Part shown: piece after piece, positions 1 through 57,543 of the stretch
How the letters are laid out: each line of letters begins with the position of its first letter
Numbering within the stretch: position 1 is the stretch's first letter
Assembly: GCA_003223395.1 (NCBI GenBank)
Contig: QHUZ01000029.1
Coordinates: 1-57,543 of the forward strand
Origin: Gemmatimonadota bacterium
GTDB lineage: Bacteria; Gemmatimonadota; Gemmatimonadetes; Gemmatimonadales; GWC2-71-9
Length of the DNA: 57,543 bases
Direction of reading: 5' to 3'
The notes under the pieces: model-generated
What the model was told of the DNA's origin: nothing
Databases searched by the model: none
The model's input: the letters and a program-made list of their open reading frames with translations, nothing else
Made by a program: the position numbers and the translations under genes

Positions 1-2
1 AC

Positions 3-650
3 AACACCACGCTCGTAGACGGCAAGGGCAAGGACGACCAGATCGAGGGCCGCAAGGCGGAGATCAAGGCCCAGATCGAGAAGTCCACGTCCGATTACGA
101 CAAGGAAAAGCTCCAGGAGCGGCTGGCGAAGCTCGCCGGCGGCGTGGCCGTGCTGAATGTCGGCGCGGCGACCGAGACCGAGATGAAGGAGAAGAAGGCC
201 CGTGTCGAGGACGCGCTGCATGCGACCCGCGCGGCGGTCGAGGAGGGCATCGTGCCGGGCGGCGGTGTGGCGCTGCTGTGGTGTCAGAAGTCGCTCGACA
301 AGACCAAGGGTCACGATGACGATGAGAAGACCGGCATCGAGATCGTGCGCCGGGCCCTCGAGGAGCCGATCCGCATCATCGCCCAGAACGCGGGCGCGGA
401 AGGCGCCATCGTGGTCGGCAAGGTGAAGGACTCGAAGGACAAGAACTTCGGCTACAACGCCCAGACCGATAAGTTCGAGGACCTGGTGGCGTCCGGCGTC
501 ATCGACCCGACCAAGGTCACCCGGACGGCTTTGCAGAATGCCGCATCCATCGCGAGCCTGCTCCTCACGACCGAGTGCGTCGTGGTGGAGAAGAAAGAGA
601 AGGAAAAGGCTCCGCCGATGCCCGGTGGCGGCATGGGTGGCATGTACTAA
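3..650 (+). CDS. groEL: Chaperonin GroEL, C-terminal part (5' end outside window)
   Basis: This is the C-terminal 215 residues or so of the 60-kDa chaperonin that folds proteins in the cytoplasm with GroES. The frame is open from base 3. The visible part carries the segment [23 protein letters not shown], then the [13 protein letters not shown] region and the usual Gly-Met tail ending GGGMGGMY, so family membership is certain. The last ~145 residues cover the end of the apical/intermediate return and the equatorial domain. A strong hairpin downstream (695-728) probably ends the groE transcript. The true start lies upstream of the window. Confidence 0.97.
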
Positions 651-651
651 A

Positions 652-683
652 GGCTAGGCGCCTAGACGCTTAGACGCCTAGGA
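652..683. repeat. Tandem octamer array (4 units) after groEL
   Basis: Four back-to-back 8-nt units (GGCTAGGC, GCCTAGAC, GCTTAGAC, GCCTAGGA) start 2 bases after the groEL stop codon. The first two also form the palindrome CTAGGCGCCTAG. It is one of several short-period arrays in this window. Confidence 0.7.
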
Positions 684-694
684 AAAACCCTAGA

Positions 695-736
695 CTCCCC
701 CTCGTGTGACGTTCCGCACGGGGGGGAGCGCTATTT
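695..736 (+). terminator. Hairpin terminator candidate after groEL
   Basis: CTCCCCCTCGTG (695-706) pairs with CACGGGGGGGAG (717-728) in a 12-bp stem with one G-U pair and a 10-nt loop. It is followed by CGCTATTTT, a weak T tract. It sits between groEL and the HEAT-repeat gene starting at 746, so it is the likely end of the groE transcript. Confidence 0.65.
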
Positions 737-745
737 TGGTGGGCC

Positions 746-2848
746 ATGACCGTCCCTTCGGAAAAGGCGGCCCTCTCGCGAGAGTTGGCCGACTTCCTCA
801 TCGAGCTGTCCATCGCGCTGCACAAGCACGCGATGTATCCGGAGGGACATCCCTCGCTTGCGCCGGCGGCGGCGGGGGTGACGCGGCGCGCCGAGCACCT
901 GTTCGAGGAACGCGCCACCCTCGCCCTGGGCGTGGCACGGCAGCAGCTCGTCATCGAAGGCGTTGCAACCGACCCCCAAAACCCCCTCCTCTCCGAGCTC
1001 GCCGGCCGTCTGCATCGACACCATCTCGGCGCCGTGACCTTCCATCGCGGCCTCCGTGTGAACGAGGTCGTCGACGTCTTGAAGACGCTGGCGGTGGAGG
1101 CGGAGCGCACCGGCCACCCCCTCGGCCTCGGCGCGCCAGAGCAGCTCCGCGCCTGGGAACACGTCCGGTTGCATCCCGTCACGTACGAACGTCTCGAGCT
1201 GCTGCAGGAGGACGACCAGGCCGCGCTTGACGACAAGGGTGCCAAGGAACGCGGTCTGCGGGGCGCACAGCTCTGGGTCGGTCTCGCGCGGGCGGCGCTG
1301 AGCGCGGACGCGATGGCGAGCGAGGACGGTCCACCTCCGGCGACCGAACCGTCGGTGATCGCCAAGGCGATCGATGAGCGTCAGAACAACGCCGCGTACG
1401 ATCAGGTGATCGTGGGATACCTGTTGCAAATCGCCGATGAGCTGAAGCACACCGGCGGCGCGGAAGCGGCGGCGTTGCGACGCCGGACATCGAAGCTCGT
1501 CGGCGCGCTACATCCGGGAACGCTGCGACGGCTGATCGAGATGGGCGGCGACAACGCGCAGCGCACCAAGTTCGCGATCGACGCGACACATGGGCTTGCG
1601 GTGGATGCCGTCCTCGAGATCGTGCGCGCGATGGCCGACGCGTCGCACAAGACGGTCTCCGACCCCTTGGTGCGGATGCTGTCCAAGCTGGCGCAGCATG
1701 CGGAGCAGGGGACTGCGGAAGCACGACCCCAGGCCGACGAGGCGCTCCGCGAGCAGGTGCGCACGCTGCTGCAGGGCTGGACGCTCGAGGATCCGAATCC
1801 CGACGCGTACGGGAAAGCCCTGCACCGAATGGCGGCCGCGTCACCCGCCACCAGCGCGCGGAGTACGTGGCAACAGACCGCCGAGCCGCTCCGCATCGTG
1901 CAGACGGCGCTCGAGACCGGGGTGCTCGGGTTCGGCGCCTGGCGCGCGATCGAGCGGCTCGTCGCCGAGCACCAGGTGGGGAACCTCGTCGATCTGCTGG
2001 CCGTGTCGCCGTCCACGCCCGACGTCGGCCCGCTGTGGACGCGCGTCACTTCACCCGATGTAGTGCGTGAGCTGGCCAGCACCGAGCCACCGGACTTCGC
2101 GACACTGGACCGCGTGTTACCGCGGTTGCCCGTGGACGGCTTCGAGCCGCTGCTCGACGTGCTCGGCGCGTCGGAGTCCCGCACGACGCGTCGCGGGCTG
2201 CTCGATCGGCTGTCGCACGCCCCGCGCGAGCTCGGTCCTCTCATCGCCGCGCGTCTCGCGCGCGAGATCCCCTGGTACGTCACCCGTAATCTGCTGCTCA
2301 TCCTGGACGGTCTGCCCGCGCTGCCCGACGGATTTCGGGCGGCGGCGTTCATTGCACACGAGGACGCCCGCGTCCGGCGCGAGGCGTTGAAGGTGTCGCT
2401 CAAAGTTCCGGCGGAACGAGAGGCTGCGCTGCTCGGCGCGCTGCGCGATGCCGATCCGCGCATGGTTCGCGTCGCCCTGACCGCAGCGCTCGAGGACTGT
2501 CCGCCGTCGGCAGTGCCGCCGATCACGCAGGTCGCGCACGACCAGACGGTGGCCTCGGAGCTGCGGGTCCTGGCCATCAAGGTCCTGGGCCGCGTGAAGA
2601 ACGTCGTCGCCCTGACCGCGCTGCTCGAGATCGTGGACGGCGGGAAGAACTGGCTGGGGCGTCCGCGGCTCGCGGCCCGCTCACTCGAGCTGCTCGCCGC
2701 ATTGATGGCACTCGCGGCGGCGTGGCGGAACGATGGGCGGGCGGCCACTCTCCTGGCGCTGGCCGCCGCATCGAACGATCCCGACATCCGCAGCGCCGTG
2801 AGTCCAACACCGCGCACCACGGCCGCGATGGCCACGATCAAGCGATGA
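746..2848 (+). CDS. HEAT-repeat protein with N-terminal YxxGHP domain
   Basis: A 700-residue soluble-looking protein of unknown function. Residues ~10-125 form a domain containing the motif MYPEGHPS; the middle and C-terminal parts are Ala/Leu/Arg-rich helical repeats of HEAT type (for example the stretch from about residue 500 with DARVRREALKVSLKV and DPRMVRVALTAAL). The N-terminal domain resembles the N-terminus of the next gene's product (ALYRDGHPARERAL). The stop overlaps the next start as ATGA, so the two are translationally coupled and probably act together. HEAT repeats suggest a protein-protein scaffold; no catalytic motif is visible. Confidence 0.8.
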   Translation: MTVPSEKAALSRELADFLIELSIALHKHAMYPEGHPSLAPAAAGVTRRAEHLFEERATLALGVARQQLVIEGVATDPQNPLLSELAGRLHRHHLGAVTFHRGLRVNEVVDVLKTLAVEAERTGHPLGLGAPEQLRAWEHVRLHPVTYERLELLQEDDQAALDDKGAKERGLRGAQLWVGLARAALSADAMASEDGPPPATEPSVIAKAIDERQNNAAYDQVIVGYLLQIADELKHTGGAEAAALRRRTSKLVGALHPGTLRRLIEMGGDNAQRTKFAIDATHGLAVDAVLEIVRAMADASHKTVSDPLVRMLSKLAQHAEQGTAEARPQADEALREQVRTLLQGWTLEDPNPDAYGKALHRMAAASPATSARSTWQQTAEPLRIVQTALETGVLGFGAWRAIERLVAEHQVGNLVDLLAVSPSTPDVGPLWTRVTSPDVVRELASTEPPDFATLDRVLPRLPVDGFEPLLDVLGASESRTTRRGLLDRLSHAPRELGPLIAARLAREIPWYVTRNLLLILDGLPALPDGFRAAAFIAHEDARVRREALKVSLKVPAEREAALLGALRDADPRMVRVALTAALEDCPPSAVPPITQVAHDQTVASELRVLAIKVLGRVKNVVALTALLEIVDGGKNWLGRPRLAARSLELLAALMALAAAWRNDGRAATLLALAAASNDPDIRSAVSPTPRTTAAMATIKR

Positions 2849-4059
2849 GCGGCGACCCCGCCCGTTTTCTCAACGCCTTTGCCCAGGCGCTGGCCGCGAT
2901 GGCACTCTATCGCGACGGCCATCCCGCGCGCGAGCGCGCCCTCGACGTCGCCCATCAGCAGATCCAGGATCTCCAGTCCGATACGGCGCGGCCGCTGTTC
3001 ACTTTTCTCGGTGATGAGGTTGTGTTCGGACGGCTGCCGCTGCGCGAGCTGAAGTCGTGGGACTGGGGGAAACGCCTGGCGCAGGCCGGCATTCAACGCC
3101 TGGAGTTCGAGGATGCGGTGAGCCGCGAGGACTTCGAAGGATTTCTCGAGGAGGTGCTCGCGCGTCTGACGCTGTCTGCCATCAGCACCGAAGCGCGGCA
3201 GATGCGCCGTAGCAGCATCCGGTTCGGCGCGGTGGGACTGAAGGGCGAGAGCGAGCTCGCGCCGGAGCCGCTCCCGACTGCGACGATCAGCTTCTCGCTT
3301 GGCGAAGAAGTGGACACGGTGCGTTGGCTGCAACGCGAGGTGCAGACGACCGGCGCCGTGCCGCTCGTCGAGGCCGAGGCGGTGGTGCGCTCGCTCGCGA
3401 TCGCGATGCACGGCGGCCGGCAAGTCATGCTGCCGCTGCTCCAGCTCAAGGAATTCGACCAGTACACCACGACGCACTCGCTGAACGTGGCCGTCCTGTC
3501 GATGGCGCTGGCCGAGTTTCTCGGCCTCTCCGCGACCGATGTTCGGACGTTCGGCATCGCGGGCCTGCTGCACGACATCGGCAAGACCAAGATCCCGCTG
3601 GAGGTGCTCACGAAGCCCGGCAAACTCACCGCTGAAGAGCGGGCGTTGATGAACGAACACCCGGCGGCCGGTGCGCGCATGCTCCTCGAGGTCGAGGAGG
3701 ACCTGGACCTGGCGGTCGTGGTGGCGTACGAGCATCACATCATGATCAACGGCGGCGGCTATCCCGTTTTGCGGTACGCGCGCGACTGCCACCAGGCGAG
3801 CAAGCTGGTGCACGTCTGCGACGTGTACGATGCCCTGCGAACCCGGCGCCCGTACCGCGAGGCGTGGTCATTCGAGAAGACACTCGGATATCTGGAAGAA
3901 CGCGGCGGGCTGGAGTTCGACCCGGAGCTTTGTGGCACGTTCGTGCGGATGATGAAGCAGTGGGAGGGACAGGTAGCCCTGCTCCCCGATGTGTCGGCTT
4001 TCATCACCACGGCCACCCCGCCGCCTCCAGGTGCCAAACGGGAACGGACCGGGGTATGA
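2845..4059 (+). CDS. HD-GYP domain protein (divergent cyclic-di-GMP phosphodiesterase family)
   Basis: 404 residues. The N-terminal ~115 residues share the YxxGHP domain of the upstream gene; the C-terminal part is an HD-GYP domain with the metal motif HDIGK at residues 243-247 and a later YEHH...GGGYP segment. HD-GYP enzymes hydrolyse c-di-GMP. Here the signature HHExxDGxGYP reads HHIMINGGGYP, so the Glu and Asp are replaced by Ile and Asn; activity may be altered or lost. No receiver domain is present. The start at 2845 is chosen because it gives an ATGA overlap with the upstream stop; longer in-frame starts lie inside that gene. Confidence 0.9.
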   Translation: MSGDPARFLNAFAQALAAMALYRDGHPARERALDVAHQQIQDLQSDTARPLFTFLGDEVVFGRLPLRELKSWDWGKRLAQAGIQRLEFEDAVSREDFEGFLEEVLARLTLSAISTEARQMRRSSIRFGAVGLKGESELAPEPLPTATISFSLGEEVDTVRWLQREVQTTGAVPLVEAEAVVRSLAIAMHGGRQVMLPLLQLKEFDQYTTTHSLNVAVLSMALAEFLGLSATDVRTFGIAGLLHDIGKTKIPLEVLTKPGKLTAEERALMNEHPAAGARMLLEVEEDLDLAVVVAYEHHIMINGGGYPVLRYARDCHQASKLVHVCDVYDALRTRRPYREAWSFEKTLGYLEERGGLEFDPELCGTFVRMMKQWEGQVALLPDVSAFITTATPPPPGAKRERTGV

Positions 4060-4080
4060 TTGGGGCCGCTGTTCGGTTCG

Positions 4081-4108
4081 GTAGGGGCGCAGCATGCTGC
4101 GCCCCTAC
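4081..4108. repeat. 28-bp perfect palindrome (GCAGCATGCTGC core), copy 1
   Basis: Arms GTAGGGGCGCAGCA and TGCTGCGCCCCTAC form a perfect 28-bp palindrome in the gap after the HD-GYP gene. A second copy with a 3-nt insertion in one arm lies at 32065-32097. Both copies create an ATG followed by codons for LRPY. It looks like a REP-type dispersed element. Confidence 0.8.
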
Positions 4109-4132
4109 ACTAATCCCGTATCAGGACTTGTG

Positions 4133-4489
4133 ATGCGTTGGACGATTCTGTTGGGCGCGTTATTCGTCGCGCAGTCCCCGCCGCGCCTCACTGGGAACTG
4201 GCAAGCGCGCACGGGCGACGAGATCCGCCACATCATGGTGCGCAGCGACAGCTCGGCGCAGTTCGGCCAGGATCTCGCGCGCTGGCGCGTCGTGGGCGAC
4301 AGCCTGTGGATTACGTTGGGCGACGGGGTGTGGCAGGTCTACGGGATGAAGCTCAACGGCGACAAGCTCACGATCAGCGGTGGGGATTTGGAGAAGCCGG
4401 TCACGCTGCGCCGGGTGGGTCCGCCGACTGCGCGTCCCGATACGTTGACGATTCCCGACCCGCCGGCACCCAATCAGCGCGCTTGGTAG
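4133..4489 (+). CDS. Small secreted protein of unknown function
   Basis: 118 residues starting at ATG 4133: a short hydrophobic N-terminus (MRWTILLGALFVAQS) that looks like a signal peptide, then a small domain with LTGNWQ, DSSAQFGQD and a run of alternating hydrophobic and charged residues typical of a small beta-sheet domain. An earlier in-frame ATG at 4094 lies inside the palindromic repeat and would add MLRPY and eight more residues ahead of the signal peptide, so it is less likely. It ends 1 base before the stop of the convergent kinase gene. I do not recognise the family. Confidence 0.65.
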   Translation: MRWTILLGALFVAQSPPRLTGNWQARTGDEIRHIMVRSDSSAQFGQDLARWRVVGDSLWITLGDGVWQVYGMKLNGDKLTISGGDLEKPVTLRRVGPPTARPDTLTIPDPPAPNQRAW

Positions 4490-4490
4490 C

Positions 4491-6344
4491 CTATTTCAGT
4501 TCTGTAACCGCCGCCAACCGCCAGCCCACGTCCTTCCGCTCGAACCGCATCGCGAACCGCCGCCGGTCCACCCGCGGCGCACCGCCGCGGGCCGGGATGT
4601 ACTCGAACATCGCCCGGACATTGCCGGTTGCGGTGGTGCCGCGGACGCCGAAATCCTCGATCGTGAATTTTGCCGTGATCTGATTCCAGTCGCGGAAAAA
4701 CGCCTCCCAGCCGCGGCGCTCCGAGTCCGTCAGTCCGGGATATAGCACCCGAATATTGGATATCCGCTGGCTTGCGAGCGCCCGCCCGAGGTCGCTGAGC
4801 AACACGTCGATGGCCTCGCGGGCACCTGCCGGTTGTGCGCTCGGTGGCGCGATGCCCGCGTCAATCCCGATCTGCTCGGCACTCTGCGCGGCGACCTTGG
4901 CGAGCGTGAAGTCCTGCTCGTGGAGGAGTGATTCGGCGCGCGCCAGGAAGACGCCGGCATTGGAGGCCGCCCGTCCCGTGGGAATGGCCTGGACGACCGG
5001 TGTGACACGATCGATCATGTGCTGCGCCTCACGATCCATCGCCCGCGCTTCCTCACGCGCGCGGGCGTAGGCCTGCGCGGCCTCGACGTAGCCGCGCACC
5101 GCGAGCGACTGATCGCCCCGCTGCAGTGCCTGATCGGCTGCCTCGAACATCGATTGCGCGAGGATGAGCGCCGGGACGCTGTTTTTCTGCGCACCCGCCA
5201 CGATCGCGCGGTCGTGCGCCGCAATAGCCGAATCGCGCCTCGAGGTGATGTACATCGAGATGGGAGCGGTGGTGGGCGCGGCGGGCGGTGCGCCCAGACC
5301 GGTGGGCGCCGGGGGCGGGGGATTCACAACCGCGGGACTCGACGGATCCTCGGCCGTTTGGCCCGACGCGTAGACCAACAGCAGCACGACCGCCGCGAGG
5401 GCGGCCAGCACGGCGAGACGCGCCCTCGTCGATGCATGCGTAATGAGCTTCAACATCGGGCGGGGCAGCGGGGTCCAGCGCCCAAGCGGCTGCGTCGCCT
5501 CTTCGTCGGCGCCCGACAAGGCCGCGCGGATCTGCTGCAGGGTGGACATCATCTGGCCGGCCGACTCGTAGCGCTCGTGCGGGACCTTGTTCATCGCCTT
5601 CGCGACCACACGCTCGAGCGCCGCCGGGATCGACGGCGCCACGGTCCGCAGCGGCCGCGGCTCGGTCGTCAGCACTTGATAGAGTACGCCGTGCACGGAC
5701 TCCGCCTCGAACGGCCGCTGGTAGCAGAGCAGCTCGTAGAGCATGCAGCCCATGGAGAAGACGTCGGTGGCGGGTGTGATCGCGCCGTTCGTGATCTGCT
5801 CCGGAGCCATGTACGTCGGCGTGCCCACGATCGCGCCCGAGCCGGTGGTGTCGGCCTTTTGCAACCGGGCGATCCCGAAGTCCATGATCTTCACGCGACC
5901 GTCGGGCATCACGCGCACGTTGGAAGGTTTCACGTCGCGGTGAATCACGCCGCGCTGATGCGCGAAGTGGAGGCCGGTCAGCACCTCGATCGCGATGTCG
6001 AGCTTGCGCTCCAGCGCGAGCGGATCGCGCAACGCGATCATGTCGGAGAGATCGCGCCCTTCCACCAGCTCCATCGCGATGTACAGCTGGCCCTCGGACT
6101 CGCCGAGGTCGTACACGGTGACGATGTTGGCGTGCTGGATCGCGCCGGCGGCGCGCGCTTCGCGCAGGAACCGGTCGTGCATGTCTTTCGTCTTGCGGAA
6201 GCTCGCGCTCAAGAGCTTGAGTGCGACGTAGCGCCGCAGCACCGTGTCGTAGGCCTTCCACACGATGCCCATGGCCCCTTCGCCGAGCAGCTGATGCAGC
6301 TCGTACTTGCCGAGCCGGCGGTAGCGCTGAGACGCGTCGCTCAC
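4491..6344 (-). CDS. Membrane-anchored Ser/Thr protein kinase (PknB-like)
   Basis: 617 residues. A cytoplasmic Hanks-type kinase domain comes first: glycine loop GEGAMG (21-26), catalytic Lys43, Glu62, HRDVKPSN (135-142), DFG (155-157) and the APE-type MAPEQ. A Pro-rich linker and one membrane segment (about 308-326) follow, then an extracytoplasmic Ala-rich helical region and a C-terminal NTF2-like fold candidate. GTG at 6344 is preferred because it makes a GTGA overlap with the upstream gene, as elsewhere in this operon; a TTG at 6356 is possible. It is the last gene of the minus-strand operon with ManC and a GlmU-like protein. Targets are unknown. Confidence 0.93.
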   Translation of the reverse strand: MSDASQRYRRLGKYELHQLLGEGAMGIVWKAYDTVLRRYVALKLLSASFRKTKDMHDRFLREARAAGAIQHANIVTVYDLGESEGQLYIAMELVEGRDLSDMIALRDPLALERKLDIAIEVLTGLHFAHQRGVIHRDVKPSNVRVMPDGRVKIMDFGIARLQKADTTGSGAIVGTPTYMAPEQITNGAITPATDVFSMGCMLYELLCYQRPFEAESVHGVLYQVLTTEPRPLRTVAPSIPAALERVVAKAMNKVPHERYESAGQMMSTLQQIRAALSGADEEATQPLGRWTPLPRPMLKLITHASTRARLAVLAALAAVVLLLVYASGQTAEDPSSPAVVNPPPPAPTGLGAPPAAPTTAPISMYITSRRDSAIAAHDRAIVAGAQKNSVPALILAQSMFEAADQALQRGDQSLAVRGYVEAAQAYARAREEARAMDREAQHMIDRVTPVVQAIPTGRAASNAGVFLARAESLLHEQDFTLAKVAAQSAEQIGIDAGIAPPSAQPAGAREAIDVLLSDLGRALASQRISNIRVLYPGLTDSERRGWEAFFRDWNQITAKFTIEDFGVRGTTATGNVRAMFEYIPARGGAPRVDRRRFAMRFERKDVGWRLAAVTELK

Positions 6345-7510
6345 CGGGTCAGCCAATCGAAGGCCCGCGCCAGGTACGAGCGCATCGGCTCCGTCACCTC
6401 GACGTGTCGCCGCGGGAGCACCCGTTCGACCGTCGCGAGAAACTTCTCCAGCCTCATCCGCTCGGATGCGGAGCCTCCCCAGGAAAATGGCGCTACGTAC
6501 TTGGGTGCCTTCACATCGTCGAAGACGCTGGCGCCGGCGCCGATCACCGAACCGGCATCCAGCAACGTGCCGATCGCGGTCTTGGCGTGATCGCCGATGA
6601 GACTACCCAAAAACTGGTGTCCAGTTTCCAGCTTCGTGCCCGCGACGTCCAGCCGCACGGGACCGTAGGTGCTCTTGAGATTCGATGTCGTCGTCCCGGC
6701 GCCGAAATTGACCCACCGGCCCAGCACCGAGTGTCCCAGGAACCCATAATGGCTCTTGTTGGCATAGCCGAGCATCGCGGTCGTGGACACCTCGCCGTGG
6801 ACGACGCACCAGGGTCCGATCGCCGAATGCCGGATCGCTCCTCCCGTGATTCGCGTATTCGCTCCTACCCAGAGCGGTCCCTCGAGCCGGGTACCGGACC
6901 GCACTTCGACTCCGCTCTCTAGGACCACCGGACCGTTGCGAGTGTCAAAGACCACGCCGGGCTCGACCGCCGCTTCCCGCACCGACACCCAGGCCGCGTC
7001 GCCGAGCACGATCGAGCCTTTGGGCACCGGGTCCGAATCGCCCAGCAGCTTGATGACGTCCTCGCGCAGCAGCTGCTCCAGCACGCTGACGAGGTCATGG
7101 ACCCCGCGGAGCAGCACGCCCTCCACATTCATGGCCTGGGCGTTCGAGACCGGGCCCGTCCAGGTACTCCCCGCCGGGACCGCCCACCCGACGGTGATCC
7201 CCTCATGAGTGAGTCGCGCGGCAGCATTTGGTAACGGTCCCGCGAGTCCGCGCGGCGCGAACGTGGACGAGCCGATCACCGCGGGTCCGGCGACGGCGCG
7301 CCGCGCCTCGACCGGTGGCACGCCGGGCTCGGGGAATCCGGCGAGATGGGGGAGCGCGAAAATCGCTACCGCTTCGGTGCCGACGAACGTCTCCCACCGC
7401 TCGCGCACCAAATGCGCCCCGGCGCGCAACTCGGACAGCGGCCGGATCCCGGCGAACGGCGCCCACGCGAGCGTGGGATCGGGATCGAGGAGATAGAGCG
7501 CGTGGGTCAC
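6341..7510 (-). CDS. GlmU-like sugar-nucleotidyltransferase family protein with left-handed beta-helix
   Basis: 389 residues. The C-terminal half has the hexapeptide-repeat pattern of a left-handed beta-helix (VVLESGVEVRSG, LWVGANTRITGG, WVNFGAGTTTSNLKS), as in the acetyltransferase half of GlmU. The N-terminal half is shorter than a canonical uridylyltransferase domain and lacks the GxGTRM signature, so the protein belongs to the GlmU-like group rather than being GlmU itself. It uses a GTG start overlapping the manC stop by 4 bp (GTGA). The neighbour suggests a role in activated-sugar metabolism for the envelope; substrate unknown. Confidence 0.82.
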   Translation of the reverse strand: MTHALYLLDPDPTLAWAPFAGIRPLSELRAGAHLVRERWETFVGTEAVAIFALPHLAGFPEPGVPPVEARRAVAGPAVIGSSTFAPRGLAGPLPNAAARLTHEGITVGWAVPAGSTWTGPVSNAQAMNVEGVLLRGVHDLVSVLEQLLREDVIKLLGDSDPVPKGSIVLGDAAWVSVREAAVEPGVVFDTRNGPVVLESGVEVRSGTRLEGPLWVGANTRITGGAIRHSAIGPWCVVHGEVSTTAMLGYANKSHYGFLGHSVLGRWVNFGAGTTTSNLKSTYGPVRLDVAGTKLETGHQFLGSLIGDHAKTAIGTLLDAGSVIGAGASVFDDVKAPKYVAPFSWGGSASERMRLEKFLATVERVLPRRHVEVTEPMRSYLARAFDWLTR

Positions 7511-8517
7511 AGCTTCTGCACCAGCGCTTTGAGTTTGTCCGGATGCCCGGTCGGCATCACCAGCGCGTGCCCGTTGGCGCGCACGACCACCATGTCCTCG
7601 ATGCCGACGACGGCGACGTCTTCGGTCTCGGCCCAGATCACGCAGTTCTTCACGTCATCACCCAGCGTGACATTGCCCACGGTGACGTTGCCGCGCGCGT
7701 CGCAGCGACGAATGCGCAGCAGCGCGTCCCACGAGCCGATGTCGTCCCACGAGAACGCGCCCGTCACGACCGCCAGGCGGTTCGTCCGCTCGAGCACCGC
7801 CACATCGACGGCGACCGGCGTCACCGCAGCGAAGAAACGCGGCGCGTCGCCCTTCGTGAGCGCCGGCCACCCGGGAGCAAGCTCCTCCGCATACGCGCCG
7901 GCCTCGCCGAGGAACCGCGCCGCGCTCCAGGCAAACAGGCCGGTATTCCACAGGGCGCCGCGTCGCCGCAGCAGCGCTGCCCGCGCTGGACTCGGCTTTT
8001 CGATGAAGCGCCCCACCTTGCGCGCGCGGCCGAGCGGCTTTCCGGGCACGATGTAGCCGTACCCCGTCTCGTTTCGCGTCGGCTTCACGCCGACGGTCAC
8101 CAACACATCGTGCTCGGCGGCGACGTCGAGCGCGTGCGTCGCGGCGGCGCGAAACGCGCGGTCGTCGCCAATCGCCCAGTCGGCATGGAGCGACAGCATC
8201 TGGCCGCCGGGGTCGTGTTTGGCGATCCAGTGCGCTGCCCAGGCGAGCGCCGGCGCCGTGGAGGCGGCGCGTGGCTCGGCGAAGACGTTCGCTTTGGGGA
8301 TCTCCGGCACTATCGCGGCGACGCTCTCGACGAGCGACGGTCCTGTCAGGATCAAGGTGCGCTCAGGTGGCACGAGCTCGCGCAGGCGCGCGACCGTCTG
8401 CGTCAGCAGCGGCCGGTCGCCGGTCAGCGGCAGCAGCTGCTTGGGTCGCTCGGGTGTCGAGAGCGGCCAGAACCGCGTGCCCGATCCGCCGGCGAGAATA
8501 GCGGCCCACGTACTCAC
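7507..8517 (-). CDS. manC: Mannose-1-phosphate guanylyltransferase
   Basis: 336 residues. It makes GDP-mannose from mannose-1-phosphate and GTP for surface polysaccharides. The nucleotide-binding signature LAGGSGTRFWPLS is at the N-terminus, followed by the RPKQLL motif, the ETGYGYI segment and the FIEKP motif with the sugar-binding lysine. It is a single-domain enzyme without the phosphomannose isomerase extension seen in larger bifunctional versions. GTG start, GTGA overlap with the response regulator upstream. Confidence 0.93.
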   Translation of the reverse strand: MSTWAAILAGGSGTRFWPLSTPERPKQLLPLTGDRPLLTQTVARLRELVPPERTLILTGPSLVESVAAIVPEIPKANVFAEPRAASTAPALAWAAHWIAKHDPGGQMLSLHADWAIGDDRAFRAAATHALDVAAEHDVLVTVGVKPTRNETGYGYIVPGKPLGRARKVGRFIEKPSPARAALLRRRGALWNTGLFAWSAARFLGEAGAYAEELAPGWPALTKGDAPRFFAAVTPVAVDVAVLERTNRLAVVTGAFSWDDIGSWDALLRIRRCDARGNVTVGNVTLGDDVKNCVIWAETEDVAVVGIEDMVVVRANGHALVMPTGHPDKLKALVQKL

Positions 8518-8909
8518 GAGGCCTCCGGCTCCACGTCACCGAACATGATGGCGATGCGCTGGCTGAGCTTCGTCGGACTGAACGGTTTCGTCACCAGCCC
8601 GGCGCCGAGCCGGCGCGCCTCGCGGAGGATCCGATCTTCGCCCTCGGCCGTGAGGACGAGGACGGGAAGCCGCGCGGTGCCGTGCTGTTTCCGCAGGTCG
8701 CGCAGGAAATCGAGGCCGGAGCCGTCGGGCAGATGGAGGTCGAGCAGCAGGCCGTCGGTTCCGGGATTGGCGCGCAGCGCGCTGCGCGCTTCGTCGAGCG
8801 TGCGGGCGACGCTCACGCGGTAGCCGAGCTGTTCGAGATAAGGACGCAAGACGATCCCGATATGTGGCTCGTCGTCCACTACGAGAAGGTGCCGTGCGGA
8901 GTCTGCCAC
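8514..8909 (-). CDS. Single-domain response regulator (CheY-like)
   Basis: 131 residues forming one receiver domain with no output domain. The acidic pair D12-D13, phosphoacceptor D57, T87 and K108 are all present, so it should be phosphorylatable. It lies 15 bp after the roadblock gene and overlaps manC, which suggests the sugar-nucleotide genes sit in a signalling operon. Its partner kinase is not identifiable here. Confidence 0.92.
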   Translation of the reverse strand: MADSARHLLVVDDEPHIGIVLRPYLEQLGYRVSVARTLDEARSALRANPGTDGLLLDLHLPDGSGLDFLRDLRKQHGTARLPVLVLTAEGEDRILREARRLGAGLVTKPFSPTKLSQRIAIMFGDVEPEAS

Positions 8910-8924
8910 CGGCGGACCGTCGGG

Positions 8925-9278
8925 TTACAGCAGACCAGCGATGGCGGTGCGGTGTCGGCGCAGATCGAACAGCAGCGCGCCCACGTTCGTCGCGGGCTGC
9001 ACCAGCACGATGAGGAGTGCTTCGGCGTTGAGGACCGCAACGATCGCGAGCCCACGGCCGAATTCGAGAACGGCGGTAGTGAAGTCGCCCCGTCCGCCGG
9101 CGCCGCCCAACTCGGCCATGTGCTTGATCGCCGACGGCAGGAGCGCGGCCACGCTCTCGGCATCGACGCCGTTGGCCACGCGCGAATCGATGGGCAGCCC
9201 ATCGCGGCCCACTACCACCACGGCGTCCACGCCGTTGGAACGGCTGAGCGCGTCTACCACGTCGCGGATGGTCGCCAT
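8925..9278 (-). CDS. Roadblock/LC7-domain protein (MglB-like)
   Basis: 117 residues starting ATG at 9278 (MATIRDVVDALSRSNGVDAVVVV). The sequence follows the roadblock/LC7 pattern: N-terminal helix, VDAVVVVGRDGLPIDSR strand-turn-strand, an ESVAALLPSAIKHMAELGG helix and a final hydrophobic strand pair LAIVAVLNAEALLIVLV. Such proteins dimerise and act on small Ras-like GTPases (MglA in gliding and polarity). No MglA-type GTPase is encoded in the window. It is the first gene of the minus-strand operon ending with the kinase. Confidence 0.85.
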   Translation of the reverse strand: MATIRDVVDALSRSNGVDAVVVVGRDGLPIDSRVANGVDAESVAALLPSAIKHMAELGGAGGRGDFTTAVLEFGRGLAIVAVLNAEALLIVLVQPATNVGALLFDLRRHRTAIAGLL

Positions 9279-9331
9279 ACGCGCGGGCAACCTAGGTTTC
9301 CGCCAAGTCGAAGTCAAGCAGCGACTATGGG

Positions 9332-9361
9332 TTGACCCACTCGAACATGGCCCTGTAAGTT
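9332..9361 (+). promoter_or_regulatory. Promoter candidate, near-leaderless
   Basis: TTGACC (9332-9337), 18-nt spacer, TAAGTT (9356-9361). The expected start of transcription is ~9368, 5 nt before the ATG at 9373, so the mRNA would be almost leaderless. Confidence 0.45.
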
Positions 9362-9372
9362 GTCCACACTCC

Positions 9373-9939
9373 ATGCGCTACTTCATTCTGGCATTACTGG
9401 GTTGTGCGGGGGCCGCGGCGTGCGGGAATCCGTTTGCACTGCAACCTGCCGGCAGCAACTTCGTCGATACGCTGGTGACGGTGTACGCGCTCAGCGGCAC
9501 GCCCGTCTCGCTCCCGTCGGCGTATTCGATCCTCTCCCGAAGCCCAGTCCGCACCGACGTGGGTGGGCCCTTCGATTTCGCGTTCGATATCGACTCGACG
9601 GGTGAGGCGAAACTCTTCGTCGCCGGGGCGCTGAAGCTGGCGAAAGTGTCAGGGCTCCAGATCAGTGCCCAGCAATTCGACTCGATCAAGTTTGCGCCGA
9701 CCACCGGCTACAAGCTCGACAGCGCCGTGGTGGTGCACGAGAACAGCGTCCTGATCGCGTACACGAGCACGACGCCCTGCGTGGGCAGCCTCGGTATCGC
9801 GGCACCGTTTTACGCGAAGCTACACGTTCTGACCATCGACACGACGTCAGCGCCGAACGGGCGCCGGATCGATTTCGAGATTCTCAGCGACCTCAATTGC
9901 GGATACCGCGGCCTCCAAGAAGGCGTGCCGCGCCACTAA
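9373..9939 (+). CDS. Putative secreted lipoprotein of unknown function
   Basis: 188 residues beginning MRYFILALLGC, which fits a lipoprotein signal with Cys11 as the lipidated residue (a second Cys at 17 is also possible). The rest is a beta-rich domain with several cysteines near the C-terminus (TTPCVGSL, DLNCGYRG). No family is recognised. It lies just upstream of serS on the same strand but the two differ in kind, so shared function is not implied. Confidence 0.75.
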   Translation: MRYFILALLGCAGAAACGNPFALQPAGSNFVDTLVTVYALSGTPVSLPSAYSILSRSPVRTDVGGPFDFAFDIDSTGEAKLFVAGALKLAKVSGLQISAQQFDSIKFAPTTGYKLDSAVVVHENSVLIAYTSTTPCVGSLGIAAPFYAKLHVLTIDTTSAPNGRRIDFEILSDLNCGYRGLQEGVPRH

Positions 9940-9942
9940 ATC

Positions 9943-11202
9943 GTGATCGACCTGAAGTTGTTGCGCGCCTCGCCCGCCCAGGTGCGAGCGGCAGTCGCAC
10001 GCCGCGGCGACCCGTCGCTGACTCGACTCCTCGACGAGATCGAGGCGTTGGACATCAAGCGCCGCACGCTGACCGCGCAACTCGACACGCTGAAGGCGGA
10101 GCGCAACGACGCGGCGAAGGCCGACGCGCAGATGGCGAAGGCGAAGGGCAAACTCCCCGACGACATCGTGGCGGCGCGCCGCAAGCTCGGCGAGCGGATC
10201 ACCAGTCTGGAATCGGAGCTGCGGCAGATCGAGGCGACGCTCGACGCGAAGGCGCTGTTCGTCCCGAACCCGCCGCTGCCCGAGGTGCCGGACGAGCAGA
10301 CGATCGTGCGCAGCTGGGGAACGCCGGCCCCCAAGGGCGGCAAGCCGCACTGGGAAATCGCGGAACACCTCGGCATCCTCGATCTGCCGCGCGGCGCCAA
10401 GCTCGCGGGTTCCGGGTTTCCGGTCCTGGTGGGAGCGGGCGCGCGGCTGGCGCGCGCGCTGATCAATTTCATGCTCGACCTGCACACGCGCGAACACGGG
10501 TACATCGAAGTGGAGCCGCCGTTCCTGGTCCGGCGTGACGTCATCACCGGCACGGGGCAGCTGCCGAAGTTCGAAGACGATCTCTATCGGACCGTGCCGG
10601 ACGACCTGTTCCTCGTCCCGACCGCGGAGGTGCCGGTCACGAACCTCCACCGGGACGAGATTCTGGACGGGACGACGCTGCCCAAAGGTTATGTCGCCTA
10701 CACTCCGTGTTTCCGGCGTGAGGCCGGGGCCGCGGGGAAAGACACGCGCGGGCTGCTCCGCGTTCATCAGTTCGATAAAGTCGAGCTCGTGCGGTTCTGC
10801 CTCGCCGCCGATTCGCCGGCGGAGCATGAAAAGCTCACACTGCATGCAGAGACCGTGCTCCAGAAGCTGGAGCTGCCCTATCGCGTCGCGGTGTTGCCCG
10901 CGAACGACTTCGGCTTCGCGGCCGCCAAGACCTACGACCTCGAGGCATGGGCGCCCGGCGTCGGCCAGTGGCTCGAGGTCTCGAGCTCTAGCACCTACAC
11001 CGACTATCAGGCCCGGCGCGCGAACATTCGCGCCCGCCCGCGGCCCGGCGAGAAGCCCGAATTCGTGCACACGTTGAACGCGTCGGGTGTTGCGCTGCCG
11101 CGCACGATTGCGGCGCTGCTCGAAACCCACCAGCAGTCCGACGGCTCCGTCACCGTCCCGCCGGCGTTGGTGCCGTATGTCGGCACTGACCGCATTGCCT
11201 AG
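9943..11202 (+). CDS. serS: Seryl-tRNA synthetase
   Basis: 419 residues, GTG start. It charges tRNA-Ser (and would also charge the tRNA-Sec encoded at 34944). The N-terminal ~105 residues form the long antiparallel coiled coil that binds the tRNA variable arm. The class II core follows: motif 2 around CFRREAGAAGKDTRG and motif 3 around LPRTIAALLETHQ near the C-terminus. Length matches the family (about 420-430). Confidence 0.97.
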   Translation: MIDLKLLRASPAQVRAAVARRGDPSLTRLLDEIEALDIKRRTLTAQLDTLKAERNDAAKADAQMAKAKGKLPDDIVAARRKLGERITSLESELRQIEATLDAKALFVPNPPLPEVPDEQTIVRSWGTPAPKGGKPHWEIAEHLGILDLPRGAKLAGSGFPVLVGAGARLARALINFMLDLHTREHGYIEVEPPFLVRRDVITGTGQLPKFEDDLYRTVPDDLFLVPTAEVPVTNLHRDEILDGTTLPKGYVAYTPCFRREAGAAGKDTRGLLRVHQFDKVELVRFCLAADSPAEHEKLTLHAETVLQKLELPYRVAVLPANDFGFAAAKTYDLEAWAPGVGQWLEVSSSSTYTDYQARRANIRARPRPGEKPEFVHTLNASGVALPRTIAALLETHQQSDGSVTVPPALVPYVGTDRIA

Positions 11203-12361
11203 CGGCGCGCTCCGCCGCGCCGGCCCGCCCGCGCTTATCGCCGCCGCGCTGCTGTTCGGCGTGCTCTCGGTCGGGTACGCCTGGATTGTGGCGAGCCACC
11301 TCCGCAACGATGCGCGCGAGACGAGCCGCCTGCTCGGTCACGTCTTTGCCGGGTTGAACGATCCCCGCGAAGGCGCGGCGGCCGATGCGCTGCTCGCCCT
11401 CGCCGAGGAGGTGCGTCATCTCGGCATCCCGCTGGCGGTCACCGATACCGCCGGCCGTATCACCGCGCTCGACAATGAGCCGTTCGACGGCAGCGCGAGC
11501 GCTGCGACGCGGCGCGCCTGGATAGCCGAGCTGGATCGCATCCACCCGCCGCTCATTCAACCGGGCGTGGGCACGATCCACTACGGCGCGCTGCCCGCGG
11601 CTCGCGCGTTCACCGGCCTGGCGGTGCTGCAGGGCGCGATGTTCCTCTGTCTCGTGCTCCTGGCGGTGTGGGCGATGCGCGAGCGGGTCAGCGCGGCGCG
11701 GGACCGGCTGTGGGTGGCGATGGCGCGCGAGTCGGCCCATCAGCTCGGCACGCCGCTCATGAGCCTCACGGGTTGGATTGATTACCTGCGGGAGAATCCG
11801 GGTACGCCGGGAAGCGAGCTAGTCGTCCATCTTGAAGCGGACGCCGAGCGGCTGCAGCGCGTCGCGAAACGCTTCGAGCGCATCGGCCGCCCGTCGCGCC
11901 GCGAGCCGGTGGGATTGGGCACCGTGGCCGAACGCGTGGTGACGTATTTCCGGCCGCGGCTGCCGACCCTCGCCCATGCGGTGACCATCACACTCACCTC
12001 GCCGGGCGCCGGACCGACCGCGACCGGCGATCCCGTGCTGATCGAATGGGCGCTCGAAGTGATCGTGAAGAATGCCGTGGATGCGTTGAGCGGGCGCGGC
12101 GGCCGCATCGAGGTGGACGTCGAAGCCGGGGGCGGTGATGGGATGGCGCGCGTGACTGTGCGGGACGACGGGCCGGGTGTCGCGCCCGACATGCAGCATC
12201 AGCTATTCGAGCCGGGCGTCTCCAGCAAGACTGGCGGCTGGGGCCTCGGACTCGCGCTCGCCCGCCGGATCGTCGAGCAGCAGCATGGCGGCCGCGTGGT
12301 GTTTCGGCCGGGCGAGCAAGGTCGAGGGTCGGTGTTTGTGCTGGAATTTCCGCTGTCGTAA
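11177..12361 (+). CDS. Membrane sensor histidine kinase with HQLGTP-type H-box
   Basis: 394 residues. One membrane segment near residues 14-36, an extracytoplasmic sensor region to about residue 145, a second segment near 150-168, then a dimerisation domain with AHQLGTPLMSL, where Gln and Gly replace the usual Glu and Arg after the phosphorylated His. The ATPase domain has VKNAVDAL (N box), DDGPGVA (G1) and GWGLGLALARRI (G2). The start at ATG 11177 overlaps serS by 26 nt. No response regulator is adjacent; the stop overlaps the helicase start by one base (TAATG). Confidence 0.9.
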   Translation: MSALTALPSGALRRAGPPALIAAALLFGVLSVGYAWIVASHLRNDARETSRLLGHVFAGLNDPREGAAADALLALAEEVRHLGIPLAVTDTAGRITALDNEPFDGSASAATRRAWIAELDRIHPPLIQPGVGTIHYGALPAARAFTGLAVLQGAMFLCLVLLAVWAMRERVSAARDRLWVAMARESAHQLGTPLMSLTGWIDYLRENPGTPGSELVVHLEADAERLQRVAKRFERIGRPSRREPVGLGTVAERVVTYFRPRLPTLAHAVTITLTSPGAGPTATGDPVLIEWALEVIVKNAVDALSGRGGRIEVDVEAGGGDGMARVTVRDDGPGVAPDMQHQLFEPGVSSKTGGWGLGLALARRIVEQQHGGRVVFRPGEQGRGSVFVLEFPLS

Positions 12362-14424
12362 TGACTCCCCCCCTTCCACTGAATCCCGCCCAGCGGGAGG
12401 CGGTCGAGCATCCCGGTGGCCCGCTGCTCGTCCTGGCCGGGGCGGGGTCGGGCAAAACCCGCGTCCTGACAGCCCGGATCGCGCACCTGATCACCGCGCT
12501 CCATGTCGCGCCGCAGCGGATCTTCGCGGTCACGTTCACGAACAAGGCGGCGGGGGAGATGCGCACCCGTATCGGCCAGCTGCTCGGCGCCGATCCGCGC
12601 GGCCTCTGGATCGGGACGTTCCACTCGCTCTCCGCGCGGCTGCTGCGCCGGGAGGCGCCCCTCCTCGGATTCGGTTCGAACTTCACGATTTACGACTCCG
12701 ACGACTCCGAGGCGCTGGTCAAGCGACTGCTCGAGGCGCGGCAGCTCTCCACCAAGGTCTACCCCCCGCGGTCGGTCCACGGGGTGATCTCGAGCGCCAA
12801 GAACCGGATGCTGACGCCTGAGGAGCTCGGCGCGCAGCTGGATACGCCCCTGATCAAAGTCGCGGCCGACGTCTATGCCGCGTTGGGACCGGCGCTGAAG
12901 CAGGCCAACGCGATGGATTTCGACGATCTCTTGCTCCATCCCCTGACCCTGTTTCGCGAGCACCCCGAGCGGCTGGCGTACTGGCAGGATCGCTTTCAGC
13001 ACGTGCTCGTGGACGAGTTCCAGGACACGAATGCCGCGCAGTACCTGTTGGTGAAGCATCTCGCCAGGCAACACGGGAATCTCTGCGTGGTGGGCGACGA
13101 CGATCAGGCGATTTACGGCTGGCGCGGCGCCGACGTGCGGCATATGCTCACGTTCCAGAACGACTTTCCCGGCACGAAGCTCGTGCGCCTGGAGCAGAAC
13201 TACCGGTCCACACAGATCATCCTCGACGCTGCCAACGGCATCATCGCCGAAAACACCGCCCGCCTCGGCAAGACGCTCTTCACCGAGAAGAAGGGCGGCG
13301 CCCCGGTGACGTTGTTGAGCTCGGCCGACGAGCGCGACGAGGCGGAATGGCTGGCGAACGAGTTCGCCCGCCGCGCCGCGGACGGCGAGGCGGAGTACGA
13401 GGGCATGGCGGTCCTCTACCGCACGAACGCGCAGTCCCGTCCGCTCGAAGAGGCGTTTCGGTTCCGCGGCATTCCATACCGGTTGATCGGCGCGATCAGC
13501 TTCTACGAGCGGCGCGAGGTCAAGGATCTCCTGGCCTACCTGCGGCTGATCGCCAATCCGGCCGACGACGAGGCGTTTCTCCGCGTGGTCAACGTCCCCC
13601 GGCGCGGCATCGGCGACGCCTCGCTGGCCGTGCTTGGCCGGGCGGCGGCGGCGTGGCAGAAGCCGTTGCTCGAAGCCGCCCGCCGGGCCGGGAGCGTGAG
13701 CGACTTGCGCCCCAACGTCCGGGAAGGGCTCAGCGGCGTCGCCGCGCTGCTCGACCGGCTGCGCGAGGCGGTGGGGCAGGCCGACCCGGCGACGGCGCTG
13801 GAAACAATTCTCGCGACGACCAGCTACGAGCAGTACCTGGCCGATGAGGGCGCCGACGGCATGGAGCGCATCGAGAACGTGCGCGAGCTGGTCGCCGGGG
13901 CCGCCGCCTGGGCCGAGGTCCAGGACGCCGAGGCGGCGGAGGGCACCGGCACTCCGGTCGAGCGCTACCTCACGCAGGCCGCCCTCATCACGCCCGTGGA
14001 CGAGGATCAGAACGAGCCCGGCGTCACGCTGCTCACCGCGCACATGGAGCTTGCGGAGCCGTCACGCTTTCTCGACGCGCTGCCGCCGGAAGTCGTCGAG
14101 GAGCGGAGCACGACGCCCTCGTGGAAGCCGCTGCGCGGGTCGGGAGCGATGCCGCCACGGCCGTCACGGCCTCGTGGCGCCGCGGCGCGGCGGCTGCCGC
14201 CGGACGTCGGATTTCCCGAAGACGTGTCGCAGGACGCGCCACGCTACGTCAAAGGTGAGCGCGTGCGCCACCGCAAGTTCGGCGGCGGGATCGTGCGCGC
14301 GGTGTCGGGTGAAGGCCGCGACCTGCGCGTGAGTGTGGACTTCGACGATCCGGACATCGGCACCAAGCAACTGCTCGTCGCCTATGCGGGCCTCGAGCGC
14401 GATTGGGAAGGAGAAGGGGCATGA
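12361..14424 (+). CDS. UvrD/PcrA-type helicase with internal deletion of motifs V and VI
   Basis: 687 residues of a superfamily 1A DNA helicase used in repair. Present: Q motif (LNPAQREAV), Walker A GAGSGKT, TFTNKAAGEM, DEFQDTN, GDDDQAIYGWRGA, and the YRTNAQSR motif. After VTLLTAH (His561) the sequence jumps straight to MELAEPSRFLDALP. In normal PcrA, the missing stretch holds SAKGLEFP (motif V) and RRLCYVGMTRA (motif VI), roughly 75-80 residues. Without the motif VI arginine finger the protein should not couple ATP hydrolysis to unwinding. The frame is kept, and the C-terminal RVRHRKFGGG...V tail is normal. A genuine deletion or an assembly collapse are both possible. Confidence 0.9.
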   Translation: MTPPLPLNPAQREAVEHPGGPLLVLAGAGSGKTRVLTARIAHLITALHVAPQRIFAVTFTNKAAGEMRTRIGQLLGADPRGLWIGTFHSLSARLLRREAPLLGFGSNFTIYDSDDSEALVKRLLEARQLSTKVYPPRSVHGVISSAKNRMLTPEELGAQLDTPLIKVAADVYAALGPALKQANAMDFDDLLLHPLTLFREHPERLAYWQDRFQHVLVDEFQDTNAAQYLLVKHLARQHGNLCVVGDDDQAIYGWRGADVRHMLTFQNDFPGTKLVRLEQNYRSTQIILDAANGIIAENTARLGKTLFTEKKGGAPVTLLSSADERDEAEWLANEFARRAADGEAEYEGMAVLYRTNAQSRPLEEAFRFRGIPYRLIGAISFYERREVKDLLAYLRLIANPADDEAFLRVVNVPRRGIGDASLAVLGRAAAAWQKPLLEAARRAGSVSDLRPNVREGLSGVAALLDRLREAVGQADPATALETILATTSYEQYLADEGADGMERIENVRELVAGAAAWAEVQDAEAAEGTGTPVERYLTQAALITPVDEDQNEPGVTLLTAHMELAEPSRFLDALPPEVVEERSTTPSWKPLRGSGAMPPRPSRPRGAAARRLPPDVGFPEDVSQDAPRYVKGERVRHRKFGGGIVRAVSGEGRDLRVSVDFDDPDIGTKQLLVAYAGLERDWEGEGA

Positions 14425-14714
14425 GTGTGTCGCGGGAGGAAGTCCTCCGCATCGCCCAGCTTGCGGAGCTCGACGTGGACGAGGAGGGGTTGCCGACCCT
14501 CGCCGAACAAATGTCACGCATCCTCGACTACGTGGCACAGTTGAGCGCGGTGCCGGCGAACGGAACGGTCAAGGTGTTCGTGCCAGGTCCCGACGCGATC
14601 CGCTTCCGCGTCGACGAAGTCGTGCCGTCCCAGCTGGCGTTCGGTCCTGAGGACTTCGCACCCGACTTCAAGGAGGGCTTCTTCGTCGTGCCGAAGCTTG
14701 GCCAGTTCGAGTGA
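14421..14714 (+). CDS. gatC: Aspartyl/glutamyl-tRNA amidotransferase subunit C
   Basis: 97 residues, the small stabilising subunit of GatCAB, which converts Glu-tRNA-Gln (and Asp-tRNA-Asn) to the amide forms. It shows the family pattern: REEVLRIAQLAEL near the start, EQMSRILDYVAQL in the middle and a C-terminal tail wrapping GatA (here PDFKEGFFVVPK). A good ribosome site (GGAAGGAGAA) precedes ATG 14421, which overlaps the helicase stop (ATGA). First of three coupled gat genes. Confidence 0.95.
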   Translation: MSVSREEVLRIAQLAELDVDEEGLPTLAEQMSRILDYVAQLSAVPANGTVKVFVPGPDAIRFRVDEVVPSQLAFGPEDFAPDFKEGFFVVPKLGQFE

Positions 14715-16078
14715 GTGACGCAAAAGCGGTCGCCGACCGCCTGGTGAAAGCGAAGCGCCTCAACGCGCTGCTCACGCCTCCCAAAGAGCTCCGCAAGTCG
14801 CTCAACACGCAGATCGCCGCGGCGCGTCCGACCGGCGTGCTCTACGGCATGCCGGTCGCCGTGAAAGACAACATCTGCACGCTGGAATTCACAACGACGT
14901 GCGGCTCGCGCATTCTCGAGGGCTATCGCTCGCCCTATGAAGCGACCGCGGTCGCGAAACTCAAGGCCGCCGGCGCGCTGATCGCCGGAAAGACGAACTG
15001 CGACGAGTTCGCGATGGGCTCGTCAACGGAGCACTCGGCCTACGGCCGCGTGCTCCACCCGCTCGACAAGGCGCGCGTGCCCGGGGGTTCATCCGGCGGA
15101 TCCGCGGCCCTCGTGGGCGCGGGCGCCTTGCCCGCGGCGCTCGGCTCGGAGACGGGTGGCTCGGTGCGGCAGCCGGCCGCGTTCTGCGGCGTCGTCGGTA
15201 TCAAACCGACCTACGGCCGCGTCAGTCGCTACGGCCTCGTCGCGTTCGGCTCATCGCTCGATCAGATCGGTGTATTCGGCCGGAGCGTGCACGATGCCGC
15301 TCGGGTGCTGTCGGTGATCAGCGGTCGCGATCCGCGCGACTCGACCTGCGAGGACCGTGATCCGCTGCGTCTGCCCACGGTGCCCGAGTCGCTCCAGGGC
15401 TTCGTGGTCGGTCTGCCCAAGGAGTACTTCCCCCCCGAGCTCGATCCGGCGGTGCGCCGCGCGTGCGACCGCGCCATCCGGATGATGAAAGAGCTGGGGG
15501 CCGCCGTCCGCGAAGTCTCGCTGCCGCACACGCCCTACGCCGTGCCGACCTACTACGTCATCGCGCCGGCGGAGGCGTCGTCCAACCTGGCCCGCTACGA
15601 TGGGGTGCGCTACGGGCCGCGGTTCAACGGGGCCACCGATCTCCGCAGCCTGTATCGCTCGACGCGCGGGCAGGGATTCGGGCCGGAAGTGCGCCGCCGC
15701 ATTCTGGTGGGCACCTACGTGCTGTCGTCGGGTTACTACGACGCCTATTACCGCCGCGCCCAGCAGATGCGGGCGCTGATCGCCCAGGACTTCCGCAACG
15801 TGTTCGATCGCGGCGTCGATCTGCTGTTTACGCCGACTGTCCCCAGTCCCGCGTTCAAGGCGGGGGAGAAGCTCGCCGATCCGATTGCGATGTACATGTC
15901 CGACATCTTCACCGTGACGGCGAATCTCGCCGGCCTGCCGGCCATCTCCCTGCCGATCGGCCGGGTGAAGGGGTTACCGATCGGCGGGCAATTGATCGGC
16001 CAGGCGTTCCTCGAGGATGAGATGATCGAGGCCGCGTATGCGCTCGAGCGCGTGGTCCCCGCGACGGACGAGGCGTGA
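14711..16078 (+). CDS. gatA: Aspartyl/glutamyl-tRNA amidotransferase subunit A
   Basis: 455 residues, the amidase that releases ammonia from glutamine for GatB. The amidase-signature catalytic triad is present: Lys in VAVKDN, cis-Ser in GGSSGGSA and the nucleophile Ser in GSETGGSVRQPA. It is about 25-30 residues shorter than usual at the N-terminus, where the first helix is reduced. GTG start with GTGA overlap to gatC. Works with the adjacent GatC and GatB. Confidence 0.96.
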   Translation: MSDAKAVADRLVKAKRLNALLTPPKELRKSLNTQIAAARPTGVLYGMPVAVKDNICTLEFTTTCGSRILEGYRSPYEATAVAKLKAAGALIAGKTNCDEFAMGSSTEHSAYGRVLHPLDKARVPGGSSGGSAALVGAGALPAALGSETGGSVRQPAAFCGVVGIKPTYGRVSRYGLVAFGSSLDQIGVFGRSVHDAARVLSVISGRDPRDSTCEDRDPLRLPTVPESLQGFVVGLPKEYFPPELDPAVRRACDRAIRMMKELGAAVREVSLPHTPYAVPTYYVIAPAEASSNLARYDGVRYGPRFNGATDLRSLYRSTRGQGFGPEVRRRILVGTYVLSSGYYDAYYRRAQQMRALIAQDFRNVFDRGVDLLFTPTVPSPAFKAGEKLADPIAMYMSDIFTVTANLAGLPAISLPIGRVKGLPIGGQLIGQAFLEDEMIEAAYALERVVPATDEA

Positions 16079-17508
16079 TGCCGCCCGCCTGGGAAACGAT
16101 CATCGGGCTCGAGACGCACGTGCAGCTGCGCACCAAGTCGAAGATGTTCTGCGGCTGCTCCACGGCGTTCGGCGCTCCGCCCAACACGCAGGTCTGTCCC
16201 GTTTGCCTGGGGCTGCCGGGAGCGCTCCCGGCCGCGAATGGCGCCGCCATCGGTCTCGCCGTCCGCGGCGCGCTCGCGCTCGGATGCACCGTGCATCCCA
16301 AGAGCGTCTTCGCGCGCAAGAACTATTTCTATCCCGATCTGCCCAAGGGCTATCAGATCTCGCAATTCGATCAGCCGCTGGCGACGAGTGGCACGCTGTC
16401 GTTCCTCTCGGCCGAGCGCGGGATCGTCAACGCGACGATCGTGCGGCTGCACATCGAAGAGGACGCCGGCAAGTCGATCCACGATCGGTTCGCCAAGGCG
16501 ACGGCAGTCGACCTGAATCGCTCCGGCGTGCCGCTCATCGAGATCGTCGGTGGTCCCGATCTCCGCTCACCTGCGGAAGCGCGCGCGTACCTCCAACTTC
16601 TGAAGCAACTGCTCGAGTATATCGGCATCTCCGATTGCGATATGGAGAAGGGCAGCCTGCGCGTCGACGCCAACGTGTCCGTGCGCCGCGTCGGAGACAC
16701 GGCGCTCAACACACGCACCGAGGTCAAGAACATCAACTCGTTCGCGTTCGTCGAGAAAGCGCTGACGGTGGAGCGGGACCGGCAGATCGCCTTGAACGAA
16801 TCGGGCGGGACCGTGACGCAACAGACGATGCTGTACGATTCAAAAGAGAACTCGGTGCGGCCGCAGCGCTCGAAGGAAGAGAGCCACGACTACCGCTACT
16901 TCCCCGATCCCGACCTGCCGCCGCTGGTCCTGACCCCGGAGTTCGTCGCCGAGCAGCAGAGTGAGCTGCCCGAGCTGCCGGGGGCCAAACGCGACCGATT
17001 CGTTGCGACCTACGGCCTCAGCCGCGAGCACGCGACCGTCGTCACGGCCTCGCGCGCCGTAGCGGATTATTTCGAGACCGTCGCGAAGACCAGCGCCGAG
17101 CCGCAGCACGCCGCCAACTGGGTCATGACCGAGGCGCTCGCCGACGCGAAGGACCACAATGACGAGCTGCGGGTGTCCCCGCCCGCGCTCTCGCAGATCA
17201 TCGGGCTCGTCAAGGGCGGGACGCTGAGCCATCAAGCCGCGAAGCGGGTGTTCGCCGAGGTCGCCGCCAAGGGCGGAGATCCACGCTCGGTGGCCGAGTC
17301 ACTCGGCGTCATCCAGGTGGCGGATACCAACATCATCGCGGGGTGGGTGACGGATGTGCTCGCGGCGCACCCTACCGAAGTCGAACGTTACAAGAAGGGC
17401 GAGACGAAGTTGATGCCATTCTTCGTGGGACAGTTGATGCGGGCGTCAAAGGGGAAGGCGGATCCGAAGCTGGCCCAGCGCGTCCTCGAGGAGAAACTCG
17501 CCTCCTAG
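16075..17508 (+). CDS. gatB: Aspartyl/glutamyl-tRNA amidotransferase subunit B
   Basis: 477 residues, the kinase/amide-transfer subunit that binds the mischarged tRNA. The N-terminus has the IGLETHVQL signature and a zinc site CGC...CPVC (in KMFCGC and QVCPVCLG). The C-terminal helical YqeY-like tail ends at residue 477. A GTG at 16075 overlaps the gatA stop; ATG at 16078 is an equally close alternative. The stop region overlaps the convergent phospholipase-like gene by 4 bp. Confidence 0.97.
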   Translation: MMPPAWETIIGLETHVQLRTKSKMFCGCSTAFGAPPNTQVCPVCLGLPGALPAANGAAIGLAVRGALALGCTVHPKSVFARKNYFYPDLPKGYQISQFDQPLATSGTLSFLSAERGIVNATIVRLHIEEDAGKSIHDRFAKATAVDLNRSGVPLIEIVGGPDLRSPAEARAYLQLLKQLLEYIGISDCDMEKGSLRVDANVSVRRVGDTALNTRTEVKNINSFAFVEKALTVERDRQIALNESGGTVTQQTMLYDSKENSVRPQRSKEESHDYRYFPDPDLPPLVLTPEFVAEQQSELPELPGAKRDRFVATYGLSREHATVVTASRAVADYFETVAKTSAEPQHAANWVMTEALADAKDHNDELRVSPPALSQIIGLVKGGTLSHQAAKRVFAEVAAKGGDPRSVAESLGVIQVADTNIIAGWVTDVLAAHPTEVERYKKGETKLMPFFVGQLMRASKGKADPKLAQRVLEEKLAS

Positions 17509-18428
17509 CCCTCCCGCCACGGACGCTGTGCGCGCGACTGCTTCCAGTAATCGAGCGCCGGCGTGGGCAATCCGAAATGCTGCCGTGCCGTTTCCTCGAC
17601 GCGCTCGGGCTCGTGCCGCCCGCCTTCGCGCAGCGCCTGGCGCCGCATCCGCTTCGCCAATCCCAGCGCTTTCTCACCCGCGGGGTCCAACCGGCGCGCG
17701 GCTGCGTCACTCGCGTCGGCGCCCAACGTCTCCATCACGTATTCGAACGCCACGGCCATATGTTTCTCGATATCCGAGTCGGCGAGGTCCCACCGACTCG
17801 TCCCCGCAATGACCTGAAACACCCACTGCCAGCTTTGACTCTCGGTGAGATGCACCATGCCGCGGAACAGCCGGCGATTGGTGTGCACGCTGAACAGAGT
17901 GGGCGACAGGATTTCGTCGAGATGGGCATCGCTCGCGGCGTGGTCCTTCAGGATGACGTCGCGGGCTTCGCGCGCGTACGCGTCGCCCAGATGCGTCTCG
18001 AAGCGGCTCTCCCAGTAGGAATGGCCGAGCGCGACCGTACTCGAGGTGAGCACCAGCTGGCGCGGGACGAAGAAGTTGTGCGCGATCGTGTCGGCCGCGA
18101 GGTGCGACAGGTAGCCCAGCCCAAACGCCCGGAGCGGATCGCTCGGCGCCAGGTCGAAAATCTCCTGGCCCACGTGCCACGCGTGGCAGTGCCGGCCGAC
18201 GGGCGCGTATTTCTTCGCCATCGACGTGTCGGCCGCGATGTTGCCGTAGAGGAAATCGTAGGGGAAGGCGCGAAGCAGGTCGGCGACGATGGTGGGCAGC
18301 TGGTGCAGATTGGCGAGCACCGACTCGCCCAAGAAGATGTGGGTGCCGGGCGTCCAGGCGTGCGCGACGCCGGGGAAGAGCACCAATCCGATCACGGCAA
18401 ATGCGATGGCCGCGCCGAGCTGTTTCAC
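17505..18428 (-). CDS. Exported zinc-dependent phospholipase C-like protein
   Basis: 307 residues. A signal peptide ends at AHA, leaving Trp25 as the first mature residue; in zinc phospholipase C enzymes the mature N-terminal Trp is a zinc ligand. Further likely ligands are His30, the Asp in NIAADTS, His residues in RHCHAWH, and the GYLSHLAADTIAHNFF helix. The family cleaves phospholipid head groups or binds zinc in envelope proteins. GTG start with GTGA overlap to the small membrane gene upstream. Substrate unknown. Confidence 0.8.
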   Translation of the reverse strand: MKQLGAAIAFAVIGLVLFPGVAHAWTPGTHIFLGESVLANLHQLPTIVADLLRAFPYDFLYGNIAADTSMAKKYAPVGRHCHAWHVGQEIFDLAPSDPLRAFGLGYLSHLAADTIAHNFFVPRQLVLTSSTVALGHSYWESRFETHLGDAYAREARDVILKDHAASDAHLDEILSPTLFSVHTNRRLFRGMVHLTESQSWQWVFQVIAGTSRWDLADSDIEKHMAVAFEYVMETLGADASDAAARRLDPAGEKALGLAKRMRRQALREGGRHEPERVEETARQHFGLPTPALDYWKQSRAQRPWREG

Positions 18429-18838
18429 CGTCGCTTTTTGCCCTTCAGGAGCTTGCGGCTCCAGCGCCAGACCGACAGGCCGCGGCGGACGTTCCGCATC
18501 GTCGCCGCCGCGTCGAGGGCCGTTTCTTCCAGCTCTTCCTGCACCACCTCGGCCAGCGCATCGAGCGAGGTGAGCCGCTCCTCGGCGGCATCCACGGCAC
18601 GGACAATGCGTTGCCGAACGTCGCGCGACGTGCCGACCAGGGCGTCGGCCTCGGTCCTGATCGAGCCGATCAGCTGGCGGACGTCGGCGATCGCCGGTCC
18701 CGCAAAGCCCTTGAGGGCTTTCACCGCCACCCGGACGCCGAGCGCCGCGGCAGTGATGCCGGCGGCTGTCACCAGGGCTGCGACGGCGATGATGGCGAGA
18801 CTGATCGCCGACACGACGCCGACCCAGGTTGGCAGCAT
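18425..18838 (-). CDS. Small membrane protein with coiled-coil (DUF948-like)
   Basis: 137 residues: one N-terminal membrane segment (MLPTWVGVVSAISLAIIAVAALV), then a charged amphipathic helix from about residue 40 to 110 and a basic tail (LLKGKKRR). This layout matches the DUF948-type proteins found in many bacteria, whose role is unclear. ATG 18838 shares its A with the stop of the antiporter gene upstream (TGATG), so translation is coupled. The longer reading frame upstream lies inside the antiporter and is not used. Confidence 0.72.
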   Translation of the reverse strand: MLPTWVGVVSAISLAIIAVAALVTAAGITAAALGVRVAVKALKGFAGPAIADVRQLIGSIRTEADALVGTSRDVRQRIVRAVDAAEERLTSLDALAEVVQEELEETALDAAATMRNVRRGLSVWRWSRKLLKGKKRR

Positions 18839-20022
18839 CACGTAACCTCTGCCGGTCTCGGGCGTGCTGTCAACGGGTGCACGAGCGCGAGTGCGTCCGC
18901 GGCCATGACGCTCACGAGCACGGTCACCAGCATCGGGCCGGGTGCGCCCCGTATCAGGTCGAACCCCGCGGCCAGCGCCACCGCGGTGGCGCCCTGCCGA
19001 ATGACGGAATGGGCGAACGCCGGCGGCGGCGCGAACGGCAGTGACCGCCAGACCGGATCCACTTGATCGAGGCCAAATCGCACCGTCACCCAGCGCACCA
19101 GCACACGGAGCAACGCGAGCACCGGCGCGGCGAGGAGCAGCCACGCCGTCAACGGGCGGAGCAGGGCCCCGGCGACTATAAGGAAAGTGGCGTACAACGG
19201 CCCCTCACAGCGGCTCAGCAACCCGGCGACCGCGCGGCGGACCGTTGCCGGCGAAAAGCTCATGAAGACGGCGGCCTCCAACCCGCACAGGACGAACGGT
19301 GAAAGACCGGCGACGTAGCTGAACCCGGCGCCGCAGAGGATCACGGCGAACGCCGCGATGCCGGCGTCGCGGGGTTCCGACAGCAACTCATTCCGGGCCA
19401 ACGCGACAAACAGGCCGCCGAGTGCCAGCCCTGCCACCAGCGTGAGCGCGAGGCTGCGCAACGCGACGTGGGGGTGGTACAGCGCGACTCCCAGCGTGAC
19501 GGCGCCCGCGCCGAATGCTGTATCGAGCAGCGCGTTGCGGCGGCCGAGGCGCGGGCCGCGTTGGCTGGCTGCAGTAGTCAGCGCGCCGCCGAGCACGAGG
19601 GCCGCGGGGAGCAACGGCCGGCCCCAGACTTCGGCGAGGGGCGGCAGTGCGCGCGCCACCGTCACCGCCATCACGGTTGTCACGACCAGGACTGGAAGGG
19701 CGAGCGTCGCTCCGACGAGCCAGGTGCGAGCGGAGATGCGCCGCACCATCCGCCATTCGAGGTGCGCACCGAACACCGCGCCGGTCCACCCTATGGCCAG
19801 CACGATGAGGGGTTCCAACATGCGCAGTCCCTCGGCATCGATGACGCCGAGTCCCGGTCCCAAGAGCAGGCCCAGCAGGAGGAATGGCACGCCCGTGGCG
19901 ATGAGATCGGTGAGCAGCGCGGGGTGACGGAAGGCGGGCCGCGACAGGCGCGTGACGCCGATGCCGGCGAGAATGACGAGCGCCAGCGCTAGCACGGGAT
20001 GCACGAGGGCCAACGTTCGCAA
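18838..20022 (-). CDS. Cation:proton antiporter-like integral membrane protein
   Basis: 394 residues with about 11-12 hydrophobic segments, such as VPFLLLGLLLGPGLGV, LIVLAIGWTGAVFGAHL and LLLAAPVLALLRVLV. The pattern of paired Gly-rich helices and the LGLLLGP segment resemble CPA2-type sodium/proton exchangers (Kef/NhaS). The usual double-Asp ion site is not obvious, so the transported ion is uncertain. The first codon is TTG at 20022, which is tentative; a GTG six codons later is possible. Divergent from murA. Confidence 0.72.
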   Translation of the reverse strand: MRTLALVHPVLALALVILAGIGVTRLSRPAFRHPALLTDLIATGVPFLLLGLLLGPGLGVIDAEGLRMLEPLIVLAIGWTGAVFGAHLEWRMVRRISARTWLVGATLALPVLVVTTVMAVTVARALPPLAEVWGRPLLPAALVLGGALTTAASQRGPRLGRRNALLDTAFGAGAVTLGVALYHPHVALRSLALTLVAGLALGGLFVALARNELLSEPRDAGIAAFAVILCGAGFSYVAGLSPFVLCGLEAAVFMSFSPATVRRAVAGLLSRCEGPLYATFLIVAGALLRPLTAWLLLAAPVLALLRVLVRWVTVRFGLDQVDPVWRSLPFAPPPAFAHSVIRQGATAVALAAGFDLIRGAPGPMLVTVLVSVMAADALALVHPLTARPRPAEVT

Positions 20023-20026
20023 ACGC

Positions 20027-20056
20027 TTGACGCAGGCGCAAGCGCCCCCGTAGCTT
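20027..20056 (+). promoter_or_regulatory. Promoter candidate for murA, near-leaderless
   Basis: TTGACG (20027-20032), 18-nt spacer, TAGCTT (20051-20056; only 3 of 6 match the -10 consensus). Transcription would start ~4 nt before the ATG at 20067. It lies between the divergent antiporter gene and murA. Confidence 0.4.
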
Positions 20057-20066
20057 GGGCGGACCT

Positions 20067-21374
20067 ATGCCACCGTCGTTCCGTGTCACGGGGGGGCGCC
20101 CCCTCTCGGGCACGATCCGGCCCGCCGGCAACAAAAACGCGGCCCTTCCCATCCTCGCGGCCACTCTTCTCGCCGACGGCCCGTGCCGCATCGACAACGT
20201 GCCGCGCATTCGCGACGTCGAAACCCTGCTCGCGTTGCTGCAACACGTCGGCGCGGCGGTGCAATGGCATGGAGCCAATACCGTCGAAGTCGATACCAGC
20301 CACGCCGAGCCGAAGTCGCTCGATCCCGCACTGAGTAAGGAGATCCGCGCGTCGATTCTGCTCGCGGGTCCGATGCTGGCGCGCTTTGGTCGCGTCACCC
20401 TGCCGCCGCCGGGCGGCGACATCATCGGCCGCCGGCGCGTCGATACGCACTTTTTGGCGCTCGAACGGCTCGGCGCCGAGGTCAGTGTCGGCGACGCCTA
20501 CAAGCTCGAAGGGAAGCTCAAAGGCGCCGACATCTTTCTCGATGAGCCGAGCGTCACAGGGACCGAGAACGCGCTGATGGCCGCGGTGCGAGCGAGTGGC
20601 ACCACGGTGTTGCGCAACGCGGCCTCGGAACCGCACGTCCAGGACCTCGCTCGGTTTCTCGTTTCGCTCGGCGGCGCCATCGACGGCATCGGCAGCAACA
20701 CGCTCACGATCGAGGGCCGACCGACGCTCACGGGAGCGCCGCACACCGTCGGCCCCGATCACATCGAGATCGGCTCGTTCATCGGATTGGCCGCGGTCAC
20801 CGGCGGTGCGATTACGATCGACGGCGTGCGCGGCGACGATCTGCGGTCCACCTTGCTCGCGTTCGAGCGCCTGGGCGTCCGGCCGCGACTCGATGGAGAC
20901 AAACTGATCGTGGACGCGGGTCAGGAGCGCCGGATCCGCCCCGACCTCGGCGGCCACGTCCCCAAGCTCGAAGACGGACCGTGGCCCGCGTTTCCCGCCG
21001 ACCTCATGTCCATCGCCATCGTCGTGGCGACGCAATGCGAAGGGCTGCTGCTCGTGTTCGAGAAGCTCTTCGAGTCGCGGCTGTTCTTCGTGGATAAACT
21101 GATCGGCATGGGTGCTCGCATCGTGCTCTGCGATCCGCATCGCGCCGTGATCGCGGGGCCGTCGGCCCTGCGCGGGCAGTCGGTCGAAAGTCCCGACATC
21201 CGGGCCGGTATGGCGATGCTGCTGGCGGCCCTCGCGGCCCAGGGTGATTCGGTGATCCACAACATCGGGCAGATCGAACGGGGTTACGAGCACATCGACG
21301 ACCGATTGAAGGCGCTGGGAGCACAAATCGAGAGGAATGATGGAACGATGGAACGTGGGAAAGGGAGACCGTGA
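20067..21374 (+). CDS. murA: UDP-GlcNAc 1-carboxyvinyltransferase, Asp-variant
   Basis: 435 residues. It transfers enolpyruvate to UDP-GlcNAc, the first committed step of peptidoglycan synthesis. Family marks are [10 protein letters not shown] with catalytic Lys23, [15 protein letters not shown], and the active-site loop. In the loop the usual Cys of PGGC is Asp118 ([13 protein letters not shown]). Cys-to-Asp MurA enzymes, as in mycobacteria, work but are not alkylated by fosfomycin. The start at 20067 (MPPSFRV) fits the family better than the ATG at 20055. The last ~13 residues (from about [11 protein letters not shown]) are encoded by an octamer array. Confidence 0.96.
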
Positions 21375-21422
21375 GCAAGACATCACAGCCCATTCCATCA
21401 TTCCAACATTCCAACATTCCGT
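21332..21422. repeat. Inverted pair of octamer arrays across the murA/YfiH junction
   Basis: Left arm: units GATGGAAC, GATGGAAC, GTGGGAAA (21339-21362, preceded by GAGGAAT). Right arm: CATTCCAT, CATTCCAA, CATTCCAA, CATTCCGT (21391-21422). The arms are largely complementary and could fold into a long hairpin. They encode the MurA tail and the first residues of the next protein. Confidence 0.75.
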
Positions 21423-22153
21423 CGCTCGCCGAAATCTCGACCGGCGATGCCGCAGTCCCGCGTCTCGAGCTCATGGAATGGTCCCAGCGCTACGGCGTTG
21501 TCGCCGGAATCACGACCCGGCCTCTCAGCCTGGGGTTGTGGAGCGACGAGCCGGTCGGCCAGGTGATCGGGCGGTGGCGCGCGTTCCGCGCCGCGTTCGG
21601 CGCGCGCTTTCCAGTGACGGTACTGGCGCATCAGGTGCACGGTACCGACGTGCGTTGGCACGAGGCGCTGCCCGACGGGTGGCTCATCCTCGACGGCGTC
21701 GATGGACACGCGACCAACGAGCGCGGCATGCTGCTCACCGTCACCGTCGCCGACTGTATTCCGGTGTACCTCACGGTCCCGCAGAAGGGTGCGATCGCGC
21801 TGATCCACGCGGGATGGCGCGGGACCGCCGACGGCATCCTCGAGCAATGTGTGGAGCTCCTCAAGTGGCGCGGCTTTGCCAAGGCGAGCGATATTGTAAT
21901 GCATTGCGGCGTCGGAATTTGTGGCAAGTGTTATGAAGTTGGTTCTGAAGTCGCCGTGCGGTTTGGACTGAGCGGAACGGTCCAGCTCGACCTCCGCGCG
22001 ATCCTGACACAGCAGGCGAAGGCCTTGGGGATCGGGGAGGTCACGGTCTCGCCGTGGTGCAGCGCGGAGGAGCGGGACCGGTTCTATTCGCATCGCGCGT
22101 CGCGCGGACGGGATGGCCGGATGGTCGCGTACCTCGGTCGCGCACTCGGTTGA
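21371..22153 (+). CDS. pgeF: YfiH/LACC1-family protein (peptidoglycan editing factor / purine nucleoside phosphorylase family)
   Basis: 260 residues. The copper/zinc-site motifs of the family are present: [15 protein letters not shown] and IHAGWRGT, followed by [10 protein letters not shown]. Homologues are described as multicopper-oxidase-like, purine nucleoside phosphorylases, or factors that remove mis-incorporated muropeptides; the last fits its coupling to murA. GTG 21371 overlaps the murA stop (GTGA). The first ~20 residues ([17 protein letters not shown]) are encoded by the repeat and look non-conserved. Confidence 0.88.
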
Positions 22154-22177
22154 CATAGGGGAGCGCCCGGCTACATT
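22150..22177 (+). promoter_or_regulatory. Promoter for the rimP-nusA-infB operon
   Basis: Perfect -35 TTGACA (22150-22155), 16-nt spacer, TACATT (22172-22177). Transcription would start near 22184, just before the hairpin and T tract that precede rimP. Confidence 0.65.
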
Positions 22178-22188
22178 CCCACCCTGCA

Positions 22189-22218
22189 GCGGGCGAAGTT
22201 CGGCCCGCGCTTTTTTTT
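22189..22218 (+). terminator. Leader terminator/attenuator directly before rimP
   Basis: GCGGGC (22189-22194) pairs with GCCCGC (22203-22208), followed by GC and eight T residues (22211-22218). The rimP ATG is at 22220, one base after the T tract. Because the promoter at 22150 starts transcription just upstream, the hairpin is in the new RNA's first 30 nt and would act as an attenuator. In E. coli, NusA controls the equivalent operon in its leader. Confidence 0.7.
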
Positions 22219-22219
22219 C

Positions 22220-22675
22220 ATGCTTACTGAGAGTCTTGTCGAGGCCTTCCGGACCCGGCTCGAAGTATTGGGGTTCGATCTGGCCGACCTGCGCATCGGC
22301 GGTACGCCGAATCGACCGCTCGTCCAAGTCCGCATTGACTGTCCGCCACGGAACGTCACTGTCGAAGACTGCAGCCGGGTCAGTCGGGCGCTCGAACAAT
22401 GGCTCGATGTCGGCGGTCCCCTGGGCAATAAGTATGTCTTGGAGGTGTCGAGCCCGGGGATCGAACGGCCCGTGCGCTGGCATCGCCATTGGGTCCAGTT
22501 CGTGGGCAAGGATGTGAACGTCAAGATCGCTGGACTTGGTCGTGTACTCGCCCGGATCGTGGCGGTGCCGGATCAGGAAACGGTGGTTCTGGCGCCGCAA
22601 GGTGGCCCCGAGCGGCCGTATCGGTTCGACGAGATCCGTGATGCCCGCTTAGCCAGCGACACTGAAGACCGATGA
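22220..22675 (+). CDS. rimP: Ribosome maturation factor RimP
   Basis: 151 residues. It helps assemble the 30S subunit. Typical features: N-terminal alpha/beta domain with VEAFRTRLEVLGFDLADL, then YVLEVSSPGIERPV, the family signature, and an SH3-like C-terminal domain. No Shine-Dalgarno is possible directly upstream because the T tract abuts the ATG. The last residues (SDTEDR) are encoded by a heptamer array that continues to the nusA start. Confidence 0.94.
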   Translation: MLTESLVEAFRTRLEVLGFDLADLRIGGTPNRPLVQVRIDCPPRNVTVEDCSRVSRALEQWLDVGGPLGNKYVLEVSSPGIERPVRWHRHWVQFVGKDVNVKIAGLGRVLARIVAVPDQETVVLAPQGGPERPYRFDEIRDARLASDTEDR

Positions 22676-22695
22676 CTGAGGACTGAGGACACTGA
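22661..22695. repeat. Tandem heptamer array at the rimP/nusA junction
   Basis: Five 7-nt units: ACTGAAG, ACCGATG, ACTGAGG, ACTGAGG, ACACTGA. The array encodes the RimP tail, contains its stop, and supplies the GAGG that serves as ribosome site for nusA (ATG 22695). Confidence 0.6.
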
Positions 22696-24047
22696 TGGCC
22701 AACGCAACCGACGTCGTCTCGGCAATTCGAGAACTGACCAACACGAAGCAGCTCGAACGCGGCGAGCTGATCGACCTGCTCAAGGACGGCCTGCACGCCG
22801 CCCTCGTGAAGCGGTACGGCCCCAACGTCCGTGCCGAGATCGGGATCGACGAGATGAAGGGATCGATCCGGATTGTCGTGCTGAAGACGGTCGTCGAGGC
22901 CGTCGAGGACCCTGGCACCCAGATCACCCTGGAGGAAGCCCGCTTCGAAGACGCCGACTTCCAACCCGGGGATGTGCTGGAAGAAGAGGTGCCGTTCGAG
23001 CAGTTCGGGCGCACCGCGGTGCAGGCCGCGAAGCAGCGCATCATCCAGCGCGTCCGCGAAGGCGAGCGCACCCGCATCCGCGAGGAGTTCTCCGGCAAGG
23101 TCGGCGAATTGCTCTCCGGCGAGGTCCAGCAGATCGAGCGCGGCAAGATCGTCGTCATGCTCAACAAGTTCCGGGAAGCGGAGGCGATCATCCCCTATCG
23201 CGACCAGAATCATCGCGAGCACTTCCATCAGGGCGATACGATTCGCGCGGTCTTGAAGCGCATCGAGGAAACACCGAAAGGCCCCCGACTCATTCTGTCG
23301 CGCGCGGACCCGCTGTTCGTCAAAGCGCTGTTCAAGCTGGAAGTCCCCGAGATTCAGCAGCAGATCGTCGAGATCCGCGCTACGGCGCGGGAAGCGGGCA
23401 GTCGCACCAAGATCGCGGTCTGGTCGCGCGACGACGGGATCGATCCGGTCGGCGCCTGCGTGGGCCTGAAGGGCTCGCGCGTGCAGGCCGTCGTGAATGA
23501 GCTGAACGGTGAGCGCATCGACATCGTGCCGTGGTCGTCCGATCCGGAGCGCTTTGCCAAGCTGTCGCTCGCTCCGGCCCGCGTCGCCCGCGTCTTCTCC
23601 GACCCCGAGTCGAAAACGATTCAGGCGATCGTCGATGAGGACCAGCTGTCGCTCGCGATCGGCCGGAACGGCCAGAATGTGCGTCTCGCCTCCGAGCTCA
23701 CGGGCTGGAAAGTCGATCTCTACTCGAGCCGCGAATGGCTGGAGCGCGGCGGCGAGGGCCCGCTGTTCGCTCCGTTGCCCCCGGCCGATCAATCCGTTAC
23801 GCAGGTGGCGCTCTCAGAAATGAAAGGCCTGTCGCCCGAGCTGGTTGCGGTGCTCGAGCAGGCCGGGAAGAAGACGTTGCAGGACATTCTCGATCTCGAG
23901 CGCGAGGATGTTGACCGCATCCCGGGCATGACGCCCGATCTCGCCGAGAAGATGATGGCCTTCCTCAATGAGATGACCGAGGAGGGCGGTGAAGAGGAAG
24001 AGCCGGGGGCGGCGAGTCCTGACGCCGGGACGCCGACCGCGGCGTGA
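22695..24047 (+). CDS. nusA: Transcription termination/antitermination factor NusA
   Basis: 450 residues. NusA binds RNA polymerase and RNA and modulates pausing, termination and rRNA antitermination. Domains in order: N-terminal polymerase-binding domain (~1-130), S1 domain (~135-205, [17 protein letters not shown]), KH1 and KH2 (~210-350, with [12 protein letters not shown] and [12 protein letters not shown]), and a C-terminal helix-hairpin-helix segment ([11 protein letters not shown]...[14 protein letters not shown]). It may feed back on the hairpin before rimP. Confidence 0.97.
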
Positions 24048-24340
24048 ACACGCGCATCACCCGCTTGCTCGGCCTGGGCCTGCGCGCGGGGAATGTCGTC
24101 GTCGGAGTGGCAGGGGTCAGAGCAGGATTGCAGCGCGGAAAGTTGGCGTGCGTGGTGCTGGCGGAGGATGCCGGCCAGCGCACGATCGAAAAAGTGGCGC
24201 GGCTCGCGGAGGCCAAGAGTATCCCGGTGCTTCGCGGCCCGGTCGCCGCGGAGTTGGGCGAGGGGCTCGGCAGGCCGCCCGTTCAGGCGGTTGGGGTGGC
24301 TGATCCGGCGCTCGCGCGCGGACTGATGGCAGACGGCTGA
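24044..24340 (+). CDS. L7Ae/L30e-fold RNA-binding protein (YlxQ-like)
   Basis: 98 residues, GTG start overlapping the nusA stop (GTGA). The sequence ITRLLGLGLRAGNVVVGVAGVRAGLQRGKLACVVLAEDA is the L7Ae/L30e pattern, which binds kink-turn RNA. YlxQ-type genes sit between nusA and infB in many bacteria, as here. The stop and last residues lie in a 14-nt direct repeat. Exact role unknown. Confidence 0.85.
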   Translation: MNTRITRLLGLGLRAGNVVVGVAGVRAGLQRGKLACVVLAEDAGQRTIEKVARLAEAKSIPVLRGPVAAELGEGLGRPPVQAVGVADPALARGLMADG

Positions 24341-24350
24341 TGGCAGATAG
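24323..24350. repeat. Direct repeat of 14-nt period at ylxQ/infB junction
   Basis: CTGATGGCAGA occurs at 24323-24333 and again at 24337-24347, giving units CTGATGGCAGACGG and CTGATGGCAGATAG. It creates two alternative ATG codons before infB. Confidence 0.55.
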
Positions 24351-24363
24351 CGGAGGAGTACGA

Positions 24364-27026
<2,663 letters not shown>

Positions 27027-27030
<4 letters not shown>

Positions 27031-27308
27031 TCGTGGGGGTCATGGTGTGGGAGCTGCATCTTCCGGCGTGCCAGTCGCTGAAGGACAAGCGCACGATCGT
27101 GAAGAGCCTGAAGGATCGGATGCACAACCGCTTCAACGTGTCGGTCGCGGAAACGGGGCATCACGAGCTGTGGCAGCGCACCGAGCTGACGGCCGCGGTG
27201 GTGAGCACCGACCGGCGCCACGCCGAGAGCGTGCTGCGCGAGGCGGACCAGCTGGTGGCCGGGGCGGACGGTGCGCGCATCGTGGACACCAGCACGAGCT
27301 ATCTCTGA
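27027..27308 (+). CDS. DUF503 family protein (YlxP-like)
   Basis: 93 residues, GTG start with GTGA overlap to infB. Matches the DUF503 pattern: GVMVWELHLPACQSLKDKRTIVKSLKDR, then FNVSVAETGHHELWQR. Genes of this family are usually placed between infB and rbfA, as here. Biochemical role unknown; linked by context to ribosome biogenesis. Confidence 0.88.
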
Positions 27309-27309
27309 G

Positions 27310-27666
27310 ATGAAGCGTCGCAGCCATCGTCCCGAGCGCGTGAGCGAGATGATCCGCCACGCCGTGGGCGTGTTCCTCACCGGCGACGTGCGCGATCCGC
27401 GGATCGGGTTCGTCACGGTCACCGGCGTCGAGGTCTCGCCCGATCTCTCGCATGCCAACGTGCGCGTCAGCGTCATGGGCTCCGACGAAGAGAAGGCGAA
27501 GTCGCTCGAGGGATTGGCGAGCGCCGCACGGTTTCTGCGGGCGCAGCTGTCGAAGGAGCTGAATTTGCGGACGAGCCCCGAGCTGCATTTCCATCTGGAC
27601 CGTGGAATCGAGCACGCGCAGCACATCGATCGCGTGTTGAAGGAGCTGAAGGAGACGGACGACTGA
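27310..27666 (+). CDS. rbfA: Ribosome-binding factor A
   Basis: 118 residues. It binds the 30S subunit during late assembly and cold adaptation. Start ATG 27310 gives MKRRSHRPERVSEMIRHAV, matching the family; VRDPRIGFVTVTGVEVSPDLSHANVRVSV is the KH-like core. Ends with a repeated Glu/Lys tail. One base separates it from the stop of the DUF503 gene. Confidence 0.95.
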   Translation: MKRRSHRPERVSEMIRHAVGVFLTGDVRDPRIGFVTVTGVEVSPDLSHANVRVSVMGSDEEKAKSLEGLASAARFLRAQLSKELNLRTSPELHFHLDRGIEHAQHIDRVLKELKETDD

Positions 27667-28523
27667 AAAACGGTGGGCTCGTCCTGGTGGCCAAGCCGGC
27701 CGGTCCCACATCCCATGATGTCGTCGACATCGTCCGCCGCGCGCTCGGCGAACAGCGCGTGGGACACCTCGGCACGCTGGACCCGTTCGCCAAGGGGCTG
27801 CTGGTCCTGGTCGTCGGGCGGGCGACGCGGCTCGCGCCGTTCGCGGGGGAGTGGCCGAAGACGTACGAAGGCGTCATCCGGCTCGGCGTCACGACCGACA
27901 CCGACGACCTGACGGGTGCCGTGGTGGCGACCGCGCCGTGGACGGCCATCACGCCCGCACAACTCGCGGACGTGATCGGCGGATTCCGCGGCACCTACGA
28001 GCAGCGGCCGCCGGCCTACTCGGCGGTGAAGATCGAGGGAGAGCGGGCGTACCGGCGCGCGCGCCGGGGTGAAGTCGTCAAGCCCGAGCCGCGGCCCGTC
28101 GAGATCCGCGAGCTGGAGATCGTCGAAGCGGCAGTGCCCGATCTACAGTTTCGGGCGACGGTCAGCGCCGGGACCTACGTGCGGTCGCTGGCGCGCGACA
28201 TCGGGGCAAAGCTCGGGTGCGGCGCCCATCTCACGGCACTGCGGCGCACGGCGGTCGGGCCGCTGCTGCTCGCCGATGCGGTGGCGCCCGAAGCGGTCAC
28301 GCCGGCGGCGTTGCAGGATGCGGCGGTCCTGGTCGCGCATCTGGCGCGCCGGCAGGTAGATAAGAAGGAACGGGATGCAGTCCAGCACGGGCGCGCGATT
28401 CCAAGCGTCCGGATGGCTGACGCAGGGCAGCCGACGGCCATTTTCGAAGGCGCCGAGCTTCTAGCCATAGCCGACCAGGTGGGCGACCTTCTGAAGCCGC
28501 GTGTGGTCGTGGCGGACGACTGA
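27663..28523 (+). CDS. truB: tRNA pseudouridine(55) synthase, probable CTG start
   Basis: 286 residues if it starts at CTG 27663. It makes pseudouridine 55 in the T loop of tRNAs. The active site motif GHLGTLDPFAKGLL has catalytic Asp40, and KPAGPTSHD is the N-terminal signature. No ATG, GTG or TTG lies before that signature at the expected distance: the first is GTG 27687, which would remove the first strand (KNGGLVLV). CTG 27663 overlaps the rbfA stop as CTGA and has GGAGA 8 nt upstream, so it fits best. If CTG is not used, the protein begins at 27687. Confidence 0.93.
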   Translation: MKNGGLVLVAKPAGPTSHDVVDIVRRALGEQRVGHLGTLDPFAKGLLVLVVGRATRLAPFAGEWPKTYEGVIRLGVTTDTDDLTGAVVATAPWTAITPAQLADVIGGFRGTYEQRPPAYSAVKIEGERAYRRARRGEVVKPEPRPVEIRELEIVEAAVPDLQFRATVSAGTYVRSLARDIGAKLGCGAHLTALRRTAVGPLLLADAVAPEAVTPAALQDAAVLVAHLARRQVDKKERDAVQHGRAIPSVRMADAGQPTAIFEGAELLAIADQVGDLLKPRVVVADD

Positions 28524-29416
28524 TGGCGCAACCTGCAGTCGTCACCATGGGTACCTTCGATGGCCTGCACCGCGGCCATCAGGCGGTGCTCGCAGAAGTG
28601 AAGCGGCGGGCGCGAGCGGCCAAATTGGCGAGCGTGCTCGTCACGTTCGATCCGCATCCGCTCGCAGTGGTAAATCCGGCGGCGGCACCGAAGCTGCTGA
28701 CGCTGCCTGCAGAAAAAGAAGCGCTCGTGCAGGCGGAGGGCATTGACCGGTTCGTGCTGATGCCGTTCACGCCGGCGGTGGCGCAGCTCGACGCGGAAGC
28801 GTTTGTGCGCCGCCTGTGCGACGAGTACGGCATGCGCGAGCTCGTGATGGGATACGATCACGGGTTTGGGCGCGGGCGAGCCGGTGACGTGGAGCTGGTG
28901 GAGCGGTTGGCGCGGGAGCAGGGATTCCGCATGGCGGTCGTCGATGCCGTGCGGGATAACGGTCAACCGATTTCGTCGACGTTGATTCGTACGGCAGTCG
29001 CGCACGGCGATCTGGAATCGGCGACGCGCTGGTTGGGACGGCGGTACGGTATTCGGGGAACGGTGGTGCGGGGCGCGGGGCGCGGCAGGACGATCGGGAT
29101 TCCGACGATCAACCTGGAGTCGCCCGATCCGAGGAAGCTGTTGCCGCCCGACGGGGTGTATGCGGTGCGGGTCAGGATCTTGGGCTCCAAGATCTTTGGG
29201 GGCATGATGAATCAGGGCCCGCGCCCCACATTTGGTGAACAGGCTCGCGCGCTCGAAGTGCATCTGTTCGATTTCGACGGCGAGCTGTACGGAGAGACGG
29301 TAGACGTGGAATGGGTCCGCCGCCTGCGCGATGTGCAGGCGTTCCCGTCCCGCGAAGCGCTGGTGGCGCAGCTCGAGCGCGACCGCCAGGCGGCGCAGGC
29401 GACCCTCAACCGATAG
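28523..29416 (+). CDS. ribF: Bifunctional riboflavin kinase / FAD synthetase
   Basis: 297 residues. It phosphorylates riboflavin to FMN and adenylates FMN to FAD. The N-terminal nucleotidyltransferase has VTMGTFDGLHRGHQAVL; the C-terminal kinase has GRGRTIGIPTINLE. Length is normal. ATG 28523 overlaps the truB stop by one base (TGATG). Confidence 0.95.
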   Translation: MAQPAVVTMGTFDGLHRGHQAVLAEVKRRARAAKLASVLVTFDPHPLAVVNPAAAPKLLTLPAEKEALVQAEGIDRFVLMPFTPAVAQLDAEAFVRRLCDEYGMRELVMGYDHGFGRGRAGDVELVERLAREQGFRMAVVDAVRDNGQPISSTLIRTAVAHGDLESATRWLGRRYGIRGTVVRGAGRGRTIGIPTINLESPDPRKLLPPDGVYAVRVRILGSKIFGGMMNQGPRPTFGEQARALEVHLFDFDGELYGETVDVEWVRRLRDVQAFPSREALVAQLERDRQAAQATLNR

Positions 29417-29424
29417 AGAGACTG

Positions 29425-31050
29425 ATGGATAAGCGCATTCGCAATCGGCTCTGGATCATCGTGGGACTGGTCGGCCTCAGCGTGGGGTCGCTGGTGCCGC
29501 GCAACACGAAGCAGCGGGTCATCGATCGGGAGACCGGCCGCATGAAGGACACGACGGTCCGGCGGCTTCCGATCAACCTGGGGCTCGACCTCCAGGGCGG
29601 CATTCACCTGGCGCTCGAGGTCGATCAATCCAAGGGACCCGTCCCCGATTGCGCCGACGCGATCCAGCGCGCTGAGAAAGTCGTGCGCACCCGTATCGAC
29701 GAGTTCGGGACGACCGAGCCTGTCGTGCAGATCCAGGGCCGTTGCCGCCTGATCGTGGAGCTTGCGGGCGAGAAGGACCCCGCGCGCGCCAAGAGCATCG
29801 TGCAGCGGACGGCCTTCCTCGAGTTCCGCATCACCGACATGAAGGGCCTGTTCAAGGATGCGCTGCCGCAGATCGACGCGGGGTTGCGCAAGGCGGGCGT
29901 GAAGGCGCGCGGCGCCAACGCCCCCTCGGCCGTCGCGCAGCTGTTCGGCGGGGACACCACCAAGGCGGCCCGCGATTCGGCTGCCGAGGCGAACACGCCG
30001 GGCGTGCTGTCGTCGCTGCTGTTTCAGGGGCAGCTCCCCGGCGAATTCCTCGTCCCCGAAGAGCAGTGGCCGCTCGTCGACAGCCTGATGAACCGGCCGG
30101 ACGTGACGTCGCTGATTCCGCGCGGCATGGAGCTCCGGTGGGGTGCCCAGTCCGAATCACGCGGCGCCCGCGCCTATCGGGCGCTCTACGCGGTCGAAGC
30201 CCGGCCGATCATCACGGGCGAAGAGTTGGTCAAGGCTTCCGCCCGGCGCGATCCCGTGACGAATGGGTCGGTCGTGACGTTCCAGCTCAGCCATCGCGGC
30301 GCCCGCAAGTTCTCGGATGAAACGGCGCGCCACATCGGCGACTACATGGCCATCATCCTCGATGGTCGAGTACAAGGACAGCCGCCGGTCATTCGCAGTC
30401 AGATCGGTGCGAATGGCCAGATCGAGCTTGGCAGCAAGCCGCTGCAGGAAGCGAGCGACTTGGCGCTGGTGCTGCGCGCCGGCGCACTCCCCGCGCCGCT
30501 CACGATCGTGGACGAACGCGCCATCAGCGCCACGCTGGGCGCCGATTCCATTCACGATGCCGTGATCGCGGGCGTGGTCGGTGTCGTGCTCGTGATCGTC
30601 ATCATGGTCGGCTATTATCGCATGTCCGGCGCGCTGGCCGTCGCGGCGCTCACGCTGTACTGCCTGTTCACGCTCGCGGGCCTGGCGATGTTCGGGTTTA
30701 CGCTGACACTGCCCGGGCTCGCCGGCTTCGTGCTCTCGATCGGCATCGCCGTAGACGCGAACGTGCTGATCTTCGAGCGCATACGTGAGGAGCTGGTCCA
30801 CGGCAAGTCGCTGCGGCTCGCCGTGGATGACGGGTTCCTGCACGCCATGAACGCCATCGTGGATTCGAACGTCAGCACCATCCTGACGGCGCTCATTCTC
30901 TACGCCGTTGGGACCGGCCCGGTCCAGGGCTTTGCCATTACCCTGATCATCGGTATCGTCGCCTCGATGATCTCGGCGATCTTCGTGGTGAAGACGCTGT
31001 TTCTCATGTGGTTGAACCGGCGGCCCGACATGGTCACCCTGAGTATCTGA
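29425..31050 (+). CDS. secD: Protein translocase subunit SecD
   Basis: 541 residues, a six-span inner-membrane protein that with SecF uses the proton gradient to help export. The first segment is near residues 7-22; a large periplasmic domain begins with GLDLQGGIHLALEV; the membrane cluster at ~375-530 includes FGFTLTLPGLAGFVLSIGIAVDANVLIFER. Start ATG 29425 (MDKRIRNRLW) is preferred over upstream in-frame codons that lie in ribF. Stop overlaps secF. Confidence 0.96.
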   Translation: MDKRIRNRLWIIVGLVGLSVGSLVPRNTKQRVIDRETGRMKDTTVRRLPINLGLDLQGGIHLALEVDQSKGPVPDCADAIQRAEKVVRTRIDEFGTTEPVVQIQGRCRLIVELAGEKDPARAKSIVQRTAFLEFRITDMKGLFKDALPQIDAGLRKAGVKARGANAPSAVAQLFGGDTTKAARDSAAEANTPGVLSSLLFQGQLPGEFLVPEEQWPLVDSLMNRPDVTSLIPRGMELRWGAQSESRGARAYRALYAVEARPIITGEELVKASARRDPVTNGSVVTFQLSHRGARKFSDETARHIGDYMAIILDGRVQGQPPVIRSQIGANGQIELGSKPLQEASDLALVLRAGALPAPLTIVDERAISATLGADSIHDAVIAGVVGVVLVIVIMVGYYRMSGALAVAALTLYCLFTLAGLAMFGFTLTLPGLAGFVLSIGIAVDANVLIFERIREELVHGKSLRLAVDDGFLHAMNAIVDSNVSTILTALILYAVGTGPVQGFAITLIIGIVASMISAIFVVKTLFLMWLNRRPDMVTLSI

Positions 31051-32069
31051 TGATCAGACTCTTCGCGAACGCAAACTACGACTTCATCAAATGGCGCCGT
31101 GTGGCGTTTTCCCTCACGGGCGGGATCATGCTGATCGGCGCGATCTTCCTCGCCACGCGCGGCCTCAATTACAGCATCGAGTTCACCGGCGGAACGTCGG
31201 TGCAGTTTGAAGTCGCGCACCGGGTCGAGACGGGGAAGATCCGGGCGGCGCTCGACCAGGTGGGCCTCCGGGGCGCCGACATCTACAACTTCGGCTCCGA
31301 CACCTCGTACCAGGTGCGCGCACGGCTCGGCGCGAATGCGTCCGAAGGCGACGCGGGCACACAGGCGGTCGCCGATTCCGTCGCCCGCGCGCTCGACCAG
31401 AGCGTCGGGCAGGGGCAATACCAAATCGCGCAACGCCAATCGGTGGGCCCGAAGGTGGGCCGCGAGCTGCAGGGAAAAGCCCTCCTCGCCATCCTGGTCA
31501 GCTTTCTCGTGACGCTGATCTATCTCGCGGTCCGGTTCGAATGGCGCTTTGGTCTGGCGGCGGTCGTCGCGACCGCGCACGACATCGTCGCGACCATCGC
31601 CTTCATCAGCGTCATGCATCTCGAAGTGAGTCTCGTCGTGGTCGGGGCGGTGCTGACCGTGGTCGGATACTCGCTCAACGACACGATCATCATCTTCGAC
31701 CGCGTGCGCGAAAACCTGCGCAAATACCGGCGCCAGAATCTGTACGAGATCCTCAATCTCTCGATCAACGAAACGTTGCCGCGGTCGGTGCTGACGCACG
31801 GGACCACGATCGCGACCACACTCTCGCTCCTGATCCTCGGGGGCGAGGTGATCCGGCCGTTCGCCTGGGTCATGTCGTTCGGAATCTTCACCGGCACGTT
31901 CTCATCGATCTACATCGCGGCGCCCGTGCTGCTCTGGATCGAGAAGCGCTGGCCCGGTGAGGATGCGCGCGGCGCGCGCGCGTTCGGCTCGCGCCCGGCC
32001 ACGACGCCGTCGGCGCCCGCAGCGCCCGCGATGTCGTCGCAGCCTCGCACGCCGCAACCGACACGGTAG
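31050..32069 (+). CDS. secF: Protein translocase subunit SecF
   Basis: 339 residues, partner of SecD. Starts ATG 31050 sharing one base with the secD stop. Contains the first membrane segment near residues 15-37, LNYSIEFTGGTSVQFEV, and the membrane cluster with VGYSLNDTIIIFDRVREN and SVLTHGTTIATTLSLL. The C-terminal tail is Ala/Pro-rich. Its stop (TAG) is inside the second palindromic repeat copy. Confidence 0.96.
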   Translation: MIRLFANANYDFIKWRRVAFSLTGGIMLIGAIFLATRGLNYSIEFTGGTSVQFEVAHRVETGKIRAALDQVGLRGADIYNFGSDTSYQVRARLGANASEGDAGTQAVADSVARALDQSVGQGQYQIAQRQSVGPKVGRELQGKALLAILVSFLVTLIYLAVRFEWRFGLAAVVATAHDIVATIAFISVMHLEVSLVVVGAVLTVVGYSLNDTIIIFDRVRENLRKYRRQNLYEILNLSINETLPRSVLTHGTTIATTLSLLILGGEVIRPFAWVMSFGIFTGTFSSIYIAAPVLLWIEKRWPGEDARGARAFGSRPATTPSAPAAPAMSSQPRTPQPTR

Positions 32070-32097
32070 GACGGGCGCAGCATGCTGCGCCCCTACC
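32065..32097. repeat. Palindromic repeat (GCAGCATGCTGC core), copy 2
   Basis: Inner arms GGGCGCAGCA and TGCTGCGCCC and outer GGTAG/CTACC surround a GAC insertion in the left arm. The element contains the secF stop and the tatD ATG. Copy 1 is at 4081-4108. Confidence 0.8.
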
Positions 32098-32873
32098 TTG
32101 TGGACACCCATTGCCATTTGGGCGATGCCGCGTTCGATGCTGACCGCGATGCGGTTCTGGCCAACGCGAAGGCGGCGGGAGTCAGCCACGTCGTGGTGAT
32201 CGGCGAGTCGTTGGCCGGCAGCGAGCGCGCGGTGGCGCTCGCGCGCGGCGCCGCGGGCCGGTCGGCGACGGTCGGGGTGCACCCACACGAAGCCAGCAAT
32301 TGGTCGGACGACGCACGGCGCCGTGTCCTGGATCTGCTCGCCGCGCCCGAAGTCGTCGCCGTGGGCGAGACCGGACTCGATTACCACTACATGCATTCGC
32401 CGCGTGAGATGCAGCGGCGCGCATTCGAAGCGCACTTGCAGATCGGGCGGGAGCTCGACAAGCCGGTGATCGTCCACGCCCGCGATGCCGACGACGATAT
32501 GGCCGCCATACTCCGCTCGGTTGCACCCGCCCAGCCGGTCGTCGTCCTGCACAGCTTTTCATCCGGTGACGCGGTCTGGGAAGCGGGCATGGCGATTAGC
32601 GCATATTTCTCCTTCAGCGGCATGATCACGTTCAAAAACTGGCCCCTCACCGGCCGTCTGGCCGTCTGCCCGTCCGACCGTCTGTTAGTCGAGACGGACG
32701 CGCCCTATCTCGCACCGGTGCCGCATCGCGGCAAACGCAACGAGCCGGGCTTCGTGCGCGACATCGCCGAACGGGCGGCGGTGCTGCGCGGCGAAAGCTT
32801 CGATGAGCTGACGCGCCGCACCACGGAAAACGCCCGCCGCTGTTTCGGCTCCCGGATCGATTCTTCCCTATGA
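32082..32873 (+). CDS. tatD: TatD-family metal-dependent deoxyribonuclease
   Basis: 263 residues, a TIM-barrel hydrolase; family members remove 3' or damaged nucleotides from DNA. Metal-site motifs: DTHCHLGD, GETGLDYHY, HARDADDDM, LHSFSSG and ETDAPYLAP. The first five residues MLRPY come from the palindromic repeat; the native start may have been GTG 32100 (VDTHCHLGD). Residues around GRLAVCPSDRLLVETD are encoded by four octamers (32652-32683). Confidence 0.92.
   Translation: MLRPYLVDTHCHLGDAAFDADRDAVLANAKAAGVSHVVVIGESLAGSERAVALARGAAGRSATVGVHPHEASNWSDDARRRVLDLLAAPEVVAVGETGLDYHYMHSPREMQRRAFEAHLQIGRELDKPVIVHARDADDDMAAILRSVAPAQPVVVLHSFSSGDAVWEAGMAISAYFSFSGMITFKNWPLTGRLAVCPSDRLLVETDAPYLAPVPHRGKRNEPGFVRDIAERAAVLRGESFDELTRRTTENARRCFGSRIDSSL
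32652..32683. repeat. Tandem octamer array inside tatD
   Basis: Four units: GGCCGTCT, GGCCGTCT, GCCCGTCC, GACCGTCT. It lies in frame just before the conserved DRLLVETDAPY block. Confidence 0.65.
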
Positions 32874-34555
32874 CTGCCACTGCCACCAAAGTTCCCTCCG
32901 ACATCGCCATCGCCCAGGCCGCAAAACTGCGGCCCATTCGCGACGTCGCCGCCGAGCTCGGCTTGTCGGACGACGACCTCGAGCTGTATGGGAAGTACAA
33001 GGCGAAGATCTCGCTGCGCGCGCTGCACAAGCGCGACCGCAAAGGCCGGCTCGTCCTCGTCACCGGCATCAATCCCACCCCGGCGGGCGAAGGCAAGTCC
33101 ACCGTCACCGTGGGCGTCACGCAGGCGCTGCGCCGCCTCGGCAAGAACGCCATTCTGGCGCTGCGCGAGCCGTCGCTCGGCCCCGTGTTCGGCGTAAAGG
33201 GCGGCGCGGCCGGCGGCGGGTATGCACAGGTCGTGCCGATGGAAGACATCAACCTGCACTTCACCGGCGACTTCCACGCCATTGCGAGCGCGCACAACCT
33301 CCTGTCGGCGATGCTCGATGCGCATCTCCATCACGGCAACGCCCTGGGGCTGGATGTGCGGCGCATCATCTGGCCGCGCACGATCGACATGAACGACCGG
33401 GCGTTGCGCAACATCATCGTGGGGCTGGGAGGCCTGTCGGGCGGGCCGATGCGCGAAGAGCGCTTCGTGATCATTCCCGGTTCGGAGATCATGGCGATTC
33501 TGGCGTTGGCCACGGGAATCGACGACCTCGAAGAACGCATCGCGCGCATCATCGTCGGCCTGCGCCCGGACAAAACCGCTGCGCGCGCCAGCGACCTCAA
33601 GGCGCAAGGCGCCATGACGCTGCTGCTCAAGGATGCGATCAATCCGAATCTCGTGCAGACGCTCGAGGGCGGCCCGGCGCTCGTGCATGGCGGCCCGTTC
33701 GGCAACATTGCCCACGGCTGCAATTCCGTCGCCGCGACACAGCTGGGACTCACGCTGTCGGACATCGTGTTGACGGAAGCAGGTTTCGGCGCCGATTTGG
33801 GCGCCGAAAAGTTTTTCGACATCAAATGCCGGTTTGCGGGCCTCAAGCCGGAGGCGGCGATCATCGTCGCCACGCTGCGGGCGCTGAAGATGCATGGCGG
33901 AGTCAAAAAGGATCGGCTGGCTACGGCTGATCCCGCTGCGGTGCAGCGGGGTTCTGAAAACCTCCGCCGCCACATCCGCAACGTGAAGAAGTTCGGGGTG
34001 CCCGCGATGGTCGCGCTCAACCGCTTCATCACTGATTCCGACGAAGAAGTCGAAGCGGTCCGCGCGGTTGGCGCGGCCGAGGGCGTCGACGTGGTGCGCT
34101 GTGACGTGTGGGAAAAGGGCGGGGAAGGGGGGGTCGCGGTGGCGGAGGCGTTGCTCGGGCTGCTCAAGACGAGCAAGTCCACGTTCAAGCCGCTGTACGA
34201 CGAGCGCCGGCCAATTCGCGACAAGATCGAAACGATTGCGCGCGAGATTTACGGCGCCGGGAGCGTCTCCTTCGCGCCCGCGGCGGATCGCGCGCTCGAG
34301 CTTCTCCCCAAGCTGGGCCTCGGGGAAACGCCCGTCTGTATGGCGAAGACGCAGTACTCATTCTCTGATGATCCGACGCAGCTCGGCGCCCCCACGGGGT
34401 TCACGCTGCATGTCCGCGACATTCTCCCCTCCGCCGGCGCCGGCTTCGTCGTGGCGCTCGCGGGCGACATCATGACGATGCCGGGACTCGGCAAGAACCC
34501 GGCGGCCGAGCGAATTCGGCTTCTGCCTGACGGCACGATCGAGGGACTGTTCTAA
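32870..34555 (+). CDS. fhs: Formate-tetrahydrofolate ligase
   Basis: 561 residues. It makes 10-formyl-THF from formate, ATP and THF, supplying one-carbon units for purines and initiator tRNA, or running the methyl branch of acetyl-CoA pathways. The P-loop TPAGEGKS is at residues 70-77; other marks are GPVFGVKGGAAGGGYAQV and NLHFTGDFHAI. Normal length. ATG overlaps the tatD stop (ATGA). Confidence 0.97.
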   Translation: MTATATKVPSDIAIAQAAKLRPIRDVAAELGLSDDDLELYGKYKAKISLRALHKRDRKGRLVLVTGINPTPAGEGKSTVTVGVTQALRRLGKNAILALREPSLGPVFGVKGGAAGGGYAQVVPMEDINLHFTGDFHAIASAHNLLSAMLDAHLHHGNALGLDVRRIIWPRTIDMNDRALRNIIVGLGGLSGGPMREERFVIIPGSEIMAILALATGIDDLEERIARIIVGLRPDKTAARASDLKAQGAMTLLLKDAINPNLVQTLEGGPALVHGGPFGNIAHGCNSVAATQLGLTLSDIVLTEAGFGADLGAEKFFDIKCRFAGLKPEAAIIVATLRALKMHGGVKKDRLATADPAAVQRGSENLRRHIRNVKKFGVPAMVALNRFITDSDEEVEAVRAVGAAEGVDVVRCDVWEKGGEGGVAVAEALLGLLKTSKSTFKPLYDERRPIRDKIETIAREIYGAGSVSFAPAADRALELLPKLGLGETPVCMAKTQYSFSDDPTQLGAPTGFTLHVRDILPSAGAGFVVALAGDIMTMPGLGKNPAAERIRLLPDGTIEGLF

Positions 34556-34932
34556 TGCGTACTATCGCAACCGACGCCGCACCGAAGGCGATTGGCCCCT
34601 ACAGCCAGGCGATCGCGATCGACCGTCTCGTGTTCACCGCCGGCCAGGTCGCGTTGGACCCGAAAAGCGGCGAGCTCGTGGGCCGTACGACCGCGGAGCA
34701 AACGGAGCAAGTGTTCGCCAATTTGAAAGCCGTCTTGTCCGCGGCTGGAACGGCGCTCGCGAAGGTCGTGAAGACGACGGTGTATCTCGTGGACATGGCC
34801 GATTTTCCGCAAATGAATGAGGTGTATGCGAAGCATTTCGGCGCCCACAAGCCTGCGCGATCGACGGTGCAAGCGGCCGGTCTGCCGAAGGGCGCGCGCG
34901 TCGAGATCGACGTGATCGCGCTCACACAGTAG
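34555..34932 (+). CDS. ridA: RidA-family enamine/imine deaminase
   Basis: 125 residues. RidA proteins hydrolyse reactive 2-aminoacrylate-type enamines. Family marks: AIGPYSQAI near the start, VFTAGQVALDP, and the C-terminal RSTVQAAGLPKGARVEIDVIAL with the conserved Arg. Shares one base with the fhs stop (TAATG). Confidence 0.94.
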   Translation: MRTIATDAAPKAIGPYSQAIAIDRLVFTAGQVALDPKSGELVGRTTAEQTEQVFANLKAVLSAAGTALAKVVKTTVYLVDMADFPQMNEVYAKHFGAHKPARSTVQAAGLPKGARVEIDVIALTQ

Positions 34933-34943
34933 CGTGGCAACGG

Positions 34944-35037
34944 GGGAGCGGATTGGGTCTGGTGGCCTGACCAGTCTTCAAAACTGTTTGGGCCCCGAAA
35001 GGGGCTCGGTAGGTTCGATTCCTACACGCTCCCGCCA
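34944..35037 (+). tRNA. selC: tRNA-Sec (anticodon TCA)
   Basis: A 94-nt selenocysteine tRNA with encoded CCA. The anticodon loop is CTTCAAA, reading UGA. It has the hallmarks of selC: a 6-bp D stem with a 4-nt loop (TGGT), a long variable arm of 7 bp closed by GAAA (GGGCCCC/GGGGCTC), T stem GTAGG/CCTAC with TTCGATT loop, and acceptor GGGAGCG/CGCTCCC. An eighth acceptor pair would be G-A, which is unusual. The genome should therefore encode SelA, SelB and SelD outside the window. Confidence 0.95.
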
Positions 35038-35097
35038 CCGCCGTTGACTTTCTGCCCGCCAAATCAAATCGTAGACCAGCTCACCCTCGGAGGACGC

Positions 35098-35442
35098 ATG
35101 GTTACGGGGCAATGGGCTCGTATACGCCCTGCAGAAACCGGCCACCTGCGCCGCGGCGCGTGGTATCGTGTGATCCGCCTCACACCCGTCGAAGCCGTGC
35201 TCGATGTCAACGGCACGCTGACCGCATTCCCGCGCCCATCACTCGAAATCCTGCCGACGCGACCTACCCGCTGGACCGTCGTGCCGCGGCCGCCCCGCGC
35301 GGCGCGGCTGCCGCTGACGTGGGGCTCGCGCTACGGTGTCTGCCCCAATTGCCGCGAGCGCGCCCGCCTCGAAGACCGCACGACCAGCATGCGCTGTCCC
35401 AAGTGCAACGGCTTCTTTGACATCGGCTGGGACAATTCCTGA
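35098..35442 (+). CDS. Small zinc-ribbon protein, tandem paralogue 1
   Basis: 114 residues. ATG 35098 follows GGAGGA (35089-35094). An N-terminal small beta domain carries LRRGAWYRVI and AVLDV, then RWTVV, and the C-terminus is a four-Cys zinc ribbon YGVCPNCRERA ... MRCPKCNGFFDIGW. The same order of motifs recurs in the next two genes. I do not recognise the family; no enzyme motif is visible. It begins 60 nt after selC. Confidence 0.85.
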   Translation: MVTGQWARIRPAETGHLRRGAWYRVIRLTPVEAVLDVNGTLTAFPRPSLEILPTRPTRWTVVPRPPRAARLPLTWGSRYGVCPNCRERARLEDRTTSMRCPKCNGFFDIGWDNS

Positions 35443-35512
35443 TGTCGCGTCGCTTGCGCCGATCACTATATTGTGCCCGCGCCCATTCCCGTCTCCCGAA
35501 CCAGGAGCCGTG

Positions 35513-35878
35513 ATGGCGATCTTATTTGCCCGCCTGCAGGCCGATGTCCCCCTCAAGATGCGCCGCGGGGCGTGGTACCGCGTGATCCAACTCACGGACC
35601 TCCAGGCTGTTATCGAAGTCAATCACCGCAAGGTCGGCGTGTTGCGCGCCTGGCTCGAGATCCAGCAGCGCCCGCCGCAGCGCTGGAGCGTCGTGCACGG
35701 CTCCGCGGAGAACAAGAAAGCGCCGCCGCATCTTCGGGGAACCTACGGCGTGTGTCCGAATTGTCGGGCGCGGGCACCGCTGCCGAAGAAAACCGTGCCC
35801 ACCCTCGAGTGTGCACGCTGCCGGCAGGAGTTCGAGATCAATTGGGAGGAAGGGAACGGCGTCAAACATTCCGCGTGA
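35513..35878 (+). CDS. Small zinc-ribbon protein, tandem paralogue 2
   Basis: 121 residues from ATG 35513 with CAGGAG upstream. Same architecture as its neighbours: MRRGAWYRVI, AVIEV, RWSVV, then YGVCPNCRARA ... LECARCRQEFEINW. The longer frame upstream crosses the previous gene and is not used. The copies are clearly related but differ by many substitutions, so the duplication is old. Confidence 0.85.
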   Translation: MAILFARLQADVPLKMRRGAWYRVIQLTDLQAVIEVNHRKVGVLRAWLEIQQRPPQRWSVVHGSAENKKAPPHLRGTYGVCPNCRARAPLPKKTVPTLECARCRQEFEINWEEGNGVKHSA

Positions 35879-35942
35879 CAACGGTCACTTCCAAGTCGGT
35901 CTGCGTGCATTACTCTTCTCTCCCCTCGACGCCCGAGCGTGA

Positions 35943-36290
35943 ATGATGGTGTGGGCCCGTCTTCAAGCGGATGTCAACTGTAACCTGCGGCGCGGTGCCT
36001 GGTACCGCCTGATCAAGGCTCAGGGCCTCGCCGCCGTGGTTGACGTGAAAGGGACACCCGTCGCCGTTGTCCGCGCCTTCCTGCAGATGTCGAATTCGCC
36101 GCCTCGCAAATGGACCGTCGTGGCGCGCCCCCGCAATGTCCCGCGTTCCGTGGACATCGGGGAGCACTATGCGGTGTGCCCCTCGTGCCGCGACCGCGTC
36201 CCGCTGCGCGGCAAGCCCAGCCGGATGATGTGCGGTCGGTGCAGCGTCGAATTCGCCGTGGACTGGGACGAGCACTATCTGATTCACTAA
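35943..36290 (+). CDS. Small zinc-ribbon protein, tandem paralogue 3
   Basis: 115 residues. Shares with the two copies upstream LRRGAWYRLI, AVVDV, KWTVV and YAVCPSCRDRV ... MMCGRCSVEFAVDW. The first copy-2-like residues ARLQADV are shared with paralogue 2 only, so copies 2 and 3 are probably closest. Two consecutive ATG codons lie at 35943 and 35946. Role unknown; a nucleic-acid or protein-binding adaptor is possible given the zinc ribbon. Confidence 0.85.
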   Translation: MMVWARLQADVNCNLRRGAWYRLIKAQGLAAVVDVKGTPVAVVRAFLQMSNSPPRKWTVVARPRNVPRSVDIGEHYAVCPSCRDRVPLRGKPSRMMCGRCSVEFAVDWDEHYLIH

Positions 36291-36320
36291 ATCAGGCTCG
36301 AAGATCGGCAGGTCCTTTCG

Positions 36321-36349
36321 CGGCAGACGAGATTGTATCTTGTCTGCCG
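36321..36349. promoter_or_regulatory. 13-bp dyad over the lipid-kinase promoter/start
   Basis: CGGCAGACGAGAT (36321-36333), loop TGT, ATCTTGTCTGCCG (36337-36349), with one G-U mismatch. It overlaps a -10-like TATCTT (36336-36341) and ends 1 nt before GTG 36351. It could be an operator or an RNA hairpin controlling this gene. Confidence 0.5.
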
Positions 36350-36350
36350 C

Positions 36351-37244
36351 GTGCTTCATGCCCACGTCATCCTCAATCCCGCGGCGGGACGAGGCGCCGC
36401 ACGACGCGCCGAGTCCGTGGTCGCGCGCGAGTTCCGGGCGCAGGGCTGGGCGGTGGATGTGGTCCGCACCGACGGCCCCGGCCACGGTCAGGAGCTGGCG
36501 ATGGAGGCGGTGCGGCAGGGCGCCAAGCATGTGGTCGCGGTCGGTGGAGACGGCACGGTTCACGAAGTGGCGAACGGCCTGCTGCGCACGGGCACCGATG
36601 CCGCCCTCGGCGTGGTGCCGATCGGCTCCGGCAACGACTTTGCGAAGCTCGTCGGGCAGTTCGGCTACGATCCAGCGCGCGCGGTGGCGCGGCTCGTCAC
36701 CGCCCGCTCGCAGCGCTTCGATGCGGGGCGGGTGCTGGGTGAATGGTTCGTAAACAGCGTCGGGTTCGGGTTCGGGCCCGCCGTCGTCAAGACGCGGAAC
36801 GCGATGCACCACCTGCGCGGCTTTCTATCTTATCTCGTCCCGATCGTGCAGACGTTCTTCAAGTTCGAGCCGCCGGTCTTCGACGTGGCCGCGCCCGGAT
36901 TCCGGGAGCGGGGGTACATGATGATGGTCGAGGTTTGCAACGGTACGACGGCAGGCGGGAGCTATCGGTTCGCCCCGGACGCCGATCCCGCGGACGGGAA
37001 GCTGGATGTCTGCTTGATCCGGCGCGTGTCGTTGCCGCGGTTCCTCCTCGCGATACCGCGCGTGATGCGTGGCACGCACGTCACGATGCGCGAGGTGGCG
37101 CTCATCAAGACCGCCAAGCTCGTGATTCGCGCCCCCGAGGAGCCGCTGATGCTGCACACCGATGGGGAATTGCGCGAGCCGGGAGTCAATGAATGCACGG
37201 TGGAGCTGGAGCGGGGGAGATTGAACGTGTTGGTGGCACGATGA
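36351..37244 (+). CDS. Diacylglycerol kinase family lipid kinase (YegS/DagK-like)
   Basis: 297 residues from GTG 36351 (MLHAHVILNPAAGRG). Soluble-type lipid kinase with ILNPAAGRG and the catalytic GGDGTVHEV motif, then GSGNDFAK. It probably phosphorylates diacylglycerol or a related lipid using ATP. A TTG at 36333 would add six residues but lies in the hairpin loop. The stop overlaps the next start (ATGA). Confidence 0.92.
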   Translation: MLHAHVILNPAAGRGAARRAESVVAREFRAQGWAVDVVRTDGPGHGQELAMEAVRQGAKHVVAVGGDGTVHEVANGLLRTGTDAALGVVPIGSGNDFAKLVGQFGYDPARAVARLVTARSQRFDAGRVLGEWFVNSVGFGFGPAVVKTRNAMHHLRGFLSYLVPIVQTFFKFEPPVFDVAAPGFRERGYMMMVEVCNGTTAGGSYRFAPDADPADGKLDVCLIRRVSLPRFLLAIPRVMRGTHVTMREVALIKTAKLVIRAPEEPLMLHTDGELREPGVNECTVELERGRLNVLVAR

Positions 37245-37735
37245 AAAACGATGGAATGAGGGAACGATGGAATGTGGTCGCTCTGGCGGCTTTTCTTTCC
37301 ATCATTCCATCGTTCCATCTTTCTGCTCAGGATACCACCACCGCTCGAGATACGAGCCACGTCATCCTCCCAGATACGATGCCCAGGGGAATCAGGCCCA
37401 TGGGAGCCTTTCTGCGCTCCTTCATCCTTCCCGGGTGGGGCCAGGTGGCGACCGACCGGCCCATGACTGGCGCGGTATTCGTCGCCTGGGAAGGCGTGAC
37501 GGTCATGATGACCCTCAAAGCGCAGCAGGAAGCGAACTACTTCAAGGCGATTCACTCCGTCAACCTGCGCCACAAGCGGCAGGAAGTGCAGGACTGGCTC
37601 GTGCTGTGGGTCTTCAATCACTTCTTTTCGGGCGCGGAGGCGTACGTCTCCGCGCACCTGCACGACTTCCCGCCGGATCTCAAGCTCCGGGCCTTCCCCG
37701 GCGGCATCGGCATCAGTATCCCGTTCCATGAATAA
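37241..37735 (+). CDS. Small membrane protein (DUF5683-like), repeat-encoded signal peptide
   Basis: 164 residues. The N-terminus MKNDGMRERWNVVALAAFL ... SFHLSAQ is a signal peptide, and both ends of it are encoded by facing octamer arrays. The mature part has MGAFLRSFILPGWGQVATDRP and AVFVAWEGVTVMMTL, a pattern of paired membrane helices seen in DUF5683-type proteins; the match is tentative. The ATG is coupled to the lipid kinase (ATGA) and its stop overlaps murI by 8 bp. Confidence 0.75.
   Translation: MKNDGMRERWNVVALAAFLSIIPSFHLSAQDTTTARDTSHVILPDTMPRGIRPMGAFLRSFILPGWGQVATDRPMTGAVFVAWEGVTVMMTLKAQQEANYFKAIHSVNLRHKRQEVQDWLVLWVFNHFFSGAEAYVSAHLHDFPPDLKLRAFPGGIGISIPFHE
37250..37323. repeat. Inverted pair of octamer arrays encoding a signal peptide
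   Basis: Left arm GATGGAAT, GAGGGAAC, GATGGAAT (37250-37273). Right arm TTTCCATC, ATTCCATC, GTTCCATC (37296-37319). GGAACGATGGAATG (37261-37274) is the exact reverse complement of 37304-37317. Same unit family as the array pair at 21332-21422. Confidence 0.75.
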
Positions 37736-38525
37736 AGCCCCGCTCGGGGTGTTCGACTCGGGGATCGGCGGCCTGACCGTCGCGCGCGCGTTGTTCGAGC
37801 GGCTCCCGCACGAGTCGGTGATCTATTTCGGCGACACCGCGCGCGTGCCGTACGGGCCGAAATCTCCTGATACCGTGCGGCGCTATAGCGGCGAGATCCT
37901 CGCGTATCTGCTGAATCGCGGCGTGAAAGCCGTGGTCGTCGCGTGCAATACGAGCACCGCGCACGCGCTCGGCTACCTGAAGGAGCGCTCGACTGTACCC
38001 GTCGTCGGCGTGATCGAACCGGGTGCGCGCGCCGCAGTGGCAGCGACCAAGACGGGGACGATCGGTGTGATCGGCACCGCCGGGACCGTTGCGAGCGGCG
38101 CGTACGAGCGCGCGATCAAGGCGCTGCGCCCCGATGCACGCGTCCACAGCCAGCCCTGCCCGCTGTTCGTGCCGCTCGTCGAGGAAGGGTGGTTCGAGCA
38201 TCCCGCCGCCGAGCTGATCGCACGCGAGTATCTGGCGCCGCTGCAGCGCGCGAAGGTGGACGTGCTCGTGCTGGGCTGCACGCATTATCCGTTGCTCAAG
38301 CCGCTCCTCGCGCGCGTCATGGGTCCGGGTGTGAAACTGGTGGACTCGGCGGAAGAGACGGCGACAGCGGTGGCGCGGGAGCTCGAGCGGCTGGATCTGC
38401 TAGCGAACGGCGGGAGTCACGACCATCGCTTCGTGGTGTCGGACGATGAGCCGCATTTTCGGAAAGTTGGTGCGAGGTTCCTCGGCGAGAAGCTCAAGCA
38501 GGTAGAGGTCGTACCGCTCGGTTGA
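37728..38525 (+). CDS. murI: Glutamate racemase
   Basis: 265 residues. It makes D-glutamate for peptidoglycan. Two catalytic cysteines are present: Cys73 in VVACNTSTA and Cys184 in LGCTHYPLL; FDSGIGG and PYGPK are also typical. The 3' end overlaps the convergent LpxH-like gene by 32 bp. Confidence 0.96.
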   Translation: MNKAPLGVFDSGIGGLTVARALFERLPHESVIYFGDTARVPYGPKSPDTVRRYSGEILAYLLNRGVKAVVVACNTSTAHALGYLKERSTVPVVGVIEPGARAAVAATKTGTIGVIGTAGTVASGAYERAIKALRPDARVHSQPCPLFVPLVEEGWFEHPAAELIAREYLAPLQRAKVDVLVLGCTHYPLLKPLLARVMGPGVKLVDSAEETATAVARELERLDLLANGGSHDHRFVVSDDEPHFRKVGARFLGEKLKQVEVVPLG

Positions 38526-39276
38526 CGAGAGCATCAGGAAACGTCTTGAGCTCCACCTGGTCGCCCGAGATCACCGCATAACGCCCCCCGTCCAGAAACG
38601 CTCCGGGATTCAGATAGGCACGGCCGTCGGGCAGGCGGTCCACCACCGGCCGATGCGTGTGCGCCATGATCACGAGCTGCACGTCGGCGTGGCTGCCCAG
38701 GAAATCCGCAGCCCAGCGGCGCTGCGCCGCTGCCGCCCGATCCAGCACCGCGCTATCCTTTGTATTATCGGCCAGATGGCGCGAAAACAGATCGGCGATC
38801 CAGAAGCCGATGGTGGGATGCAGCACGCGAAACACCGCGACCGTGATGGGATGACGCAGCACGCGATGCATCAGCGCGCCGGTCCAGTGCTGCTCGGTGA
38901 GGCCGTCGCCGTGCGTAATGAAGGCGCGGCGCCCCCCCAGGTCGAGCTCGGCCTCGCCGCCGAAGAATTCGATGCCGAGATCCTGGGTGAAGAACGAACC
39001 GCCCCAGCGATCGTGGTTGCCCCCCACGAACGTGACCGGCACGCCGCGGGCGCGGACCTCCTGCAGCTTGGCGACGGTGGCAAAATGTTTGCGGGGGATG
39101 ACGCTTGGATACTCGAACCAGAAGTCGAAGACATCGCCCGTGAGAATGAGGTGATCCCCGGGCTGGGGGATCTCATCCAGGAACGCGTGGAACGCCTTCC
39201 CCACGGCGGGCGGCACCTGACCCAGGTGCGCGTCCGCCACCACGATGACGCGAGGGGATTTACTCTGGGACGACAC
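38494..39276 (-). CDS. lpxH: UDP-2,3-diacylglucosamine diphosphatase-like phosphoesterase (LpxH-like)
   Basis: 260 residues, a calcineurin-type metallophosphoesterase: VADAHLG, GDVFDFWFEY, GGNHDRWG, ITHGDG and AHTHRP. GDVFDFW and the tail resemble LpxH, which cleaves UDP-2,3-diacylglucosamine in lipid A synthesis. Other calcineurin-like phosphatases cannot be excluded. GTG start; divergent from the cysteine-repeat gene. Confidence 0.82.
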   Translation of the reverse strand: MSSQSKSPRVIVVADAHLGQVPPAVGKAFHAFLDEIPQPGDHLILTGDVFDFWFEYPSVIPRKHFATVAKLQEVRARGVPVTFVGGNHDRWGGSFFTQDLGIEFFGGEAELDLGGRRAFITHGDGLTEQHWTGALMHRVLRHPITVAVFRVLHPTIGFWIADLFSRHLADNTKDSAVLDRAAAAQRRWAADFLGSHADVQLVIMAHTHRPVVDRLPDGRAYLNPGAFLDGGRYAVISGDQVELKTFPDALVNRAVRPLPA

Positions 39277-39329
39277 GGCCCAAGCTTAGGAACCTGGATC
39301 GACGCACGCAAGCACATTACTGTATTGCC

Positions 39330-40517
39330 ATGACGCAAACGCAAAAGCTCCTGATCGCCATCGGCATCCTGGCCGGAACCGGAATCGCTGCGAACCGCTT
39401 CGCTCCGGCGGGGACGGGCGACCGAGGCGAAGCCTGCCGCCGCTTCGTCAACGAGGCGCGTCGGACCTGCTATTCCCAGCTCCTGTCGGAGCGTCTCAGA
39501 CAGCACGGCGTCGCCGATGCGGTGGCCACCCTGGATAAGCTCGCGGCGACGGACGCCGACGTCGCCGAGCACGCGCACGAGTTCGCGCACGGCCTCGGCA
39601 TCGAGGCATACGGCAGGTCCACCGATATCGTCGCCACCTTTGCCGCCTGCGGTGACGGCTTTTCGTCGGGCTGCCGCCATGGCGTGATCCAGGCGTACTT
39701 CGAATCGCGCGAGAAGGTGACGCAGCCCGAGGTCGAAGCGCTGTGCCAGCCGTTCAAGAGCCCCGGCGCGAGCCGCTGGGTGCTGTTTCAATGTGTTCAC
39801 GGGATGGGCCACGGCCTGACGATGCTGTATGCGCACGACCTGCCGCGCGCACTCACCGACTGCGACATGCTCAGCGACGGGTGGGACCGCGAGTCGTGCT
39901 ACGGCGGCGCGTTCATGGAGAGCGTGATCAACGCGACCGCTCCGCACCATCCCGCGACGATGCTCGCCGCACAGAGCCATCACCACATGATGGGCGGCAC
40001 GACGTTCAAGGCCATGGATCCGGCGGATCCATTGTATCCCTGCTCGATCATGGCCGAGCGGTACCTGGATGCGTGCTACCAGATGCAGACGTCGGTCATG
40101 CTCAATCTGAATCACGGCAACATCGGGGACGCGGCAAAATCGTGCGAGCGCGCGCCGCTGCGCGTCCGGCCAATCTGCTTCCAGAGCCTCGGTCGCGACA
40201 TTACATCCTACACGTCGCGCGATCCACAAAAGACGGCCGATCTCTGTCACACGGCGGCGGAGCCCTACCGCCCCGCGTGTTACTTCGGGGCGGTGAAGGC
40301 GCTCGTCGATTGGACCGCGACGACGGGTGCGGCATTCGCCTTCTGCCAGCTCGTTGCCAGCGAGGCCGGCGGGCCGACCTGCTATCACGCCCTCGGCGAA
40401 GAGATCGCCACACTGCTGGCGTCGCTGCCGGAGCGCGAGGTCCAGTGCCTGCGCGCGCAGGAGCCGCAGGCGGTCATGGCGTGCCGGTTGGGCGCGGGAG
40501 TCCCTGTGTCGCGTTGA
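39330..40517 (+). CDS. Exported Cys-pair repeat protein, ~34-residue solenoid, unknown function
   Basis: 395 residues. An N-terminal membrane anchor or signal (residues 7-24) exports the protein. All 18 cysteines occur as pairs, C-x(7-16)-C, at 36/47, 107/115, 139/155, 178/190, 238/249, 272/283, 306/317, 339/351 and 373/385; the last five pairs recur every 33-34 residues. The second Cys is usually followed by Tyr or Phe and a small-residue helix (ACYFGAVKAL, TCYHALGEEI). Residues 69-94 look like a repeat where His replaces Cys (HAHEFAHGLG). Histidines cluster at 81-87, 117, 157-161 and 206-219. The period equals that of TPR/Sel1-type solenoids, with disulfides added. Not a family I recognise. 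Confidence 0.85.
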   Translation: MTQTQKLLIAIGILAGTGIAANRFAPAGTGDRGEACRRFVNEARRTCYSQLLSERLRQHGVADAVATLDKLAATDADVAEHAHEFAHGLGIEAYGRSTDIVATFAACGDGFSSGCRHGVIQAYFESREKVTQPEVEALCQPFKSPGASRWVLFQCVHGMGHGLTMLYAHDLPRALTDCDMLSDGWDRESCYGGAFMESVINATAPHHPATMLAAQSHHHMMGGTTFKAMDPADPLYPCSIMAERYLDACYQMQTSVMLNLNHGNIGDAAKSCERAPLRVRPICFQSLGRDITSYTSRDPQKTADLCHTAAEPYRPACYFGAVKALVDWTATTGAAFAFCQLVASEAGGPTCYHALGEEIATLLASLPEREVQCLRAQEPQAVMACRLGAGVPVSR

Positions 40518-40542
40518 CTTTTACGGCGGCGGTTCGCATTCT
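40514..40542 (+). promoter_or_regulatory. Promoter candidate for deoC, near-leaderless
   Basis: TTGACT (40514-40519), 17-nt spacer, CATTCT (40537-40542). Transcription would begin ~3 nt before ATG 40552. The -35 hexamer overlaps the stop of the upstream gene. Confidence 0.35.
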
Positions 40543-40551
40543 CCCGCCAGC

Positions 40552-41559
40552 ATGAAGGCTCTCTCGGAACGACTGCGGGCTGGGACCGTACCCGTTCGTC
40601 CTGTCCTCCAGGACGATCGCAATCCCGGTATGCCGCTCGATCTCGATGTCATCCGCGCGCTGCGCGTCAATCGCAGCGCCGTCGAACGCCGCGCCGCCAC
40701 CATCCCCACGCGCCGCACCGTAAAGAAGGAATGGCAAGCCGCGTGGCTGCTGCGCGCGATCACCTGCATGGACCTCACGACACTGCAGGGCGACGACACG
40801 CCCGGCAACGTGCTGCGGCTCTGCGCCAAGGCCCGTCGCCCGCTGCGCCAGGACCTGATCGACGCGCTCGGCGTCGGCGATCTCGATATCAAGGTTGGCG
40901 CGGTCTGCGTCTATCACGCGCTCGTCCCCACGGCGGTCGCGGCGCTCGAAGGCTCGGGGATTCCGGTGGCCGCCGTATCGACCGGTTTTCCCGCGGGACT
41001 CAGTCCCTTCGCGCAGCGACTCGAGGAGGTACAGGCGTCAGTTGCGGCGGGCGCGCAGGAGATCGACATCGTCATCACCCGCGCGCACGTGCTGACCGGC
41101 GACTGGCCGGCGCTCTACGCCGAGGTCCGCGCGTTCCGCGATGCGTGCGGCCGCGCGCACATGAAAGCGATCCTCGGCACCGGCGACCTGGCGACCCTCA
41201 CGAATGTCGCCCGCGCCAGCATGGTGGCGATGATGGCCGGCGCCGATTTCATCAAGACGTCCACGGGCAAAGAGCCGGTCAACGCGGTCTTGCCGGTCGG
41301 CGTCGTGATGACGCGCATGATTCGCGAATACGAGATGCGGACCGGCGCCGCCGTCGGCTTCAAGCCCGCGGGCGGGATCCGCGCCGCCAAGCAGGCGCTC
41401 GACTGGCTCATCCTTATGAAGGAAGAGCTCGGCGACCGCTGGCTCAGGTCGGCGTTGTTCAGGCTGGGGGCAAGTTCGTTGCTGACTGACATCGAGCGCC
41501 AGCTCGAGCACTTCGTGACGGGCCGCTACGCGGCTGCCCATCGCCATCCGATGGTGTAA
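40552..41559 (+). CDS. deoC: Deoxyribose-phosphate aldolase
   Basis: 335 residues. It splits 2-deoxyribose-5-phosphate into glyceraldehyde-3-phosphate and acetaldehyde. The Schiff-base lysine is in FIKTSTGK, and the phosphate/second lysine site in GFKPAGGI. It is longer than the E. coli enzyme (~259) and closer in size to the long, animal-type branch (~318). It is coupled to the double aldehyde dehydrogenase (TAATG), which could oxidise the acetaldehyde produced. Start ATG 40552; longer frame upstream lies in the previous gene. Confidence 0.95.
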   Translation: MKALSERLRAGTVPVRPVLQDDRNPGMPLDLDVIRALRVNRSAVERRAATIPTRRTVKKEWQAAWLLRAITCMDLTTLQGDDTPGNVLRLCAKARRPLRQDLIDALGVGDLDIKVGAVCVYHALVPTAVAALEGSGIPVAAVSTGFPAGLSPFAQRLEEVQASVAAGAQEIDIVITRAHVLTGDWPALYAEVRAFRDACGRAHMKAILGTGDLATLTNVARASMVAMMAGADFIKTSTGKEPVNAVLPVGVVMTRMIREYEMRTGAAVGFKPAGGIRAAKQALDWLILMKEELGDRWLRSALFRLGASSLLTDIERQLEHFVTGRYAAAHRHPMV

Positions 41560-43937
41560 TGGCAACCGTCGCCAAGCTGTTCGAGACGATGGAATACGGA
41601 CCGGCGCCGGAGAGCGACGCGCCGGCGCTCGAGTGGCTCAAACAACACGACAACGGGCGCTTCGGGCACTTCAGCAACGGCCGTTGGGTGGCTCCCGCCG
41701 AAGGCCAGTATTTCGAGACGATCAACCCCGCGACGAAGGCGGTCCTGGCGCGCGTCGCCCAGGGGAGCAAGGCGGACGTGGATGCGGCCGTCGCCGCCGC
41801 GAATTCCGCCGCGCCCGTGTGGTCCGGGCTCACGCCCCACGCGCGCGCCCGCTTCCTGTACGCGCTCGCCCGTGAGGTGCAGCGGCATTCGCGGCTCCTC
41901 GCGGTGCTCGAGAGCCTCGATAACGGCAAACCGATCCGCGAAACGCGCGATCTCGACATCCCGCTCGTCGCCCGGCACTTCTATCATCACGCCGGTTGGG
42001 CGCAGCTGCGCGACAGCGAATTCCCCGGCTACGTGCCGGTCGGGGTCGTCGGCCAGATCATCCCGTGGAATTTCCCGCTCCTCATGGTCGCCTGGAAGGT
42101 GGCGCCGGCGCTCGCGGCGGGAAACACGGTGATCCTGAAGCCTGCCGAGTTCACGCCGCTCACCGCGCTGTGCTTTGCGGAGATCGCGCAGGCCGCGGGG
42201 CTGCCGCCCGGCGTCTTCAACGTGGTGACCGGCGATGGCGCGACGGGGAAGGCGCTCGTCGAGCACCCGGACGTGCAGAAGATCGCGTTCACCGGCTCCA
42301 CGGAAGTCGGACGCATCATCCGCAAGGCGACCGCCGGCAGCGGCAAGAAGCTGACGCTCGAGCTCGGCGGCAAAAGTCCGTTCATCGTGTTCGACGACGC
42401 CGATCTCGACAGCGTCGTCGAAGGTGTGGTGGACGCGATCTGGTTCAATCAGGGCCAGGTGTGCTGCGCCGGCTCGCGGCTGCTCGTGCAGGAAAGCGTC
42501 GCCGACCGGCTGACGCAGAAGCTCCGGGCGCGCATGGAAAAGCTGCGCGTCGGCTCGCCGCTCGATAAAGCGGTGGACATGGGCGCCATCGTGGCACCAG
42601 TCCAGCTCGAGCGCATCCGCGGTCTGGTAGAGAAAGGCGTCGAAGAAGGGGCCAAGATGTGGCAGCCGTCGTGGGCGTGCCCGACCGAAGGCTACTTCTA
42701 TCCGCCGACGCTGTTCACCGACGTCTCGCCCGCCGCCACGATCGCCCAGATCGAAATCTTCGGCCCCGTCCTCGTCAGCATGACGTTCCGCACACCGAAG
42801 GAAGCGGTGGAGCTGGCCAACAACACGCCATACGGTCTCGCGGCGAGCGTGTGGACCGAGAATATCAATCTCGCGCTCGACGTCGCCCCGAAGCTCAAGG
42901 CCGGCGTCGTGTGGATCAACTCGACGAATCTGTTCGACGCGGCAGCCGGATTCGGCGGCTACCGGGAGTCTGGCTTCGGTCGAGAGGGTGGGAGAGAGGG
43001 GATGTGGGAATACCTGAAGGCGGGATGGGATGAAAAGGCGGGAGATGGGAGAAGGGAGATGTCCGATACGGCGGCGAAATCGACATCCGCACCGGAACGT
43101 ACATCTCCCATCTCCCTTCTCCCGCCTATTGATAGGACCTACAAGCTCTTCATCGGCGGTAAACAGGCGCGCCCCGATCAGGGCTACTCCCGCAAGATCC
43201 TCGGACCGGACGGCCGGGTGCTCGGCGAGGTCGCCGAAGGCAATCGCAAGGACGTGCGCAACGCGGTCGAGGCGGCACACGCGGCCGACGGGTGGGGACG
43301 CGGCAGCGGCCACATGCGCGCCCAGATCCTCTATTTCATCGCCGAGAATCTCGCGACGCGTGCCGACGAGTTCGCGGCGCGGGTGGGACGCCAGGAAGTA
43401 GACGCGAGCATCGCCCGACTGTTCACCTACGCCGCGTGGGCCGACAAGTGGGACGGCGCCGTGCACCACACGCCAATTCGCGGGGTTACGCTGGCGATGA
43501 ACGAGCCGATCGGCGTCCTCGGCATTGCCGCTCCGGATGACGTGCCGCTGCTCGGCTTCGTGTCGCTGATGGCACCGGCGATCGCCGTCGGCAACACCGT
43601 CATCGTCGTTCCCTCCGAGTCGCAGCCGATCGCCGCGACCGAGTTCTATACCGTGCTCGAGACGTCCGACGTCCCGGATGGCGTGATCAACGTGATCACC
43701 GGCGCGAAGGATCCGCTCGCAAAAGTGCTCGCCGAGCACGACGACGTGGACGGGATGTGGTACTTCGGCAGCGCCGCCGGTCTGAAGGCCGTCGAACTGG
43801 CCTCGGCAGCGAACATGAAGCGCACGTGGACGTCGGCGCGCACGCGCGACTGGCTCGATACGCGTCAGGGTGAGGGACGCGAGTTCCTCCGTCGCGCGAC
43901 GGAAGTAAAGAACATCTGGATTCCTTACGGCGAGTAA
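41559..43937 (+). CDS. ALDH16-type double-domain aldehyde dehydrogenase
   Basis: 792 residues. The N-terminal domain is a complete aldehyde dehydrogenase with catalytic Cys302 in GQVCCAG and general base Glu268 in LELGGK. A linker (about 493-523) encoded by inverted heptamer repeats leads to a second, partial domain (525-792) that keeps the NAD-fold segments (IGVLGIAAPDDVPLLGFVSLMAPAIAVGNTVIV) but has no ELGGK or catalytic Cys. This layout and length match ALDH16 proteins known in bacteria and animals; bacterial members keep the catalytic Cys. Probably acts on acetaldehyde from DeoC. Confidence 0.93.
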   Translation: MATVAKLFETMEYGPAPESDAPALEWLKQHDNGRFGHFSNGRWVAPAEGQYFETINPATKAVLARVAQGSKADVDAAVAAANSAAPVWSGLTPHARARFLYALAREVQRHSRLLAVLESLDNGKPIRETRDLDIPLVARHFYHHAGWAQLRDSEFPGYVPVGVVGQIIPWNFPLLMVAWKVAPALAAGNTVILKPAEFTPLTALCFAEIAQAAGLPPGVFNVVTGDGATGKALVEHPDVQKIAFTGSTEVGRIIRKATAGSGKKLTLELGGKSPFIVFDDADLDSVVEGVVDAIWFNQGQVCCAGSRLLVQESVADRLTQKLRARMEKLRVGSPLDKAVDMGAIVAPVQLERIRGLVEKGVEEGAKMWQPSWACPTEGYFYPPTLFTDVSPAATIAQIEIFGPVLVSMTFRTPKEAVELANNTPYGLAASVWTENINLALDVAPKLKAGVVWINSTNLFDAAAGFGGYRESGFGREGGREGMWEYLKAGWDEKAGDGRREMSDTAAKSTSAPERTSPISLLPPIDRTYKLFIGGKQARPDQGYSRKILGPDGRVLGEVAEGNRKDVRNAVEAAHAADGWGRGSGHMRAQILYFIAENLATRADEFAARVGRQEVDASIARLFTYAAWADKWDGAVHHTPIRGVTLAMNEPIGVLGIAAPDDVPLLGFVSLMAPAIAVGNTVIVVPSESQPIAATEFYTVLETSDVPDGVINVITGAKDPLAKVLAEHDDVDGMWYFGSAAGLKAVELASAANMKRTWTSARTRDWLDTRQGEGREFLRRATEVKNIWIPYGE
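43037..43126. repeat. Inverted heptamer arrays inside the ALDH16 linker
   Basis: Left arm (43037-43062) built of GGGAGAT, GGGAGAA, GGGAGAT; right arm (43101-43126) of ATCTCCC, ATCTCCC, TTCTCCC. The 26-nt arms are complementary at 24 positions, because two units are in swapped order. The element is in frame and encodes the interdomain linker. Confidence 0.8.
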
Positions 43938-43959
43938 GACTCCCCCCGTAATCAACGCG

Positions 43960-44364
43960 GTGCTGCACCGCGTGAACTACTCCGAGACCGATCAGATGGG
44001 CTTCGTCTACCACGCGAACTATCTCATCTGGATGGACATGGCGCGCACAGAGCATTTGCGTGAGCGCGGGATGTCGTATAAGGAACTGGAGGAGCAGGGG
44101 ACGTATCTCACGGTCACGGACGTGCACGTCCGCTACCGCCAGCCGGCACGCTATGATGATATGATTCGCGTCCGCTGCTGGGTGCGAGACCTGGCCTCGC
44201 GGCGGGTAATCTTCGGATACGCGGTGGAGCGGGCGCAGACGGACGAATTGCTCGCCACCGCCGAAACGTCGCTGATCGCGCTGAACAACCAACAATCGCT
44301 CTCGCGCCTTCCGGAGCACGTGTGTGAGTTGCTCGAAGCCACGGCAGACCCGGTTCGTCTCTAG
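43960..44364 (+). CDS. Acyl-CoA thioesterase (YbgC/4-hydroxybenzoyl-CoA thioesterase family)
   Basis: 134 residues, GTG start. A single hotdog domain with VNYSETDQMGFVYHANYLIWMD, the family signature with the catalytic Asp. It hydrolyses acyl-CoA esters; substrate unknown. Located between the ALDH16 gene and the HEAT-cyclophilin gene, whose start overlaps its end by 41 nt. Confidence 0.9.
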   Translation: MLHRVNYSETDQMGFVYHANYLIWMDMARTEHLRERGMSYKELEEQGTYLTVTDVHVRYRQPARYDDMIRVRCWVRDLASRRVIFGYAVERAQTDELLATAETSLIALNNQQSLSRLPEHVCELLEATADPVRL

Positions 44365-46390
44365 CGTCCTGCTGCTGGCGGCGCTGCTCGCGGCCCGGCC
44401 GGTGCTCGCGCAGCAAGGCGCCGCCGCCGATGAAACGACCGTGGGTGTGCTCGCCGGGCTGCTCGCGGCTGCTGATGCTCGGCGCTTCGATCTCGCCGCG
44501 CTCCGCGAGGGGCTGAGCCACGCGAATCCTGCGGTGCGGCGTCAGGCCGCGCTGGCGGCCGGACGCATCGGCGACGCCGCCGCGATCGACCTCTTACTTC
44601 CGGTGCTCAACGATTCGATGCCCACGGTCCAGGCGGCCGTGGCGTTCGCGCTCGGCCTGCTCAAGGACGCACGCGCCATCCCCTTGCTGCTGGAAAAGAT
44701 CCGCGCCGTGTCGTCGACCGAGCAGGCCGCGCCGCAGCTCGAGGCCGTAACGGCGATCGCCAAGATCGGCGGCGACGCGGGCGCGCGCGCCCTGATCGAT
44801 ATCCTCGCGTCGGGATCGCCAGGCTCCGCGACACCGGTCGTGAACGCCGCACTGCTCGAATCGTGGCGGCTCGGCACCGCTCGCGCCCCTGTCGCGGAGC
44901 TGGTGCGCTTCACCGATGCCGTCGACGCGGCGACACGTTGGCGCGCGCTCTTCTCGCTCGCGCGCCTGCGCGCGGCTCCCGGCGCCGCCCCCCTCATTCG
45001 GGCGCTCAGCGATCCGGACGCGCAAACGCGCACCGTCGCCGCGCGGGGGATCGGAAAGGCGCTGCTCGACAGCGCGCGCCTTGACCCGCGCGGGGCCGTC
45101 GCCGGACTGCGCCGGTTGCTCAATGACCCCGACGCGCATATCCGCATCAATGCGCTGCGCGCGCTCGCGTCGTTCCGTGATTCCACGGTCGCCGGCGCCA
45201 TCGTGCCGCTCGTCGCGGATCGCGACATCGGCGTCGCGGTGCAGGCCGAGACCACGTTGGGAGTCGTGCGGGGCAGCGCGGCACTCGCGGCCCTACGTCC
45301 CCGGCTCACGAGCAGCGTCTTTGCGCTCAAGCGCCAGGCGCTCATTGCCGTGGCGCAGGCCGACAGCAGCACCGGTGTCGCTGCGGCCGTCGCCGTGGGC
45401 AACGACGGCGATTGGCGCTGGCGCCTCGTCGCCGCGGAGGCGTTCGACGCCGCCCGCGCGCGCGATCGCTTGGAAGGACAGCTCACCGACCCCGACGGCC
45501 GGGTGGTGGCGCGGGCGTTGCAAGCGCTCCAGCGTATCGTGCCCCCCCCGGAGGATTCGGCACTGCTCGCCCGCGCGCGCGTCCTGCTCCGCCATAGCGA
45601 TCCGGCGGTGCGCAGCGTCGCGGCCGAACTCCTGGCACGCCATCCCACCGAGGACGACGTCGACCTCCTCGTGACTGCATACGACCGTGCCGACCGCGAT
45701 CCGTTCAACGATGCCCGCCTGTCGGCGGTCTCCGCGCTTGGTGCCATCGCCGCGTCGTCGCCGACCGCCCGCCTCCGTGTCGTGACGCGGTTCGTGTCGG
45801 CGACGCCCCGACCCGACGACTATCTCGTGCGGCGCCTCGCCGCCGACACGCTCCCCGACACGCGTGAGGCGTGGGGTCCGGTCCTGCCCATCGCGACCGG
45901 TCGCACGCTCGCCGACTATCGCGATGTCGCGCGGCGCTGGTTGGCGCCCGCCCTCGCAGGTACCAACCCGCATGTGATCCTGGAGACGGATCGCGGAACG
46001 CTCGATATCGAGCTGCTGGCTGCCGAGGCGCCGCTCACGGTCGCGGTGATCATCGACCTCGTGAATCGCCGCTATTTCGACGGCACGCGCTGGCATCGTG
46101 TGGTGCCGAACTTCGTCGTGCAGGACGGCGATCCCCGCGGTGACGGCTGGGGCGGCCCGGGATTCGCGATTCGCGACGAGATCAATCCCGTGCGCTATGA
46201 AACGGGCACCGTGGGCATGGCGCTCTCCGGACCGAACACCGGAGGCAGCCAGTATTTCATTACGCATTCCGCGCAGCCGCACCTGGACGGCATCTATACG
46301 ATCTTTGGTCGTGTCGTCGGCGGCGCGAGCGGCGCTGCGGTGCTGAACGCGATCGGGCAGGGCGATCGCATCCGGAGCATTCATCGATGA
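44324..46390 (+). CDS. Exported HEAT-repeat / cyclophilin fusion
   Basis: 688 residues. A signal peptide (to about LAQQ, residue 31) is followed by HEAT-type helical repeats over about 40-540 (for example NPAVRRQAALAAGRIGD and HIRINALRALAS) and a C-terminal cyclophilin peptidyl-prolyl isomerase domain (ILETDRGTLDIELLAAEAP ... WHRVVPNFVVQDGDPRGDG ... NTGGSQYFITHS). The enzyme would act on proline bonds of proteins in the periplasm, with HEAT repeats probably binding clients. GTG start at 44324; it overlaps the thioesterase and ends in a 4-bp overlap with the next gene. Confidence 0.9.
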   Translation: MSCSKPRQTRFVSSVLLLAALLAARPVLAQQGAAADETTVGVLAGLLAAADARRFDLAALREGLSHANPAVRRQAALAAGRIGDAAAIDLLLPVLNDSMPTVQAAVAFALGLLKDARAIPLLLEKIRAVSSTEQAAPQLEAVTAIAKIGGDAGARALIDILASGSPGSATPVVNAALLESWRLGTARAPVAELVRFTDAVDAATRWRALFSLARLRAAPGAAPLIRALSDPDAQTRTVAARGIGKALLDSARLDPRGAVAGLRRLLNDPDAHIRINALRALASFRDSTVAGAIVPLVADRDIGVAVQAETTLGVVRGSAALAALRPRLTSSVFALKRQALIAVAQADSSTGVAAAVAVGNDGDWRWRLVAAEAFDAARARDRLEGQLTDPDGRVVARALQALQRIVPPPEDSALLARARVLLRHSDPAVRSVAAELLARHPTEDDVDLLVTAYDRADRDPFNDARLSAVSALGAIAASSPTARLRVVTRFVSATPRPDDYLVRRLAADTLPDTREAWGPVLPIATGRTLADYRDVARRWLAPALAGTNPHVILETDRGTLDIELLAAEAPLTVAVIIDLVNRRYFDGTRWHRVVPNFVVQDGDPRGDGWGGPGFAIRDEINPVRYETGTVGMALSGPNTGGSQYFITHSAQPHLDGIYTIFGRVVGGASGAAVLNAIGQGDRIRSIHR

Positions 46391-49233
46391 AGAGCTGGGC
46401 CTGTGCCATCGCGTTGACGCTGGCGTGCGCTTCCTCACTGTCCGGCCAGTACGGCTACTTCGGGCAAAACAAGATTCAATACCGCCGTTTCGATTGGCGC
46501 GTGCTGCGCGGCGAGCACGTGGATCTCTACTACTATCCTGAAGAAGAAGAGCTGGGCCGCGTCGCGCTGGCATACGCGGAGGAGAGCTACGACGCGCTCG
46601 AGCGGCGCTTCAACCACGCCGTCACCCGGCGCATCCCGCTGATCGTCTACGCGTCCCACAGCGATTTCGAGCAGACCAACATCCTGCCGTTCATTCCGCC
46701 TGAAGGCTTGTTGGGTGTGACCGAGTTTTTGAAGCGTCGCGTCGCACTGCCGTTTCGCGGCAGCTACGCCGAATTCCGGCATACGATCCGTCACGAGCTG
46801 GTGCACGTCTTCCAGCTGAGCCTCGCGTCACAAACGTTCGGACGGTACCCGCGCTTCCGGCAGGCTGGGGTGCCGCTGTGGTGGAGTGAAGGGTTGGCGG
46901 AGTTCTTCTCCGCGGGTGAGGACAGCCGCGACGAGATGGTGCTGCGCGACATGACGATCGCGGGCCGCTTGCCCTCGTTGCCCGACTTGACCTACGCGTA
47001 CGGCGGGCTGGTCTATCCCGTCGGCGGCAGCATTCACCACTTCCTGGCCGAACGCTACGGCGAGTGGCGCCTCCTCGAGCTGTACAGCGACATCTGGAAG
47101 TACTCGAGCTTCGACCGCGCGCTTGCCGGCATCTACGGCCGCACGATCGACCAGCTGTCGGACGAATGGCAATACTGGATGCGCCAGCACTACTATCCTG
47201 CCGTCACCACCCAGCCACCGCTCGCGATCACGGCGCGCAAGCTCACCGAGCTTGGGATCAAGCCGACGGCGTATCGGCTCCCCGGCGATTCCGCGCCCTC
47301 ATTCCTCTTCTTCTCACCCGCGAGTGGCTATACCACGATCTACACGCAGACCCTCAGCGGGAGAGGCCGGCGGCAGGTGGTGCAGGGCGAGCGCAACGAG
47401 CAGTTCGAATCGTTCCACTTCTTCGAGTCGCGGATCGACGTGAACCCGCACGGCGTCGCGACCTTCAGCAGCAAGTACGCCGAGCGCGACGCGCTGTTTT
47501 TCTGGGACTTGCAGAAAGGCAAGGTCGTCGGCCGCTATCAGTTCGCCGAGCTCGTCTCGATTCTCTCCCCGGCCTGGGCGCCTGACGGCAAGAGTGTCGT
47601 GTTCAGCGGCCTGTCGGAGTCCGGCTATTCGGATCTCTACCGGCTGTGGCTCGCCGATCCCGGTGACTCGTTGCGTGCCGGGCGCCTCGAGCGCCTTACC
47701 TCGGATCGGTACGAAGATCTCGATCCGACCATCAGCCCGGACGGGCGGACCGTCGTCTTTTCGTCCGATCGCACACCCTTCGGCCGGACCGGCGCACATA
47801 ATCTGTTCGCGCTCGATCTCCCCACCGGCAGGGTCCGCTATCTGACCTACGGCGACTGGCGTGACGAATCCCCGCGCTGGGGCGAAGGCCGCATCTACTT
47901 CGCCTCCGACCGCGACGGGACGTTCCAGGTGTATTCGATCGATTCGGCGGGCACGGGGCGGCGCGAGACGCGAACACTCAATGGCGCGTTCGACCCGCAA
48001 TGGGTGCCGGGCACACAGGGTGGCTTGCTGTTCGGCGGATTTGCCGATCTCAGCTTCAATATCTATGTCGCGCCGCCGCTGCACGACGGGGCCGGCACAT
48101 TCACGCTCGCCAACGCAGATAGCCTCCCGGCCGCGGCGTGGACGTGGGGGGAGCTGTCGCACCCGCAGTACGCGCGCACCGACGGGGCCCCGTACGAGCG
48201 GAAATTCAGTCTCGACTTCGCCGCGGGCGATGCCGCCGTCGCCCCCGGGATCGGCTCGGCGCAGGGCGCGGTCTTCGTGTTCAGCGACCTCCTGTCCGAC
48301 CACCAGGTCTTCTTCTCGCTGACGTCGTTTCAGAACGCCGGCTTTGGGAGCCTGGTCGATAACATCAGCGGGTCCGTGTTCTACCTGAATCAGTCGCGGC
48401 GCATCAACTGGGGCGCCGGGGCGTTCCGCCAGCGCGGCCTGTTCTACGAGGGTGACTTCAATTCGCTGTTCGAAGAACGGTCCTACGGCATGTTCGCGCA
48501 GGTCCGGTATCCGCTCACGCGCTTCCGCCGGATCGTGGGCGAGTATCGCCTGGAGCGTTCGGATCGTCTCGACATCCGCACCGACGACGTGACCGAGCCG
48601 CGCCGCATCGGCTGGCTGGCGTCGAACTATCTGACGTACGTGAAAGACAACACGCTCTGGCTGCCGACCGGCCCGATCGACGGTGAGCGCTACAATTTCA
48701 CGACCGGGCTCGTGAACGATCTGAGTCACGGCCGGTTCGACTCGTGGCTCGTGTCGGCGGACTGGCGCAAGTACGTGCGGACGTCGCAGCACAGCGCCGT
48801 CGCGCTGCGCATCCAGGGCTACGCCGCGGGCGGCGAGCGGCCGCGGCGCATCAGCATCGCCGGCTCGTGGGGCTTGCGCGGCTATCCGCAGTACGGCTAC
48901 GTGGCCGGCACGCGCGCCTGGCTCGTGAACGCCGAGTACCGGTTCCCGATTCTCGACTTCCTGACCATCGGTTTCCCATTCGGGGCGGCGCGGTTTCCGG
49001 GCGTGCAGGGCGCGCTCTTCGTCGATTACGGGCGCGCGTGGTCGAAGACGACGACCGGCCGCGGCGTCCTCGGTTCGAGCGGACTCGGACTGCGCATGCC
49101 GATCGGCCCGCCGCTCGTGTTGCGACTCGACATCGGCTATCGACTTGGAACGACGGATCTCGACGCGTACGGATTGCCGGCGAGCACCCACAATCGTCGG
49201 TTCGTCGACTTCTTCTTCGGCTTCAACTATTGA
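46387..49233 (+). CDS. Gluzincin peptidase / TolB-type propeller / outer-membrane barrel fusion
   Basis: 948 residues with a signal peptide (to about SSLSGQ). Residues ~35-280 are a peptidase-MA-type gluzincin domain: HELVH at 136-140 and Glu168 in SEGLAEF as third zinc ligand. A six- or seven-bladed TolB-like propeller follows (~290-570; ISPDGRTVVFSSDR and WAPDGKSVVFSG repeats). The last ~350 residues form a beta-barrel of surface-antigen/Omp85 type ending in aromatic FFFGFNY, the usual insertion signal. The peptidase and propeller would be periplasmic on an outer-membrane barrel. Confidence 0.88.
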   Translation: MKSWACAIALTLACASSLSGQYGYFGQNKIQYRRFDWRVLRGEHVDLYYYPEEEELGRVALAYAEESYDALERRFNHAVTRRIPLIVYASHSDFEQTNILPFIPPEGLLGVTEFLKRRVALPFRGSYAEFRHTIRHELVHVFQLSLASQTFGRYPRFRQAGVPLWWSEGLAEFFSAGEDSRDEMVLRDMTIAGRLPSLPDLTYAYGGLVYPVGGSIHHFLAERYGEWRLLELYSDIWKYSSFDRALAGIYGRTIDQLSDEWQYWMRQHYYPAVTTQPPLAITARKLTELGIKPTAYRLPGDSAPSFLFFSPASGYTTIYTQTLSGRGRRQVVQGERNEQFESFHFFESRIDVNPHGVATFSSKYAERDALFFWDLQKGKVVGRYQFAELVSILSPAWAPDGKSVVFSGLSESGYSDLYRLWLADPGDSLRAGRLERLTSDRYEDLDPTISPDGRTVVFSSDRTPFGRTGAHNLFALDLPTGRVRYLTYGDWRDESPRWGEGRIYFASDRDGTFQVYSIDSAGTGRRETRTLNGAFDPQWVPGTQGGLLFGGFADLSFNIYVAPPLHDGAGTFTLANADSLPAAAWTWGELSHPQYARTDGAPYERKFSLDFAAGDAAVAPGIGSAQGAVFVFSDLLSDHQVFFSLTSFQNAGFGSLVDNISGSVFYLNQSRRINWGAGAFRQRGLFYEGDFNSLFEERSYGMFAQVRYPLTRFRRIVGEYRLERSDRLDIRTDDVTEPRRIGWLASNYLTYVKDNTLWLPTGPIDGERYNFTTGLVNDLSHGRFDSWLVSADWRKYVRTSQHSAVALRIQGYAAGGERPRRISIAGSWGLRGYPQYGYVAGTRAWLVNAEYRFPILDFLTIGFPFGAARFPGVQGALFVDYGRAWSKTTTGRGVLGSSGLGLRMPIGPPLVLRLDIGYRLGTTDLDAYGLPASTHNRRFVDFFFGFNY

Positions 49234-49949
49234 CCCGGCGACGCTCTGTTTCCTACATTGCCGCCTGTACGTTGCTCGCGGCGTGCCCGCGTCATCCACC
49301 GGCGCCGCTCGTGCCGATGCCCCTGGCACCGGTGAATCGTGACAGCGCGGTGCAGTGGAGCCGGAGGACATTGCCGCGCGCGGCTGCGCTGATTCGATTT
49401 CGCTGGCGATATCAGGACGAGCGAGTCAAATACGCGGGGCGCGGATCCGTGCGAATCGCGCCGCGCGATTCGCTGCGATTCGACTACGCGGGGCCGTTCA
49501 ACTGGGGAAGCGGGGCGGCCGTCGTGATCGGCGATTCCGTGCGGTGGGCCGATCCGGAGAAGAACTTTCGATCGCTGGTCCCGGCGATCCCGATGCTCTG
49601 GGCGTCATTCGCGATGGTGCGGCCGCCCGCGGACGACGCGAACGTGCTGGGCACGCAGATCGTGGATTCGGTGACGCACCAGCGCCGCGTCGTGTGGCGG
49701 TTTGCTCAGGCCGAGGATACGCTCGACTATGTTGTGACCGACAGCGCGGGTCGCGAGTCGATGCTAGAGGCCGAATGGCGGCGGCGGGGAAGAGTGGTAG
49801 CGCGGAGCCGTGCCAAGCTCGACGCATTACAGCGGCCCGCGAGTGCGCGCGTCGACTTTCCGGAGGGGCCGGCCAGATTTGAGCTCACGGTTGGTATGGT
49901 TGATACCGCGGCGGTCATTCCACCGGCTGTTTGGCGCAGTCCTCATTAG
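49230..49949 (+). CDS. Putative lipoprotein (DUF4292/LolB-like candidate)
   Basis: 239 residues from TTG 49230, which overlaps the upstream stop (TTGA) and gives MTRRRSVSYIAACTLLAAC, a lipoprotein signal with lipidated Cys19. The mature region has FRWRYQDERVKYAGRGSVRIAPRDSLRFDYAGPF, a beta-rich pattern like LolA/LolB-fold proteins that carry or tether lipoproteins. The match is tentative. Lies in a row of envelope genes with lptE. Confidence 0.75.
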   Translation: MTRRRSVSYIAACTLLAACPRHPPAPLVPMPLAPVNRDSAVQWSRRTLPRAAALIRFRWRYQDERVKYAGRGSVRIAPRDSLRFDYAGPFNWGSGAAVVIGDSVRWADPEKNFRSLVPAIPMLWASFAMVRPPADDANVLGTQIVDSVTHQRRVVWRFAQAEDTLDYVVTDSAGRESMLEAEWRRRGRVVARSRAKLDALQRPASARVDFPEGPARFELTVGMVDTAAVIPPAVWRSPH

Positions 49950-50415
49950 TGCGTCGAGCCTGTGGCTCGCGGGCTGCCCGTATGGATTTCAAGGCGGCAC
50001 ACTCCCCAACGTCAAAACCGTCGCCATCCTGCCGTTCGACAACGACACCCCCGAGCCGCGCCTGACCGCAGAAGTGAGCGAGGCCGTTCGCCAGGCGCTC
50101 GAAGGGCGCCTCGGACTGCGCGTGGCGACCGAGGCAACGGCGGACGCGATCGTCCGCGGCCGGGTCGTGCGCTACGATCCCGACGTGCCGCAGAGTGTGC
50201 TGGCGGGCGTGGGGCAGGCGACGGTGACGAAACGCAAAGTGCAGATCATCGTCGATGTCGAGATCGTCAACCAGCGTGAAGGCACGACCGTGTGGAAGCG
50301 GCAGGGTCTCTCCGTGGACGGCGACTACGCCCCGCCGGCGGAAGCGGACGGCCGTAAAGCCGCGCTCGCCAAGCTCGTGCAGCAGATCGTCGACGGAGCG
50401 CAGTCACAATGGTGA
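49900..50415 (+). CDS. lptE: LPS-assembly lipoprotein LptE-like
   Basis: 171 residues if it starts at TTG 49900, giving a lipoprotein signal ending LAGC (Cys26). YGFQGGTLPNVKTVAILPFDNDTPEPRLTAEVSEAVRQAL is the LptE pattern; LptE plugs the LptD barrel that inserts LPS. A TTG at 49891 is also possible. No ATG or GTG gives a proper signal peptide. LptD is not in the window. Confidence 0.8.
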   Translation: MIPRRSFHRLFGAVLISASSLWLAGCPYGFQGGTLPNVKTVAILPFDNDTPEPRLTAEVSEAVRQALEGRLGLRVATEATADAIVRGRVVRYDPDVPQSVLAGVGQATVTKRKVQIIVDVEIVNQREGTTVWKRQGLSVDGDYAPPAEADGRKAALAKLVQQIVDGAQSQW

Positions 50416-50783
50416 GGTTCCTCGCAGCGCGCCGCGGCGCCAGCTCGAGCGGCTGCCTGCTCTCGCTCCTGATCGTCGTCGCGGTGCTGTACTACGGGGT
50501 GAACATCGGCGAGGTCTACTTCCGGTACTATCGGCTGCTCGATGAAATGCAGACGGAAACCCGCATCGCGTCCGGACTCGACGATGGGACGATCCGGCGC
50601 CGCATCCAGGCCGCGATCGAAGAGATCGGCCTTCCCGATTCCGCGGGGAGCCGCCAGCTCCAGATCCGTCGCACGTCGCAGCCGCGCGAGATCGTCATCG
50701 AGACGCGCTACAGCGAATCGGTCTCGCTGCCCTTCTTCAATCACAGCTTCAACTTCCACCCCAGAGCCTCGCAGCCGCTCTGA
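50409..50783 (+). CDS. Small single-span membrane protein of unknown function (DUF4845-like)
   Basis: 124 residues. One membrane segment near residues 16-34 ([17 protein letters not shown]), then about 90 extracytoplasmic residues with alpha/beta character. It overlaps lptE by 7 bp and the next gene by a CTGA junction. Sequence features resemble small DUF4845-type proteins only loosely. No function can be assigned. Confidence 0.65.
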
Positions 50784-51250
50784 ACACGGCCGCGAAGGTC
50801 CGGACGCCCGAGGCCGCCGCAACGTGGCGCGCCACTCAGGGCCGGGTTGTTTTCACCAACGGCGTGTTTGATCTGCTCCATACGGGACACGTCGCACTAC
50901 TCGAGGCGGCGCGCGCCGAGGGCGACGCCCTCGTCGTCGGGGTCAACAGCGACGCGTCGGCGCGGCGCCTGGGCAAAGGGCCCGACCGGCCCATCGTCGC
51001 CGAGGCTGAACGGGCGCGCCTGCTGGCGGCGCTGGCTGCGGTCGATTGCGTGGTGCTGTTCGACGAGGACACGCCGCTCGCGCTGATCCAGCTCCTGCGT
51101 CCCGCTGTGCTGGTGAAAGGCGCCGATTACGCGCACGACGCCATCGTCGGCGCGAAGGAAGTGGAAGGGTGGGGGGGCCGGGTTGTGCGCGTGCCGCTCG
51201 TCACGGACAAGTCCACGACGAAGCTGCTCGAGCGGCTGCGGGGCGGATGA
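50780..51250 (+). CDS. Heptose-1-phosphate adenylyltransferase-like (RfaE2), probable CTG start
   Basis: 156 residues if started at CTG 50780. It belongs to the nucleotidyltransferase family with FDLLHTGHV (HxGH) and [11 protein letters not shown], as in the adenylyl domain of RfaE/HldE making ADP-heptose for LPS. The conserved strand [11 protein letters not shown] lies before the first GTG (50864), and no ATG, GTG or TTG precedes it in frame. CTG 50780 overlaps the upstream stop as CTGA. Starting at 50864 would drop FTNG, which is needed for nucleotide binding. Substrate could be another sugar phosphate. Confidence 0.87.
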
Positions 51251-51852
51251 AGCTGATCGTCGGCACGCGCAGCCCCGGGAAGACGCGGGAGATTCGCGAG
51301 CTGTTTGCCGGCCTGCCGTTTGACGTGTCGTTTCCCGCCGACCGGCTCCTCCAGCCGCTGCCGGAAGAAGCCGATCTCGAGCGCAGCACGAGCTATGTCG
51401 AGAATGCGGTCTCCAAGGCGCGATACTACGCGGCGCGCAGCGGCCTGCCGGCGGTATCCGATGACTCCGGCATCGAAGTGGACGCGCTCGGCGGGGCGCC
51501 GGGTCCACGCTCCGCGCGCTGGTCGGCGACCGGCACCGATGCCGAAAACAACACCTTGCTGCTCGAGCAGTTGGCGGGTCTCCCGGCTGACAAGCGCACG
51601 GCGCATTACCGCTGCATCGTGGCATTTCTCGCGACGCCGAGCAGCGTCCCGGAGATCGTCGAAGCGACGTGCGATGGGGTGATCCTGACGGAGCCGCGCG
51701 GCACGGGGGGCTTTGGCTACGATCCGCTGTTCTATTCGGAAGAGCTCCACATGACCTTCGGTGAGGCTCCCCCCGCCGCGAAGCATCGCGTCTCGCACCG
51801 CGGCCGGGCCTTTCGCGCCTTGATTGAAGTGCTGTTACGCCGTTCTACGTAG
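51247..51852 (+). CDS. rdgB: XTP/dITP diphosphatase (RdgB/HAM1)
   Basis: 201 residues. It removes non-canonical purine nucleotides. Family marks: [26 protein letters not shown] and [11 protein letters not shown] 51247 overlaps the upstream stop (ATGA). The stop is followed at once by a T-rich 14-nt tandem array and tRNA-Pro. Confidence 0.95.
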
Positions 51853-51964
51853 TTGTTGTTTTGTCGTTGTTGTTTTGCAGTTGTTGTTTTGCAGTTTTTG
51901 TTTTACGTATTCTTCTTGACGTAGTTATCTTGACGCAGTTTGTTCGACGCCTTTTTTTGACGTC
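51851..51964. repeat. T-rich 14-nt tandem array between rdgB and tRNA-Pro
   Basis: Eight units of 14 nt (one of 13), beginning AGTTGTTGTTTTGT, CGTTGTTGTTTTGC, AGTTGTTGTTTTGC, AGTTTTTGTTTTAC, then GTATTCTTCTTGAC, GTAGTTATCTTGAC, GCAGTTTGTTCGAC. Similarity decays along the array. Composition is strongly AT-rich against the surrounding GC-rich DNA, and four units end in TTGAC or TCGAC. Confidence 0.85.
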
Positions 51965-51977
51965 TTCGTTAGTTAGC

Positions 51978-52051
51978 CGGGGTGTGGCGCAGTCCGGTAG
52001 CGCGCCTGGTTTGGGACCAGGAGGTCGCGGGTTCGAATCCCGCCGCCCCGA
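51978..52051 (+). tRNA. tRNA-Pro (anticodon TGG)
   Basis: A 74-nt cloverleaf: acceptor CGGGGTG/CGCCCCG, D arm GCGC/GCGC, anticodon stem CCTGG/CCAGG with loop TTTGGGA, variable AGGTC, T arm GCGGG TTCGAAT CCCGC and discriminator A. CCA is not encoded. It ends one base before the stop of the convergent response regulator. Confidence 0.95.
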
Positions 52052-52052
52052 T

Positions 52053-52607
52053 TCACCCGTCCACCTGCGCTCGCAGGTACTTCTCGTAGCAATCCTCGCA
52101 GACGCCGTGGCTGAACCGCGCCGCTGAGCGCTGCTCGACATAGCGCTCCAGCGGGGTCCAGGCGCCGTCGGTGTCGCGAATGCGCTTGCAATAGCTGCAC
52201 ATCGCGAGCAGCCCTTCCAGCGTCATCAGCTCCTCGCGCAAGCCCAGGATGCGCTCGGCGACGTTGAGACGCGCGACCAGCTCTTCGGGGATGATCGGCT
52301 TCGTGATGAAATCGTCCACGCCGGCCTGCATCGCCTCGAGAAAGTTCCCCAATCCGGTGCGGATCGTCTGCATCATGAAGTAGGTGTATGGGCCGGGAGG
52401 ACGCGAGCGGATCTTGCGGCACAGCTCGATGCCGTCCATCGCCGGCATCAGCCAGTCGGAAACGATCACGCGATGGTGGGCGACCAGCCACAATCCCCAC
52501 GCGTCGACGCCGTTGTCCACCGCCGTGACCTCGTGACCCTGCGCGGTGAGGATTGCGGTCAGCGTCTGTCCGGCGACGGCGTCATCTTCGGCGAGCAGAA
52601 TTCGCAT
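52053..52607 (-). CDS. Response regulator with C-terminal CxxC...HGxCxxC domain, copy A
   Basis: 184 residues. Receiver domain with phosphoacceptor D51 in IVSDWLMP, T81 and K103 (FITKP), then a linker helix and a C-terminal Cys4/His motif: Cys137, Cys140 (CSYCKRIRD), His167, Cys170, Cys173 (SHGVCEDC). The motif is found fused to PAS, GAF or REC domains in many bacteria and probably binds a metal or senses redox state. Its start overlaps the hybrid kinase stop, so the two are coupled. Copy B at 56241 matches residue for residue at these positions. Confidence 0.92.
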   Translation of the reverse strand: MRILLAEDDAVAGQTLTAILTAQGHEVTAVDNGVDAWGLWLVAHHRVIVSDWLMPAMDGIELCRKIRSRPPGPYTYFMMQTIRTGLGNFLEAMQAGVDDFITKPIIPEELVARLNVAERILGLREELMTLEGLLAMCSYCKRIRDTDGAWTPLERYVEQRSAARFSHGVCEDCYEKYLRAQVDG

Positions 52608-55216
52608 TATTCCTCCGGCAACGAGGCGCGTTGCTGGCGTAGATAGTCGGTCACCGCGTGGGCGATGGGGCTGACGCGCTCGAAGGTCTCGCGCGCATGT
52701 TCGACGTCACCGGCGCGGGCGGTCGTCTCGACGGTCTCGAGCAACCCGGCGAGCTCGCGGGCGCCGATGGTCGCGGCGGCGCCACGGTAGACGTGGGCGG
52801 CCTTCGCGATATCGTCGCCCGTCCCGCTTGTGACCGCACCGGCAAGCGCAGCCAGACGATCCGGGGCCTGCCGCACGAACGTGTCTATAATGGAATAGAG
52901 CGCCTGCTCCGCGCCCGCTTCGCGCAGCGTCATCCGGAACCCCTCGAGGTCCACCGGCGGCGTGAGCGGTTCGGGAGCCCGCTCGGTGACGGTCCTGGGC
53001 TCCGCCGTCCCTTCCACCAGCGCGAACAGCTCGTGCGCCTTGAAAGGCTTGGCGAGGTAGTCCGTCATGCCGTGCGACAGACAGCGCTCGCGCTCGCCCG
53101 AGAGGGCGTGTGCCGTCAGGCCGATGATCGGGAGGTCCTTGCCCTTGGGCAGCGCCCGAATCGCGTGCGTGGCCTCGAAGCCGTCCATCTCCGGCATCTG
53201 AATGTCCATCAAGACCACGTCGTAGTCGCGCCCGTTCACCGCTTCCACTGCCTCGCGGCCGTTGCTCGAAACGTGGACTTCATGTCCCCGTTTGACCAGC
53301 ATGGCGACCGCGACTTGCTGATTGACGGGATTGTCTTCCGCGAGCAGCACGCGCAGCGTCGCGCGCGATTCCGCGATCGTGTGTCGGGTCACGACATCCG
53401 GCGTTCCCGCTTCCTCCGGCGATCCGGCGAGGACTGTCCCGAGCGCTTCCAGCAGGTCGCTGCGGGACATCGGCTTCGTGAGGTAGCCGCGGATCCCCAG
53501 CTCGCGGCATCGCTCGCCGTCGCCACGCTGCCCGGCGGACGTCAACATCAGCAAGTTGGTGCGCTTGATCTTCTTGTCGGCGCGCACCGCGGTCGCGAGC
53601 TGGAAGCCGTCCATGTCGGGCATCTGCACGTCGAGGATCGCGAGGTCATAGCGGACACGGCGCAGCGCTTCCAGGCCGTCGGCCGCAGTCGACGCCTCGT
53701 CGACGTTGATGCCCTCGGCTGCGAGCATCTCCCGCAGGATGCGCCGGTTCGTCTGATTATCGTCGACGATCAGCATGCGGCGGCCGCCGAGCGCCGCGAG
53801 GCCGACGACGCGCGTCGGCGGAGCGGTCCCGACGGGGAGGGCGAGCGAAAACGAGAACTCGCTGCCACGTCCGACCTCGCTTTTCACGGAAAGCTCGCCG
53901 CCCATCAGCCGGACCAGGCGCTGCGAGATGGCGAGGCCGAGGCCGGTCCCGCCGTAGCGGCGCGTCATCGTCGAATCGGCCTGCGTGAACTCTTTGAATA
54001 CCGACGTGGTGTGTTCGGCCGCGATCCCGATGCCGGTGTCCCGCACCGCGAACGTGACCTTGGCAGTGCCGTCGGTCGCGGCGACGTCCACGGATACCAC
54101 GACCTCGCCTTGCTCGGTGAACTTGATCGCATTGCCGATCAGATTCATGAGCACCTGCCGCAGGCGGGTGGGGTCGCCGCGGACCGCGCGCGGCACGTCG
54201 GCCGACACTTCCGCGAGCAGCTCGAGATGCTTTTCGCGCGCCCGCACGGCGAGGAGGCTGGCCGTGGCGTGCACCACTTTCGACACGTCGAACGGGATCG
54301 ACTCGAGCTCCAGGTGCTCGGCTTCGATCTTGGAGTAGTCGAGGATGTCGTTCAGGATCATCAGCAACGCTTCCGACGACGAGCGGACCAGCTCCAGGGC
54401 GCGGCGCTGCTCGGTCGTCAGCTCGGTATCGAGGATCAGCTCCACGAAGCCGAGCACGGCGTTCATCGGCGTGCGGATCTCGTGGCTCATGTTGGCGAGG
54501 AAGGCCGAGCGGGCCCGGGCGACGCGTTCGGCGAGGTCGCGGGCGTCGCGCATCACCGCTTCGGCTTGCTTGGCAGCTTCTTCGCTGACCGCGAGGCGCG
54601 CAGTCACCTGGAGGTGATCGACGAGTGTCAGGTGCGCGCGTCGCGCCACGATCGCCATTCCCAGGGTGAAGACGGCCACGACGATCGCGGCCGCGAGGTG
54701 ATGAGCCTGATCGCTCGTGGCCAGCGACACGAAGACGGGGAGAGCGATGCCGGCGAGGAATCCGCGGATGCTCAGAGGATCGGCCGCGAGCGTCGTCAGC
54801 GCACTGGCGATGAGGCCGGCCAGGATTACGAGGACGAGGGCGGTGGTCTCGAACGGCACGAGCGGCAGTACCAGTGCGCCGCCCACGCCCCAGGTGATGG
54901 CGAGCAGGGTCACGGTGACGCGCACGCCCGTGCGGACGGCCCGCTCGGTCAGCGGTCGGCTTGAGGCGACGTAGATCCACGCACCCCGCACCAGCGCGGT
55001 GAACACGACTGCGCCGGCCCAGCCGAGCAGCAGGTCGTGGGGCGCATCGGGCCAGGCGAGCGCAACGACGACGGCGATGAGAATGGGATGTACCCAGACA
55101 CCGAGCCGGCTCTCGCGCACGAGGCGCTCTCGGAGCAGGCGGGCGAGGTCGGCGCGGATGCGCTCGTCCGTCGCTACGCTGTTCTCCGGTCGCGCCTCGT
55201 TGGCCGGCGTGGTCAT
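52607..55216 (-). CDS. Hybrid sensor histidine kinase (HK-REC-REC-HPt)
   Basis: 869 residues. The N-terminal ~200 residues hold about six membrane segments. The HisKA H-box FLANMSHEIRTPMNA has phospho-His245; the ATPase domain has VGNAIKF-type N box, FAVRDTGIGI and GTGLGLAIS. Two receiver domains follow, each with its Asp (LAILDVQMPD and VLMDIQMPE), and a C-terminal HPt domain with HVYRGAAATIGA. It can therefore run a full phosphorelay to the downstream coupled regulator. Ligand unknown. Confidence 0.94.
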   Translation of the reverse strand: MTTPANEARPENSVATDERIRADLARLLRERLVRESRLGVWVHPILIAVVVALAWPDAPHDLLLGWAGAVVFTALVRGAWIYVASSRPLTERAVRTGVRVTVTLLAITWGVGGALVLPLVPFETTALVLVILAGLIASALTTLAADPLSIRGFLAGIALPVFVSLATSDQAHHLAAAIVVAVFTLGMAIVARRAHLTLVDHLQVTARLAVSEEAAKQAEAVMRDARDLAERVARARSAFLANMSHEIRTPMNAVLGFVELILDTELTTEQRRALELVRSSSEALLMILNDILDYSKIEAEHLELESIPFDVSKVVHATASLLAVRAREKHLELLAEVSADVPRAVRGDPTRLRQVLMNLIGNAIKFTEQGEVVVSVDVAATDGTAKVTFAVRDTGIGIAAEHTTSVFKEFTQADSTMTRRYGGTGLGLAISQRLVRLMGGELSVKSEVGRGSEFSFSLALPVGTAPPTRVVGLAALGGRRMLIVDDNQTNRRILREMLAAEGINVDEASTAADGLEALRRVRYDLAILDVQMPDMDGFQLATAVRADKKIKRTNLLMLTSAGQRGDGERCRELGIRGYLTKPMSRSDLLEALGTVLAGSPEEAGTPDVVTRHTIAESRATLRVLLAEDNPVNQQVAVAMLVKRGHEVHVSSNGREAVEAVNGRDYDVVLMDIQMPEMDGFEATHAIRALPKGKDLPIIGLTAHALSGERERCLSHGMTDYLAKPFKAHELFALVEGTAEPRTVTERAPEPLTPPVDLEGFRMTLREAGAEQALYSIIDTFVRQAPDRLAALAGAVTSGTGDDIAKAAHVYRGAAATIGARELAGLLETVETTARAGDVEHARETFERVSPIAHAVTDYLRQQRASLPEE

Positions 55217-55239
55217 GGGTGCTACATGCTACGATATGA

Positions 55240-55268
55240 CCGCAAAACGTACTAGGGCGTTTTTGCGG
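55240..55268. promoter_or_regulatory. A/T-rich dyad upstream of the hybrid kinase
   Basis: CCGCAAAACG (55240-55249) faces CGTTTTTGCGG (55258-55268) across an 8-nt spacer. It lies 24 nt before the hybrid kinase start, so it could be an operator or a terminator for the gene upstream (55321). Confidence 0.35.
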
Positions 55269-55320
55269 CACGGCGGCGGGCTTGCGGTCCTGCGCTTGGA
55301 CTTCCCGCGCCGGGAGACGG

Positions 55321-56100
55321 TCAGTTGAGATCGCGCGACAGGATCAGCTTCAGGGTGATCCTGTCCGACGCGCTGGTCAGTCCGAATCCTATACCGGCCT
55401 CGATGTCCACGCCCTTGGTAGTATGGTCGACGACCCCGTAGAGTTGATGGGCCTGCTGATTCCCGGCATAGAACTGGTGCAGTGGTCCGAAATGGTCGTA
55501 CTCCTCGACGGCCAGTACCCACGTATCGGAGAGATCGCAGCCGACTCGAGTCGCCGGCGCGAAGTCCAGGTTTTTCAGGCCGTCGTATGAGGCGTCGAAA
55601 ATCGGATTGACGATGATGTCGATCGGAGACAAGTGCCAACCGATGATCGGTCGAATCTCCGAGGTGAAGCGCGTCGGATCCCAATGCCTGGCGTTGTAAC
55701 TGAATTCGAAATTCACGCCGTAGAAGAACGTACGATCATCCGCGCGCGGTACGGCGAACAGGAGGCGCAGCTTGACGCCATCGACCATCGCGTCGCGATG
55801 AGCGTCTCGCGTACCGATACTGTAGAGGGGCAAATAGAGTCCCGCCTCGAACCACGCTGTTACGCCATAGGCCCATTCGGGCACGCCATTCAGCGATTTG
55901 TTTGGCACGAACGCGCCGGCAAATGCCGGGGTTGTCAGGCCTTTGGGAGTGAAATTGGTGTGCAGCGTGAGATTGAACTTGCCCCGCGCCGCCAGTCCGC
56001 CATCGTACACTTGGATCTCGTCAGTCTGGGCGGAGACCATGTGAGGGACTGCCACAAGCACGAGGACGAGCGGGGCGAGGAGTATCAGAGGAGCGCGCAT
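55321..56100 (-). CDS. Predicted outer-membrane beta-barrel protein
   Basis: 259 residues. Signal peptide ending VSAQ, then a beta-rich sequence of alternating hydrophobic and polar residues with many aromatics (YGVNFEFSYNARHWDPT, VGCDLSDTWVLAVEEYDHFG) ending KLILSRDLN. This fits a small porin-like barrel. Substrate unknown. It stands upstream of the hybrid kinase on the same strand but the 104-bp gap may separate them. Confidence 0.72.
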   Translation of the reverse strand: MRAPLILLAPLVLVLVAVPHMVSAQTDEIQVYDGGLAARGKFNLTLHTNFTPKGLTTPAFAGAFVPNKSLNGVPEWAYGVTAWFEAGLYLPLYSIGTRDAHRDAMVDGVKLRLLFAVPRADDRTFFYGVNFEFSYNARHWDPTRFTSEIRPIIGWHLSPIDIIVNPIFDASYDGLKNLDFAPATRVGCDLSDTWVLAVEEYDHFGPLHQFYAGNQQAHQLYGVVDHTTKGVDIEAGIGFGLTSASDRITLKLILSRDLN

Positions 56101-56161
56101 TTCAGGAAAAAGTAAGGGTGCCGTATATCAGGACGCTAGAACGCGTTAAGTTTGGCATCGC

Positions 56162-56235
56162 GCGCCCGTAGCTCAGGTGGATAGAGCAGCAGCCTTCTAA
56201 GCTGTTGGTCGGAGGTTCGAATCCTCCCGGGCGCA
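56162..56235 (+). tRNA. tRNA-Arg (anticodon TCT)
   Basis: A 74-nt cloverleaf: acceptor GCGCCCG/CGGGCGC, D arm GCTC/GAGC, anticodon stem GCAGC/GCTGT with loop CTTCTAA, variable TGGTC, T arm GGAGG TTCGAAT CCTCC and discriminator A. CCA is not encoded. It ends 5 nt before the ATG of the second REC-Cys4 regulator. Confidence 0.95.
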
Positions 56236-56240
56236 CTCTC

Positions 56241-56798
56241 ATGAACCTCCTCCTCGCCGAAGACGACGCCGTCGCGCGCATGACGCTGAGCGCGGTGCTC
56301 AGGGGTCTCGGTTACGAGGTGACCGAAGCCGAGCATGGCGGCGAGGCGTGGGCCAACCTCCAGCTCGGCTATTTCCCGATCGTCATTTCCGACTGGCACA
56401 TGCCCGAAGTCGATGGCCCCGAGCTGTGCCGCCGCCTGCGCGCGCGTGCCACCGACAAGTATTCCTACTTCCTCTTGGTCACGGCGACGGGCGGAAAGAA
56501 GCGTTACCTCGAAGGGATGGAGGCGGGCGCTGACGACTTCATCACGAAGCCGATCGACGTGGACGAGCTGCGCGCCCGGCTCAAAGCCGCCGAGCGGATC
56601 CTCGGCCTGCGCCAGCACGTGCAGCAGCTCGAGGGCTTGTTACCGATTTGCGCGTACTGCAAACGCATCCGCGATGCATCGGAAAAGTGGGAGTCGATCG
56701 AACGCTATGTCGAAGAGCGATCCGAGGCGCAATTCAGTCACGGGTATTGTCCCGACTGTTACGAAAGGTATGTGCGGCCGCAGCTTGAGAAGCCCTAG
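56241..56798 (+). CDS. Response regulator with C-terminal CxxC...HGxCxxC domain, copy B
   Basis: 185 residues. Receiver domain with D51 (IVISDWHMP), T81 and K103, then Cys137, Cys140 (CAYCKRIRD), His167 and the HGYCPDC pair, in the same register as copy A at 52053. The ATG follows the tRNA-Arg 3' end by 5 nt with no Shine-Dalgarno, so it may be translated from an mRNA processed off the tRNA. It is probably a second output of the hybrid kinase. Confidence 0.92.
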   Translation: MNLLLAEDDAVARMTLSAVLRGLGYEVTEAEHGGEAWANLQLGYFPIVISDWHMPEVDGPELCRRLRARATDKYSYFLLVTATGGKKRYLEGMEAGADDFITKPIDVDELRARLKAAERILGLRQHVQQLEGLLPICAYCKRIRDASEKWESIERYVEERSEAQFSHGYCPDCYERYVRPQLEKP

Positions 56799-56920
56799 TC
56801 TCGTTACGCTCACGGTGCTGGGGTGCCTTGTTCTACCTGAGTTTTGAACATCGTTCCGGTCGGAAATCCCCCCGCAATGGACCCCCCTCAAGGGGCCGTA
56901 TCTTCAAATAATTGGCCCCC

Positions 56921-56949
56921 TTGACTCACCCCGGACCCGCGGCTAGAAT
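56921..56949 (+). promoter_or_regulatory. rrn promoter (-35/-10)
   Basis: TTGACT, 17-nt spacer, TAGAAT: the strongest consensus promoter in the window. The right arm of an upstream dyad (56914-56924) covers its -35. Confidence 0.8.
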
Positions 56950-56980
56950 CCGCGTCTCTCCGCGAACTTTTTTCGCGGAC

Positions 56981-56993
56981 GCTCTTTGAGAAT
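56981..56993 (+). promoter_or_regulatory. boxA antitermination element
   Basis: GCTCTTTGAGAAT matches the rrn boxA consensus TGCTCTTTRACAA closely. It recruits NusB/NusE and NusA, the last encoded at 22695. Confidence 0.6.
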
Positions 56994-57129
56994 TGATGAT
57001 CGAGTGTGTGGAGTGCGGCCCCATTTGAGCGGATGCGTTGTCAGAAGCGCACCGCGAGGGGTTTCATTCTGATTGTGATTCGGACGACAGATGTACCAGT
57101 CGTTCGGTGAGCTGTTCGAATTCTCAAAA

Positions 57130-57543
<414 letters not shown>

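Follow-up and report, generated by a model that had tools for sequence, protein, structure and literature searches.

A cysteine-paired helical solenoid family of Gemmatimonadota with a conserved histidine site that may bind copper

The closest described counterparts of the protein analyzed here are helical-repeat proteins stapled by disulfides. The Helicobacter proteins HcpB and HcpC are exported, disulfide-linked, and built from Sel1-like tandem alpha-alpha hairpins of similar length, in which Cys pairs tie neighboring helices (PMC3851747). Their pairs have the form Cys-x7-Cys, with a period of 36–38 residues. The mitochondrial protein COA7, which is required in respiratory complex assembly, is found in an oxidizing compartment and has conserved Cys pairs 9–11 residues apart within helix hairpins (PMC6505684). 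This eukaryotic protein also consists of Sel1 repeats and carries only five disulfides. Similar repeat length and small-residue helices are further seen in the PC repeats of Rpn1/Rpn2, which are cytosolic and devoid of disulfides.

We analyzed a window of 57,543 nucleotides from a soil Gemmatimonadota bacterium. One of its genes, present as a single copy in its own genome, encodes a protein with 18 cysteines (positions 36, 47, 107, 115, 139, 155, 178, 190, 238, 249, 272, 283, 306, 317, 339, 351, 373, and 385; Table 1). The original prediction, made from the sequence, was that all of these occur in pairs and that the last five pairs follow a period of 33–34 residues. Both statements were confirmed from the ORF translation: there are nine C-x(7-15)-C pairs, and the first cysteines of the last five are spaced by 34, 34, 33, and 34 residues. 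This is far beyond chance. When 18 cysteines were placed at random in 395 residues, the observed pairing and the observed 33–35 periodicity were each reached in about 1e-5 of the placements, and both jointly in 0 of 200,000. The aromatic residue described after the second Cys is present in six of the nine pairs and missing at C115, C155, and C385. One repeat does have His where a Cys would be expected, namely repeat 2 (residues 81–96); a sister clade has C82 in this repeat. An ORF on the other strand (38871–40388) overlaps the gene; it also crosses, in a different frame, the phosphoesterase gene of the opposite strand and is most simply a GC-rich shadow. Elsewhere in the window (35044–36290, + strand), three tandem small paralogous ORFs ('LRRGAWYRVI...CPNCR...CxxC...W') carry a C-terminal zinc-ribbon-like motif.

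Table 1. Features of the solenoid gene and its product; positions refer to the window.
Feature	Position	Strand	Basis
Gene for cysteine-paired solenoid protein	39330..40517	+	395 aa; homologues align over the full length
N-terminal hydrophobic helix (residues 3-24), signal anchor or signal peptide	39336..39401	+	Sequence; model helix 3-20
Repeat 1, Cys pair 36/47	39429..39506	+	Model, alignment, and tree; pair absent as a unit in 9/86
H83-x3-H87, metal-site candidate, repeat 2 (Cys-less)	39576..39590	+	Invariant in 86; offsets +2/+6
H117 and Q121, repeat 3, SGC-x-HG motif	39678..39692	+	Alignment of 86
H157-G-M-G-H161, repeat 4, CVHGMGHG motif	39798..39812	+	Alignment of 86
M196-E197, repeat 5, CYGGAFME motif	39915..39920	+	Alignment of 86
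Cys-free His/Met-rich loop (residues 205-230)	39942..40019	+	Low model confidence; hypervariable length
Five regular 33-34-residue hairpins (residues 238-385)	40041..40484	+	Cys pairs 238/249, 272/283, 306/317, 339/351, 373/385; sequence, model, and alignment

Conservation of the cysteines was examined in an alignment of 86 distinct family members. Every sequence has both cysteines of four pairs (238/249, 272/283, 306/317, and 339/351), and L098, a relative that has lost entire repeats, is the only one to lack pairs 139/155 and 178/190. The two cysteines of pair 36/47 are missing together in 9 of the 86 sequences, pair 373/385 is missing as a unit in eight relatives that end earlier, and pair 107/115 is missing as a unit in nine. 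In eight of the latter, C82 and C111 are present in place of the missing pair, which suggests a relocated staple. An apparent single-Cys loss in one relative (L089) proved to be a one-residue shift (C372). Hence, no Cys has been lost without its partner among the 86 homologues, and cysteines were gained or lost only as pairs. In a maximum-likelihood tree, pair 36/47 accounts for two changes and the exchange of 107/115 for C82/C111 for one; the co-loss pattern is therefore only about three independent evolutionary events. Paired conservation fits disulfides, with a small number of independent tests, and judging from their positions in the sequence the nine Cys pairs probably form disulfide staples. 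The genome of the window also encodes a homologue of VKOR, a family that forms disulfides, and this protein could form those of the solenoid.

An AlphaFold2 model of the window protein (21 family members as input; pLDDT 84.7, pTM 0.82) predicts short helices of about 8 residues that alternate with long helices of about 18 residues. In each pair, the short helix has the first Cys at its end or just beyond, and the second Cys lies within the long helix, a few residues from its start. A second model, of a relative of about 28% identity from the C82/C111 clade, revealed the same pattern (pLDDT 82.9, pTM 0.78), and the repetitive fold anticipated earlier is thus predicted as regular helix hairpins in both. 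These models give good support to an architecture of about ten hairpins, of which nine contain a conserved Cys pair, and the junctions of short and long helices, tied by disulfides, would probably produce a rigid alpha-solenoid. Structure searches with both models returned generic alpha-solenoids only, and no listed chain stood out. The top neighbors in VIA-align were the PC repeats of Rpn1/Rpn2 for both models (Z 7.6 and 7.5, rmsd of about 13 Å, 260–285 residues); as these Z values are below the informative level for helical repeats, the match may reflect a common helical arrangement only. Sel1, Hcp, and COA7 chains were absent among the structure matches listed, which is no evidence of a different fold.

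The original comparison with TPR and Sel1 proteins holds for repeat size; a sequence relation was not recovered by Pfam profiles or hhalign. The Sel1 profile (PF08238) matched none of 21 members at E ≤ 1 and found nothing in the window genome, the sole trace of a TPR profile was TPR_14 in 1 of 21 members (E 0.41), and Pfam PC_rep was not found in family members. Alignment by hhalign to the Gemmatimonadota Sel1 proteins L118, L116, and L115 yielded E-values of about 0.2, the same as for a shuffled sequence. Two of these (L118, genome G121, contig C270; L116, genome G396, contig C39) are genuine Sel1 proteins of the Cys type, Hcp-like and exported, in which each repeat contains C-x7-C, and two apparently unrelated families of cysteine-paired solenoids therefore coexist in this phylum. 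Neither the protein nor the alignment nor a two-repeat profile had a credible match in Pfam, NCBIfam, or PDB sequences; a match to the phytase 3f41 (E 0.013) covers 50 residues and was taken as chance. At the sensitivity available, the earlier remark that no named family shows this pattern holds, and the results support a new protein family, unnamed in the libraries searched.

Relatives were identified at twenty loci in GTDB contigs, all of them from Gemmatimonadota. By profile search, the family is present in 92 of 395 Gemmatimonadota genomes and spans 29 of 138 genera, so that roughly one in four of the sampled genomes carries this unannotated family; few metal proteins have been studied in this phylum of soil bacteria. 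A tblastn search against plasmids added relatives on plasmid 1 of Gemmatirosa kalamazoonensis (32% identity, 2e-33) and on a plasmid of Kitasatospora purpeofusca (25% identity, 2e-6), the latter being the only member seen outside Gemmatimonadota in the GTDB contigs and plasmids searched. Viral contigs and phages contained no relatives. One genome carries a tandem duplicate (L015:4761-6101 and L015:6241-7563), and two or three diverged copies occur in L071 and in other genomes from a single family.

Apart from the cysteines, the family conserves a distinct set of residues. There are 36 positions with conservation above 93%, and the non-Cys positions among them are concentrated in repeats 2–5. 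H83, H87, and H161 are found in 100% of the 86 sequences, H117 and H157 in 98–99%, M196 in 100%, E197 in 96%, and Q121 in 86%; G118, G158, G160, G193, and D179 also belong to the highly conserved set. All five His of the site are kept in the Kitasatospora relative. Of the His clusters noted at the outset (81–87, 117, 157–161, and 206–219), all positions are correct; H83, H87, H117, H157, and H161 are conserved, but H81 is not. Counted from the second Cys, offsets of +2/+6 apply to H83/H87 in repeat 2 (which has no Cys and whose register was set at residue 81), H117/Q121 in repeat 3, and H157/H161 in repeat 4, and repeat 5 contributes M196 at +6 and E197 at +7. The repeat with His instead of Cys is thereby the first of the conserved site. 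As the offsets match in four successive repeats, these residues would occupy the same face of four neighboring long helices, and we infer that they are spatially close. The proposal that the His residues bind metal or heme is strengthened by this conservation. One relative (L098:6775-7746, genome G081) has lost the repeats with H117, H157, and H161; its C-terminal pairs remain, as do H83/H87 and the loop rich in His and Met. This copy may be decaying or specialised, and its genome has no CtaG match.

The loop directly after the site is predicted to be flexible (pLDDT < 50 at residues 212–224). Across the 86 homologues, His and Met make up 20% of the loop compared to 5.5% elsewhere, Cys is absent, and the length reaches up to 127 aa. 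Most relatives have such a loop, with strings like GHDHGGMDHGAMGHGGMDHD or EHAGMAGMAGMAGME. Others, like MDHGAMGHGGMDHD and EHAGMAGMAGM, appear to resemble the metal-binding segments of His/Met-rich extracytoplasmic copper proteins of the PcoE/SilE and CopA/PcoA type. His-rich loops are also known to bind zinc and nickel. Export, as claimed initially, is supported by the N-terminal hydrophobic helix and by a lipoprotein-type (lipobox-type) Cys in the N-terminal segment of about 19 relatives.

Gene context was compared within and outside the phylum. The neighbors in the window have housekeeping functions (a metallophosphoesterase on the other strand, a DeoC aldolase, an aldehyde dehydrogenase, and a thioesterase), and their arrangement is kept only among close relatives. 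Among the Gemmatimonadota clades compared, contexts differ and no neighbor is conserved outside close species, so gene context in this phylum gives no function; oxidase genes were not found beside any of the Gemmatimonadota copies examined. Copper-related context was seen on one Kitasatospora plasmid only, where about 107 bp separate the end of the solenoid gene from the oxidase-assembly gene ctaG (Caa3_CtaG, E 7e-74), which follows it directly in the same orientation; a gene for a BlaI-type regulator is nearby, and genes for CcsB and CopC lie within 8 kb. For Caa3_CtaG, a role in CuB insertion has been suggested (PMC9145763). CtaG occurs in 85 of the 92 Gemmatimonadota genomes that have the family and in 221 of the 303 that lack it (p 5e-5, phylogeny ignored). 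CopC shows no association (69 of 92 family-positive vs. 204 of 303 family-negative genomes, p = 0.20), and the genome that contains the window yielded no CopC match. Regarding other neighbors, two genes of the C82/C111 clade (L091:8724-10175 and L096:5072-6505) are divergent from that of an M48-type metallopeptidase, and an M48/M56-type peptidase is encoded two genes downstream in the Kitasatospora locus.

Taken together, sequence conservation suggests metal binding, probably of copper. That the metal is copper and that the protein is linked to heme-copper oxidase assembly is a working hypothesis derived from the loop chemistry and one gene neighborhood. We give roughly even chances to an exported, disulfide-stapled solenoid with a metal site that serves extracytoplasmic copper binding or delivery, possibly linked to oxidase assembly. 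Such a protein would be exported and either anchored or released outside the cytoplasm, where probable disulfides would staple nine of about ten short-helix/long-helix hairpins. H83/H87, H117/Q121, H157/H161, and M196/E197 would form one contiguous transition-metal site on one face of the solenoid, most likely for one or two copper ions. The flexible His/Met-rich loop would capture the metal and hand it over to this site, and the function would be extracytoplasmic copper binding or delivery with a possible connection to heme-copper oxidase assembly.

The same residues could be used differently. In a COA7-like factor for cytochrome oxidase biogenesis, the conserved His would ligate heme and the solenoid would act as a chaperone or thiol-disulfide partner; COA7 shows that cysteine-paired helical hairpins can serve respiratory complex assembly, H157-x3-H161 and the invariant M196 could be heme ligands, and the Kitasatospora relative adjoins CtaG near CcsB. 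We consider this unlikely, however, because five His and a His/Met-rich loop are easier to reconcile with a metal ion than with a single heme, and both the lack of a sequence relation to Sel1 and the absence of oxidase genes beside the Gemmatimonadota copies examined argue against it. A conserved non-Cys set in repeats 2–5 that exceeds the needs of a simple scaffold would agree with an uncharacterised extracytoplasmic metalloenzyme, in which the invariant glycines (HGxGHG) shape a repeat-built active site; with no match to an enzyme family or fold, and with hypervariable metal-capture loops that are unusual in enzymes, this reading is likewise unlikely. The lowest probability falls to an Hcp-like, disulfide-stabilised scaffold for protein-protein interactions with structural His, which we regard as quite improbable. 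Alpha-solenoids often serve as binding scaffolds, the Helicobacter Hcp proteins are themselves exported and disulfide-linked, and charged residues are kept at the +6 row in repeats 7–9 (R289, K323, and E357), but the near-absolute conservation of the five His, M196, and E197 would be left unexplained, as would the His/Met-rich loop.

Returning to the copper-delivery reading, a site that binds copper would be of a new design, built from equivalent positions of disulfide-locked repeats and accompanied by a length-variable capture arm. The protein would then also represent a convergent bacterial equivalent of the COA7/Hcp architecture. More tentatively, and with a rather low likelihood, a new family of exported, disulfide-stapled solenoids with a multi-His/Met metal site across successive repeats may feed copper to respiratory oxidases from Gemmatimonadota to Actinomycetota, analogous to COA7 but unrelated to it.

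Compared to Sel1-type tandem hairpins of 36–38 residues, the hairpins predicted for the window protein have a period of 33–34 residues and a helix asymmetry of about 8 versus about 18 residues. As in Hcp proteins, there are Cys pairs per hairpin that are conserved as pairs; the spacing within a pair, however, is x10-11 instead of x7. Hcp proteins are not known to have the conserved His set and the His/Met loop. COA7 shares the Cys pairs within hairpins, and its link with oxidase assembly parallels the Kitasatospora gene context. Unlike in PcoE/SilE- and CopA/PcoA-type copper proteins, the metal-binding-like segment of the window family interrupts a cysteine-paired solenoid as a loop. The protein is best described as one that would work like the stapled Sel1 proteins Hcp and COA7, but differs from them in its period, its Cys spacing, and its added His site.
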